The position numbers and the translations under genes were made by a program. The notes below the pieces were generated by a model, which was given only the letters and a program-made list of their open reading frames with translations, was not told the DNA's origin and searched no databases. From a virus, in IMG/VR virus record IMGVR_UViG_3300042451_000897, positions 1 through 35,810 of that record: a stretch of DNA of 35,810 bases. One strand, written 5' to 3'. Numbering within the stretch: the first letter of the stretch is position 1; the number at the start of each line of letters is the position of its first letter. Of the stretch, positions 1 through 35,810 are shown piece by piece.

Positions 1-30
1 GTTCTGTTGGCTTTGATTGTGTTTAAGTGA
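1..30 (+). CDS. C-terminal tail of an upstream gene (partial)
   Basis: Frame 1 is open from the window edge to TGA at 28-30 and reads VLLALIVFK, a hydrophobic tail as in a small membrane protein. The next gene's ribosome binding site follows at once. Only nine codons are visible, so the assignment rests on position. Confidence 0.4.
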   Translation, partial: VLLALIVFK

Positions 31-42
31 TTGGAGATTATG

Positions 43-273
43 ATGAAAAGCATTGAGTGGGAAATTCAAGCTTACGGTGCGCCGAAAGCAGACATTCTTG
101 AGTCGATTACGGATTCGGTTACATTCAAACTATCAGGTCCTGGTATGGTTGCTGCAAGCTATCTGTCGGATGCACAAGAGGTGTTAGAGTTTAGCCCGGA
201 TACTGCCCGAAAGTATATCAATATCGCCAAGATGATTATGTTTGAATACGAACTAGGATTCAATCAACGATGA
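43..273 (+). CDS. Hypothetical small phage protein (76 aa)
   Basis: I do not recognise this protein. GGAG at 33-36 lies 6 nt before the ATG at 43, the spacing used by other genes here; an adjacent ATG at 40 is the alternative. It is soluble, with a probable C-terminal helix around DTARKYINIAKMIMFEYEL. The stop overlaps the next start as ATGA, so the two genes are probably translationally coupled. Confidence 0.7.
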   Translation: MKSIEWEIQAYGAPKADILESITDSVTFKLSGPGMVAASYLSDAQEVLEFSPDTARKYINIAKMIMFEYELGFNQR

Positions 274-515
274 AAATAGATCCATTCTATATCGTAGCGG
301 GTAACAGAGACCAGTTTGATAATTTTGTTATCCGTAAGCGTGTGCTTGGTTTTAGTTATGATTTTCGGTATGTATGGAATGCGGATGTGTTGCGTGGTTT
401 GACCAAGATTCGTGGCTTCTATGTTGGTGACTATAAAAGCCACCCTGAATGGTTGAATATAAAACAAGCGATTGAAATTATTAAGTTGAAAGAGAGGGGT
501 GCTAGTGATGTTTGA
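270..515 (+). CDS. Hypothetical phage protein (81 aa)
   Basis: Function unknown. It starts within the ATGA overlap at 270-273, so translation is probably coupled to the gene before. The product is basic and rich in aromatic residues (FYIV, FSYDFRYVW), without membrane segments or a metal motif. Its end overlaps the following gene by a few codons. Confidence 0.65.
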   Translation: MKIDPFYIVAGNRDQFDNFVIRKRVLGFSYDFRYVWNADVLRGLTKIRGFYVGDYKSHPEWLNIKQAIEIIKLKERGASDV

Positions 516-681
516 GAATGAAATAAATGATTTGTGCCGTGATATTGCTGAGGCTACATTGACCGACTTTACCGAAGATGAGTATGAAAATATGATGGAC
601 GAAATGTATGCCGAGCATCAAGCGTTGATGTATGCGGCTCAATCATACGATAACGATGCAATTGCATATGGACTAGAATAG
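508..681 (+). CDS. Hypothetical acidic phage protein (57 aa)
   Basis: Unrecognised. The ATG at 508 is preferred because a purine-rich AGAGAGGGG lies upstream at 491-499. A GTG at 499 would add three residues. The product is strongly acidic (many D/E in residues 1-35) and mostly helical by composition, like the small host-takeover proteins of T4-like phages. That role is only a guess. Confidence 0.6.
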   Translation: MFENEINDLCRDIAEATLTDFTEDEYENMMDEMYAEHQALMYAAQSYDNDAIAYGLE

Positions 682-900
682 ATGGCATTAAAGTTGTGCA
701 AAGACTGTAAACACTTTTCAGAGGGTCCCGAAGCGGACCCTATTTGTACTCATCCTCATGCATCGAAGTTTGACGATTTAGTGTATGGTAATCATAGCAA
801 ACGGACATGCGTGGAAATGCGCCAAAATAAAACTTTATGTGGAACGTTTGGTAAATTATATGCAGCAAAACCCGGCTTTATACCAATGGCAATAGAATGA
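682..900 (+). CDS. Small cysteine-rich, probably zinc-binding protein (72 aa)
   Basis: The N-terminus carries CKDCKHF (C-x2-C), followed by a CTHPH segment and further cysteines near residues 43 and 53. This looks like a small zinc-ribbon fold of the kind common in phages and prophages. The start follows the previous stop directly, and the stop overlaps the next ATG (ATGA at 897-900). Partner and role are unknown. Confidence 0.7.
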   Translation: MALKLCKDCKHFSEGPEADPICTHPHASKFDDLVYGNHSKRTCVEMRQNKTLCGTFGKLYAAKPGFIPMAIE

Positions 901-1154
901 AACAATTACTTGAAAATCTGCCAAAAATTCTTGGGATACTACCCGAGATTATCAAGTATATCAAATATATTCCCATTCTTATGGTCCTTGCGGGCATAGG
1001 ATACGGTGCATACTATTTTGCAATAAACTATCGTGACCCTTACAAATGCTATAATAATCAATTATTCAAACAAAAATCCATAGATTCAAATGTTTATATT
1101 TTCGTTGGTGAGACTTGTATAGATGGCAATGAAAAACCTGTTCCAGAAGAGTAA
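897..1154 (+). CDS. Small single-pass membrane protein (85 aa)
   Basis: One clear transmembrane segment lies at about residues 22-44 (IKYIPILMVLAGIGYGAYYF). A polar C-terminal domain with two cysteines follows. There is no cleavable signal motif. It overlaps the zinc-ribbon gene by ATGA and the next membrane-protein gene by about 30 nt. Function unknown. Confidence 0.65.
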   Translation: MKQLLENLPKILGILPEIIKYIKYIPILMVLAGIGYGAYYFAINYRDPYKCYNNQLFKQKSIDSNVYIFVGETCIDGNEKPVPEE

Positions 1155-1353
1155 TTTCAATTCCGAAAAGATGATATTGGTAACCGCATATGTGCTTATT
1201 ATATTCGGTATTCTTACTACCATAAGTATTCTCCACGATAGACGAAAAATAGCCGAAGATTTTTGTGCTGGCAAAAATGGTGTCCTATTGCAGGATAAGA
1301 GCGGCCAATTCTATTGCATAAAAAACAAGTCTGTCGTTTTGATATCAAAATAA
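1123..1353 (+). CDS. Small single-pass membrane protein (76 aa)
   Basis: A hydrophobic stretch at about residues 17-37 (MILVTAYVLIIFGILTTISI) is a likely membrane anchor. After it comes a short domain with two cysteines (DFCAGKNG, FYCIKN), a layout like the preceding protein, so the two may be distant relatives. The start could be 1123 or 1129. The 32-nt overlap with the upstream gene is long for this genome. Confidence 0.55.
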   Translation: MAMKNLFQKSNFNSEKMILVTAYVLIIFGILTTISILHDRRKIAEDFCAGKNGVLLQDKSGQFYCIKNKSVVLISK

Positions 1354-1359
1354 CACCAC

Positions 1360-1388
1360 TTGACAAAGTTTCCGAAGTCTGCGATAAT
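1360..1388 (+). promoter_or_regulatory. Sigma70-type promoter
   Basis: TTGACA at 1360-1365 and GATAAT at 1383-1388 are separated by exactly 17 bp. The start site would be near 1395, just before the AAGGAG of the gene at 1419. The -35 is perfect and the -10 differs at one base, so host RNA polymerase should use it. Confidence 0.8.
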
Positions 1389-1418
1389 GTATACATGTTG
1401 AGAGATAAGGAGTTTGTG

Positions 1419-1652
1419 ATGTATTCGAATTTACTGGCTGAGGCAAAAGTGATTCAAGACGCATGGGGCTATGGGCTTCTGGAAGCGATTGAATATATTA
1501 TTGAATTAGAAGATCAGTACCCATCTGAGGTACGCCGTGAGTTGAAACAATTCTTGCGTGATGGTGCCCGTTTGTTTGCGCCTAAAGTTGAGTATGATTT
1601 GGTTAGTTCAGACGGTAATGTGATTGGTACTTATAATGTGGAGGCTGTATGA
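1419..1652 (+). CDS. Hypothetical phage protein (77 aa)
   Basis: Unknown function. The ATG at 1419 is chosen because GGAG (1409-1412) sits 6 nt upstream and a promoter ends at 1388; the frame is open further upstream but that part lies before the start site. The product is helical in its first 45 residues, with a short strand-rich tail (YDLVSSDGNVIGTYNV). It is first in a run ending in the DexA-like gene. Confidence 0.7.
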   Translation: MYSNLLAEAKVIQDAWGYGLLEAIEYIIELEDQYPSEVRRELKQFLRDGARLFAPKVEYDLVSSDGNVIGTYNVEAV

Positions 1653-1855
1653 TTGGCGAAAGTTATTTGGACGGTCAGCGTGTTATCGGTATGTACTTGG
1701 GTGACTATGCCGTGTCTGGTGTGGTTCGATTATCACGTGTCACCTACGGTGGTGGTATGTCGCATCATGTAACATTAGATAATCCTATAACGGTGTTCGG
1801 TGAGATACGTGAGAGTGTGATTCTTGAGCCTGAATTTGTGAAGGGAGTGTTGTAA
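1649..1855 (+). CDS. Hypothetical phage protein (68 aa)
   Basis: Unrecognised. It begins in an ATGA overlap with the preceding gene and ends as the next begins (TAATG at 1853-1857). Composition is beta-rich with alternating hydrophobics and glycines (VIGMYLGDYAVSGVVRL), suggesting a small barrel-like fold. No catalytic motif is visible. Confidence 0.65.
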   Translation: MIGESYLDGQRVIGMYLGDYAVSGVVRLSRVTYGGGMSHHVTLDNPITVFGEIRESVILEPEFVKGVL

Positions 1856-2070
1856 TGTATAAAGTTGATTTTGGTAATGTTCGGATTGTCTATGATGGTA
1901 GTCCGTTTGATGTAACGTATGATGTCCGAGTTGAATGGCTCAAAGATGGTGAGTGGAAACTCTACCACGGCATCAATAGTCTGAGTGACGATTATGCCGA
2001 AACCAATGCACGTGAGTTTGCTGGTCGTGCAAAAGCAAAACTGGCTGCTGAGGCTGCGGTGGCTGCATAA
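1855..2070 (+). CDS. Hypothetical phage protein (71 aa)
   Basis: Unrecognised. A beta-rich first half (YDVRVEWLKDGEWKLYHG) is followed by an alanine-rich C-terminal helix ending AAEAAVAA. Tight TAATG overlaps on both sides place it in the same transcription unit as its neighbours. Confidence 0.65.
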   Translation: MYKVDFGNVRIVYDGSPFDVTYDVRVEWLKDGEWKLYHGINSLSDDYAETNAREFAGRAKAKLAAEAAVAA

Positions 2071-2642
2071 TGTTCATGTTCGATGTTGAAACACTAGGGG
2101 TAGAATCCAATTCTGTGATTCTATCCCTGGCGTGTATCTATTTCAATCCCGATGAGCGCCCAACGTATAAAGAGTTGGTCGATTCGGCTTTTTTTGTCAA
2201 GTTCAATGTTCGTGACCAAGTGGAAAACTATGGGCGAAAGATAGACAAGGGCACTTTACAGTGGTGGGAAAAACAGTGTGAAATAGTACGAAAAAAATCA
2301 TTTATACCCTCAAAAGACGATAGAAATCTGAAAACCGGGGTCGAATCCTTTCATAATTGGATAGCATCAAAAAACGATAATAAATGTTGGGTTTGGGCAC
2401 GTGGCTCATTGGATGATACATTATTGCATTCAATTGAACGCCAATTGAAAGTTGAAACGCTGCTGCCCTATAATCGTTGGCGTGATGTCCGTACTGCGGT
2501 AGACTTCCTAACGGGTGGGAACAATGGTTATTGTACGGTGGACCATGTTGACTTTTTATATGAGCGTGATATAATAAAACATGATCCTGTGATTGATTGT
2601 GCGTTAGATATAATGATGCTGCTATATGGCAAACCTAAATGA
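2070..2642 (+). CDS. dexA: DEDD-family 3'-5' exonuclease, DexA / Rv2179c-like
   Basis: This 190-aa protein has the motifs of DEDDh 3'-5' exonucleases: an N-terminal FDVETLG (D-x-E metal ligands), WARGSLDD in the middle (third acidic residue) and a C-terminal HDPVIDCALD (catalytic histidine and last aspartate). The N-terminus resembles the Rv2179c-like family that includes T4 DexA, which degrades single-stranded DNA. In T4-like phages it may trim DNA ends or degrade host DNA. It is slightly shorter than T4 DexA. An alternative start is the ATG at 2076. The symbol rests on motifs, not an alignment. Confidence 0.75.
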   Translation: MFMFDVETLGVESNSVILSLACIYFNPDERPTYKELVDSAFFVKFNVRDQVENYGRKIDKGTLQWWEKQCEIVRKKSFIPSKDDRNLKTGVESFHNWIASKNDNKCWVWARGSLDDTLLHSIERQLKVETLLPYNRWRDVRTAVDFLTGGNNGYCTVDHVDFLYERDIIKHDPVIDCALDIMMLLYGKPK

Positions 2643-2923
2643 TAGATATATTTCGCCCTACTATAGAATGGATTCGTGATGACTGGAATAGTAATCGGAC
2701 TCGGTTTGTTGCCGAGCTTTTTGCTTGGAGTCTTAGTATTGGCTGTGCTATTACAATGGCACTTACCGTACCAACTCCTCCCCTATTGGTACTTTATCCT
2801 GTGTGGATTACTGGGTGTGCTATCTATGCTTGGGCTGCTTATTCTCGGAAATCATTTGGCATGTTGGCTAATTACCTTCTGTTGACTACCATTGATAGTG
2901 TAGGTTTGTTGAGGATGTTATGA
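2639..2923 (+). CDS. Small membrane protein conserved in T4-like phages (94 aa)
   Basis: The N-terminal part (MIDIFRPTIEWIRDDWNSN) is amphipathic. Two to three hydrophobic segments follow at about residues 25-43, 48-66 and 74-92, so it is probably an inner-membrane protein. The motif AWAAYSRKSFGMLANYLLL resembles a recurrent uncharacterised family in marine T4-like phages, from memory. It overlaps the exonuclease gene and the next gene by ATGA-type junctions. Confidence 0.7.
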   Translation: MIDIFRPTIEWIRDDWNSNRTRFVAELFAWSLSIGCAITMALTVPTPPLLVLYPVWITGCAIYAWAAYSRKSFGMLANYLLLTTIDSVGLLRML

Positions 2924-3153
2924 ATGATAAGTTGATACAAATTGGTCTTGATTCTGGCATGTTAAATTATGTGGATAATGAAACACCACGCCATTATTTT
3001 TTATCTGGTCATGCCGATGAACAAGACTTGCAAAAGTTCGCCGAGTTGATTGTACAGGAATGTGTTGCCATTGTTGCTGATGCTGTAGATCATCGTGAAC
3101 CTGCCAGCACTTATGTGAGTAAGATCAAAGAACATTTTGGATTGACTGAATGA
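2920..3153 (+). CDS. FAELIV-family small phage protein, copy 1 (77 aa)
   Basis: The C-terminal half carries KFAELIVQEC followed by a variable helix and IKEHFGLTE. The same pattern recurs in the products at 4219, 4476 and 5034, so these are paralogues. The conserved core is a helix with a Cys, then a short helix ending HFGL; the N-terminal third differs between copies. Function unknown. Confidence 0.7.
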   Translation: MNDKLIQIGLDSGMLNYVDNETPRHYFLSGHADEQDLQKFAELIVQECVAIVADAVDHREPASTYVSKIKEHFGLTE

Positions 3154-3392
3154 TGAGATACTGGACAATTGTATATCCCGATCATAATACTCTGGGTGAA
3201 GATTATACTCATTGGGAAACACTATCTGAAAATGATATATTGAATCAATACTGGAATTATTGGTGTGATAAAATGTATGCCGCAGGTAAAGACCCTGAAG
3301 TAATGATATTTGAAAATTGTATTGAAGATTGGTGTACAGTACATTGGGCACAAAGAAACTATTGGCGTGAAATGAAGGAGTGTATACAATGA
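3150..3392 (+). CDS. Conserved phage protein rich in Trp/Tyr (80 aa)
   Basis: It begins MRYWTIVYPDHN and contains ETLSENDILNQYWNYWCDKM and ENCIEDWCTVHWA. I recognise this pattern as a common uncharacterised phage family. Translation starts at 3150 or 3153 in an ATGATGA overlap with the preceding stop. There are no membrane segments. Its end overlaps the SGNH-like gene's ribosome binding site. Confidence 0.65.
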   Translation: MMRYWTIVYPDHNTLGEDYTHWETLSENDILNQYWNYWCDKMYAAGKDPEVMIFENCIEDWCTVHWAQRNYWREMKECIQ

Positions 3393-3793
3393 TTGAATGT
3401 TTAATTGTAGGTGACAGCATTGCTGTTGGTGTGAGCCAAGTTCGCCGTGAGTGCCAGTCAATAGCAAAGAGTGGTATCAATTCGTCCAACTGGAATAAAC
3501 TCCATTTGCATAAGTTGAAGCCTACCAAAACATTAATTATCAGCCTGGGTGCCAATGACCTGGGTATTGATACTGAAGCCAATATTCGGAAGTTGCGTGA
3601 AAAAGCACAAGCTGAAAGAGTATTCTGGCTGCTGCCTAGTCAACGGCTCAAGCCCGACCAAGTTCGTGCAGTGAAGTTTGTTGCGATTGAATATGGCGAT
3701 ACTGTAATACCACGACCAGAAAAAGATATATCTGCTGATGGTGTGCATCCTACCTACAAGGGCTATAAAGTCCTTGGCTACTTGACTGAATAA
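3389..3793 (+). CDS. SGNH/GDSL hydrolase-like protein (134 aa)
   Basis: The usual SGNH blocks are present in order: VGDSIAVG (block I, nucleophile Ser), SLGANDLG (block III, G-x-N-D) and DGVHPTYKGY (block V, D-x-x-H). Members are esterases, lipases or carbohydrate deacetylases, so a cell-surface or tail-associated substrate is possible; none is indicated. It is short for the family and lacks a signal peptide. The ATG at 3389 is chosen for AAGGAG 8 nt upstream. Confidence 0.75.
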   Translation: MIECLIVGDSIAVGVSQVRRECQSIAKSGINSSNWNKLHLHKLKPTKTLIISLGANDLGIDTEANIRKLREKAQAERVFWLLPSQRLKPDQVRAVKFVAIEYGDTVIPRPEKDISADGVHPTYKGYKVLGYLTE

Positions 3794-3794
3794 T

Positions 3795-3974
3795 ATGTGG
3801 ACTCTGATTGTAATGCTTCATGCTGTATCTCCCAATGTGCCGCCGACAAAAGGTTCTATTCTTTTGTATACACAAGGATATGAGGAGTGTAAGCAGATAA
3901 GAGAAACGATTGTCCGAACATGGAGTTCGGACAAATACCGTGTAACGGCAAATTGTATTTCGGTGAAACAATGA
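3795..3974 (+). CDS. Hypothetical small protein (59 aa)
   Basis: Unrecognised. It starts one base after the SGNH-like gene's stop and ends in an ATGA overlap with the next gene, which argues it is translated. It begins MWTLIVMLHA and includes YEECKQIRETIVRTW, a likely helix, with a Cys near the C-terminus. Confidence 0.6.
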   Translation: MWTLIVMLHAVSPNVPPTKGSILLYTQGYEECKQIRETIVRTWSSDKYRVTANCISVKQ

Positions 3975-4222
3975 TAAAAGAATTTAAGTGGGAACGGTTT
4001 GGTGACAAATATTATTATCACGATATAGCAACAGGTAAGATTGTCGGTGCAGTGAATAAAATTGCCCTGCAGGAAATATGGATATCTGTGGTATACACTG
4101 GTGAGTATAGTTTTACCATCAACGATGAAAAACACCTAGGCCAGTATATTACAGTTGATTATGCAAAAGAAGCGACACAAAGATTTTGGGACATCCAGAA
4201 TAGGACACTGTTAGAACAATGA
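3971..4222 (+). CDS. Hypothetical phage protein (83 aa)
   Basis: Unrecognised. The start at 3971 (MIKEFKWERFG) lies in an ATGA overlap with the 59-aa gene; an in-frame upstream extension to 3920 lies inside that gene and is not needed. The fold looks beta-rich at first (YYYHDIATGKIVGAV) with a C-terminal helix. It overlaps the next gene by ATGA. Confidence 0.65.
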   Translation: MIKEFKWERFGDKYYYHDIATGKIVGAVNKIALQEIWISVVYTGEYSFTINDEKHLGQYITVDYAKEATQRFWDIQNRTLLEQ

Positions 4223-4479
4223 ACGAGAAACTTCAAGAACTTGCCGAACATGCTAAACTCTTAGGTCCTGGAAGTAGGATTGGAAACGCACACGAAGCCG
4301 CTGAAAAGTTTGCAGAGTTGATTATACAGGAATGCATAGCATGTTGTGGCTCACAAGCTGACATGAAAAACATTCGAAAGCGATTTGGACTGCCCACTGA
4401 AAGTAATGTAAAGTATCCTGGGCCAGAAGCACAAGGGCATCATTCACAATATGGTCGAGAGTATAATATACCAAAATGA
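4219..4479 (+). CDS. FAELIV-family small phage protein, copy 2 (86 aa)
   Basis: It shares MNEKLQELAEHA, EKFAELIIQEC and IRKRFGL with the paralogues at 2920, 4476 and 5034. It has an extra C-terminal tail of about 20 residues after the conserved block (ESNVKYPGPEAQGHHSQYGR) that the others lack. It overlaps both neighbours by ATGA. Confidence 0.7.
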   Translation: MNEKLQELAEHAKLLGPGSRIGNAHEAAEKFAELIIQECIACCGSQADMKNIRKRFGLPTESNVKYPGPEAQGHHSQYGREYNIPK

Positions 4480-4688
4480 ATAAGCAAATAAAAGAATTTG
4501 AAAAACAATGTTGGAGCCATACCATCGGTGGCGTACTGATTGATGGACATCTTCATTTTGATACACAAAAATTTGCTGAGTTGATTGTCAATGAATGTGC
4601 TGACCTATTTCCCTTAACCTTTACCGATGAGCATTATCAGCGCAGGATTGATAAAACGATTCGAAAACATTTTGGACTAGAACAATGA
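4476..4688 (+). CDS. FAELIV-family small phage protein, copy 3 (70 aa)
   Basis: Conserved blocks are MNKQIKEFEKQC, QKFAELIVNEC and IRKHFGLEQ. It lies directly after copy 2 in an ATGA overlap, which supports tandem duplication followed by divergence. No catalytic motif is visible. Confidence 0.7.
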   Translation: MNKQIKEFEKQCWSHTIGGVLIDGHLHFDTQKFAELIVNECADLFPLTFTDEHYQRRIDKTIRKHFGLEQ

Positions 4689-4861
4689 ATGATGAGAGCC
4701 ACCTACCTGTATCTGAGCAGAGTCTAGTATACCGCCTGCGAAAACGAGCCGAGATTCGGAGAAATATATCTGACCGCAAGAGTGTGCAAGAGAATAGACC
4801 TGACCGCATAGCCGACCTATTAGAAGAGGCTGCGAATGAGATTGAAAGATTACAGAAATGA
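4685..4861 (+). CDS. Small charged helical phage protein (58 aa)
   Basis: Two helical blocks are visible: LVYRLRKRAEIRRNISDRKS and DRIADLLEEAANEIERLQK, the second a probable short coiled coil. This resembles a widespread uncharacterised small phage protein whose hallmark is RIADLLEEAADEIERL, from memory. ATGA overlaps join it to both neighbours. Confidence 0.65.
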   Translation: MNDESHLPVSEQSLVYRLRKRAEIRRNISDRKSVQENRPDRIADLLEEAANEIERLQK

Positions 4862-5037
4862 ACGAATATTTCAAATCACAAATAGATGAAGGTGCCACAG
4901 ACCAGTTTTTCTATGCTATAATGCAAGAAGGCAACTTGACCATCCAACGGCATCGTGGCACACTGGATACCTTGCCCACGCTGGAATATGTGCGGCACTT
5001 GACTGATGGTGTGCCACTTTTTAAGGAACCACAATGA
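4858..5037 (+). CDS. Hypothetical small protein (59 aa)
   Basis: Unrecognised. Position supports it: its start overlaps the previous stop and its stop overlaps the next start, both as ATGA. The sequence ends YVRHLTDGVPLFKEPQ and shows no membrane segment or metal-binding pattern. Confidence 0.6.
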   Translation: MNEYFKSQIDEGATDQFFYAIMQEGNLTIQRHRGTLDTLPTLEYVRHLTDGVPLFKEPQ

Positions 5038-5234
5038 ACGAACGAATTCGAGAACTTGCTCATGAGGCTGGATTACCAACATATAATCCAGAAGGCATTC
5101 CAACTAAATTAGAAAAGTTCGCCGAGTTGATTGTGCGGGAATGTATGGATGTTTTAGATCCGGGCGAGAATCAAGTGATAGCACGGTTTCAAGCAAGGCA
5201 ATGGTTAGCAGAACATTTTGGAGTTGAACAATAG
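5034..5234 (+). CDS. FAELIV-family small phage protein, copy 4 (66 aa)
   Basis: It carries MNERIRELAHEAG, EKFAELIVREC and LAEHFGVEQ, matching the other three copies. It is the last canonical gene before the promoter at 5431. GGAG at its 3' end may serve the lipoprotein-like frame that follows. Confidence 0.7.
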   Translation: MNERIRELAHEAGLPTYNPEGIPTKLEKFAELIVRECMDVLDPGENQVIARFQARQWLAEHFGVEQ

Positions 5235-5368
5235 TCAAATATATCATTCTAGCGATTCTCCTCACGGGCTGTACCCACCATACAATCACAATCCGTGTTA
5301 TATCAGAATCCAGCACTACGAAAAACCATTGTCTCAAAGACAACAAAATCATATGTGGTAGCAAATAA
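5231..5368 (+). CDS. Small lipoprotein-like frame without a canonical start (45 codons)
   Basis: The frame reads VKYIILAILLTGC, a short lipoprotein signal with an LTGC lipobox, then a 31-residue polar tail with two cysteines. No ATG, GTG or TTG is available: an in-frame TGA lies at 5225-5227, and the only candidate is ATA at 5231, overlapping the previous TAG and 8 nt after GGAG (5219-5222). It could be an ATA-initiated gene, perhaps a spanin-like lipoprotein, or a gene that lost its start codon. Confidence 0.4.
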   Translation: MVKYIILAILLTGCTHHTITIRVISESSTTKNHCLKDNKIICGSK

Positions 5369-5375
5369 GCAAGAT

Positions 5376-5422
5376 ACCTCCGAGTATCATTTTCTTGCCA
5401 ATCCTGCAACCTCCGAGTATCA
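5376..5422 (+). repeat. 14-bp direct repeat upstream of a promoter
   Basis: ACCTCCGAGTATCA occurs at 5376-5389 and again at 5409-5422, identical and 33 bp apart (about three helical turns). The second copy ends 8 bp before the -35 box at 5431. The spacing would suit an operator, but a recombination relic is equally possible. Confidence 0.6.
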
Positions 5423-5430
5423 CAAGCCAC

Positions 5431-5459
5431 TTGACAATCCTACCAATTCCTTCTATACT
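5431..5459 (+). promoter_or_regulatory. Sigma70-type promoter
   Basis: TTGACA at 5431-5436 and TATACT at 5454-5459 are 17 bp apart. Transcription would begin near 5466 and serve the genes from 5490. It follows the direct repeats at 5376-5422. Confidence 0.8.
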
Positions 5460-5489
5460 AGAACCATAGAAGAGCGATAGGAGAAGCAA

Positions 5490-5687
5490 ATGAGTATACA
5501 GTATATTATAGATGGGCGAAACGGTCGTGATGAGCGTGTGATTCTTTGGCGCACTGGCGAGTATGCCTACGAACTGGAAATTGGTACAGGCATCTATCGT
5601 CGGACTGTTACACTATTAAACACCGAATACTACGAAGCACTGGAACAATTCGATGCCAGAGTAAACCACTATACGGAGATTGCATAA
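5490..5687 (+). CDS. Hypothetical phage protein (65 aa)
   Basis: Unrecognised. AGGAG at about 5479-5483 precedes the ATG, about 30 nt after the promoter. The product is beta-rich (MSIQYIIDGRN, VILWRTGEYAYELEIGTG) with a C-terminal helix. The stop overlaps the next ATG (TAATG). Confidence 0.65.
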   Translation: MSIQYIIDGRNGRDERVILWRTGEYAYELEIGTGIYRRTVTLLNTEYYEALEQFDARVNHYTEIA

Positions 5688-5845
5688 TGAGCAAAGTATT
5701 CATTGTAGTAGAATGTGAAGCGTATGAGGGTGATACCGTTTTGCGAGTATTCAACAAATACAATGATGCCATCGCATATGGCGAAGGGCTAGTATTTGAC
5801 GGTACCATTAATGAGTTTGATGTATTTGAGCGTGAGGTGTACTGA
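5687..5845 (+). CDS. Hypothetical phage protein (52 aa)
   Basis: Unrecognised. The start MSKVFIVVECEAYEG overlaps the previous stop and CGGAG lies 8 nt upstream. Strand-helix-strand alternation with NDAIAYGEGL suggests a small alpha/beta fold. Confidence 0.6.
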   Translation: MSKVFIVVECEAYEGDTVLRVFNKYNDAIAYGEGLVFDGTINEFDVFEREVY

Positions 5846-5846
5846 G

Positions 5847-6023
5847 ATGGAATTACCACTAGCGATAGTAAAGGCAAGAGCCCGTAACTGGGAAATTATC
5901 CTTGAAAAGCGTATGGATATATTCTGTTATGGTGGTGGTATTATCACCAATCGACTCCACTACTATAAACGATTACAGCGTAAAATGGAATTAGAACAAT
6001 TCTATAGCGTAAAGTTGCCATAA
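5847..6023 (+). CDS. Hypothetical phage protein (58 aa)
   Basis: Unrecognised and basic: helix PLAIVKARARNWEIILEKRM, then a glycine turn and a second basic helix. The ATG at 5847 is one base after the previous stop. An upstream in-frame extension would lie inside the preceding gene and is rejected. Confidence 0.55.
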   Translation: MELPLAIVKARARNWEIILEKRMDIFCYGGGIITNRLHYYKRLQRKMELEQFYSVKLP

Positions 6024-6157
6024 TGCAAAATAGTATGCTGCTAAATGGTATTCCAGCAGAATATTATGCTGCAAAAATGCATTATATTGCATGTAACCGC
6101 ACTACTTCCGAGACCCTATTTATACGCATTCCAACGAAGACCGACCAGGTCCGATGA
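6023..6157 (+). CDS. Possible small protein (44 aa)
   Basis: The start overlaps the previous stop (TAATG), the arrangement used throughout this operon. The peptide begins MQNSMLLNGIP and ends IPTKTDQVR. No domain is recognisable and the case rests on coupling. Confidence 0.45.
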   Translation: MQNSMLLNGIPAEYYAAKMHYIACNRTTSETLFIRIPTKTDQVR

Positions 6158-6218
6158 GTACCCAGGCGTTCGGACTGTCCCGCCAAAATTGTAGCGTAAA
6201 AGCAACGGTACCCAGGCG
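6158..6218 (+). repeat. 11-bp direct repeat in an intergenic region
   Basis: GTACCCAGGCG occurs at 6158-6168 and 6208-6218, 50 bp apart, upstream of the promoter at 6244. A related 10-bp inverted pair, CCCAGGTACC at 6820-6829 and GGTACCTGGG at 6857-6866, lies inside the gene at 6641. No other gene is visible in 6158-6303. Confidence 0.5.
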
Positions 6219-6243
6219 CCGCAGAATTCCGCACTAAAACCGC

Positions 6244-6272
6244 TTGACAAAGGTCGCCGTTCCTCTTATACT
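6244..6272 (+). promoter_or_regulatory. Sigma70-type promoter
   Basis: CGCTTGACAAAGG holds the -35 TTGACA at 6244-6249; TATACT at 6267-6272 follows a 17-bp spacer. It shares its surroundings (CTTGACA plus a downstream GAT-rich leader and GGAG) with the promoters at 8445 and 8786. Confidence 0.85.
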
Positions 6273-6303
6273 AGCCTTGTGATGAGATGAATTGGAGATT
6301 GAG

Positions 6304-6384
6304 ATGATTGCGATTTTTGTATTGTTTGCTGGTCTGGTGGTGTGGGGTGTTCTGGCCCACGGTACTGTTACTACTCTGGGTTAA
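6304..6384 (+). CDS. Tiny membrane peptide (26 aa)
   Basis: The frame begins MIAIFVLFAGLVVWGVL, one transmembrane helix with a short hydrophilic end. GGAG with a 6-nt spacing and a near-consensus promoter stand directly upstream, which supports this short gene over the overlapping frame starting at 6308. Function unknown. Confidence 0.6.
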   Translation: MIAIFVLFAGLVVWGVLAHGTVTTLG

Positions 6385-6388
6385 TACT

Positions 6389-6550
6389 ATGATAACGGCT
6401 TCTACCTACTACTCTGTTTACTGTAAAGCAACGGGTTTGATAACTGCCAAAGGTAACAAAAAAGCAATGATGCGAATAATCAAAGCAAATCCTGGTGTTT
6501 ATCAATTAGCAATTACTAGCCGCCCGATTGGTGCGGTGTTTGGAGAATAA
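6389..6550 (+). CDS. Hypothetical small protein (53 aa)
   Basis: Unrecognised. The ATG at 6389 lies 4 nt after the preceding stop, so translation is probably coupled; the frame extends upstream to 6308 only through the 26-aa gene. The sequence (YYSVYCKATGLITAKGNKKA) looks like a compact basic alpha/beta protein. Confidence 0.55.
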   Translation: MITASTYYSVYCKATGLITAKGNKKAMMRIIKANPGVYQLAITSRPIGAVFGE

Positions 6551-6551
6551 T

Positions 6552-6644
6552 ATGGAACTGATTGAAATTATCTTTTGTGTTGCTGCTATTCCTGTGGGTA
6601 TACTGGTTGTCGTTGATGCAATGATTGACCGAGGTGAACTATGA
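6552..6644 (+). CDS. Tiny membrane peptide (30 aa)
   Basis: It begins MELIEIIFCVAAIPVGILVVV, a single membrane helix followed by DAMIDRGEL. GGAGAATAAT precedes the ATG. The stop overlaps the next start (ATGA at 6641-6644). Confidence 0.55.
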   Translation: MELIEIIFCVAAIPVGILVVVDAMIDRGEL

Positions 6645-6904
6645 GAACGAAAACTCTAATTCCTGGAATGAAAAATTCCGATACTGTCCGCATTCTGTTT
6701 AGTGATTCTGGCATTTCCGTGTATATGACCGTGAAGCAGGCTATGAATAGTTTTGGTAAGGTATCACAATGCATAGCCGTGGAGAAGGCTTTGCGAGCGT
6801 TGGGTAATGCACGACTAGACCCAGGTACCGCTGGTGCGGCTTGTGTAGGTTTGTGTGGTACCTGGGAAGGTCTGAATGTCCAAGTGAACTATTACACACC
6901 CTGA
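6641..6904 (+). CDS. Hypothetical phage protein (87 aa)
   Basis: Unrecognised. The sequence alternates strands and helices (VRILFSDSGISVYMTVKQAM) and is glycine- and cysteine-containing near its end. The gene holds the 10-bp inverted repeat CCCAGGTACC / GGTACCTGGG, which could form a hairpin in its mRNA. Confidence 0.6.
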   Translation: MRTKTLIPGMKNSDTVRILFSDSGISVYMTVKQAMNSFGKVSQCIAVEKALRALGNARLDPGTAGAACVGLCGTWEGLNVQVNYYTP

Positions 6905-6911
6905 GGAAATT

Positions 6912-7103
6912 ATGTTTACAGAAGAAGAGCTGGCCAGGGCTTATCAAAATTACAAGGGACCGGTGGCAGTTGCAAAAATGGCAAAACCGCGCCCTTCCGA
7001 GAAAACTTTCCGAAACAACAAGTATTCCGTTTTTAATCAGGGTCGCATGAAAGCACAATTTGGTCAGAGTGGAGTTTTCATCATTACCGATAAAATTGCA
7101 TAA
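6912..7103 (+). CDS. Hypothetical basic phage protein (63 aa)
   Basis: Unrecognised. GAGG lies just before the ATG at 6912. It begins MFTEEELARAYQNYKG and is lysine/arginine-rich in the middle (KMAKPRPSEKTFRNNK), so nucleic-acid binding is possible. It is last before the promoter at 7109. Confidence 0.55.
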   Translation: MFTEEELARAYQNYKGPVAVAKMAKPRPSEKTFRNNKYSVFNQGRMKAQFGQSGVFIITDKIA

Positions 7104-7108
7104 AAAGC

Positions 7109-7137
7109 TTGACAGAGGTCCTGCACCCGATTATAAT
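7109..7137 (+). promoter_or_regulatory. Sigma70 consensus promoter
   Basis: TTGACA at 7109-7114 and TATAAT at 7132-7137, both perfect, are separated by 17 bp. It is among the strongest-looking promoters in the window and drives the run of small genes from 7170. Confidence 0.9.
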
Positions 7138-7169
7138 GGTTTTGTGATGAATGATATGGAGACTGTATA

Positions 7170-7334
7170 ATGTATGCCGTTGGTGACAGAAAATTCAAGC
7201 GTTTAGCTGCTGCTGTAGGGTACGCTAAAAAAGAGTTTGTTCGCACTGGTGTTGTGTTAGGTATTGAGCCAGTTGTTGTGTTGAACAAAACCCCTGGTTA
7301 TGTTGATTATCTTGCTAAAGGAATGAAATTATGA
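7170..7334 (+). CDS. Hypothetical small protein (54 aa)
   Basis: Unrecognised. It is first behind the consensus promoter, with GGAG at 7158-7161, 8 nt before the ATG. The product is basic and helical in its first half (DRKFKRLAAAVGYAKKEF). Its stop overlaps the next ATG. Confidence 0.6.
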   Translation: MYAVGDRKFKRLAAAVGYAKKEFVRTGVVLGIEPVVVLNKTPGYVDYLAKGMKL

Positions 7335-7465
7335 TTACTCGGCGTGAAACACTGAATGCCATCTCGACCATGCTGTATGAGGGTTGCTCTTATGGCTACA
7401 TTGCAGGTGTGCTGAACATTGCAGTGGCAGACGTTAAGGCAGCCATCTCTGCATGGAGACTGTAA
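7331..7465 (+). CDS. Small helix-turn-helix-like protein (44 aa)
   Basis: The sequence LNAISTMLYEG-CSYGYIAGVLNI-AVADVKAAI has the rhythm of a helix-turn-helix. It resembles the HTH block of the protein at 7769 (GYSVAEIAQRYQISHNVVEYVL). It may bind DNA, but at 44 residues it could act only as an oligomer. Start and stop overlap both neighbours. Confidence 0.5.
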   Translation: MITRRETLNAISTMLYEGCSYGYIAGVLNIAVADVKAAISAWRL

Positions 7466-7638
7466 TGAATGCACAATTTACAGAAGCAGATGTGGCAGAG
7501 GCACTGCGTGGCCTGGGTGCTACGGTACTGAAACCACGCAAGGCACCACGTGTAGTGGCCCGAGTGAAACAGAGCAAGGGTTTTGTTAAGGGTAGTAATG
7601 GTTTTGCAGTGGGTTATCCAATAAAGGTATTTGTATAA
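7465..7638 (+). CDS. Hypothetical basic protein (57 aa)
   Basis: Unrecognised. It starts in a TAATG overlap. An acidic N-terminal helix (TEADVAEALRGLG) is followed by a basic, proline- and lysine-rich tail. The N-terminal pattern recurs in the next gene (NAQEVAQALEEFL), suggesting the two share ancestry. Confidence 0.55.
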   Translation: MNAQFTEADVAEALRGLGATVLKPRKAPRVVARVKQSKGFVKGSNGFAVGYPIKVFV

Positions 7639-7818
7639 ATGAGTAAAGCAAAGTTCAATGCACAAGAGGTAGCCCAGGCACTAGAGGAATTCCTGGCTAC
7701 CACTACACCTATCACCACCAGTGGTCTAGGGTATAATGGTGATATCACTGTATATAAAGAGGGTGCAGATGGGTCAAGTGAAGAAGAAGCTAGTAACACA
7801 AGTCCAGGAGATGTATGA
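7639..7818 (+). CDS. Hypothetical protein (59 aa), overlapped by the next gene
   Basis: It begins MSKAKFNAQEVAQALEEFL, parallel to the preceding gene's N-terminus, and ends in a Ser/Glu-rich tail. Its last 50 nt overlap the start of the HTH gene at 7769 in another frame. The N-terminal similarity supports translation; the tail may be constrained by the overlapping frame. Confidence 0.5.
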   Translation: MSKAKFNAQEVAQALEEFLATTTPITTSGLGYNGDITVYKEGADGSSEEEASNTSPGDV

Positions 7819-7948
7819 GCAGGGCTATAGCGTAGCGGAGATAGCACAAAGGTACCAGATAAGCCACAATGTAGTAGAGTATGTGCTAGAGGTGCATGGG
7901 CATGGGCCAGTAGAGGCACCCGCTGCGAATACAGAGCCGGGGCAGTAG
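7769..7948 (+). CDS. Helix-turn-helix DNA-binding protein (59 aa)
   Basis: Residues 10-40 contain YEQGYSVAEIAQRYQIS followed by NVVEYVLEVHG, a clear HTH (EIAQRYQIS as turn and recognition helix). GAGGG lies just upstream of the ATG at 7769. It probably represses or redirects nearby promoters, but no target is evident. A short alanine/proline tail follows the domain. Confidence 0.65.
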   Translation: MGQVKKKLVTQVQEMYEQGYSVAEIAQRYQISHNVVEYVLEVHGHGPVEAPAANTEPGQ

Positions 7949-7997
7949 AGCAGAGGCAATTGTTCCTAATTATTTGAGCTTAAATAAAAGCCGTTAT

Positions 7998-8105
7998 ATG
8001 GCCAAAAAGCTACAATCAAAGGAACATGCTATTTCAAAGCAACCTTTTCGAGGCACTTCTCGGATTCCTATACTGAGTCGTACCAAATTTTTTTTCGGCC
8101 ACTAA
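7998..8105 (+). CDS. Doubtful short frame (35 codons)
   Basis: The frame begins MAKKLQSKEHAISKQPF and ends inside the terminator stem at 8103. It has no clear ribosome binding site. It is listed because the basic composition is protein-like and 7949-8137 would otherwise be empty apart from the terminator. Confidence 0.25.
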   Translation: MAKKLQSKEHAISKQPFRGTSRIPILSRTKFFFGH

Positions 8106-8124
8106 ACTGCTGGCCACTTTTTTT
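8097..8124 (+). terminator. Rho-independent terminator
   Basis: GGCCA at 8097-8101 pairs with TGGCC at 8111-8115 around a 9-nt loop, followed by AC and seven T residues (8118-8124). The stem is only 5 bp but GC-rich. It would end the transcript from the promoter at 7109. Confidence 0.65.
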
Positions 8125-8137
8125 CTGGGAACTTAAT

Positions 8138-8428
8138 ATGCCTGTGACACTTAAAATGCAACCCGCTGAAGCTTCGGCACCGGTACCTACTGAGAAAACA
8201 CTGGACCCTGGTGAAGTGATTCTGCCACCAGCCACTGTCAATACAATCACTGAGATTGCCACACTGAATGATTCTGTTGCTAATCCAGAAACTGGCTATG
8301 ATGGTGCTACACTTGTCATTGGTGCAATTCTATTCTACTTTCTTATCAAATTGGCATTCAGATTGCTGCCCTGGATTCTTGGTATTGGTGCTGTTATTCT
8401 CTTCATGAAAATGAGTGGGAGTGCTTGA
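8138..8428 (+). CDS. Membrane protein with two C-terminal helices (96 aa)
   Basis: Residues 1-55 are polar and Pro/Thr-rich (PAEASAPVPTEKTLDPGE). Two hydrophobic stretches follow at about 58-74 (LVIGAILFYFLIKLAF) and 76-92 (LPWILGIGAVILFMKM), so it is probably an inner-membrane hairpin. It starts 13 nt after the terminator T-run, and no promoter is evident between, so expression may need read-through. Confidence 0.6.
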   Translation: MPVTLKMQPAEASAPVPTEKTLDPGEVILPPATVNTITEIATLNDSVANPETGYDGATLVIGAILFYFLIKLAFRLLPWILGIGAVILFMKMSGSA

Positions 8429-8444
8429 CCGGCGATGAAATCGC

Positions 8445-8473
8445 TTGACAATCTTACCGCTTCGGGCTATACT
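8445..8473 (+). promoter_or_regulatory. Sigma70-type promoter
   Basis: TTGACA at 8445-8450 and TATACT at 8468-8473 are 17 bp apart. The leader that follows (TGTTGATTGATTGGAGA) is nearly the same as that behind the promoter at 8786. A partial second -35 (CTTGACC) lies at about 8424. Confidence 0.85.
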
Positions 8474-8502
8474 AGAGTCTGTTGATTGATTGGAGAAATA
8501 GC

Positions 8503-8754
8503 ATGATGACATTATGGAAACATAACTGGAATTTCACTTCTGTTGCTTTATATGTAAATATCAAAAAAGAAACAGAAAAGGCGATTCAGTTTGAGGCTGC
8601 TGATAATCCAAAGTATACATTCTGGTTACCGAAGAAAGCCGTGAAGTTTGAAGAGATTGAGGGTTCGCCTATGGCGACTATCGCCCGCTGGTGTACGCCT
8701 GGTGAGTGGTACTTCAAAGCGGCTGAACGTTATGCAAATTGCTACAAAAGATAA
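8503..8754 (+). CDS. Hypothetical phage protein (83 aa)
   Basis: Unrecognised. The ATG at 8503 is 7 nt after GGAG and about 23 nt after the expected start site; the frame extends upstream only into the leader. It is beta-rich (FTSVALYVNIKKETEKAIQF, YTFWLPKKAVKFEEIEG) and resembles a small OB-like or RNA-binding fold. That is a weak inference. Confidence 0.65.
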   Translation: MMTLWKHNWNFTSVALYVNIKKETEKAIQFEAADNPKYTFWLPKKAVKFEEIEGSPMATIARWCTPGEWYFKAAERYANCYKR

Positions 8755-8785
8755 TTGGCGATTTCGCTTGCGGCAACGAAGTTGC

Positions 8786-8814
8786 TTGACAAAGGTTCCG
8801 AGGTTCGCTATACT
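8786..8814 (+). promoter_or_regulatory. Sigma70-type promoter
   Basis: TTGACA at 8786-8791 and TATACT at 8809-8814 have 17-bp spacing. It sits in a repeated promoter-leader module: CTTGACAAAGGTTCCG upstream and ATTGATTGGAGAACG downstream. Confidence 0.85.
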
Positions 8815-8843
8815 GACTGTATAGAAATTGATTGGAGAACGAA

Positions 8844-9167
8844 ATGACTAAGTTGCTAATTACTACACAAGTGTACGAAAACTACGCTTGGCGTGAAGAC
8901 GGTACGATTGGTACGGGTGTTGATGCATACTTCAAACCTAAGGGTGGTGATGAGTATGTCGTGCGTGGCGTCGATCCAGAGCAGGTGTTTGAAGTGCTGG
9001 AAAAAGTCGCTTTGCAAATTGAGCAAGCTAACGATTACTTTCAAGAATTTATCGTCGATACAAAAATTGTCGATGATGACTACCTGACTGAGTATGAGTT
9101 GAATCAGTTAGAGTATGATGGTCAGATTATGTTTCCTGCGAAAGAATTAACTCTGGAGGCTGTATGA
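8844..9167 (+). CDS. Conserved phage protein (107 aa)
   Basis: It begins MTKLLITTQVYENYAWREDG and contains GVDAYFKPKGGDEYVV, a pattern I recognise as an uncharacterised family common in tailed phages. The start is fixed by GGAG 6 nt upstream. It is acidic and soluble, with a long central helix (VFEVLEKVALQIEQANDYF). It overlaps the next gene by ATGA. Confidence 0.7.
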   Translation: MTKLLITTQVYENYAWREDGTIGTGVDAYFKPKGGDEYVVRGVDPEQVFEVLEKVALQIEQANDYFQEFIVDTKIVDDDYLTEYELNQLEYDGQIMFPAKELTLEAV

Positions 9168-9493
9168 AAAACAATGTGACTGGCGATTTGGCTACTGCGC
9201 TGATTGGCTACAAAGATGCGATTGTTTCGAATTATTACAACAAATGGGCGCCTGATACGGGCGTTGATGTTGATGTGTCTCGCTTTGGTATTGAGTTTGA
9301 AGAAGGTAACAAATACGTGAAGATTGTTTCGGTGTCGTGGGGCTCCCGCTCGGTTCATTCGTTTGTTGAAAAGGCTACGGGTGATATCTGGAAAGCAGCT
9401 TCGTGGAAAGCGCCAGCACGAAACTTTGTGCGTGGTAATGTATTCAAACCTGATTCGTATCTGAATCGGACAACATGGACAGGAGTGGTATAA
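9164..9493 (+). CDS. Conserved phage protein (109 aa)
   Basis: It is coupled to the preceding gene by ATGA. The core KYVKIVSVSWGSRSVHSFV followed by TGDIWKAASWKAPARN resembles a recurrent small phage family often found beside the preceding type. No function is known. Basic patches at the C-terminus (ARNFVRGNVFKP) could contact nucleic acid. Confidence 0.7.
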   Translation: MKNNVTGDLATALIGYKDAIVSNYYNKWAPDTGVDVDVSRFGIEFEEGNKYVKIVSVSWGSRSVHSFVEKATGDIWKAASWKAPARNFVRGNVFKPDSYLNRTTWTGVV

Positions 9494-9495
9494 TT

Positions 9496-9657
9496 ATGCT
9501 AAAATGGTTTACTAAAGAAAATCTTCGTGCTGCCATCGGACTTACTTTTGCAGGTCTGATGGTTCTTTGTTTATTCTTGGGCCGAATTGATTTGAGTATC
9601 TTTGCAGTGCTGTTTTTGATTCTGATGGAAATTGAAAAGATGAATGGCAATAAATGA
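9496..9657 (+). CDS. Small membrane protein (53 aa)
   Basis: The ATG at 9496 is supported by GGAG about 12 nt upstream. Two hydrophobic stretches (AAIGLTFAGLMVLCLFLG and LSIFAVLFLILM) form a helical hairpin. The stop overlaps the next start (ATGA). Confidence 0.6.
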   Translation: MLKWFTKENLRAAIGLTFAGLMVLCLFLGRIDLSIFAVLFLILMEIEKMNGNK

Positions 9658-10055
9658 GTCCACATCTTGACAAAGAGTTGTGTGGGAAGTATACTAACAT
9701 AATGGTCGAGCGGCACCTTGGTGCTATGCAAACATCTATGTGTTGGGGCTTCGACCACGGCGACGGCTGGTTTCATATCCTTGATACAGCTATGAAACTG
9801 GTGCAGTCACATATTGATATTACTCGGCGCCGTGGTCATGAGATTGAACAAGTTGTATTTGAGCAGGTCAAAGAGAAGTTTGGTATGCTGACGATATATC
9901 ATCGTGGTGGTGATGAATATACAAGAGGCATTCTCCGCATGGCAGAAGAGATAAGCCGCTGCACTTGTGAAGAATGTGGCTCACCAGGAACTCCAACAAA
10001 GACCGGTTGGATTCGAACACTGTGTGATAAACACCATGAAGAGATGGGAAAATGA
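9654..10055 (+). CDS. Conserved phage protein with C-terminal zinc-finger-like motif (133 aa)
   Basis: The N-terminal half holds CWGFDHGDGWFHILDTAM, the middle FEQVKEKFGMLTIYHRGGD, and the end CTCEECGSPG...LCDKHHEE, a possible Cys3/4-His zinc site. This arrangement is familiar from many tailed phages (gDGWf-Ld then KEKFG then GWIRTLCD), but no function is established to my knowledge. It starts in an ATGA overlap. Confidence 0.75.
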   Translation: MSPHLDKELCGKYTNIMVERHLGAMQTSMCWGFDHGDGWFHILDTAMKLVQSHIDITRRRGHEIEQVVFEQVKEKFGMLTIYHRGGDEYTRGILRMAEEISRCTCEECGSPGTPTKTGWIRTLCDKHHEEMGK

Positions 10056-10198
10056 TGGTTATTGTAAATGCTTTTTTTGCAGTATTATTCTGGAACATGA
10101 GTGATGTTGCAAAAGAAGAAGACCGTTCGGGATGGGCGCTTGTGTATCTGATAGCATCGGCTGCAAATGGTGCTGCCGTTCTTGCTAGTATTTTTTAA
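10052..10198 (+). CDS. Small membrane peptide (48 aa)
   Basis: An N-terminal hydrophobic segment (MMVIVNAFFAVLFW), a charged loop (VAKEEDRSG) and a second segment (LVYLIASAANGAAVLASIF) make a membrane hairpin with the loop between. The start overlaps the previous stop. Confidence 0.55.
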   Translation: MMVIVNAFFAVLFWNMSDVAKEEDRSGWALVYLIASAANGAAVLASIF

Positions 10199-10209
10199 GG
10201 AGAAGTGAA

Positions 10210-10368
10210 ATGAAAGAAATGATTTTTGCTGCTGTTGTGTTTTTGATGTTTTTGAGTTTGATGGTATTTTCGATAATTTATAGTGATACCATTCGGATTG
10301 ATTGTCGAGAGAAAGCAATGGAAAAAGGTATTTACTCATCGGCTGAAATTCAAGTTCTTTGTAGATAA
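10210..10368 (+). CDS. Small membrane-anchored protein (52 aa)
   Basis: AAGGAG precedes the ATG with good spacing. Residues 3-24 (EMIFAAVVFLMFLSLMVFSI) form one transmembrane helix, followed by a short domain with two cysteines. Like the proteins at 897, 1123 and 30848, it combines one anchor with a short Cys-containing tail. Confidence 0.6.
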   Translation: MKEMIFAAVVFLMFLSLMVFSIIYSDTIRIDCREKAMEKGIYSSAEIQVLCR

Positions 10369-10379
10369 AGGAGAAAACA

Positions 10380-10856
10380 ATGCCCAATTGGTGCGATAAT
10401 TCACTGACACTTACTCATTCAGATAAATTGAAACTGGATGAATTAGAAGCGGAATTGCAAAAGAAAGAAGATGCTGAACTATTTTCACACTTTAGGTCAA
10501 ACGGAGGAGAATGGGATTATGGTTGGTGTTTAGAGAATTGGGGCACCAAATGGGAAGCACGTATCATCGATTGGGAACGTATCGATGAAACAACGATGTT
10601 TATTAGTTTCGAAACTGCATGGGGCCCACCAATTGCATTGTATGAATACATTGAACAAGAAGAGTGGTCAGTAGAAGGTCTGTATCATGAACCAGGCATG
10701 GCTTTTGTTGGCATGTACGAGCAGGGCTCAGACAATTATTTTGAGTATGGTGATTTATCTGCTGATGAAATTGAAGAAGAAATACCGGAAGTGTTAGAAG
10801 AAACATTTGGTATGGCACAATACAAGCGTGAATGGGAAGATGAGGAAGAAGAATGA
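10380..10856 (+). CDS. YubB/Api92-like ferredoxin-fold protein (158 aa)
   Basis: The MPNWCDNSLTLTH start, the central WCLENWGTKWEAR and FETAWGPPIALYEYI are hallmarks of the Api92-like/YubB family (ferredoxin-like domain) found on phages and plasmids. The tail from about residue 125 is very acidic (EEEIPEVLEETFG to EDEEEE). Function is unknown. AAGGAG lies upstream and the stop overlaps the next gene. Confidence 0.8.
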   Translation: MPNWCDNSLTLTHSDKLKLDELEAELQKKEDAELFSHFRSNGGEWDYGWCLENWGTKWEARIIDWERIDETTMFISFETAWGPPIALYEYIEQEEWSVEGLYHEPGMAFVGMYEQGSDNYFEYGDLSADEIEEEIPEVLEETFGMAQYKREWEDEEEE

Positions 10857-11125
10857 AAGTAATGAAACACGAATGGCATTCAGTAGATTCTCAATGGACA
10901 TTTGAGATTACAGAAGACTTTATCGCAGAAGTTTATCCTGAGTTGGAAGAAGATGAAGTCAAACAAAAAATGGAAGCCCTTTCAAGTGGTGAAATAGAAG
11001 TATCGGAAATTATGAATGATGCATGGGATGTTGGTGTTGACATTGATTGGGACCATGAGTATGATGATTGGTGGACATCACGAAAAGGCGGATATGAAGT
11101 CACCTATGAGTTGGAAGAAGAATGA
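10853..11125 (+). CDS. Acidic hypothetical protein (90 aa)
   Basis: Unrecognised. It is strongly acidic and Trp-rich, ending VGVDIDWDHEYDDWW and YELEEE. It lies directly downstream of, and is coupled to, the YubB-like gene, so the two may act together. Acidity at this level is typical of DNA-mimic or host-takeover proteins, but nothing more specific is visible. Confidence 0.65.
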   Translation: MKVMKHEWHSVDSQWTFEITEDFIAEVYPELEEDEVKQKMEALSSGEIEVSEIMNDAWDVGVDIDWDHEYDDWWTSRKGGYEVTYELEEE

Positions 11126-11505
11126 GTAATTACGGAATTCACTCAAATAGGTTTCAAGGAGATTATAAGCGTGTGCTGACAGTCTGTTCAGCTAACATGC
11201 TGCGGTCACCTACAATAGCACATGTGTTATCTGCGAATCCGTATAATTTTAATACAAGGTCAGCTGGTACAGAATCATATGCTTTGATTCCAGTCACCGA
11301 AGATTTGCTGATGTGGGCTGATGAAATTGTGTGTGCTGATACGGAACATGCAATGTGGGTACGCAATAAAATGATGACCTGGATGTTAGATAAGCCAATC
11401 ATCAATCTTGAAATTCCTGATAACTATGAGTATCGGAATCCTGAATTGATTAAGTTAATCAAGGAGCGTTATGCACAACGAACTATTAAACCATCTGGCA
11501 CTTGA
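11122..11505 (+). CDS. Low-molecular-weight phosphatase-like protein (127 aa)
   Basis: The segment VLTVCSANMLRSPTIAHVL contains the C-x5-R phosphatase loop (CSANMLR), followed by a typical second part with an acidic residue: EIVCADTEHAM and LEIPDNYEYRNPELIKLI. This resembles a small predicted tyrosine-phosphatase family (COG4551-like) rather than classical LMW-PTP, since the late DP motif is replaced by IPDNYEY. Its substrate is unknown. The coding end overlaps the start of the gene at 11471. Confidence 0.7.
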   Translation: MSNYGIHSNRFQGDYKRVLTVCSANMLRSPTIAHVLSANPYNFNTRSAGTESYALIPVTEDLLMWADEIVCADTEHAMWVRNKMMTWMLDKPIINLEIPDNYEYRNPELIKLIKERYAQRTIKPSGT

Positions 11506-11719
11506 AACTGGCGGGAGTCACTTTCCCGCCGTTTTTAAACAATATCAAAAAGACTACGTTTTGAATGTGTTGTCAGAAATATATCAAGTCTATGAAAAAG
11601 GTGAGAACAAGCCAGAAGATTATCTAGCACTGGACCTCTGGGATGATATTGTACGCCATTTCCAACTTGATAATTATGAAATTGATAAGTTGCTAAAAAA
11701 CAACAAACAAACCGCTTGA
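11471..11719 (+). CDS. Hypothetical phage protein (82 aa)
   Basis: Unrecognised. AAGGAG is placed 4 nt before the ATG at 11471, inside the phosphatase-like gene. The first 22 codons run through a strong terminator-like hairpin (11510-11536), so ribosomes on this frame would disrupt it. The rest is helical (YVLNVLSEIYQVYEKG, DLWDDIVRHFQLDNY). Confidence 0.55.
   Translation: MHNELLNHLALETGGSHFPAVFKQYQKDYVLNVLSEIYQVYEKGENKPEDYLALDLWDDIVRHFQLDNYEIDKLLKNNKQTA
11510..11536 (+). terminator. Terminator-like hairpin inside a reading frame
   Basis: GGCGGGA (11510-11516) pairs with TCCCGCC (11524-11530), all 7 bp perfect, followed by GTTTTT. It stands 5 nt after the stop of the phosphatase-like gene but within the 82-aa frame. 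Translation of that frame may decide whether it terminates. Confidence 0.65.
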
Positions 11720-11744
11720 CAGAGTTCCGACCATTCTGTAGAAT
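11716..11744 (+). promoter_or_regulatory. Sigma70-type promoter
   Basis: TTGACA at 11716-11721 and TAGAAT at 11739-11744 are 17 bp apart; an alternative TATACA lies 6 bp further. It overlaps the last codon of the preceding gene and serves the LPD29-like gene. Confidence 0.7.
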
Positions 11745-11777
11745 TATACATGTTGATGATTATTACAGGAGTTTGTG

Positions 11778-12167
11778 ATGGCTTACGTATCTCAAGAGTT
11801 GAAAGCAAAACTGGCACCAAAAATCAAGGCAATCTGCAAAAAGTATGGCGTGAAAGCCAGCCTTGCAGTTCGCCATCATTCGACCCTGGTGTTGAATGTA
11901 AAATCCGGTAAGATTGATTTTATCAATGACTACGGTGATACGCCAGAAACACGGGCTGATGCTGAGAAATTCGGCATTCAAGTGAATCCCTATCACTACA
12001 AAAGCCACTTCAATGGTGAAGCTTATCATTTTCTGAGTGAAGTGATTCCAGAAATGAATGCTGGTAACTGGGATAAGTCTGATATTCAAAGTGATTATTT
12101 CAATGTTGGTTGGTACATTGACGTAAATATTGGTAAGTGGAACAAACCTTATACTCTGGAGGCTTAA
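11778..12167 (+). CDS. LPD29-like conserved phage protein (129 aa)
   Basis: The N-terminus (YVSQELKAKLAPKIKAICKK, then YGVKASLAVRHHSTLVLNV) matches my recollection of the large-polyvalent-protein-associated domain LPD29, found alone in phages and in large mobile-element polyproteins. Later parts (YHFLSEVIPEMNAGNWDKSD, YFNVGWYIDVNIGKWNKPY) fit the same family. Its biochemical role is unknown. AGGAG precedes the start at 11778. Confidence 0.7.
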   Translation: MAYVSQELKAKLAPKIKAICKKYGVKASLAVRHHSTLVLNVKSGKIDFINDYGDTPETRADAEKFGIQVNPYHYKSHFNGEAYHFLSEVIPEMNAGNWDKSDIQSDYFNVGWYIDVNIGKWNKPYTLEA

Positions 12168-12168
12168 T

Positions 12169-12336
12169 ATGGATCAAATTGATAAAATTATGGCGTTTGA
12201 ATCAGGTGAACTAGACTTTGATGCTACGGTAGAATTGTTTCAAGATTTGATTGATTCGGGTCTGGCGTGGCAATTGCAAGGTTCGTATGGTCGTATGGCA
12301 AATTCTCTGATTGAGAATGGTTATTGTGAGCGATAA
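12169..12336 (+). CDS. Widespread small phage protein (55 aa)
   Basis: The sequence IMAFESGELDFDATVELFQD then LIDSGLAWQLQGSYGR is a pattern common in phage small proteins beside LPD29-like genes. It has no assigned function. The start MDQIDKIM at 12169 is just after the preceding stop, with GGAGG upstream; the frame extends back only inside the previous gene. Confidence 0.7.
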   Translation: MDQIDKIMAFESGELDFDATVELFQDLIDSGLAWQLQGSYGRMANSLIENGYCER

Positions 12337-12337
12337 A

Positions 12338-12730
12338 ATGAGTGAGCCAAGAATCGTATCAAATCGAATTCGTACTCCTGATGGTACGATTCTTGAATCC
12401 ATGCATCGGCATGATTATGTAACTTATATTGATACAAATGGACTCGAATACATGGTTGATGGCGGCTTGGATTACCTGCGCCGTAATGTACATGATGAAG
12501 CACCCGCTGAAGAATTATCGGTATATTCCAGTGAATCGCACGATGTAATTCGTGAAGCATTCAAGTGGGGAACACGTGGCAAAGATGGTAGACAGCCTTT
12601 GACATATGTACCGCTGAAAGACTTGACAACAGACCACATTGTGGCTATACTTGAAACTCAAGATCATATTCAGCAATATATCAGAAATATTTTTTTGGAT
12701 GAGATGATTTTTAGAACAAAAAATGTATAA
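12338..12730 (+). CDS. Conserved phage protein (130 aa)
   Basis: Its core is DYVTYIDTNGLEYMVDGGLD and later SSESHDVIREAFKWGTRGKDG, DLTTDHIVAILETQDHI, which I recall from uncharacterised phage proteins found after the LPD29/55-aa pair. The three form one operon from the promoter at 11716. It ends at the late promoter motif 12726-12733. Confidence 0.65.
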   Translation: MSEPRIVSNRIRTPDGTILESMHRHDYVTYIDTNGLEYMVDGGLDYLRRNVHDEAPAEELSVYSSESHDVIREAFKWGTRGKDGRQPLTYVPLKDLTTDHIVAILETQDHIQQYIRNIFLDEMIFRTKNV

Positions 12731-12733
12731 ATA
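12726..12733 (+). promoter_or_regulatory. T4-type late promoter motif
   Basis: TATAAATA at 12726-12733 is the exact -10 consensus of T4 late promoters, read by polymerase with gp55 and the coactivator gp33. A gp33 gene is in this window. Transcription would start near 12740 and enter the leader frame and tRNA-Pro. Confidence 0.55.
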
Positions 12734-12738
12734 AGATT

Positions 12739-12834
12739 ATGAACAAACATATACACAATACGAAGCCCTGCCAAGAGTATCGCACATTTAGCGATAATGG
12801 ATCATGGGCGATTACGTTGGGAGTTTGTGTATAG
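12739..12834 (+). CDS. Possible leader peptide (31 aa)
   Basis: A 31-codon frame begins MNKHIHNTKPCQEY and stops with TAG at 12832-12834. The stop falls just after the upstream arm of a hairpin that competes with the terminator before tRNA-Pro. No good ribosome binding site is seen, so it may be chance. Confidence 0.3.
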   Translation: MNKHIHNTKPCQEYRTFSDNGSWAITLGVCV

Positions 12835-12896
12835 AAGTTAGTCTGTAGCATAAGATTACACAAACCCCGAAGCCCAAAAAGTTTCGGGGTTTTTTT
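12823..12896 (+). terminator. Terminator with overlapping alternative hairpin
   Basis: AAACCCCGAA (12862-12871) pairs with TTCGGGGTTT (12883-12892), followed by T residues to 12896: a strong rho-independent terminator. A second perfect 9-bp pairing, GTTTGTGTA (12823-12831) with TACACAAAC (12857-12865), uses four bases of the terminator's left arm, so the two helices partly exclude each other, as in an attenuator. tRNA-Pro begins 3 nt later. Confidence 0.75.
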
Positions 12897-12898
12897 AT

Positions 12899-12972
12899 CT
12901 CGGTGTGGTGAAATGGTATCATGCGTGGTTTGGGACCATGCGGCGAAAGTTCGATTCTTTCCACCGAGACCA
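12899..12972 (+). tRNA. tRNA-Pro (anticodon TGG)
   Basis: The acceptor stem CTCGGTG/CACCGAG is perfect, the anticodon loop is TTTGGGA (anticodon TGG) and CCA is encoded. C1-G72 is usual for tRNA-Pro. It lies upstream of the array's sigma70 promoter and directly after a terminator, so its expression differs from the other tRNAs. Confidence 0.95.
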
Positions 12973-13007
12973 GAATAATGTGTTGTAAAACAACAACACA
13001 AAAATGC

Positions 13008-13036
13008 TTGACAGTTTGGCGAAATATCTTTATAAT
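13008..13036 (+). promoter_or_regulatory. Consensus sigma70 promoter of the tRNA array
   Basis: TTGACA (13008-13013) and TATAAT (13031-13036) are both perfect, with a 17-bp spacer. The expected start site is near 13043. It opens a 150-nt structured leader ahead of tRNA-Glu. Confidence 0.9.
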
Positions 13037-13057
13037 CGTTTCTGTTGAGTGATTGAA

Positions 13058-13070
13058 GTTCTTTAAAAAG
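13058..13070 (+). promoter_or_regulatory. boxA-like antitermination site
   Basis: GTTCTTTAAAAAG lies about 15 nt downstream of the expected start site. It closely resembles the boxA of bacterial rRNA leaders (core CTTTAA), where NusB/S10 bind to prevent Rho termination of untranslated RNA. Its place between a consensus promoter and a tRNA operon fits that role. Confidence 0.6.
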
Positions 13071-13081
13071 TGTGAATCAAA

Positions 13082-13112
13082 ACAGGTGTGAGCGACCTGT
13101 CTCTGAAAAGAG
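13082..13112 (+). other. Leader hairpins of the tRNA operon
   Basis: ACAGGT (13082-13087) pairs with ACCTGT (13095-13100), then CTCT-GAAA-AGAG forms a GNRA-capped hairpin (13101-13112). A looser GATGC/GCATC stem follows. These may be processing or antitermination elements like those near boxA in rRNA leaders. The rest of 13113-13193 shows no gene. Confidence 0.5.
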
Positions 13113-13193
13113 TTGAGCAAGGGTTTGATGCAGTAATGACTTCGGCATCATGTAATAGTCTGTTCCTTGTTAGTTTGCGAATTTTAGTTTTAT

Positions 13194-13269
13194 GCACCGT
13201 TCGTCTATCTGGTTAGGACAACGCCCTTTCAAGGCGTAAAGACGGGTTCGAATCCCGTACGGTGTACCA
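13194..13269 (+). tRNA. tRNA-Glu (anticodon TTC)
   Basis: The anticodon loop is CTTTCAA between the stem ACGCC/GGCGT. The acceptor GCACCGT/ACGGTGT has a G-U at 1:72, and CCA is encoded. First tRNA behind the consensus promoter. Confidence 0.95.
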
Positions 13270-13292
13270 AACTTTTAAAAAGGAGAGTCCAC

Positions 13293-13331
13293 ATGGACAG
13301 TGACAAGAGTAGTAAGATGAAGGGGCTATAG
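13293..13331 (+). CDS. Possible 12-codon frame running into tRNA-Lys
   Basis: AGGAGAG stands just before ATG 13293. The frame (MDSDKSSKMKGL) stops with TAG inside the acceptor/D region of tRNA-Lys. A ribosome here would block tRNA folding in the precursor. It may be a gene remnant or chance. Confidence 0.25.
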   Translation: MDSDKSSKMKGL

Positions 13332-13397
13332 TCAAACGGTTAAGACAGCGGACTTTTAATCCGTCAGGTCAGGGTTCGAATCCCTGTGGCCCCACCA
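13322..13397 (+). tRNA. tRNA-Lys (anticodon TTT)
   Basis: Acceptor GGGGCTA/TGGCCCC (one wobble-like end pair), anticodon loop CTTTTAA, T-arm CAGGGTTCGAATCCCTG, encoded CCA. The CCA also takes part in the long inverted repeat that follows. Confidence 0.95.
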
Positions 13398-13478
13398 TAT
13401 AAAAACACATTCAAACACATGATGACGCCCGGGGTTATGGAATGTTTTACGACACTCCAAGAATGTGTTTCTATATGG
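13395..13478 (+). ncRNA. Long hairpin between tRNA-Lys and tRNA-Gln
   Basis: Bases 13395-13412 pair with 13461-13478 in an 18-bp helix with one mismatch (core AAACACATTC/GAATGTGTTT). Inside, TGGAATGT...ACACTCCA forms a second stem with one mismatch. The structure encloses 48 nt, has no reading frame and starts in the CCA of tRNA-Lys. It could be a processing element or a small RNA. Confidence 0.55.
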
Positions 13479-13483
13479 TTTGT

Positions 13484-13557
13484 TGGGATATAGTGTAATG
13501 GCAGCACCGCAGACTTTGACTCTGTTAGTCTAGGTTCAAATCCTAGTATCCCTGCCA
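13484..13557 (+). tRNA. tRNA-Gln (anticodon TTG)
   Basis: Anticodon loop CTTTGAC, discriminator G73 (a glutamine identity base) and encoded CCA. The acceptor TGGGATA/TATCCCT leaves U1 facing U72, where U1-A72 is usual. GlnRS tolerates a weak first pair, so it is probably functional. Confidence 0.93.
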
Positions 13558-13566
13558 AAATATTAT

Positions 13567-13644
13567 GGCACTTTAGCATAGCTGGCCTAATGCGCTGCCC
13601 TGTCACGGCAGAGATCACGGGTTCGAATCCCGTAAGTGTCGCCA
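13567..13644 (+). tRNA. tRNA-Asp (anticodon GTC)
   Basis: Anticodon loop CTGTCAC, acceptor GGCACTT/AAGTGTC with one G-U, discriminator G73 and encoded CCA, all as expected for aspartate. Confidence 0.95.
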
Positions 13645-13653
13645 AAGTTTTAT

Positions 13654-13728
13654 TGCTCGGTAGCACAGCGGTAGTGCAGTTGACTGTTAATCAATTTGTC
13701 GTTGGTTCGATCCCAACCCGAGCAGCCA
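13654..13728 (+). tRNA. tRNA-Asn (anticodon GTT)
   Basis: Acceptor TGCTCGG/CCGAGCA is perfect, anticodon loop CTGTTAA, discriminator G73, encoded CCA. GTT anticodons usually need queuosine modification in bacteria. Confidence 0.95.
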
Positions 13729-14055
13729 AGTTCCGGTTTCTACTTACCTGAAAGTAGCGGGTGTCACACGTTAGTTAGACCGGTTGGCTAGGCTACCGTT
13801 AGCGCAATGCAGAGCAGAGCACCTAGATATCCGGACACAACCGGTAGCACGATACGCTGAAACAAATGTGGACAGGGTAAAAACTCAGCATAGGGGCGAT
13901 GACTGGAAATCACGTAGCCTAAGCAATATTAGTTTTGCAGTTTGTAAGCCATGGGCTTGATCATGCCTGAGTAACTATGTCTATAAACGGTAAAGAAAGT
14001 CCTGCAGGCTACTCCGTTGAAACATAGCAAATAGTGCAGACTGCAAAACTAATAT
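13729..14055 (+). ncRNA. Highly structured non-coding RNA in the tRNA array (about 327 nt)
   Basis: No gene fits here, but paired segments are dense. 5' domain: CTACTT/AAGTAG (13740/13752), ACCGGTTG/CAACCGGT (13779/13838) enclosing CTAGG/CCTAG and GCTA/TAGC, then GCTGA/TCAGC (13856/13885) and TAGG/CCTA (13891/13918). 3' domain: a perfect 16-bp helix, 13926-13941 with 14040-14055, enclosing AAGCC/GGCTT, CTATGT/ACATAG and AACGG/CCGTT nested. The last helix abuts the first base of tRNA-Tyr, so RNase P would release it. Large ornate RNAs such as GOLLD and ROOL also sit in phage tRNA arrays; this is shorter and I see no proven homology. It does not match RNase P RNA, a group I intron or a known riboswitch by eye. 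Confidence 0.7.
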
Positions 14056-14140
14056 GGGTTGGAAGCATCAATGGTGATGCAGTGGACTGTAAATCCGCCG
14101 TCTTCGGGCACGACTGGTTCGATCCCAGTACAACCCACCA
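14056..14140 (+). tRNA. tRNA-Tyr (anticodon GTA)
   Basis: Class II tRNA with a long variable arm (CGTCTTCGGGCACG) and anticodon loop CTGTAAA. Acceptor GGGTTGG/ACAACCC has a mismatch at the 7:66 pair. Encoded CCA. Confidence 0.94.
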
Positions 14141-14146
14141 TATTTT

Positions 14147-14221
14147 CGGTCTTTAGTAAAATGGATATTACGGATGGCTACGGACCATCAAGTGGGAGTT
14201 CGATTCTCTCAGGACCGGCCA
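14147..14221 (+). tRNA. tRNA-Arg (anticodon ACG)
   Basis: Anticodon loop CTACGGA between GATGG/CCATC; acceptor CGGTCTT/AGGACCG; discriminator G; encoded CCA. A34 must be deaminated to inosine by host TadA to read CGT, CGC and CGA. Confidence 0.94.
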
Positions 14222-14222
14222 A

Positions 14223-14297
14223 GGGGGATTGGTATAGTTGGGAACACATCAGATTTGCATTCTGAAGTAATCGGTTCGAATCCGATATCCTCCACCA
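14223..14297 (+). tRNA. tRNA-Ala (anticodon TGC)
   Basis: Anticodon loop TTTGCAT. The acceptor GGGGGAT/ATCCTCC carries G3-U70, the alanine identity pair, with A73 and encoded CCA. Confidence 0.95.
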
Positions 14298-14304
14298 TAG
14301 TTTT

Positions 14305-14378
14305 GCCCGTTTAGTTAAATGGTATAACAGTTGATTTGTAATCATCTATTGGCAGTTCGATTCTGTCAACGGGCACCA
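14305..14378 (+). tRNA. tRNA-Thr (anticodon TGT)
   Basis: Acceptor GCCCGTT/AACGGGC is perfect and the anticodon loop is TTTGTAA. The anticodon stem GTTGA/TCATC has one T-T mismatch at its second pair. Encoded CCA. Confidence 0.92.
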
Positions 14379-14396
14379 ATATTATAGTTAAACATT

Positions 14397-15023
14397 ATGA
14401 TTAAATTTAATGTAACTCCTATTTTTCCTAGACCGTTCGCTGAATACACGGTTGATGAAAATATGGATAATTTTTTTGAAGTCGTTAAAAATTTGAAGTA
14501 TATTTCTCACAAGAATACATACTCAAATATTGAAACGACAGAAGATAAACACATATTAGATTCGTTGCCTGAAGTAAAAGAAATCTTTAAAAAGTATTTC
14601 TATCATTTCAAAAATGAGTTTTTGCATTTTAATGATATAGAGTTTGACATTACCACTTCATGGGCAACTAAAACACAAAAAGGTGGTTTTAGCGCATCAC
14701 ACGCACATTACAATAGTTTTTATTCTGGCGTGTATTATTTTGAATCGATGCCCGAAGAGGGTGCTGATGTTATTTTTGAGCGGCCTGAAGAAGTAAGTTC
14801 ATTTCTTATTCAGCCCAATGAAATAGTAAATGATGTGACAACGAATTTTTGTTTTTATAAACCTGTTAAAAATACTTTGATATTTTTTCCAAGTTTTCTA
14901 AAACATAGAGTAGCGTTACATGAAATTGATGACATTCGGTATTCGTTGGCATTCAATGTTATTCCTGTTGGAAAATTTGGGTTTCAAGATTCAACTTTGA
15001 ATGTGCGACTTAATAAGAATTAA
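14397..15023 (+). CDS. 2OG-Fe(II) oxygenase-like protein (208 aa)
   Basis: The sequence has the layout of the 2OG-FeII_Oxy_5 type common in T4-like marine phages: SASHAHYNSFYSGVYYFES (first iron-binding part), then a long strand region, and FFPSFLKHRVALHE...RYSLAFNVIP (distal histidine and the arginine that binds 2-oxoglutarate). Substrates of the phage members are unknown; protein or nucleic-acid hydroxylation is possible. It is AT-rich and sits alone between tRNA-Thr and the initiator-like tRNA, as if inserted into the array. No strong ribosome binding site is seen. Confidence 0.78.
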   Translation: MIKFNVTPIFPRPFAEYTVDENMDNFFEVVKNLKYISHKNTYSNIETTEDKHILDSLPEVKEIFKKYFYHFKNEFLHFNDIEFDITTSWATKTQKGGFSASHAHYNSFYSGVYYFESMPEEGADVIFERPEEVSSFLIQPNEIVNDVTTNFCFYKPVKNTLIFFPSFLKHRVALHEIDDIRYSLAFNVIPVGKFGFQDSTLNVRLNKN

Positions 15024-15029
15024 ATTTAT

Positions 15030-15106
15030 AGCGGATTAGGGAAGTGGTCGTTCCCGCCGGTCTCATAAGCCGGAGGTCGCAGGTTCGAATCCTGCATCCG
15101 CAACCA
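15030..15106 (+). tRNA. Initiator-like tRNA-Met (anticodon CAT)
   Basis: The anticodon loop is CTCATAA. Position 1:72 is an A-A mismatch, the unpaired end that marks bacterial initiator tRNAs (E. coli has C-A), and the 3' end CCGCAACCA matches the E. coli initiator. The anticodon stem has G29-C41 and G30-C40 but a T-G at 31:39 instead of the third G-C. CCA is encoded. Confidence 0.85.
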
Positions 15107-15128
15107 GTTTTTTATTTACGGGTGAAAC

Positions 15129-15596
15129 ATGAAAAAAGAAATTGACATACATGAAGTGGCTGCATTTCTTGACACATGCGGTCCCGATACGAAAGTTTAC
15201 ATTGGTGCAGACAGTGAACGTTTTCAAATAAATGGTGAATGGTTTGCTGATTATATTCTAGCGGTTGTTGTTCATATCGATGGTCGGCACGGTTGCAAGA
15301 TTTTTGGTTGTGTTCAGCGTGAACGTGATTACGAACAAAAGAAAAATCGCCCACGTATGCGTTTGATGACAGAAGTTTATAAAGTTTCGGAATTGTATTT
15401 AAAACTTTATGATGCAATACCACATGATATTGAAGTGCATTTAGATATTAATCCAAGTGAGATGCACGGCAGTTCATGTGTAGTAAACGAAGCAATTGGT
15501 TATATCAAAGGTACATGTAATGTTGTACCGCTTGTGAAACCAAAAGCTTTTGCAGCAAGTTATGCGGCAGATAGATTTAAAAGTATTGCTGCTTAA
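15129..15596 (+). CDS. DUF458-type (RNase H-like fold) protein (155 aa)
   Basis: Characteristic blocks are KVYIGADSERF near residue 22, HLDINPSEMHGSSCVVNEA with IGYIKGT, and PKAFAASYAADRFK at the end. These match the YkuK/DUF458 family, predicted to have an RNase H-like fold; the conserved acidic residues (GADSE, LDINP, AADR) could be catalytic. Its activity is not established. A GGGTG precedes the ATG. It lies between the initiator-like tRNA and tRNA-Trp, so a role in RNA metabolism is tempting but unproven. Confidence 0.75.
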   Translation: MKKEIDIHEVAAFLDTCGPDTKVYIGADSERFQINGEWFADYILAVVVHIDGRHGCKIFGCVQRERDYEQKKNRPRMRLMTEVYKVSELYLKLYDAIPHDIEVHLDINPSEMHGSSCVVNEAIGYIKGTCNVVPLVKPKAFAASYAADRFKSIAA

Positions 15597-15600
15597 AAAT

Positions 15601-15674
15601 CTCGGTGTGATGTAATGGTAGCATCGCAGTCTCCAAAACTGTTCGTTGCGGTTCAAGTCCGTACACCGAGGCCA
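15601..15674 (+). tRNA. tRNA-Trp (anticodon CCA)
   Basis: Acceptor CTCGGTG/CACCGAG, anticodon loop CTCCAAA, discriminator G73 and encoded CCA. Its acceptor matches that of the tRNA-Pro at 12899. Confidence 0.95.
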
Positions 15675-15676
15675 GT

Positions 15677-15752
15677 GGTGTCTATAGTGTAGTGGTCTGC
15701 ACGAATGTCTGTGGAACATTCAGTATGAGTTCAATCCTCATTAGACACCCCA
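15677..15752 (+). tRNA. tRNA-His (anticodon GTG)
   Basis: Anticodon loop CTGTGGA. The extra G-1 is encoded and pairs with C73, the histidine identity element, above the acceptor GTGTCTA/TAGACAC. CCA is encoded. Confidence 0.95.
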
Positions 15753-15754
15753 AT

Positions 15755-15830
15755 GGTGCTTTAGCTGATGTGGTCATAGCGGCGGTTTGAAGAGCCGTTG
15801 AAGTTGGTTCGATTCCAACAGGCACCACCA
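15755..15830 (+). tRNA. tRNA-Phe (anticodon GAA)
   Basis: Acceptor GGTGCTT/AGGCACC, anticodon stem GCGGT/GCCGT around loop TTGAAGA, A73 and encoded CCA. A register shift giving TGA (Ser) would break the anticodon stem. Confidence 0.92.
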
Positions 15831-15831
15831 T

Positions 15832-15905
15832 TGTCCTGTAGTTAAATGGTATAACTGTCGATTGATAATCGACCATTACAAGTTCAATTCTTGTCGGGAC
15901 AACCA
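15832..15905 (+). tRNA. tRNA-Ile (anticodon GAT)
   Basis: Anticodon loop TTGATAA in a perfect GTCGA/TCGAC stem; acceptor TGTCCTG/CGGGACA; encoded CCA. It reads ATT and ATC. Confidence 0.94.
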
Positions 15906-15906
15906 A

Positions 15907-15981
15907 GGTAATGTAGCATAACGGTAGTGCGCCTCCTTCATACGGAGTCAAGTGTAAGTTCGATTCTTACCATTACCACCA
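15907..15981 (+). tRNA. tRNA with CAT anticodon: elongator Met or Ile2
   Basis: Acceptor GGTAATG/CATTACC is perfect and the loop is TTCATAC. A paired 1:72 rules out an initiator. The sequence alone does not separate elongator Met from Ile2, which reads ATA after lysidine modification. Confidence 0.9.
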
Positions 15982-15983
15982 AT

Positions 15984-16060
15984 GCCCCTTTGACGGAACT
16001 GGTATACGTGTATGTCTTAGGAACATAATTTTGAGGGTTCGAATCCCTTGGGGGGCACCA
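15984..16060 (+). tRNA. tRNA-Leu (anticodon TAG) without a long variable arm
   Basis: Anticodon loop CTTAGGA. The D-arm (ACG-GAACTGGTATA-CGT) is that of a leucine tRNA, but only 5 nt (ATTTT) separate the anticodon and T stems. Bacterial tRNA-Leu normally has a long variable arm. Acceptor GCCCCTT/GGGGGGC has two T-G pairs; CCA is encoded. Confidence 0.88.
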
Positions 16061-16068
16061 AATTAAAC

Positions 16069-16143
16069 GCATCGTTAGTTCAGCGGTAGAATCCCTGCCT
16101 TACAAGCAGGTTGTCGTTGGTTCGAATCCAGCACGATGCACCA
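16069..16143 (+). tRNA. tRNA-Val (anticodon TAC)
   Basis: Acceptor GCATCGT/ACGATGC and anticodon stem CCTGC/GCAGG are perfect, loop CTTACAA, encoded CCA. Confidence 0.95.
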
Positions 16144-16149
16144 AACAAC

Positions 16150-16227
16150 GGTAAGGTGGCTGAGTGGTCCAAAGCAACAGTCTGCAAAACTGTAAAACCA
16201 TCGGTTCAAATCCGATCCTTACCTCCA
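16150..16227 (+). tRNA. tRNA-Cys (anticodon GCA)
   Basis: Acceptor GGTAAGG/CCTTACC, anticodon loop CTGCAAA, and discriminator U73, the main cysteine identity base. CCA is encoded. Confidence 0.95.
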
Positions 16228-16231
16228 GAAT

Positions 16232-16321
16232 GGAAACGTGGCCGAGTGGTTTAAGGCTCTAGTCTTGAAAACTAGCGATTCAGAAATGGATCCGTGAGTT
16301 CGAATCTCACCGTTTCCGCCA
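16232..16321 (+). tRNA. tRNA-Ser (anticodon TGA)
   Basis: Class II, 90 nt, with a long variable arm. Anticodon stem CTAGT/ACTAG around CTTGAAA, acceptor GGAAACG/CGTTTCC, G73 and encoded CCA. Confidence 0.95.
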
Positions 16322-16326
16322 AACAT

Positions 16327-16413
16327 GGAGAGTTGGCAGAGTGGTAATGCACCGGATTGCTAATCCGCCGTTTCGAAAGAGGCGCACAGGTTCGAATCCT
16401 GTACTCTCCGCCA
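16327..16413 (+). tRNA. tRNA-Ser (anticodon GCT)
   Basis: Class II, 87 nt. The loop TTGCTAA carries anticodon GCT; the variable arm (GCCGTTTCGAAAGAGGC) forms a stem; G73 and CCA are present. Together with the TGA tRNA it covers both serine boxes. Confidence 0.95.
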
Positions 16414-16438
16414 TTTTTGGTAATGAAAATCGAAAATA

Positions 16439-16467
16439 TTGACAAAAATCACTTTTTCAGTCATAAT
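16439..16467 (+). promoter_or_regulatory. Sigma70-type promoter
   Basis: TTGACA at 16439-16444 and CATAAT at 16462-16467, 17-bp spacer. The next ATG is only 11 nt downstream of the -10, leaving almost no leader. Confidence 0.75.
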
Positions 16468-16477
16468 CACTACTATC

Positions 16478-16639
16478 ATGAATACGAAAAAATCAAAAAT
16501 TTCTTCAAAACCACGAAATTTTGTCGCTAAGGATCTCTTTTCGGCAAAATATCGCATGAAAGTTGAGAAATCACCCGCAGTATTTTATTCACGTGCAGTC
16601 GAAAAACAAAATTTTAGGAAAAATTATGACGGATTCTAG
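16478..16639 (+). CDS. Small basic phage protein (53 aa)
   Basis: It is very lysine/arginine-rich, with RNFVAKDLFSAKYRMKVEKS in the middle, a pattern seen in small basic T4-like phage proteins of unknown function. The ATG at 16478 is nearly at the predicted transcription start, so the message would be leaderless or almost so. Nucleic-acid binding is likely from charge. Confidence 0.6.
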   Translation: MNTKKSKISSKPRNFVAKDLFSAKYRMKVEKSPAVFYSRAVEKQNFRKNYDGF

Positions 16640-17042
16640 TAAAAACGAAGAAAATGATGATATTACTGAAAATTATGACGGTTTTTACTTTATTCCAACA
16701 GAGACTAAAGATGAATCAAGCTACAAATTAGCATTTTTCACGTTTAAAGATGAAATGGCAAATGCAAAACCGATAGAAACGTCTGAAATGGGCGATACAT
16801 TTCATATTGCATTCTTCAAACCCGATGAAAATGACCTTCCTGTGTTCGATGATTCGTTTGAAGCTATTTTGACTGACCCAATCGTGTATATTAACAATTT
16901 AGTTGGCACTGGTATGTCTGGCTGCATACTCAGAAAGACTGAAAAATCGGAAGTTTGGTTTCAAGAGTATTTGGATTATATAACTGGCGGCGAATTTGAA
17001 ACAAAAGTTCGTGAAATTGCAAAAAATATAGCGGAGAACTAA
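16626..17042 (+). CDS. Hypothetical phage protein (138 aa)
   Basis: Unrecognised. AGGA stands upstream of ATG 16626, inside the end of the previous gene; an earlier in-frame ATG at 16563 would overlap it more deeply. The sequence is acidic, with a beta-rich middle (YKLAFFTFKDE, DTFHIAFFKPDE) and a glycine-rich turn (LVGTGMSGCILRK). It is first in a three-gene run. Confidence 0.6.
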   Translation: MTDSSKNEENDDITENYDGFYFIPTETKDESSYKLAFFTFKDEMANAKPIETSEMGDTFHIAFFKPDENDLPVFDDSFEAILTDPIVYINNLVGTGMSGCILRKTEKSEVWFQEYLDYITGGEFETKVREIAKNIAEN

Positions 17043-17043
17043 T

Positions 17044-17340
17044 ATGAATGTATTTTCTGGTGATAGTGATGATGCAAAAGCAGGTCGTGATTGGCTAAAA
17101 AGTTTGTTAGAAGAAAACACGGTAGAAGTTGTGTTTACTAAAAAAGATGGCACTGAACGTGTGATGAATTGTACATTGAAAGAAGATGTTCTGCCAACAG
17201 TACAAAAAGAAATTGAAGAAGATTCATTCACAAAGACAAAAGCAAAAGATGCACTTGCTGTTTGGGATGTTGACGCAAGTGGTTGGCGTTCTTTTCGTTG
17301 GGACTCAATCAAGTCTGTTAATTTTTCATTGGGAGCATAA
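17044..17340 (+). CDS. WYL_2/SH3-barrel protein (98 aa)
   Basis: The blocks VEVVFTKKDGTERVMNCTL and LAVWDVDASGWRSFRWDSIK are typical of the SH3-like barrel family (DUF2693/WYL_2) widespread in T4-like phages and probably ligand- or nucleic-acid-binding. The N-terminal helix (AGRDWLKSLLEEN) is also usual. CGGAG precedes the start and it is cotranscribed with both neighbours. Confidence 0.75.
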   Translation: MNVFSGDSDDAKAGRDWLKSLLEENTVEVVFTKKDGTERVMNCTLKEDVLPTVQKEIEEDSFTKTKAKDALAVWDVDASGWRSFRWDSIKSVNFSLGA

Positions 17341-17342
17341 TT

Positions 17343-17633
17343 ATGCCTAAGTATATCGTAGAACAGTTGTCTTGTTTTAGAAATGTTCATGTTGTTGAAG
17401 CAGAAACCGAACAAGAAGCAATTGCAATCTCAGAACAAGCCGATGATAACTGGCAAGAATGGCTTGGTTGTCTGAAAGTTGACGTAAATCATTTTTCCGA
17501 TGAACGTATTGCATATTTTAAAGAAAAAGATTATTTTTGGAATGGCGTATCATACAAAGATGCTGATGGCTATATCGGATATATACATCCGAGCGGTGAA
17601 AAAGTAGAACGTAAAGAAATTAAGATTAAATGA
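17343..17633 (+). CDS. Hypothetical phage protein (96 aa)
   Basis: Unrecognised. GGGAG lies just upstream. The N-terminus MPKYIVEQLSCFRNVHVVEA followed by TEQEAIAISEQ suggests a small ferredoxin-like alpha/beta fold with a regulatory flavour. It ends 6 nt before tRNA-Gly, so one transcript probably carries both. Confidence 0.6.
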   Translation: MPKYIVEQLSCFRNVHVVEAETEQEAIAISEQADDNWQEWLGCLKVDVNHFSDERIAYFKEKDYFWNGVSYKDADGYIGYIHPSGEKVERKEIKIK

Positions 17634-17639
17634 AGCAAT

Positions 17640-17713
17640 GCGGGATTAGTTTAATGGTAAAACGTGAGCCTTCCAAGCTCCTGTTATCAGTTCGATTCTG
17701 ATATCCCGCTCCA
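17640..17713 (+). tRNA. tRNA-Gly (anticodon TCC)
   Basis: Acceptor GCGGGAT/ATCCCGC, loop CTTCCAA, discriminator U73 as expected for glycine, and encoded CCA. It stands apart from the main array, between two protein genes, and completes the set of 20 amino acids. Confidence 0.95.
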
Positions 17714-17723
17714 AAGGACAATT

Positions 17724-17927
17724 ATGGAACCATCAAAGCACTGGACGCTAGAAGTACAACAACATGAAGATGGAGATTACTTCATTGAATTTCCTGATGA
17801 TGTTCTTGCTGAAGCTAATTGGAAAGAAGGCGATGTGATTGAATGGATTGATAATAAAGATGGTTCTTGGACATTGCGTAAAAAATTAGATGATAATCAT
17901 GAAAATACTGATGAATCTAAAGAGTAA
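17724..17927 (+). CDS. AbrB/MazE-like small protein (67 aa)
   Basis: The stretch YFIEFPDDVLAEANWKEGDV followed by IEWIDNKDGSWTLRKK has the swapped-hairpin pattern of AbrB/MazE/SpoVT DNA-binding proteins (a strand, 'ANWKEGD', then strands). The acidic tail (DDNHENTDESKE) is unusual for the family. AAGGACAATT precedes the ATG. It may regulate, but there is no partner toxin. Confidence 0.6.
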   Translation: MEPSKHWTLEVQQHEDGDYFIEFPDDVLAEANWKEGDVIEWIDNKDGSWTLRKKLDDNHENTDESKE

Positions 17928-17932
17928 ATATG

Positions 17933-17940
17933 TTTAAATA
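17933..17940 (+). promoter_or_regulatory. Possible late promoter motif
   Basis: TTTAAATA at 17933-17940 differs from T4 late TATAAATA at one position, about 30 nt before the rubrerythrin start. No sigma70 -35 is found here. It would place rubrerythrin and pqqA under late control; the match is weak. Confidence 0.3.
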
Positions 17941-17969
17941 AACGTGTTGTTATTTTTATAGGAGTTGTT

Positions 17970-18404
17970 ATGAGTTTGAAAGGCACAAAAACCGCAGAGT
18001 GTTTGAAAGAAGCTTTTGCGGGTGAATCTATGGCAAATCGTCGCTATCTGTATTTTGCAAATCAGTGCGATATTTCAGGTGAGAATGATTTGGCTGCATT
18101 GTTCCGTTCTACTGCTGAAGGTGAAACAGGACATGCACACGGTCACATGGAATATTTAATTGAAGGCGGTGCTGGCGAACCCGGTACAGACTTGCCGGCG
18201 AAAACTGCAAAAGAAATGCTAGAAGCTGCTGTTCATGGCGAAACGCATGAATATTCAGATATGTATCCTGGCATGGCGAAAATTGCACGTGATGAAGGTT
18301 TTGATGAAGTTGCTGATTGGTTTGAAACTTTGGCGAAAGCTGAACGTTCTCACGCTAATCGTTATCAAAAAGCGTTGGATAAACATATTGCAGAAAATTC
18401 TTAA
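17970..18404 (+). CDS. Rubrerythrin (diiron domain only, 144 aa)
   Basis: Strong match to rubrerythrin: [20 protein letters not shown] at the start, then [53 protein letters not shown] and [19 protein letters not shown]. The four helices carry the diiron ligands in the E...ExxH...E...ExxH pattern. Rubrerythrins reduce hydrogen peroxide in the cytoplasm. The C-terminal rubredoxin domain of classical members is absent, so an external electron donor is needed. GGAG precedes the start; pqqA follows 10 nt after the stop, and a terminator closes the pair. Confidence 0.92.
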
Positions 18405-18414
18405 GGAGAAAACT

Positions 18415-18489
18415 ATGAACTGGACTACACCTGCGGCACAAGATATGCGTTTTGGTTTTGAAATCACAATGTACATCGCTAATCGTTAA
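18415..18489 (+). CDS. pqqA: PQQ precursor peptide PqqA (24 aa)
   Basis: The 24-residue product starts MNWTTPAAQDM and contains GFEITMYIANR, the signature of PqqA. Glu16 and Tyr20, spaced E-x3-Y, are the residues the radical SAM enzyme PqqE cross-links to build pyrroloquinoline quinone, after PqqD presents the peptide. Length fits the usual 22-24 residues. GGAG lies 6 nt before the ATG and a strong terminator begins 12 nt after the stop, so this is a real gene. No pqqB-E is in the window; they would come from the host. It is too short for routine gene callers and overlaps no other real gene. Confidence 0.9.
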   Translation: MNWTTPAAQDMRFGFEITMYIANR

Positions 18490-18500
18490 TCAGTAAAATA

Positions 18501-18524
18501 AAAGCGGCTTAGGCCGCTTTTTTT
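18501..18524 (+). terminator. Strong terminator after pqqA
   Basis: AAAGCGGC (18501-18508) and GCCGCTTT (18513-18520) pair perfectly around TTAG, with T residues to 18524. The A-rich side (AAAATAAAA) gives it a T-run on the other strand too, so it probably also ends the convergent minus-strand unit. Confidence 0.92.
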
Positions 18525-18694
18525 CTTTCCCTATAAGCTTTTATTCTATAGTCTGCATCGTGTTTCATATTCTTCAATGCAGCATTTGTTATCATGGCAA
18601 AATGATTGCTGCGTGTGACAAGAATTAGAGTATTATCTTCATTTGTATAAACAAAGTAAAATAATTCTCCATCAATAACTTGAATTTTCAACAT
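18509..18694 (-). CDS. Hypothetical phage protein (61 aa)
   Basis: Unrecognised. It is last of three minus-strand genes and its stop lies inside the shared terminator. The N-terminal half is beta-rich (LKIQVIDGELFYFVYTNED) and the C-terminus is a basic helix (ADYRIKAYRERKKAA). The start is 2 nt from the upstream stop. Confidence 0.6.
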   Translation of the reverse strand: MLKIQVIDGELFYFVYTNEDNTLILVTRSNHFAMITNAALKNMKHDADYRIKAYRERKKAA

Positions 18695-18696
18695 TC

Positions 18697-19467
18697 TTAT
18701 TTCGGCTCACAATCAACCCATTTTAAGTTATTATATTGCTCATAACCCCAAGTTCCTTTTGGTATCAAACATGTTCCAAGTTCTGGTCTTTCAGCTTTTC
18801 TTATCTCAACGATACTCCACACTAAGGCAATAAAATAAAGAATTGAAAATGTTATAAGACTCCAACGAACAATTCTTTTTCTTAAATACGCCAATCTTCT
18901 TGCTCTTGTTGCTGCCGCTTTTTTATCTTTTTCTTTTTTAATTGTTATTGCAACCGATTGCTCATACTTAATGCGTTCCATCATTTTTTCGGTACGAGTG
19001 TATAAATCACCTAATTCTGTCGGACATTGGTACACCATAATTTCACGAAGTTCTGCTTTCATTGCATCAAGGCGACTTATCATCAAAACACGTTGTAATG
19101 CTCTTTTACCTAAACTCATTTCACCTGTGTAAACATCAAATGCATGTTTTTCTTCTTCTTCAAAGATTGCCATACATTTCGCATAGTTTTCAAAATAAGT
19201 TCCTAGTTCTTCTCCTATTTGTGTGAATACATCATCTGGCTGCTTTTTGCTAAGTTCAATAATTCTATTTTTTTCTTCAATAAATTGATTCTTCTCTGCA
19301 ACTGTTGGAGCTTTATCTTTAAACTTTGCATGAAACTGTTCATCAAGGTCCGATAGAATTCCTTTAACATCACCTGCGGCTGATGCTATCTCTTTATAAA
19401 GGGCACATCCCTGCTTAACGGCTGCAACTGCACCGTTTGCCAGAGCAAAGAGTGTTATCGGATCCAT
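18697..19467 (-). CDS. Conserved phage membrane protein (256 aa)
   Basis: I recognise the type as a T4-like marine phage unknown but not a function. The N-terminus (DPITLFALANGAVAAVKQGC) is hydrophobic. Residues 30-195 are charged and helical with coiled-coil character, and a transmembrane helix lies near 205-225 (LITFSILYFIALVWSIVEI). The short C-terminal tail has two cysteines. Such a layout could suit a membrane-tethered structural or lysis-timing protein; that is speculation. It is the middle gene of the only fully contained minus-strand operon. Confidence 0.65.
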   Translation of the reverse strand: MDPITLFALANGAVAAVKQGCALYKEIASAAGDVKGILSDLDEQFHAKFKDKAPTVAEKNQFIEEKNRIIELSKKQPDDVFTQIGEELGTYFENYAKCMAIFEEEEKHAFDVYTGEMSLGKRALQRVLMISRLDAMKAELREIMVYQCPTELGDLYTRTEKMMERIKYEQSVAITIKKEKDKKAAATRARRLAYLRKRIVRWSLITFSILYFIALVWSIVEIRKAERPELGTCLIPKGTWGYEQYNNLKWVDCEPK

Positions 19468-19474
19468 AGAATAC

Positions 19475-19690
19475 TTAAACTTTCTTCTTTTTTTCTATCG
19501 AATCTTTTAACATATTTTTGAAAAGTCTGACGGTATTTTGCACATTCTTTTCCGCAAATACTTTTACTACCATCAACTTTTCGTCATAGCTATTTGCGTT
19601 CTCCAAAAATTCTTTAGGAACAGCAAGTTTCTTTTTTTTGGGTTTAAATTTGTCTAATTTAGCTTTTACGTCTTCCGAATCATCGGACAT
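19475..19690 (-). CDS. Small basic phage protein (71 aa)
   Basis: Lysine-rich N-terminus (LDKFKPKKKKLAVPKEFLEN), then YDEKLMVVKVFAEKNVQNTV and RLFKNMLKDSIEKKKK. The second half recalls the C-terminal helix of FliF-like proteins (a 'LVR-AEEDP--VA-V---W' pattern) reported in some phages, but the match is weak. It heads the minus-strand operon. Confidence 0.55.
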   Translation of the reverse strand: MSDDSEDVKAKLDKFKPKKKKLAVPKEFLENANSYDEKLMVVKVFAEKNVQNTVRLFKNMLKDSIEKKKKV

Positions 19691-19732
19691 GTTAGGATTT
19701 CCTTGAATGTGTTACAATCACGAAAATCACTA

Positions 19733-19781
19733 ATACTATGAACTGAACGGGTATCCAAACATCCGGACACTCAGTTAGTAT
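19733..19781. repeat. Imperfect inverted repeat between divergent genes
   Basis: ATACT-ATG-AACTGA (19733-19746) mirrors TCAGTT-AGTAT (19771-19781): 11 pairs with a 3-nt bulge. It sits between the minus-strand operon and the plus-strand promoter at 19807, where an operator or terminator could lie. There is no T-run. Confidence 0.45.
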
Positions 19782-19806
19782 GGGAAATCATTGCCACAAA
19801 TCACAC

Positions 19807-19836
19807 TTGACAATCACCTAATATTTATGCTATACT
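19807..19836 (+). promoter_or_regulatory. Sigma70-type promoter
   Basis: TTGACA at 19807-19812 and TATACT at 19831-19836 with an 18-bp spacer. It is followed at once by a late-type motif, so the gene at 19871 may have both early and late starts. Confidence 0.75.
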
Positions 19837-19847
19837 GTGATTTCGTG

Positions 19848-19855
19848 AATAAATA
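19848..19855 (+). promoter_or_regulatory. Possible late promoter motif
   Basis: AATAAATA at 19848-19855 matches TATAAATA except for the first base. It lies 16 nt before the ATG at 19871, with GCAGGAG between. Confidence 0.35.
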
Positions 19856-19870
19856 CATGCAGGAGTTATT

Positions 19871-20938
19871 ATGAGTAAGTCAATTGACATAAAAGCAATC
19901 TTATCAAACAACAAAGAACCCAAGTTTTCGGGTGAATTGTCACAATCGCAACTGACTCAGGCGCTGAACTGGTACGCCCAGAATCGTGATTCCAAAGATG
20001 CAACAAAATATGCATCCGACTATCTCAAAAAGAAATACAAAATAACGGGCCTGGATGCTCTTAAAACCGTTCCGACTACATTTGGGTTTCTGTGTCGTAT
20101 CGTAAGCACCGGAGGGGTCCTAGATGGTTCCAACGCTGCCTGGTTTGATGAGACTGTCAACAAAATCAAAAACACAAAACAAGTTACAAAAGTTGTAACA
20201 GAGAAGACTGCGAACATCCAGGATTATATTAAAAGAAAAGCAAGTGATTGTATTGGTGAACTGGAAGGTCAAATTGACGATTTGATAATTTCTGATTTCA
20301 AAGCAGATGTTTCACCTTTTGCAACAATGAACAATTTTGAAATAAAAGCAGCACATACAAAATTTGTAATAGAACATTTCAAAAAACGTCGAGTTGAATA
20401 TGATGAAGTTTTGACAACAACCGATTCTGATATCAAAGAAGCATATTCAAACTTTACAAAAACGCAACTTAAAAAATTGGTAGCATACTGTGACCAAGTA
20501 ATTGTTGATGGTATGAAATTAGCTGGTGAAGCGGTAAAGTCACGCAAGCCCCGTAAGCGTAAAGCAAAGTCTGCCGAACAAATTGTTGGTAAGATGAATT
20601 ATGCAAAAGATTTTGCTGAAATGAAACTTGTATCTGTTGATCCGAAAACAATCATTGGTGCATCATCGTTGTGGGTGTATAATACCAAAACACGAAAGCT
20701 TGGCGTGTATCATGCACTTGATGCTGCTGGTTTGAATATCAAAGGTTCAACAATACAAAACTTTGCCGAAAGCAAATCAATATGTAAAACACTTCGTAAA
20801 CCTGAAGTAACAATACCGGAAGTTTTAAAAGCGGGTAAAGTTACACTCCGTACTTTATTAACAGATACTCGTGCCGCAGAAAAAGTGTTGACTGGTCGTA
20901 TTAATACTGATACAATTCTATTGAGAGTGACAAAATGA
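19871..20938 (+). CDS. Conserved T4-like phage protein of unknown function (355 aa)
   Basis: This is a large protein that I associate with marine T4-like genomes but cannot assign. An N-terminal region (LTQALNWYAQNRDSKDATKY) is followed by a long helical middle, a very basic stretch at about 228-240 (KSRKPRKRKAKSAE), then a beta-rich C-terminal third (SLWVYNTKTRKLGVYHALDA, PEVTIPEVLKAGKVTLRTLL). The basic linker suggests nucleic-acid binding. AGGAG precedes the start. It is followed by a 33-aa frame and RNase H. Confidence 0.7.
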   Translation: MSKSIDIKAILSNNKEPKFSGELSQSQLTQALNWYAQNRDSKDATKYASDYLKKKYKITGLDALKTVPTTFGFLCRIVSTGGVLDGSNAAWFDETVNKIKNTKQVTKVVTEKTANIQDYIKRKASDCIGELEGQIDDLIISDFKADVSPFATMNNFEIKAAHTKFVIEHFKKRRVEYDEVLTTTDSDIKEAYSNFTKTQLKKLVAYCDQVIVDGMKLAGEAVKSRKPRKRKAKSAEQIVGKMNYAKDFAEMKLVSVDPKTIIGASSLWVYNTKTRKLGVYHALDAAGLNIKGSTIQNFAESKSICKTLRKPEVTIPEVLKAGKVTLRTLLTDTRAAEKVLTGRINTDTILLRVTK

Positions 20939-21036
20939 CGATGCGCGGTTATTACTACCGTAAATTTAAATTCCATTTGAAACTTACATTCTTATTTTTG
21001 TTCAAAGGTGTAGTTCTAGGAAAACACGTAAAATGA
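20935..21036 (+). CDS. Short basic peptide (33 aa)
   Basis: Starts and stops in ATGA overlaps with both neighbours, which favours translation. It begins MTMRGYYYRKFKFHLKLTF and includes FLFLFKGVVLG, so it is basic and hydrophobic. Function unknown; it may simply couple translation into the RNase H gene. Confidence 0.45.
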   Translation: MTMRGYYYRKFKFHLKLTFLFLFKGVVLGKHVK

Positions 21037-21881
21037 TAATTTTTGACTACAATCAAGTGGCAATCTCGTCACTTATGGAACAAATCGGTTCATCTAAAAA
21101 ACCGGTTGAAGAAAATCTTGTTCGACATATGATATTGAATGTTATTCGGACATATGTAAAAAAATTCAAAGAAACTTATGGACCAGAAGTTGTGATTGCT
21201 TGTGATAATCGCAATTACTGGCGCCGTGAGTATTTTCCCCAATACAAAGCAAGTCGTAAGAAGAGCAGAGATGCATCTGGTCATGATTGGAATTCAATCT
21301 TTGATTGTTTGCATAAAATTAAAACTGAACTTAAAGAGCATTCACCATATAAAGTGATTGATGTGGAAACTGCTGAAGCCGACGATATTATTGCCACATT
21401 AACGATACTCAAATCAGCTAGTGAAAAGGTAATGATTCTTTCTTCGGATAAAGATTTTGCACAACTACAGAAATATCCTAATGTGCAACAATATTCTCCC
21501 ATACTAAAGAAGTTTATCAATGAACCTCTGCCTGCTGTTCAGTTGAAGCAGATGATTATTCGTGGTGACAAGGGTGATGGTATTCCCAACATTCTGACAC
21601 AAGATAATGTGTTTATTGAAGGCGGTCGTCAAAAGCCTATTACTGAAGCAAAGATTATTAACTGGCTGAATCAAAAGCCAGAAGAATTTTGTAATGACGA
21701 TATGCTTCGCAACTACAAACGAAATGAACTTCTGATTGATTTGACCAAAGTTCCAGAAACTCTTCAAAAAAGTATTATAGATACATATGAATCTTCTGCT
21801 GGTCATCCAAAACAGAAGTTTATGAATTATATGATTGCAAACAAACTAAAAAATTTACTTGAGGTAGTCCATGAGTTCTGA
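21033..21881 (+). CDS. rnh: RNase H / 5'-3' flap nuclease (T4 Rnh-like, 282 aa)
   Basis: Length and motifs match T4 RNase H, a FEN-family nuclease that removes RNA primers from Okazaki fragments behind gp43. Acidic metal ligands appear as IIFDYNQ (start), IACDNRNYWRREYFPQYKAS, VETAEADDIIATL, ILSSDKDFAQLQ and IIRGDKGDGIPNI, the last being the helix-hairpin-helix-like part that grips the DNA. The C-terminal helices would contact gp32 or gp45. It starts in an ATGA overlap and overlaps the next gene by 11 nt. Confidence 0.9.
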   Translation: MIIFDYNQVAISSLMEQIGSSKKPVEENLVRHMILNVIRTYVKKFKETYGPEVVIACDNRNYWRREYFPQYKASRKKSRDASGHDWNSIFDCLHKIKTELKEHSPYKVIDVETAEADDIIATLTILKSASEKVMILSSDKDFAQLQKYPNVQQYSPILKKFINEPLPAVQLKQMIIRGDKGDGIPNILTQDNVFIEGGRQKPITEAKIINWLNQKPEEFCNDDMLRNYKRNELLIDLTKVPETLQKSIIDTYESSAGHPKQKFMNYMIANKLKNLLEVVHEF

Positions 21882-22302
21882 AAAACTTTATTCTGAAATC
21901 TTTGAAGATTTTGAAAAAGCTACAACCAAACAAGAACGTATAAATCTTCTACGCCGTGAGGGTGATGAACGATTTCGATTCTTTCTTCAACTAGTATTCA
22001 ACCCTGCAATTGAGTTTGATATTGTGTTACCACACATTTATCGACCTGCTAAAGACCCTGCGGGTTTAAACTATGCATACCTTGACACTGAAATGCCGAA
22101 GATGTATCGGTTTATCAAAAATCATCCAATGCGACCACAAGAATTTACCGCAGATAAGACTACACAATTAATTTTGGTTATGCTAGAATCTCTTCATAGA
22201 GATGAAGCAGCAATGATTCTTAAAGTCTTCCAGAAAGATTTCAAAGTAAAACATTTAACTCCTTCTTTGGTAAAAGAAGCATTTCCTGATTTGATTATAT
22301 GA
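21871..22302 (+). CDS. DNA-ligase N-terminal-domain-like protein (143 aa)
   Basis: The layout resembles the helical N-terminal domain of phage ATP-dependent DNA ligases: TTKQERINLLRREGDERFRF, FLQLVFNPAIEFDIVLPHIY, then LILVMLESLHRDEAAMILKV and a closing VKEAFPDLI (T4 ligase has KVWPGLI at the same place). The catalytic nucleotidyltransferase domain with its KxDG lysine is absent. It may bind DNA beside RNase H, or be a free-standing family in T4-like phages; the similarity is my reading, not an alignment. Confidence 0.6.
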   Translation: MSSEKLYSEIFEDFEKATTKQERINLLRREGDERFRFFLQLVFNPAIEFDIVLPHIYRPAKDPAGLNYAYLDTEMPKMYRFIKNHPMRPQEFTADKTTQLILVMLESLHRDEAAMILKVFQKDFKVKHLTPSLVKEAFPDLII

Positions 22303-22739
22303 AAATAGTCGTTGTCTCTGGCGGATTTGACCCAATTCATTCCGGGCATCTTGCAATGTTGCGTGAAGCATCCGGTATGGGTGACAAACTTATTGTTGGC
22401 GTAAACTCTGATGCATGGCTTACACGTAAAAAAGGTAAGCCATTTATGAACATTCGTGAACGCAAGGCAATACTTCAATCCATTCGTTGGGTTGATGAAG
22501 TATGGGAGTTTGATGATTCTGATGGCACTGCATGTGAATTGCTTGAGCGTGTAAGAACTCATCATCAACAAATATTACCAATATTGTCTAACTTTTCAAT
22601 TTGGTTTGCGAATGGTGGTGATAGAAATGAATCTAACAACGCTGAAGCAAATGTGCCAAATATTAATTTTGTATATGGTGTTGGCGGCAGTAATAAAATG
22701 AACTCATCATCTTGGATATTAAGGAACTGGAATGAGTAA
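22299..22739 (+). CDS. Cytidylyltransferase-like nucleotidyltransferase (146 aa)
   Basis: The N-terminus VVVSGGFDPIHSGHLAMLRE has the HxGH motif of the nucleotidyl transferase fold, followed by LIVGVNSDAWLTRKKGKPFM and IRERKAILQSIRWVDEVW, as in HldE/RfaE2 and glycerol-3-phosphate cytidylyltransferases. Such enzymes activate sugars or alcohol phosphates with CTP or ATP. The end GVGGSNKMNSSSWIL corresponds to the nucleotide-closing loop. It leads a surface-polysaccharide-type cluster. Confidence 0.8.
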   Translation: MKIVVVSGGFDPIHSGHLAMLREASGMGDKLIVGVNSDAWLTRKKGKPFMNIRERKAILQSIRWVDEVWEFDDSDGTACELLERVRTHHQQILPILSNFSIWFANGGDRNESNNAEANVPNINFVYGVGGSNKMNSSSWILRNWNE

Positions 22740-22881
22740 TGGTGGAAAAGGCTCAAAGCCAAGACCCATTGAAATACCACGTGAAAAATTCAATGATAAC
22801 TGGGATAAAATTTTTAAGAAAAGGGTGAAGGATGAAAGTAGCAGTGGTAACACCGACAATCGGAGCAACAACTCTAAGTGA
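22732..22881 (+). CDS. Small basic T4-like phage protein (49 aa)
   Basis: It begins SNGGKGSKPRPIEIPREKF and continues NDNWDKIFKK, a pattern I recall from small T4-like phage proteins (GKGDKRRP...FD-NWD-IF). The start overlaps the previous stop. Its last 50 nt overlap the glycosyltransferase start at 22832 in another frame, and the Ser/Asn-rich tail there may be poorly constrained. Confidence 0.6.
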   Translation: MSNGGKGSKPRPIEIPREKFNDNWDKIFKKRVKDESSSGNTDNRSNNSK

Positions 22882-23584
22882 TTGTCTTCAATCTGTTGAT
22901 GAACAGACCTATGATAATCTGACACATTATGTTTTTCTTGATGGTAAAGAACATGAAAGCAAAATTTGGCATCAGATGGAAGGCGCAACAAAAGTTAAAA
23001 CCGTTCGTCTTGAAGAAAATATCGGAAAAGGCTGGTATGGTCATCGTGTATACGCTGCATGTGGTTTTCTTGTCAATGCTGATGTTATATGTTACCTCGA
23101 TGAAGATAATTGGCTTGAGCCTAATCACATTGAGAAGTTGGTTGATAGAATCAAAAAAGGCGCTGATTGGGCGTATTCATTAAGAAAAATTTACGATAAA
23201 GAAGGTAACTTTCTTTGTGAAGACAATTGTGAATCACTAGGACAATGGCCAATTTATTTTAATCCCGATGCGTATCATATTGATACATCCTCATTTATGG
23301 TAAAAGCTGATATTGCTCGTAATTTGAGTATGGCTTGGTATGCACAGTGGGGAGCTGACAGACAATTCTTCAATGCACTGAAACAATATTTTCCAAACTT
23401 TTCTTGTTCAAAAGAATATTCACTATGTTATAGACTTGATGGTAATCCTAAATCAGTTACGGCAGATTTTTTTGAAAAAGGTAATAAAGAAAATGCTAAG
23501 AAATACTCAAATGGATTTCCTTGGCAGCAACAATATAAAGAAGAGTACACTGTTGGACCTGGTATAACTATAGTGAGTGGATAA
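22832..23584 (+). CDS. Family 2 glycosyltransferase (250 aa)
   Basis: GT-A fold signs are VAVVTPTIGATTLSDCLQSV (nucleotide-binding start), then ICYLDEDNWLEPNHIEKLVD, with the D-x-D metal motif as DED. SSFMVKADIARNL and WGADRQFF are the acceptor and catalytic base regions. It would transfer a sugar from a nucleotide donor to phage DNA, a virion protein or host envelope; none is specified. AAGG precedes the ATG, and RfbC- and GalE-like genes follow with single-base overlaps. Confidence 0.82.
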   Translation: MKVAVVTPTIGATTLSDCLQSVDEQTYDNLTHYVFLDGKEHESKIWHQMEGATKVKTVRLEENIGKGWYGHRVYAACGFLVNADVICYLDEDNWLEPNHIEKLVDRIKKGADWAYSLRKIYDKEGNFLCEDNCESLGQWPIYFNPDAYHIDTSSFMVKADIARNLSMAWYAQWGADRQFFNALKQYFPNFSCSKEYSLCYRLDGNPKSVTADFFEKGNKENAKKYSNGFPWQQQYKEEYTVGPGITIVSG

Positions 23585-24075
23585 TGATAATCGAAGATAC
23601 AAGCCTTAAAGGCGTTAAATTAATTAAACCAACTGTTTATGAAGACTATCGTGGCACGAATATTGAAACGTGGCACAAAGATAATTATGAGCAGTTAGGC
23701 GTAAACTTTATTCTTGATAGCGTGTCAACATCCCGTAGACATACACTACGTGGTATTCATGGAGATGATTGTACAACAAAACTTGTTTCGTGTTTACATG
23801 GAACAATTTATCAAATCGTAATCAATCTTGATGAAGATTCTGACCAATATGGTCAATGGCAAGAATTTACTTTGTCAGACAGAAACGGATATCAAGTTCT
23901 ATTGCCTCCGAAACATGGTAATGCACACTTGGTAATGTCGGAGCATTGTGTGTTCAGTTACAAGCTTGACCAGTATTATGACCGCAAATCACAATACACT
24001 GTCAAGTGGAACGATGAGCGTTTTAATATTTACTGGCCAATTAAAAATCCTATTTTATCTGAGAGAGATAGATGA
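23584..24075 (+). CDS. dTDP-4-dehydrorhamnose 3,5-epimerase-like (RfbC, 163 aa)
   Basis: Cupin-fold markers of the RfbC family are present: VYEDYRGTNIETWHKDNY, TSRRHTLRGIHGDD (the active-site histidine) and VLLPPKHGNAHLVMSEHCVF, then YKLDQYYD. Normal RfbC enzymes are about 180 aa. The family epimerises 4-keto sugars on the way to rhamnose and related sugars. It starts in a TAATG overlap with the glycosyltransferase. Confidence 0.82.
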   Translation: MIIEDTSLKGVKLIKPTVYEDYRGTNIETWHKDNYEQLGVNFILDSVSTSRRHTLRGIHGDDCTTKLVSCLHGTIYQIVINLDEDSDQYGQWQEFTLSDRNGYQVLLPPKHGNAHLVMSEHCVFSYKLDQYYDRKSQYTVKWNDERFNIYWPIKNPILSERDR

Positions 24076-25034
24076 GAATAGCGTTAGTAACGGGTGGTTC
24101 AGGTTATCTAGGTTCACATCTTGGTAAAGCACTGAAGAAAGCTGGTTACTTTACAGTGTGTTTTGATATTAAAACACCACAGAATGATATCTACTGGGAT
24201 GTTTATTCTCCTGGTGATATTCGGTCACATGAAGATTTATCAAGAGTATTTGTAAACTGGACACCAGATATTGTTTTCCATCTTGCGGGTCGTATTGAAG
24301 TTGGTGAATCAGTTTTATCTCCTGAAGTGTTTTGGGATGTCAATGTAGGTGGCACGTGCAATCTATTAAATTTTATGAGATGTTACAATGTTAGGAATAT
24401 TGTTTATTCTTCTACTGCCGGCGTTTATCGTTCTCAGCACACTACACTCTCTGAGAAAGCGGAAATAACAAATAACAATCCATATTCAAACAGCAAATAT
24501 GCTGCCGAATGTGCGATTCGTGACTCCAAAACAAAACATATTATTTTTAGATTCTTCAATCTTGCGGGTGCAGACCCAGACGGTGAAATGGGCGAAATGC
24601 ATGAACCCGAAACACATTTGATTCCGCTAATGTTCGAAAGTCTAAATAATAAAAAGGAGTTTATTGTAAATGGTAACGATTATAATACACCTGATGGTAC
24701 ATGTATTCGTGATTTTGTGCATGTTTCCGATGTAGCAGATGCTCATGTGTTAGCTGACAATTATTTACAAACAAAGTACGAAAGTCAACCTACTCTGTTC
24801 AATTTAGGATTAGGAAAAGGTTACACCAACTTGCAAGTTATAAACACCGCAATGTCTGAACTTAAACTTAATATTGAATATCAAATTGGTAAAAGAAGAG
24901 AAGGTGACCCATCAAAACTCGTTGCCAACATAGATTTGGCAAAACAACACCTTAATTTTAAACCTAAACATAATTTAAAATCCATTTTAAAAACAGCTTT
25001 TAACTGGCATGAATACCAACGACAAATCGATTGA
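24072..25034 (+). CDS. galE: NAD-dependent sugar epimerase, GalE-like (320 aa)
   Basis: The Rossmann motif is VTGGSGYLGSHLGKALKKAG (G-x-x-G-x-x-G). The catalytic part has SSTAGVY and YSNSKYAAE (Y-x3-K), and TCIRDFVHVSDVADAHVLA with YQIGKRREGDPSKLVAN are the usual C-terminal GalE blocks. It converts a UDP-sugar at C4 (UDP-glucose/galactose or the N-acetyl pair). It overlaps the RfbC-like gene by ATGA and runs 26 nt into the ClpP gene. Confidence 0.88.
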   Translation: MRIALVTGGSGYLGSHLGKALKKAGYFTVCFDIKTPQNDIYWDVYSPGDIRSHEDLSRVFVNWTPDIVFHLAGRIEVGESVLSPEVFWDVNVGGTCNLLNFMRCYNVRNIVYSSTAGVYRSQHTTLSEKAEITNNNPYSNSKYAAECAIRDSKTKHIIFRFFNLAGADPDGEMGEMHEPETHLIPLMFESLNNKKEFIVNGNDYNTPDGTCIRDFVHVSDVADAHVLADNYLQTKYESQPTLFNLGLGKGYTNLQVINTAMSELKLNIEYQIGKRREGDPSKLVANIDLAKQHLNFKPKHNLKSILKTAFNWHEYQRQID

Positions 25035-25542
25035 TTTTGAACAACTCACAAATTTTCTTTCAGGTGGTATTGATACGAATAGTATTGAATCACTTTCGAA
25101 ATGGATAATGAGTGCGAAGTTTAATAAAATCGATAAGCCACTAACACTACACATAAACTCTGAAGGTGGAGAATTGGGTAGTGCTATAGGCTTGGTTGAC
25201 TTGATGCGTGGTGTGGGTATACCAATACGCACACTTGGTTATGGAAATATCATGAGTGCAGCGTTTGTGATTTTCGCTGCCGGAGAAAAAGGTTATCGAG
25301 CAATAGGAAAAAACACTACAATAATGATTCATCAGTTTAGTGATACTATGGAGGGAAAGTATCATGATATGCGTTCTTATGCAAAAGAATGCGACCGATA
25401 TAATCATAAAATGGCACAACTACTTTCCGAGTGTTCGAATCTTTCTGTCCGAGATGTAAAATCAAAATTTCTCAGACCAACAGATGTTTGGTTGTCTGCG
25501 GAAGAACTTGTTGAATATGGTATAGCAGATATTATCTTTTAG
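25009..25542 (+). CDS. clpP: ClpP-like serine protease (177 aa)
   Basis: All ClpP elements can be seen: LTLHINSEGGELGSAIGLVD (substrate-binding glycine loop), YGNIMSAAFVIFAAG (nucleophile Ser), TIMIHQF (catalytic His) and PTDVWLSAEELVEYGIADII (Asp region and C-terminal signature). It probably assembles with a host Clp ATPase or with host ClpP. Phage ClpP may process head proteins or alter host proteolysis. In this window it may also meet tmRNA-tagged proteins, since ClpXP degrades them. Confidence 0.88.
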   Translation: MNTNDKSIDFEQLTNFLSGGIDTNSIESLSKWIMSAKFNKIDKPLTLHINSEGGELGSAIGLVDLMRGVGIPIRTLGYGNIMSAAFVIFAAGEKGYRAIGKNTTIMIHQFSDTMEGKYHDMRSYAKECDRYNHKMAQLLSECSNLSVRDVKSKFLRPTDVWLSAEELVEYGIADIIF

Positions 25543-25553
25543 GAGCAATAAAT

Positions 25554-25706
25554 ATGTTGTCTGGAGGCAATAAATTTCAGAAAACGAAAAAAACCAAGTT
25601 TAACAAAAATCGTGAGACTTATGAAAATCCACCAATGAAGAATCAAAAACATCGTGACAAATCGATGTATAGATTACTAAAACAGGAAAAAGATTATGTC
25701 ATATAG
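25554..25706 (+). CDS. Small very basic phage protein (50 aa)
   Basis: It begins MLSGGNKFQKTKKTKFNKNR and continues YENPPMKNQKHRDKSMYRLL. Lysine/arginine-rich and probably disordered; this resembles small T4-like phage proteins of unknown role. AGGAG precedes the ATG. It overlaps the next gene by 11 nt. Confidence 0.6.
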   Translation: MLSGGNKFQKTKKTKFNKNRETYENPPMKNQKHRDKSMYRLLKQEKDYVI

Positions 25707-25872
25707 AGAAGTAATTAAAAATCGGATTATTGAGTTAGAGAAAAAAATTCAAGAATCCAATAATGACCGAATAGCACTAGAAGCTTTACGTTCAGAATTA
25801 GTCAAGCTTAACATGCAAGATTTTGAGGAAGATATGCGTGAAGAATCTGGACAGCAGTTGCTAAAAGGTTAA
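25696..25872 (+). CDS. Small coiled-coil protein (58 aa)
   Basis: The sequence VIKNRIIELEKKIQESNNDR and ALEALRSELVKLNMQDFEED is a textbook heptad helix, so it should form a coiled coil, probably a dimer. An acidic tail follows. Function unknown. Confidence 0.65.
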   Translation: MSYREVIKNRIIELEKKIQESNNDRIALEALRSELVKLNMQDFEEDMREESGQQLLKG

Positions 25873-25900
25873 GCATCTGTTGTACAAAAACAACATGTAG

Positions 25901-25929
25901 TTGACATTCATCAGTTTTCGTAGTATTCT
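25901..25929 (+). promoter_or_regulatory. Sigma70-type promoter
   Basis: TTGACA at 25901-25906 and TATTCT at 25924-25929, 17-bp spacer. The gene's ATG at 25936 falls at the expected transcription start. Confidence 0.7.
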
Positions 25930-25935
25930 ATTATT

Positions 25936-26295
25936 ATGAAAACTGTTCCTACAATAGGCTCTGATATAGAAGTCTCTTGCAAATTTTATACTGGTGTCAG
26001 TAAATTTGCAGGTACCGTTATTACTCCTTACAAATGGCTATCAGCCGACGAGTTTTGTTTGCAAACTGGCAACAAAGCATTTCCTATTTCTGTTATCAAT
26101 TTGAAATCTGTTGTTGATTTGAAAATACTTAAAGGTTCGACAACAAAAACCCGCAAGTTCAAAATCAAAGGTTCTAAAGACCATGAATATTTTGTAACTT
26201 TAGTAAATGACAATTATTCTTGTTCTTGTATTGGTTTCAAATATCACAATAAATGTAAACACATATCAAAAGTGAAAGAGATTATTACCAAATAA
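25936..26295 (+). CDS. SWIM zinc-finger protein (119 aa)
   Basis: The C-terminal block YSCSCIGFKYHNKCKHISKV fits the SWIM finger C-x-C-xn-C-x-H. Strands precede it (KFKIKGSKDHEYFVTLVNDN). SWIM domains bind DNA or proteins. The N-terminal 70 residues are beta-rich and unassigned. No ribosome binding site is found, and the ATG coincides with the predicted start site, so the message is probably leaderless. Confidence 0.72.
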   Translation: MKTVPTIGSDIEVSCKFYTGVSKFAGTVITPYKWLSADEFCLQTGNKAFPISVINLKSVVDLKILKGSTTKTRKFKIKGSKDHEYFVTLVNDNYSCSCIGFKYHNKCKHISKVKEIITK

Positions 26296-26299
26296 CCTC

Positions 26300-26328
26300 T
26301 TGACAATCCACAACCGCGTTGATATAAT
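26300..26328 (+). promoter_or_regulatory. Sigma70 consensus promoter
   Basis: TTGACA at 26300-26305 and TATAAT at 26323-26328 are perfect and 17 bp apart. The ATG at 26338 lies only 9 nt after the -10. Confidence 0.85.
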
Positions 26329-26337
26329 GGTATTGTT

Positions 26338-26730
26338 ATGATGATTCGTATATACTCAAAGTCGAAGAAGAAAAAGTTGACAAAGAAGCAATTGCAAGAA
26401 CAGCAAGACTTCATTGCTTCAATCAACAAGATACCGCTACCTTCTGGTGGCAAGTATCCTGCTGCTGCGACTCAAAAAGTCAAAGAGAAGTCACTGATGC
26501 CGTATCGTGTTCCGCGTGATGTGGTAAGCGCACCATCACTACCTGACACACACAAAGGCGCATTGACTAAAACGGGTATCATGAAAGACTATCACAAACT
26601 CTCACCCGCCGACCGTGAGATTGTGAACGATGTTGCATCCTGTACGGCACCAATGCACAAGGGTAATTATGTTTACGTTACTCCTGGCATGAATCCTGCG
26701 GGTCTTGGTCGGAAAAACGAAGTATTGTAA
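26338..26730 (+). CDS. Conserved phage protein (130 aa)
   Basis: The N-terminus is very basic (IYSKSKKKKLTKKQLQEQQD), followed by ALTKTGIMKDYHKLSPADRE and MHKGNYVYVTPGMNPAGLGR, which I recall from uncharacterised T4-like phage proteins. The start codon is almost at the predicted transcription start, so initiation may be leaderless; a second ATG follows directly. Confidence 0.65.
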   Translation: MMIRIYSKSKKKKLTKKQLQEQQDFIASINKIPLPSGGKYPAAATQKVKEKSLMPYRVPRDVVSAPSLPDTHKGALTKTGIMKDYHKLSPADREIVNDVASCTAPMHKGNYVYVTPGMNPAGLGRKNEVL

Positions 26731-26733
26731 TGC

Positions 26734-26762
26734 TTGACAAACTAACCAAGCTTTGCTATACT
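26734..26762 (+). promoter_or_regulatory. Sigma70-type promoter
   Basis: TTGACA at 26734-26739 and TATACT at 26757-26762, 17-bp spacer. It begins 4 bp after the preceding stop and serves the gene at 26794. Confidence 0.85.
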
Positions 26763-26793
26763 ATTATTTCTACTGTTGAATGGAGTTTTGATT

Positions 26794-27225
26794 ATGGCAC
26801 AAACTAAATCGGCCACTTATTGGTCACAGCGTAAAGCAAAAAGTTCTGGCAAACTTGTTCGTTGGGAACGTCTTTTGACTGTTCTTGGCAACGGTGGTGT
26901 TGTTACTCTCAAAGAGATTCAAGATACAATGGAATATCCCAATATGTATCGAATCGGTGCTGAGATTCTGACACTGAAATACAATGGTGGTGTTGTTCGT
27001 GCAAACAAAAATGGTCGTAATGTTGTCGGTTACGAACTTATTAATGCACAAGAAATGGTTGCAAAATTTCTGACACCACGTGGCTTCACTGTTGCAAACA
27101 TTGTTGGTCGTGTAGATAACATTGAAAAACTTTCTGATCTCAAATCAGAAGTTCAACCTAAAGCAACAAAAACTAAAAAAACAAAAGTTGAAGAAACACT
27201 TGAGGTTGAAGAAGTTACTGAGTAA
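26794..27225 (+). CDS. Winged-helix-like DNA-binding protein (143 aa)
   Basis: The blocks LVRWERLLTVLGNGGVVTLK, EIQDTMEYPNMYRIGAEILT and LKYNGGVVRANKNGRNVVGY read as a winged helix: a helix, a recognition helix and a wing. The C-terminal 40 residues are low-complexity Lys/Glu (TKTKKTKVEETLEVEE). A regulatory role is inferred. GGAG lies about 9 nt before the ATG at 26794. Upstream in-frame codons are in the leader. Confidence 0.6.
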   Translation: MAQTKSATYWSQRKAKSSGKLVRWERLLTVLGNGGVVTLKEIQDTMEYPNMYRIGAEILTLKYNGGVVRANKNGRNVVGYELINAQEMVAKFLTPRGFTVANIVGRVDNIEKLSDLKSEVQPKATKTKKTKVEETLEVEEVTE

Positions 27226-27330
27226 ACAGTTTCGGGGTGATTGCCGTCAGCGGGACATAGGCTCATCATTAAATAACAATGAATGTCGGGAGACATCCAC
27301 GTGCCCCTTCCTCTTTTTGCAAGGTAAAAA
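27226..27330 (+). other. Intergenic region with probable RNA structure
   Basis: About 105 nt without a gene. ATGTC (27283-27287) pairs with GACAT (27292-27296) around a GGGA tetraloop; GGGG near 27233 could pair with CCCC near 27303. No promoter is obvious, so this may be a structured 5' leader or processed joint before the gene at 27331. It matches no riboswitch known to me. Confidence 0.4.
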
Positions 27331-27558
27331 ATGTCCAAACTCAAAGATTGGTTAGTTACAAAATATTTAAATTTCGAAACACAAGCCGTCAAAGCAATGC
27401 AGACGGCTGATTTTTATGGTAATCTTTTTACCGAACGGCAAAAGTTTTACATTGCCGTTTTTTTCATGTTGTTGATGTTAATGGCAGGTCTTTATGGCGC
27501 AGTTCAATTCATAGGTCTTGTTTATATCATGAGTAAATTAACACCCGAAGATAAATGA
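27331..27558 (+). CDS. Small membrane protein (75 aa)
   Basis: The first 40 residues are polar and partly helical. Two hydrophobic stretches follow at about 41-55 (YIAVFFMLLMLMAGL) and 58-70 (AVQFIGLVYIM), giving a hairpin in the inner membrane. AAGG stands upstream. The stop overlaps the next start by ATGA. Confidence 0.6.
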   Translation: MSKLKDWLVTKYLNFETQAVKAMQTADFYGNLFTERQKFYIAVFFMLLMLMAGLYGAVQFIGLVYIMSKLTPEDK

Positions 27559-28097
27559 ATATTTTCTATCTCCATCCTGATCCGAAAACGTGTGCAGAAT
27601 ATCACAACGATAAACACGTGGTCAAAATGATCATTGAGTATGCACAATTACTTTCAACTGCACATCGGATTTTGGATGGCGATGAATACATTGACTTGAC
27701 TGCAAACAATCGTAAAATTAAACGTTGGCGTTTGCCTGATGAGCGTGAACAAACACTCATGAAAGCATCACACATTAATCATCCTTCAAATGTATGGGCA
27801 CGTGCAAATCATTTGAATTATAAATGGTTGTACGAACTCTGGTGCAATTTGCTGGATGAGTATACGTATCGATATGAAAAAATTCACTCGTGTGCAAGAT
27901 TGAAAAACATTCTGGCAAAAACGCCAGAAAATATTCCTCTTGGTTTGCGTGAATCTGAGCCAACGCCTGCTATGCCCGATGATGTAAAAATTCTGAACGA
28001 TTCGTTGGCATCATATCGCAATTACTATACAAAAAACAAAACACACTTAGCCAAGTGGAAAAAACGACCAGTGCCTGAATGGTACGCTGCTATATAA
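27555..28097 (+). CDS. Conserved phage protein, possibly Pyr_excise-like (180 aa)
   Basis: The blocks NIFYLHPDPKTCAEYHNDKH, VVKMIIEYAQLLSTAHRILD, HPSNVWARANHLNYKWLYEL and the closing LAKWKKRPVPEWY are typical of a large phage family. Some members are annotated as related to pyrimidine-dimer glycosylase (Pyr_excise), whose fold this order of His/Asp helices resembles; the activity is not certain. It is well conserved in T4-like marine phages. Confidence 0.65.
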   Translation: MNIFYLHPDPKTCAEYHNDKHVVKMIIEYAQLLSTAHRILDGDEYIDLTANNRKIKRWRLPDEREQTLMKASHINHPSNVWARANHLNYKWLYELWCNLLDEYTYRYEKIHSCARLKNILAKTPENIPLGLRESEPTPAMPDDVKILNDSLASYRNYYTKNKTHLAKWKKRPVPEWYAAI

Positions 28098-28101
28098 TAA
28101 T

Positions 28102-28401
28102 ATGCCTACTTATGACTTTTTAAATACTGAAACAGGTGAAGTTGAAGAACGATTCATGTCGTTATCTCAACGTGAACAGTTTCTCAAAGATAATCCACAC
28201 ATGCAACAAATGATTGGCGCCACTGCTACTGTCAGTGGTGTTTCAATCACTGGTAAAATCCCTGACGGATTCAAAGAAGTTCTTGCAAAAGTTTCTGAGA
28301 ATCATAAACAATCCTCTGTCGCAAATCGACACGGTAAAAAATCTATCAAAGAATCACAGACACAACAAATCGTAAATAAACATTTAGGTAAATTTAATTA
28401 A
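28102..28401 (+). CDS. FmdB-like phage protein lacking zinc ligands (99 aa)
   Basis: The start MPTYDFLNTETGEVEERFMS recalls the FmdB-type regulatory zinc ribbon (MPTY.F.....G), but the paired cysteines are missing. SQREQFLKDNP, the sequence GATATVSGVSITGKIPDGFK and EVLAKVSENHK match the phage variant of the family. It lies between the preceding gene and the exonuclease. Confidence 0.65.
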   Translation: MPTYDFLNTETGEVEERFMSLSQREQFLKDNPHMQQMIGATATVSGVSITGKIPDGFKEVLAKVSENHKQSSVANRHGKKSIKESQTQQIVNKHLGKFN

Positions 28402-29066
28402 TGAGAATATTTGAACATGTAAATTTACCGCAACTTCAATTTGATCTTAATGCTGAGACTACCGATGGTGGTAGGCTTTATACGACACCTGAGGGTAAAA
28501 AGTATAAGTCTATCACTACAGTGCTTTCCCATTATAATAAACAGGGCATTTACGAATGGCGTCAGGCTGTTGGTGAAGAATATGCCAACAAAGTATCAAA
28601 GAAAGCATCCAATCGTGGTACAAAAGTCCACAAGATTTGTGAAGATTATCTCAATAATGAGATACCCGAATTAAAGATGCAGATGTTGATGCCTGACCTG
28701 AAAGAATTATTTTTCAAGATTAAACCAATAATTGATGATAATGTTGGCAAAGTTTATGCACAAGAACAAGCATTGTATTCTGACAAATATAGAATTGCTG
28801 GTCGAGTTGACTTAATTGCTGAATGGAATGGTAAGTTATCCGTTATTGACTTCAAAACGTCTACGAAACAAAAGAACGAAGAAGATATTCAGAATTACTT
28901 TATGCAGTGTACAGCATATGCTTTGATGTTTGCTGAACGCACCGGTATTTGGATTGATGATATTGTTGTATTGATTGCCACTGAAGAAGGTGATGCCTTG
29001 CTATTTGAGCGCCAAATTGATGCGTATCGGAAACCTCTAATGGAGTATATTGATAAATATGCTTGA
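28401..29066 (+). CDS. PD-(D/E)XK exonuclease, MGME1-like (221 aa)
   Basis: The nuclease core is GRVDLIAEWNGKLSVIDFKT (D-Xn-D-x-K active site) followed by QNYFMQCTAYALMFAERTGI. An N-terminal YKSITTVLSHYNKQGIYEWR and NRGTKVHKICEDYLNNE (glutamate-containing helix) complete the fold. It resembles the mitochondrial MGME1 type found in T4-like marine phages, a single-strand 5'/3' exonuclease probably used in recombination or replication. It overlaps its upstream neighbour by one base (TAATG). Confidence 0.8.
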   Translation: MRIFEHVNLPQLQFDLNAETTDGGRLYTTPEGKKYKSITTVLSHYNKQGIYEWRQAVGEEYANKVSKKASNRGTKVHKICEDYLNNEIPELKMQMLMPDLKELFFKIKPIIDDNVGKVYAQEQALYSDKYRIAGRVDLIAEWNGKLSVIDFKTSTKQKNEEDIQNYFMQCTAYALMFAERTGIWIDDIVVLIATEEGDALLFERQIDAYRKPLMEYIDKYA

Positions 29067-29081
29067 TAATTTGGAGGCATT

Positions 29082-29612
29082 ATGCTATCATTCAAACAAT
29101 ACGAACAATTAGACGAGGGTAATCCTCTAGCCAGACTGCACAAACATGCCGAAGAAGGCAGACACTATGCGGTTATGTCTTCACAACGACCGCATGATGA
29201 AGTGTCTCCAGAAGATAATAAGAAGCGCCATGAAGAGTTAAAAAAGAAATTAACTGCACAGGGTTATGCTCATAAAGAAGTAGAAGGTCATTGGGAAGGC
29301 GGCAAAGAAAAGTCTATATTGGTACATGCTAAAGGAAAAGGAGATGAACACGGCAAACAGTTGCTCCACGATATTAAAAAACATGGAGAACATTATAATC
29401 AAGACTCAATCTTACATCATGATGGAAAAACAGCGACCCTACATGGAACAAACAAAACAGGTTTCCCAGGACACGGTAAGACAGAGACAGTAGGTAAAAT
29501 GGCGTATAATAAAGCACATGCGCCATTTCAAACAGAAATGAAACCGAAGTCAGATAAACCGTTGAAACCTGGAAGAACAGCGAAAAGTTCTGCAAGATTC
29601 ACAACGGAGTAA
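29082..29612 (+). CDS. DUF3293-like phage protein (176 aa)
   Basis: Recognisable order: MLSFKQYEQLDEG start (common to T4-like proteins), GRHYAVMSSQRPHDE, RHEELKKKLTAQGYAHKEVE, GHWEGGKEKSILVHAKGKG and YNQDSILHHDGKTATLHGTN. The central part has the DUF3293 rhythm; the role is unknown. Rich in His and Lys. GGAGG precedes the ATG. Confidence 0.65.
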   Translation: MLSFKQYEQLDEGNPLARLHKHAEEGRHYAVMSSQRPHDEVSPEDNKKRHEELKKKLTAQGYAHKEVEGHWEGGKEKSILVHAKGKGDEHGKQLLHDIKKHGEHYNQDSILHHDGKTATLHGTNKTGFPGHGKTETVGKMAYNKAHAPFQTEMKPKSDKPLKPGRTAKSSARFTTE

Positions 29613-29614
29613 TT

Positions 29615-29785
29615 ATGGAAATTAGTGAAAAAGAATACGATGAAAAATTGGATGAATATCTGAGAGAACAAGGACCAAATCTAGGTGAAACATTTTTTGG
29701 CGCATGGGGTTGGTATGCAACAAAACGAAATGAGTTTAATGCGATATTGAAAGAGGAAGGAATTGTTGTAATCCCTTCAAAGTGA
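29615..29785 (+). CDS. Small acidic protein next to tmRNA (56 aa)
   Basis: It starts 2 nt after the previous stop (CGGAG upstream). It is acidic and helical (EISEKEYDEKLDEYLREQG), with ETFFGAWGWYATKRNEF and a basic end. Its last codons probably overlap the 5' end of the tmRNA acceptor piece, so translation and tmRNA processing may interfere. Confidence 0.6.
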   Translation: MEISEKEYDEKLDEYLREQGPNLGETFFGAWGWYATKRNEFNAILKEEGIVVIPSK

Positions 29786-30110
29786 AGGCATTCTGGACGA
29801 GGGTTCGATTCCCTCCATCTCCACCAGAAACATTCTTGTCCATGGAGTTGGGAACGGACAGATAAACCGTGAGAGTGTTTCTCATGGGGATGACCTGGTT
29901 TCGACAGGGTGAGATAGCAGAGAAGGCAACACGAAAGGCGACGGACGTAATCCGAGCAAATAATATAACCGCAAATGACGAGTTATACGCTCTAGCAGCC
30001 TAAATTGCTAGATGAGGTTTCGCCGACTGTCCTTATTATCCAATCAGTCGGCATCAATTATGGGTTTGGTGGCATCACCCGAACAAGAGTTCAAAAAACC
30101 ACCACTTACA
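29765..30110 (+). ncRNA. ssrA: Circularly permuted (two-piece) tmRNA
   Basis: tmRNA rescues stalled ribosomes and tags their peptides for proteolysis. Order here is acceptor piece, intervening segment, coding piece. The acceptor piece ends TTCTGGACG, T-arm GAGGGTTCGATTCCCTC, CATCTCC-A-CCA at 29826. The coding piece starts GGGGATG at 29886; this stem pairs perfectly with CATCTCC and includes G3-U70, the alanine identity pair. The TGGTTTCGAC D-loop follows. The tag frame GCA...GCC TAA (29971-30003) encodes ANDELYALAA. Stems follow: CTAGCA/TGCTAG around the stop, GCCGACTG/CAGTCGGC and GGTGG/CCACC. The 59-nt intervening segment closes a helix (29827-29836 with 29872-29881, then TGTCC/GGACA). Ends are approximate; the acceptor 5' end is the least certain. 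Confidence 0.9.
29971..30003 (+). CDS. tmRNA proteolysis tag frame
   Basis: Ten codons encode ANDELYALAA, followed by TAA. With the non-coded alanine delivered by the charged tmRNA, the tag would be 11 residues. It differs from the E. coli tag (ANDENYALAA) only at the fifth residue. The LAA end is the determinant recognised by ClpXP. The codon context AACC-GCAAATGACG matches the resume site pattern. Confidence 0.88.
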   Translation, partial: ANDELYALAA

Positions 30111-30122
30111 CGGAGTTATATT

Positions 30123-30845
30123 ATGAAAATTTATTTGTCTAAGTCACGATATCATTGGATATCTCCATATACGATGCTAGACTATTTGTTCTTTTGGACA
30201 AAATGGTCAAAGTGTAGCCGAGACAAAAAAGCATACAAATATCCCGAATCAGATGATTGGGTTGATCCGCCAGCTTGGGTTGAAAAATGGGCAGACCGCC
30301 TAACTCCTGTTTCTATCACACTTCAAAAAATTCTTGATAAAATTCATCCTGAAATTAAGTATGTGAAGATTGACTACTGGGATGTGTGGAGTATGGATCA
30401 CACTCTTTCACCAATCATTCTTCCAATGTTGAAGAAACTCAAAGAAGTAAAACATGGTTCTGGCTTCGTTGACATGGAAGATGTACCAGAACATCTAAGA
30501 TGTACGACAACTGAAGATTGGGACAGTCAACGCACATTTGATTTTTATAATGAAGATGTTCCAAAAGAAGGTGTTGCAGATATTCATGCACGATGGAATT
30601 GGGTGCTTGATGAAATGATTTTTGCGTTTGAACATCTTGTTGATGATTCGTGGGAAGAAAAGTTTAGTTCTGGTGAAATAGATTGGAAGTTTGTTCCTTG
30701 TGAAGACAATTCAAAACTCAGTCGTATTGAACACGGCCCTAATCACACATATGTTTGCGACTATGACGGATTACGCAGAGAATATGATCGTATAGATAAT
30801 GGTCTTCGTTTGTTTGGTAAATATTATCGTAACTTGTGGGATTAA
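30123..30845 (+). CDS. Conserved T4-like phage protein (240 aa)
   Basis: The start at 30123 (MKIYLSKSRYHWISPYTMLD) follows CGGAG; the frame is open upstream to 30012 only because it runs through tmRNA, and that extension is rejected. Familiar as an unknown of marine myophages: YPESDDWVDPPAWVEKWADR, YVKIDYWDVWSMDHTLSPII, LPMLKKLKEVKHGSGFVD and ARWNWVLDEMIFAFEHL. It is Trp/Asp-rich and soluble. Function unknown. Confidence 0.7.
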   Translation: MKIYLSKSRYHWISPYTMLDYLFFWTKWSKCSRDKKAYKYPESDDWVDPPAWVEKWADRLTPVSITLQKILDKIHPEIKYVKIDYWDVWSMDHTLSPIILPMLKKLKEVKHGSGFVDMEDVPEHLRCTTTEDWDSQRTFDFYNEDVPKEGVADIHARWNWVLDEMIFAFEHLVDDSWEEKFSSGEIDWKFVPCEDNSKLSRIEHGPNHTYVCDYDGLRREYDRIDNGLRLFGKYYRNLWD

Positions 30846-30847
30846 TT

Positions 30848-31021
30848 ATGAATAAATCTTTTTTACTAATTGGTGGTACAGTTGTTTTGGTTATGCTTTT
30901 GATTGTATTTATACCACAACCTAAAGGTACTTACATCAATTGTGGACTGTCCGAAATCTCTCCAGACTTTACGCCAGAGATGCGGAAAATGTGTCGTGAA
31001 GTGAGAGCAACCAAATTATAA
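30848..31021 (+). CDS. Small membrane-anchored protein (57 aa)
   Basis: An N-terminal anchor (SFLLIGGTVVLVMLLIVFI) is followed by a short periplasm-facing part with two cysteines (INCGLSEISPDFTPEMRKMC). The pattern of single anchor plus paired cysteines recurs in several small proteins of this phage. The ATG at 30848 is 2 nt after the preceding stop. Confidence 0.6.
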   Translation: MNKSFLLIGGTVVLVMLLIVFIPQPKGTYINCGLSEISPDFTPEMRKMCREVRATKL

Positions 31022-31025
31022 AATG

Positions 31026-31033
31026 ACTAAATA
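31026..31033 (+). promoter_or_regulatory. Possible late promoter motif
   Basis: ACTAAATA at 31026-31033 resembles late -10 motifs of marine T4-like phages. A hairpin (ACTGGC/GCCAGT) and AGGAG lie between it and the gene at 31089. Confidence 0.3.
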
Positions 31034-31088
31034 AAAGACTGGCACCACACACACTCGCCAGTAAATACACACAACACAGGAGAAACAC

Positions 31089-31361
31089 ATGAGTAATCTG
31101 ACACCGTTTGAGATTCGTCTTGAACTTCTAAAAATGGCGAAAGAATTATTGTTAGAAGAGTACCACTCTAACAAAGATCGTCTAACCAATGAATGGCACG
31201 TAAAGGTAGAGTCCGCCAAGTTAAATGGACAAGCAATACCTGAACATCCAGCCTTTCCAACTTATCCCTCAGAAAGCGACATCATTACCAAGGCACAGTC
31301 CTTGAATGGATTCGTATCTAACATTACAGCAGAAAAAACACAGAGCAAAAAATCTGCCTGA
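31089..31361 (+). CDS. Conserved T4-like phage protein (90 aa)
   Basis: SNLTPFEIRLELLKMAKELL and LEEYHSNKDRLTNEWHVKVE are a pattern I know from T4-like marine phages. It is helical with a basic end (EKTQSKKSA). Function is unknown. AGGAG stands 8 nt before the ATG. Confidence 0.7.
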   Translation: MSNLTPFEIRLELLKMAKELLLEEYHSNKDRLTNEWHVKVESAKLNGQAIPEHPAFPTYPSESDIITKAQSLNGFVSNITAEKTQSKKSA

Positions 31362-31369
31362 CGGGACCG

Positions 31370-31387
31370 GGTGTGCTTCGGCACACC
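31370..31387 (+). terminator. Stable hairpin between two genes
   Basis: GGTGTGC (31370-31376) pairs perfectly with GCACACC (31381-31387) around TTCG. No T-run follows, so it is more likely an RNA-stabilising or processing hairpin than a terminator. The hydrolase start is 20 nt further. Confidence 0.5.
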
Positions 31388-31407
31388 TCTAACTTATAGG
31401 AGAAAGT

Positions 31408-31962
31408 ATGCGTTACATCACACTAACGATTTGTAGTTTATTTGCAGCATTTATTGTTTATACCGGTCATGCAGCAGCACAAGTTGAAATTCCAATTGCA
31501 CCGAAAATTCAATTAGATGATTTAACACCTTCCGCCAGACAAGAAGTTGAATGTCTTGCACAGAATATGTACTTTGAAGCTGGTGGTGAGCCAGAAAAAG
31601 GACAGTTAGCAGTTGCATTTGTTACTCACAATAGGGCACAGTCTGGTGCATTTCCAGATTCATATTGTGGCGTGGTAAAACAAAGAGTTGGTTCAATTTG
31701 CCAATTTTCTTGGTATTGTGAAAAAAGAGCAAAGATGATGATTGACCGTGGACTCTTGACAATTGAGAACAACTCTGTATATAATAGAATAACTGAAATG
31801 GCTTTGAACTTTTATCTTTATACAGAAACGTTCAAAGACCCAACAAAGGGTGCATTATTTTTTCATGCAAACTATGTGAAGCCGATGTGGAATAACATGA
31901 GATATACTGCACAGATAGGTAGACATTTATTTTACAACAAAGTTTCTAGAAAGCCAGCATGA
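31408..31962 (+). CDS. SleB/CwlJ-type cell-wall hydrolase with signal peptide (184 aa)
   Basis: The first 24 residues (a positive start, then LTICSLFAAFIVYTGHAAAQ) form a cleavable signal peptide. The hydrolase_2 domain follows: ECLAQNMYFEAGGEPEKGQL, AVAFVTHNRAQSGAFPDSYC and GSICQFSWYC, with catalytic Glu in YFEAGGE. This family cuts peptidoglycan. Signal-led secretion would put it in the periplasm, either as endolysin (SAR-like or Sec) or for entry. GGAG lies just upstream. Confidence 0.82.
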   Translation: MRYITLTICSLFAAFIVYTGHAAAQVEIPIAPKIQLDDLTPSARQEVECLAQNMYFEAGGEPEKGQLAVAFVTHNRAQSGAFPDSYCGVVKQRVGSICQFSWYCEKRAKMMIDRGLLTIENNSVYNRITEMALNFYLYTETFKDPTKGALFFHANYVKPMWNNMRYTAQIGRHLFYNKVSRKPA

Positions 31963-31997
31963 GTATTTTATCAAGTAAAAAAGAAAAGGAGATTGTT

Positions 31998-32216
31998 ATG
32001 GAAAAAGGATTGGGAGCAGTTACCACTTTCAGTGTAACACTGGTACTACTTTCAATTGTCACTGCGATTTGTATTTACGGACTAAACGAACGTAAACTAA
32101 TGGCAGCAAATATTGAAAACGCTATTACAAAGGGTGTTGACCCACTATCGGTTCGATGCTCTTACGTTAAGAGTGACGATATTATCTGTATTGCATATGC
32201 ATCAAATAAAAAGTAA
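31998..32216 (+). CDS. Conserved phage membrane protein (72 aa)
   Basis: MEKGLGAVTTFSVTLVLLSI and a single helix at residues 9-30, then NERKLMAANIENAITKGVDP and LSVRCSY, match a recurrent uncharacterised membrane family of tailed phages. AAGGAG lies 6-7 nt upstream of the ATG at 31998, which is why I prefer it to 31959. The gene directly follows the cell-wall hydrolase, so a lysis-related role is possible. Confidence 0.7.
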   Translation: MEKGLGAVTTFSVTLVLLSIVTAICIYGLNERKLMAANIENAITKGVDPLSVRCSYVKSDDIICIAYASNKK

Positions 32217-32231
32217 ACAGGAGACTATATA

Positions 32232-32531
32232 ATGCACTTTGAAAATGACAGCCATAATTTTACTTTGAAGTATGATTCGAGTGATGGTAAAACAAGTCTT
32301 GAAATGAACTTCAGTGAACTCTACGTTGATGATATTTTTAATCAATTCAAGAATTTTTTACAAGGATGTGGATATGAAATTGATGGCTACATTGGTGTGA
32401 TTCCTTGGAGTGTTAATTCATCTCAACACGAACAGCCACAATTTGATTTTTCTAACATACCAGATAATAATTGGCTGTTTGATAAAAAAGAATCAGTGCC
32501 ACAAAATCTATCACAGGCGTCTGAGAAATAA
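32232..32531 (+). CDS. Hypothetical acidic phage protein (99 aa)
   Basis: Unrecognised. Beta-rich first (NFTLKYDSSDGKTSLEMNFS), then a helix (YVDDIFNQFKNFLQGCGYEI), then a low-complexity Gln/Ser tail. It resembles a two-domain small protein found near gp33 in T4-like phages, from position only. It overlaps gp33 by one base. Confidence 0.6.
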   Translation: MHFENDSHNFTLKYDSSDGKTSLEMNFSELYVDDIFNQFKNFLQGCGYEIDGYIGVIPWSVNSSQHEQPQFDFSNIPDNNWLFDKKESVPQNLSQASEK

Positions 32532-32755
32532 TGCCGACTAAAGATGAAATGCTGAAGTTTTCTATGCGAATAGAAGACCTTGTTGCGGTTACAGACTATA
32601 CTTACATTGAAGCTATTACAGAGCATTGTAAGAAAACTGGTTTAGAAATAGAAGTCGCAGCCACTCTTATTACACCGAATTTGAAATCGAAAATTCAAGA
32701 ACAAGCAGAGCGAACTAATTTGTTGAAAACAAAAAACAGTCGTTTACCTATATGA
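32531..32755 (+). CDS. 33: gp33-like late transcription coactivator (74 aa)
   Basis: PTKDEMLKFSMRIEDLVAVT, DYTYIEAITEHCKKTGLEIE and a closing LLKTKNSRLPI match the short gp33 of marine T4-like phages as I remember it. gp33 bridges RNA polymerase (beta flap) and the gp45 clamp to activate late promoters (TATAAATA). It is shorter than T4 gp33 (112 aa). It lies beside gp59, as in T4. The motif at 12726 fits the system. Confidence 0.78.
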   Translation: MPTKDEMLKFSMRIEDLVAVTDYTYIEAITEHCKKTGLEIEVAATLITPNLKSKIQEQAERTNLLKTKNSRLPI

Positions 32756-33366
32756 TTAATGGTTATGAAGCCTTTTGTTTATACACTTCTCTTAAACTCC
32801 ACTTCAATTCAGATTCTTACGATTACCTTAAGTATAATGGGAAAGTAAATACGAGTATTGATGCGTTTGAGAATCGAAAAGATAAATGGCATTTCTACAA
32901 ACTGAGCAGAAGATTCACTAATGTTGAACAGGGTCGTGACTTTATTGTTGCTAATCTTGTCTATGACCCTAATGTTTGGATTGGACATTTATTGACAGAT
33001 GAGTCTGATATTCAGTATCGCAAGCGCCAAAAGGTGATTCAGTCTTTGACGTACACGTTCACAAACGAGATTGCATCATTAATGAGACATAAAGACCCTA
33101 ATGCATCATTAATGATACATGACGGTCAATATCCAGAACTGCTTACACAGTATCTCCAGAATGAAATTTCAATTGAAACGATTTGTATACTGAACAAAAT
33201 CATGGGTTTCTTGCGAATGTGGGACAAAAAAATTGTTGATACAATTCGTTATCCAGCAGTAAGTCGAACGATAAAGAAATATACACCTTTCATATCTTTT
33301 GATGCAATAAAATATAAACTTATACTCAAAAAGGAATACGATGCAAATACGCAAAATATATCTTGA
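32752..33366 (+). CDS. 59: gp59-like helicase loader (204 aa)
   Basis: Length (T4: 217) and order fit T4 gp59: YEAFCLYTSLKLHFNSDSYD, YLKYNGKVNTSIDAFENRKD, KWHFYKLSRRFTNVEQGRDF and IVANLVYDPNVWIGHLL. gp59 loads the gp41 helicase on gp32-coated DNA. The position between gp33 and gp32 supports it. A repeat of about 19 bp (33072-33120) produces an in-frame ASLMRHKDPN/ASLMIHD duplication inside it. Confidence 0.78.
   Translation: MINGYEAFCLYTSLKLHFNSDSYDYLKYNGKVNTSIDAFENRKDKWHFYKLSRRFTNVEQGRDFIVANLVYDPNVWIGHLLTDESDIQYRKRQKVIQSLTYTFTNEIASLMRHKDPNASLMIHDGQYPELLTQYLQNEISIETICILNKIMGFLRMWDKKIVDTIRYPAVSRTIKKYTPFISFDAIKYKLILKKEYDANTQNIS
33072..33120 (+). repeat. In-frame 30-bp spaced direct repeat within gp59
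   Basis: TGCATCATTAATGAGACAT (33072-33090) and TGCATCATTAATGATACAT (33102-33120) differ at one base. The 30-bp spacing equals 10 codons, so the protein carries a near duplicate. It looks like a recent replication slippage. Confidence 0.75.
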
Positions 33367-33883
33367 TATGGATGGAGTTCTATGTGACTTTCATAAACGT
33401 TACAAAGAACTGTTTAGTAAAGAACCAACATATCAAAGACCTAAAGGTGAAACAAGGACACGAGAGTTTGATGAATTTATAGAAGATAGCCACTTCGAAA
33501 GTCTTGATTGGCAGCCAGGTGGTAAAGAATTGTATGAATTCGTTACTTCATTAGAAGTTCCAGTAGAGATTCTTTCATCGTCAGGCGGTAAAACACGACA
33601 CGACGAAGTAAAGAAACAGAAGAAAGTTTGGCTAAAACGCAACAGTGTTAATATACCAGCCAATATAGTTCCTGGTCGTGCATTTAAAGCCGACTATGCA
33701 AAACCCAATTTTATCTTAATTGACGATACACAAGATGTTATTGATGATTTCAATATGGCAGGTGGTATTGGAATTCATCACACAGATGCGGCAAAAACGA
33801 TAGCAATCATTAAATCGCTACTTGACGATAGCTATATAGATGTATATAATGAATCATGTGAACAAGATGCACATACAAACTAA
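33341..33883 (+). CDS. HAD-family 5'(3')-nucleotidase-like phosphatase (180 aa)
   Basis: Motif I is IYLDMDGVLCDFHKRY (DxDGV, nucleophile Asp). Motif II is VEILSSSGG (Ser), motif III around GRAFKADYAKPN (Lys) and motif IV LIDDTQDVIDDF (DD). This fits NT5C-type deoxyribonucleotidases, which would recycle deoxynucleotides from degraded host DNA. It overlaps the gp59 gene by 26 nt and precedes gp32. Confidence 0.78.
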   Translation: MQIRKIYLDMDGVLCDFHKRYKELFSKEPTYQRPKGETRTREFDEFIEDSHFESLDWQPGGKELYEFVTSLEVPVEILSSSGGKTRHDEVKKQKKVWLKRNSVNIPANIVPGRAFKADYAKPNFILIDDTQDVIDDFNMAGGIGIHHTDAAKTIAIIKSLLDDSYIDVYNESCEQDAHTN

Positions 33884-33906
33884 TACAATTTTATACGGAG
33901 TAAAAC

Positions 33907-34779
33907 ATGTCTGATTTTTCCAGTCTTAAACGCAATCGCAATTCGTTTGACAAACTTACCAAAGCGATTGAATCAATCAACACAGTAACAACAGAAAATT
34001 CCAAGGAAGACAACAGATTCTGGCAACCAGAGGTAGACAAAGCTGGTAATGGAATGGCAGTCATTCGATTCCTTCCGGGTCCTGCTGCTGATGGTGATGA
34101 AGCACTTCCTTGGGTACGTGTATTCAATCACGGTTTTCAAGGACCAGGTGGTTGGTATATCGAAAACTCTTTGACTACACTCAATCAAAAAGACCCAGTT
34201 TCAGAATATAATTCTGTTCTTTGGAATTCTGGTATTGAAGCAAACAAAGAAATTGCACGTAAGCAAAAACGCCGTTTGACTTATATTTCAAACGTTCTGA
34301 TTGTTTCTGACCCAAAGAATCCAGAAAACGAAGGTCAAATCAAACTGTACAAGTTTGGTAAAAAAATCTTTGACAAGATTAGTGAAGCAATGAATCCTGA
34401 GTTTGAAGATGAAACGCCATTGAATCCATTTGACTTGTGGGAAGGTGCTAACTTCAAAATCAAGATTCGTCAAGTTGAAGGCTATCGTAATTATGATAAA
34501 TCTGAGTTTGACAAGCCTTCTGCTTTGTTTGATGGTGATGATGCAAAACTTGAAGAGTTGTGGAAGAAAGAATACTCACTCAAAGAGTTTCTTGATCCTA
34601 AGAACTTCAAGCCTTATGATGTGTTGAAAGCAAAACTTGATAAAGTGTTGGGTCTTGATGGCGCTGCACCAGTGTCTAAAGCTAAAGCTGTTGATGAGAA
34701 CTTTACACCAAAGACATCACCAGATTTGGATGAAGATGAAGAACTTGATTATTTCAAGTCACTAGCTTCAGAAGAATAA
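33907..34779 (+). CDS. 32: gp32-like single-stranded DNA-binding protein (290 aa)
   Basis: T4 gp32 hallmarks are visible: a basic N-terminal cooperativity arm (SSLKRNRNSFDKLTKAIES, with the LAST-like motif), then NRFWQPEVDKAGNGMAVIRF, LPWVRVFNHGFQGPGGWYIE and an acidic tail (SPDLDEDEELDYFKSLASEE) that contacts other replication proteins. T4 coordinates zinc with His and three Cys; here the His remains but no cysteine is present in the protein, so zinc is lost. AACGGAG precedes the start, and a terminator follows. Confidence 0.88.
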   Translation: MSDFSSLKRNRNSFDKLTKAIESINTVTTENSKEDNRFWQPEVDKAGNGMAVIRFLPGPAADGDEALPWVRVFNHGFQGPGGWYIENSLTTLNQKDPVSEYNSVLWNSGIEANKEIARKQKRRLTYISNVLIVSDPKNPENEGQIKLYKFGKKIFDKISEAMNPEFEDETPLNPFDLWEGANFKIKIRQVEGYRNYDKSEFDKPSALFDGDDAKLEELWKKEYSLKEFLDPKNFKPYDVLKAKLDKVLGLDGAAPVSKAKAVDENFTPKTSPDLDEDEELDYFKSLASEE

Positions 34780-34804
34780 TCTCCTTTATCTTTTATTCTT
34801 CTGG

Positions 34805-34831
34805 AATCCCCGCTTCGGCGGGGATTTTTTT
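34805..34831 (+). terminator. Terminator after gp32
   Basis: AATCCCCGC (34805-34813) pairs with GCGGGGATT (34818-34826) around TTCG, then T residues to 34831. The last bases overlap the stop of the convergent gene on the minus strand. Confidence 0.92.
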
Positions 34832-35810
34832 ATATAGTTTGTCTTTCAATTAAAAACTTAATAGCCTTTGCTTCTCTTTCACGAAGGTCACCACCTGGTC
34901 TACTGAATGTATTGTTTTGATTTATCACTGTAGATAAATCTGTAAATGATGGGCGACCCTTTATAAACAAATCTTCAAGAACTCTTAATCCTGATGCTAA
35001 TTGATTTGATGCCGCATCTAAAATTTGACCACCAGTTTGTGAAGCTTGATTCATTGCGGGTCCTACTGTGCCAGCTGCACCCTTAACATCTTCAACTGCA
35101 TTTGATGCCATATTTTTAATAACACTAGCTTCTCTTCCACCACGAATTGCTGTAGCAATTGTAAATCCTTCTTTAGGATGTTTTTGTGAAGATACTTCAC
35201 CATGTCCATAACTTTCTGATTTTGGAAAACCATATTTTTTAGCAAGTTGTTCTTCTAGTGCTGATGCAGCGGCTAATTGTTCGGGTGTAACGTCGGTATC
35301 ATCTTTAGCAACCATTGAAATACTAACAGTGTTAGAATTATTCAACTCTGGTTTTTTATTTGTGTGTCCGGCATGCCAACCAACTAAATTGTCTGGTAAA
35401 ACATTTACGATTCTACCATCACGGTCAACCAAATAATGATATGATAGTTTTCTGCTCTGTAAAGTTTTTATTGCGACATCTAATCCTCTTCCGCCCGTAT
35501 GATGTATGATTACACCTTTCGTTGACGTTCTAGGTCCACCAAAACCTAGACCATCAACTTTGCGACTCTCTACGTTAGTAGAAACGTTGGGCGCAGAAAC
35601 AGCAGTAGGCGTTGTCATCGATGCTGCTGGCGCTGTTGGCGATGAAGATGCTGCAGGTGCGGATGCGGGTGCAGGCGATGGTGAAGACGACGGTGCAGAA
35701 GTTGATGTAGAAGATGCTTTTGGTCCGGAAGATGGTGTGGAAGATGCTGTAGAAGATGTTGTAGAAGATGCTGTTGTGGCCGCAGGTGTAGGTGCAGGTC
35801 CTGTTGTTGG
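34830..35810 (-). CDS. Amidase_2-domain protein, 5' part beyond window
   Basis: The frame is open from the window edge to the stop at 34830, so this is the C-terminal part of a longer protein. A low-complexity Pro/Ala/Ser/Thr linker (35619-35810) leads into an N-acetylmuramoyl-L-alanine amidase type 2 domain: TKGVIIHHTGGRG, LSYHYLVDRDGRIVNVLPDN, LVGWHAGHTN and SYGHGEVSSQKHPKEG (zinc-ligand histidines). It cuts the bond between muramic acid and the stem peptide. A long tail of helices (IKNMASNAVEDVKGAAGTVG) follows. An internal ATG at 35618 could mimic a start but the linker argues for a larger virion-type protein. Opposite strand to gp32. Confidence 0.75.
   Translation of the reverse strand, partial: PTTGPAPTPAATTASSTTSSTASSTPSSGPKASSTSTSAPSSSPSPAPASAPAASSSPTAPAASMTTPTAVSAPNVSTNVESRKVDGLGFGGPRTSTKGVIIHHTGGRGLDVAIKTLQSRKLSYHYLVDRDGRIVNVLPDNLVGWHAGHTNKKPELNNSNTVSISMVAKDDTDVTPEQLAAASALEEQLAKKYGFPKSESYGHGEVSSQKHPKEGFTIATAIRGGREASVIKNMASNAVEDVKGAAGTVGPAMNQASQTGGQILDAASNQLASGLRVLEDLFIKGRPSFTDLSTVINQNNTFSRPGGDLREREAKAIKFLIERQTI
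35619..35810 (-). repeat. Low-complexity Pro/Ala/Ser/Thr coding repeat
   Basis: On the minus strand this reads PTTGPAPTPAATTASS, then STTSSTASSTPSSG and more of the same, a flexible linker. The DNA repeats GTAGAAGATG-type units. It connects the amidase domain to whatever lies upstream. Confidence 0.7.

Follow-up and report, generated by a model that had tools for sequence, protein, structure and literature searches.

Phages are known to carry single-component auxiliary metabolic genes, such as pmoC in large freshwater phages and psbA in cyanophages. These genes supply one host-derived component at a limiting step, a feature that the gene described here would share. The component is an enzyme subunit in both of those cases, whereas here it is PqqA, a ribosomal peptide that is consumed one for one in the synthesis of the cofactor pyrroloquinoline quinone (PQQ). 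PqqA has been described in a phage before: a 2020 study reported it, along with a viral methanol dehydrogenase, in one Lake Baikal phage population, VP_266 (Coutinho et al. 2020, PMC7678222). On the bacterial side, named Methylophilaceae possess 3-12 copies of pqqA but only one set of the remaining pqq genes (PMC4109929).

The locus considered here lies in a 35.8 kb linear virus record, a fragment of a T4-like phage, termed below the window (the whole stretch of DNA analysed). Like VP_266, which is predicted to infect Methylophilaceae, it combines a T4-like phage with a gene for the PQQ precursor. VP_266, however, was reported in a single population and with its methanol dehydrogenase, whereas the pqqA described here is devoid of PQQ enzyme genes, is widespread, and in many relatives is preceded by what appears to be a host operator. 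The phage genes also resemble the chromosomal pqqA copies of Methylophilaceae: they stand alone, apart from pqqBCDE, they encode identical peptides in many phages, and they follow the same upstream palindrome. They differ from these copies by a shorter leader and by a palindrome usually located nearer to the -10-like hexamer. New are the scale of the phenomenon, the stand-alone state of the gene, the retention of the reactive residues in a search not biased towards them, the occurrence of the gene in nine isolated methylophages, and the operator common to phages and hosts.

The pqqA gene of the window

The peptide encoded by the window (Table 1) matches, over the full profile, both the PqqA equivalog model TIGR02107 (39.1 bits, E 4.7e-10, for a curated cut-off of 20 bits) and Pfam PF08042 (38.2 bits, E 1.3e-9, cut-off 21.1 bits). 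Its residues E16-x3-Y20 correspond to the Glu-x3-Tyr pair whose cross-linking leads to PQQ. Membership of the PqqA family was defined as a full-length match above the curated cut-off together with Glu-x3-Tyr, and the window peptide possesses both. The initial annotation had recognized PqqA in this short frame and proposed a comparison with the bacterial family; the significant matches to both curated models confirm the identification at the level of sequence. Among named Burkholderiales PqqA, the best match reaches 88%, and no PqqA identical to the window peptide is found in the host sets compared.

The gene is followed by a terminator-like stem-loop. Such sites are found within 80 nt of phage pqqA in 91 of 202 cases, versus 23 of 1010 random stretches. 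The T4 late promoter TATAAATA occurs three times across the window, as expected by chance, and is absent near pqqA.

Table 1. Features of the window around and beyond pqqA.
Feature	Position	Strand	Remarks
Cluster of 21 tRNA genes	12899-17713	+	ARAGORN; upstream of the rubrerythrin-pqqA unit
Candidate weak pqqA-type operator ATCATGAAAATACTGAT	17896..17912		Score 11.9, best of the whole window; within the terminal part of the preceding ORF, 74 nt ahead of the start of the rubrerythrin gene
Rubrerythrin-family gene	17970..18404	+	PF02915, 90 bits; immediately upstream of pqqA
Shine-Dalgarno sequence of pqqA, AAGGAG	18403..18408	+	6 nt before the ATG; overlaps the TAA of the rubrerythrin gene
pqqA, product MNWTTPAAQDMRFGFEITMYIANR	18415..18489	+	24 codons, ATG 18415, TAA 18489; matches TIGR02107 and PF08042
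Terminator-like stem-loop AAAAGCGGCTTAGGCCGCTTTT, then T-run	18500..18521	+	Downstream of pqqA
S-adenosylmethionine (S-AdoMet) lyase family gene	29082-29612	+	Same phage as pqqA
Permuted (two-piece) betaproteobacterial tmRNA	29713-30100	+	RF01850, 164 bits; predicted tag ANDELYALAA

The window also encodes T4-type gp32, gp59, a head maturation protease, and exonucleases. An auxiliary metabolic gene is expected in a viral genome among viral neighbours, and this is the setting of pqqA in the window as well as in the nine isolates. Within this 35.8 kb linear fragment, no further pqq gene is seen. In the window, rubrerythrin and pqqA would form one unit with pqqA in second place, and the pair is also found by tblastn in L021, a 172 kb contig syntenic with the window over this region. 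L021 carries neither pqqE nor a PQQ alcohol dehydrogenase. The gene preceding pqqA is swapped among close relatives: it is rubrerythrin in the window and L021, is missing in L012, and is replaced in L027 by a small gene resembling rubredoxin (at 2674, below the Pfam cut-off). In some related phages, pqqA lies near the same tRNA cluster in a different arrangement.

Stand-alone pqqA in phages and in methylophage isolates

A scan of IMG/VR reveals PqqA relatives in at least 591 viral stretches. When the cross-linked Glu and Tyr were masked in the search, both residues were found in all 119 readable matches, each 23-25 residues long and each preceded by a Shine-Dalgarno-like sequence. The pN/pS of phage pqqA is 0.21 over 165 distinct DNA sequences; this value is approximate, since part of the core is imposed by the patterns used for searching and synonymous sites approach saturation. 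This recurrence, together with the pN/pS, excludes chance as the source of the window gene. A Methylobacterium-type PqqA, used as a query, retrieved no additional phages.

The phage genes stand alone. None of pqqB, C, D, and E was detected by tblastn in 204 phage loci (1.78 Mb), and 31 large or complete phage records display no pqqE above the cut-off and no match to the model of PQQ-dependent alcohol dehydrogenases. The pqqE-like matches in three large phage contigs reach at most 25 bits, for a cut-off of 381, and were not counted.

Isolated phages were surveyed in 50,697 phage records scanned for PqqA-encoding places. Nine isolated phages of Methylophilales/Methylophilaceae encode PqqA: Melnitz and three close kin, P19250A, Venkman, MEP301, MEP401, and MEP402. 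The same records include one uncultured podovirus genome encoding PqqA and two contigs labelled Acinetobacter phage, which are considered below. In the freshwater methylophage P19250A, the unannotated gene is located at KX815270.1 28085-28153, on the minus strand. This phage was said to have none of the reported auxiliary genes (PMC7678222), contrary to what its sequence encodes. MEP431-434, HIM624-A, and other named methylophages are not among the matches and may be outside the collection; presence of pqqA in all methylophages is not claimed.

None of the examined phage copies is annotated as pqqA: the gene either has no feature or is covered by a hypothetical protein predicted on the opposite strand. 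PQQ goes unmentioned in the papers on MEP301 and MEP401/402, and the Melnitz paper names it solely as a medium supplement. The medium used for the host H5P1 includes PQQ at 1 nM (PMC9004378). In cultured isolates, too, annotation has missed a metabolic gene that is very common in methylotroph phages. The guess of the initial annotation that the gene is widespread and its suggestion of a short-ORF search of other phages are answered by the IMG/VR stretches and the nine isolates; its remark that gene callers miss pqqA proves right in the methylophage isolates examined; and the isolation of pqqA from other pqq genes, noted in the window, extends to the 204 loci for pqqB, C, D, and E and to the 31 records for pqqE.

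Host pqqA copies and their upstream palindrome

As a proxy for Methylophilaceae, one family of genomes was used, which was checked by hexulose phosphate synthase of the RuMP cycle. This enzyme is found in 41 of 41 host-proxy genomes, 40 of them above the cut-off, as expected of Methylophilaceae. All 100 host-proxy genomes possess pqqA, 96 of them in two or more copies (range 1-12, median 4).

These host genes have in common an upstream palindrome, CTMATGAWWWTCATKAG. In 14 host genomes, its strict 15-base form, TMATGAWWWTCATKA, occurs 29 times, and 27 of these sites lie just upstream of pqqA; as a built-in control, none of 32 more degenerate palindrome sites in the same genomes does so. Allowing up to two mismatches, the 17-base form precedes 36 of 49 host pqqA genes, at a distance of 108-164 nt from the start codon. 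Host loci with the palindrome include L368-L416, from 14 Methylophilaceae-like genomes. It is also present upstream of pqqA in 24 of 80 named Burkholderiales-type loci. The palindrome, almost exclusive to the upstream regions of scattered pqqA copies, is a candidate pqqA-specific operator in Methylophilaceae; a published pqqA operator was not found in the open-access literature. Its core may resemble a Fur box, a likeness that is not claimed here. Membership of the host pqqA regulon is defined here by CTMATGAWWWTCATKAG located ~65-165 nt ahead of the transcription unit that contains pqqA.

Phage upstream regions, made non-redundant, were scored with a matrix derived from host sites alone, with upstream regions of other genes from the same contigs as controls. 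A score of at least 10 is reached by 64 of 148 phage pqqA upstreams (43%) versus 11 of 796 controls (1.4%; Fisher 4.5e-46), mostly 80-120 nt before the pqqA start. The TATAAT-like hexamer most commonly starts 61 bases after the start of the box in hosts, and 38-39 bases after it, less often 61, in phages. This shift of about two helical turns may reflect two activator positions. In the window, the best-scoring site has an equivalent in L012, which lacks the rubrerythrin gene, 74 nt before pqqA; an operator role of the window site is suggestive only.

Readings of the phage gene

We consider it likely that phage PqqA is a genuine precursor, supplied as substrate to the host pathway so as to keep or raise PQQ and, with it, PQQ-dependent dehydrogenases. 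Once expressed in the infected cell, the peptide would be processed by host PqqD, PqqE, PqqB, and PqqC, the phage bringing the substrate alone and one peptide being spent per PQQ molecule. The activity of PQQ-dependent dehydrogenases, mainly those of methanol and alcohol, would be sustained while host gene expression shuts down, to the benefit of the phage. In many relatives, pqqA would form a small cassette whose promoter carries the palindrome of the scattered Methylophilaceae copies, and through this element the phage gene would join the host regulon, probably by activation rather than repression. Hosts multiply pqqA without the rest of the pathway and tie the copies to one element; phages, for their part, bring this peptide by itself, in many cases behind that element too. 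Most simply, PQQ synthesis would be limited by the dose of PqqA, to which the phage would contribute an extra copy of the gene. Substrate supply had been proposed in the initial annotation, and the multi-copy pqqA of Methylophilaceae and the shared host operator strengthen that part; the PQQ rise it foresaw may follow. According to work cited in PMC9851590, overexpression of PQQ genes in Methylovorus increased PQQ only modestly, so PqqA may not always be limiting. It also counts against the operator part of this reading that about half of the phage pqqA genes are devoid of a recognizable operator, and that the match in the window is weak and located in coding sequence.

A broader version, which we regard as evenly poised, holds that phages of methylotrophic and related betaproteobacteria have repeatedly acquired an operator-promoter-pqqA cassette, often with a terminator, that is plugged into the host pqqA circuit, the phage-dosed substrate setting PQQ and methanol oxidation during infection. 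If this is true, a single peptide of 24 residues would give viruses a general, overlooked means of steering a cofactor pathway. The gene would also link phages to the methanol oxidation rate of abundant aquatic methylotrophs. Culturable pairs (Venkman and Melnitz on H5P1, MEP401/402 on FZCC0133) make such substrate-only steering directly testable.

The palindrome common to hosts and phages could also act by titration: replicating phage DNA would draw a repressor off the host pqqA promoters and thereby raise PqqA more than the phage peptide does. This is improbable, as the peptide is under purifying selection with its reactive residues kept, many phage copies are without a recognizable operator, and the spacing from the -10-like hexamer would rather fit an activator.

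The phage peptide might instead serve something other than PQQ, as a decoy, signal, or inhibitor occupying PqqD/PqqE, or as the target of another peptide modification; that other pqq genes are found in none of the phages searched would fit such a role. Yet 49 of 204 phage PqqA are identical to a host PqqA, and two 23-residue host peptides match the commonest phage peptides letter for letter. This identity makes a decoy of altered function unlikely and, together with the invariant Glu and Tyr, indicates that the phage peptides should be ordinary substrates, likely of PqqD/PqqE. A role apart from PQQ is accordingly very unlikely in our estimation.

A gene of host origin could, in principle, be a passenger devoid of function, as the host-like sequences and the variable surrounding gene order might suggest. 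The genes flanking phage pqqA fall into hundreds of clusters, from which it follows that pqqA entered many phage lineages; among those with an annotation, the most frequent are exonuclease, endolysin, single-strand binding protein, the translation repressor regA, clamp loader, Hsp20, and the major head protein. Strong conservation, clean ribosome sites, and the presence of pqqA in compact genomes of unrelated phage lineages leave the passenger reading with very little probability. Misassigned bacterial DNA, as in two contigs labelled Acinetobacter phage that hold bacterial pqq operons, has next to no likelihood as a general explanation, being refuted by the complete genomes of isolated phages that carry pqqA and by neighbouring phage head, lysis, and replication genes with no pqqBCDE nearby. 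Those two contigs, records of Acinetobacter phage MD-2021a (CAKLQF020000010.1 and CAKLQH020000055.1), harbor an ordinary, full bacterial pqqABCDE, look like mislabelled host contigs, and were set aside as bacterial DNA.

Supply of a precursor by the phage would leave the host to provide the pathway. The permuted betaproteobacterial tmRNA of the window and its PqqA, whose 'EITMYIANR' type is frequent among Burkholderiales, indicate that the host is probably a betaproteobacterium. BLAST matches of the tmRNA are weak, partial, and scattered over Burkholderiales, so this route to a host name was rejected and none is given. The suggestion that the host is a PQQ user such as a methylotroph stands in part: the isolated carriers of pqqA infect methylotrophs, but the window host looks only betaproteobacterial and is not certainly a methylotroph. 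Tangentially, host PqqE needs S-adenosylmethionine, and the S-AdoMet lyase of the window phage and its PqqA would pull in opposite ways. A tmRNA-like sequence is also observed near pqqA in relatives.
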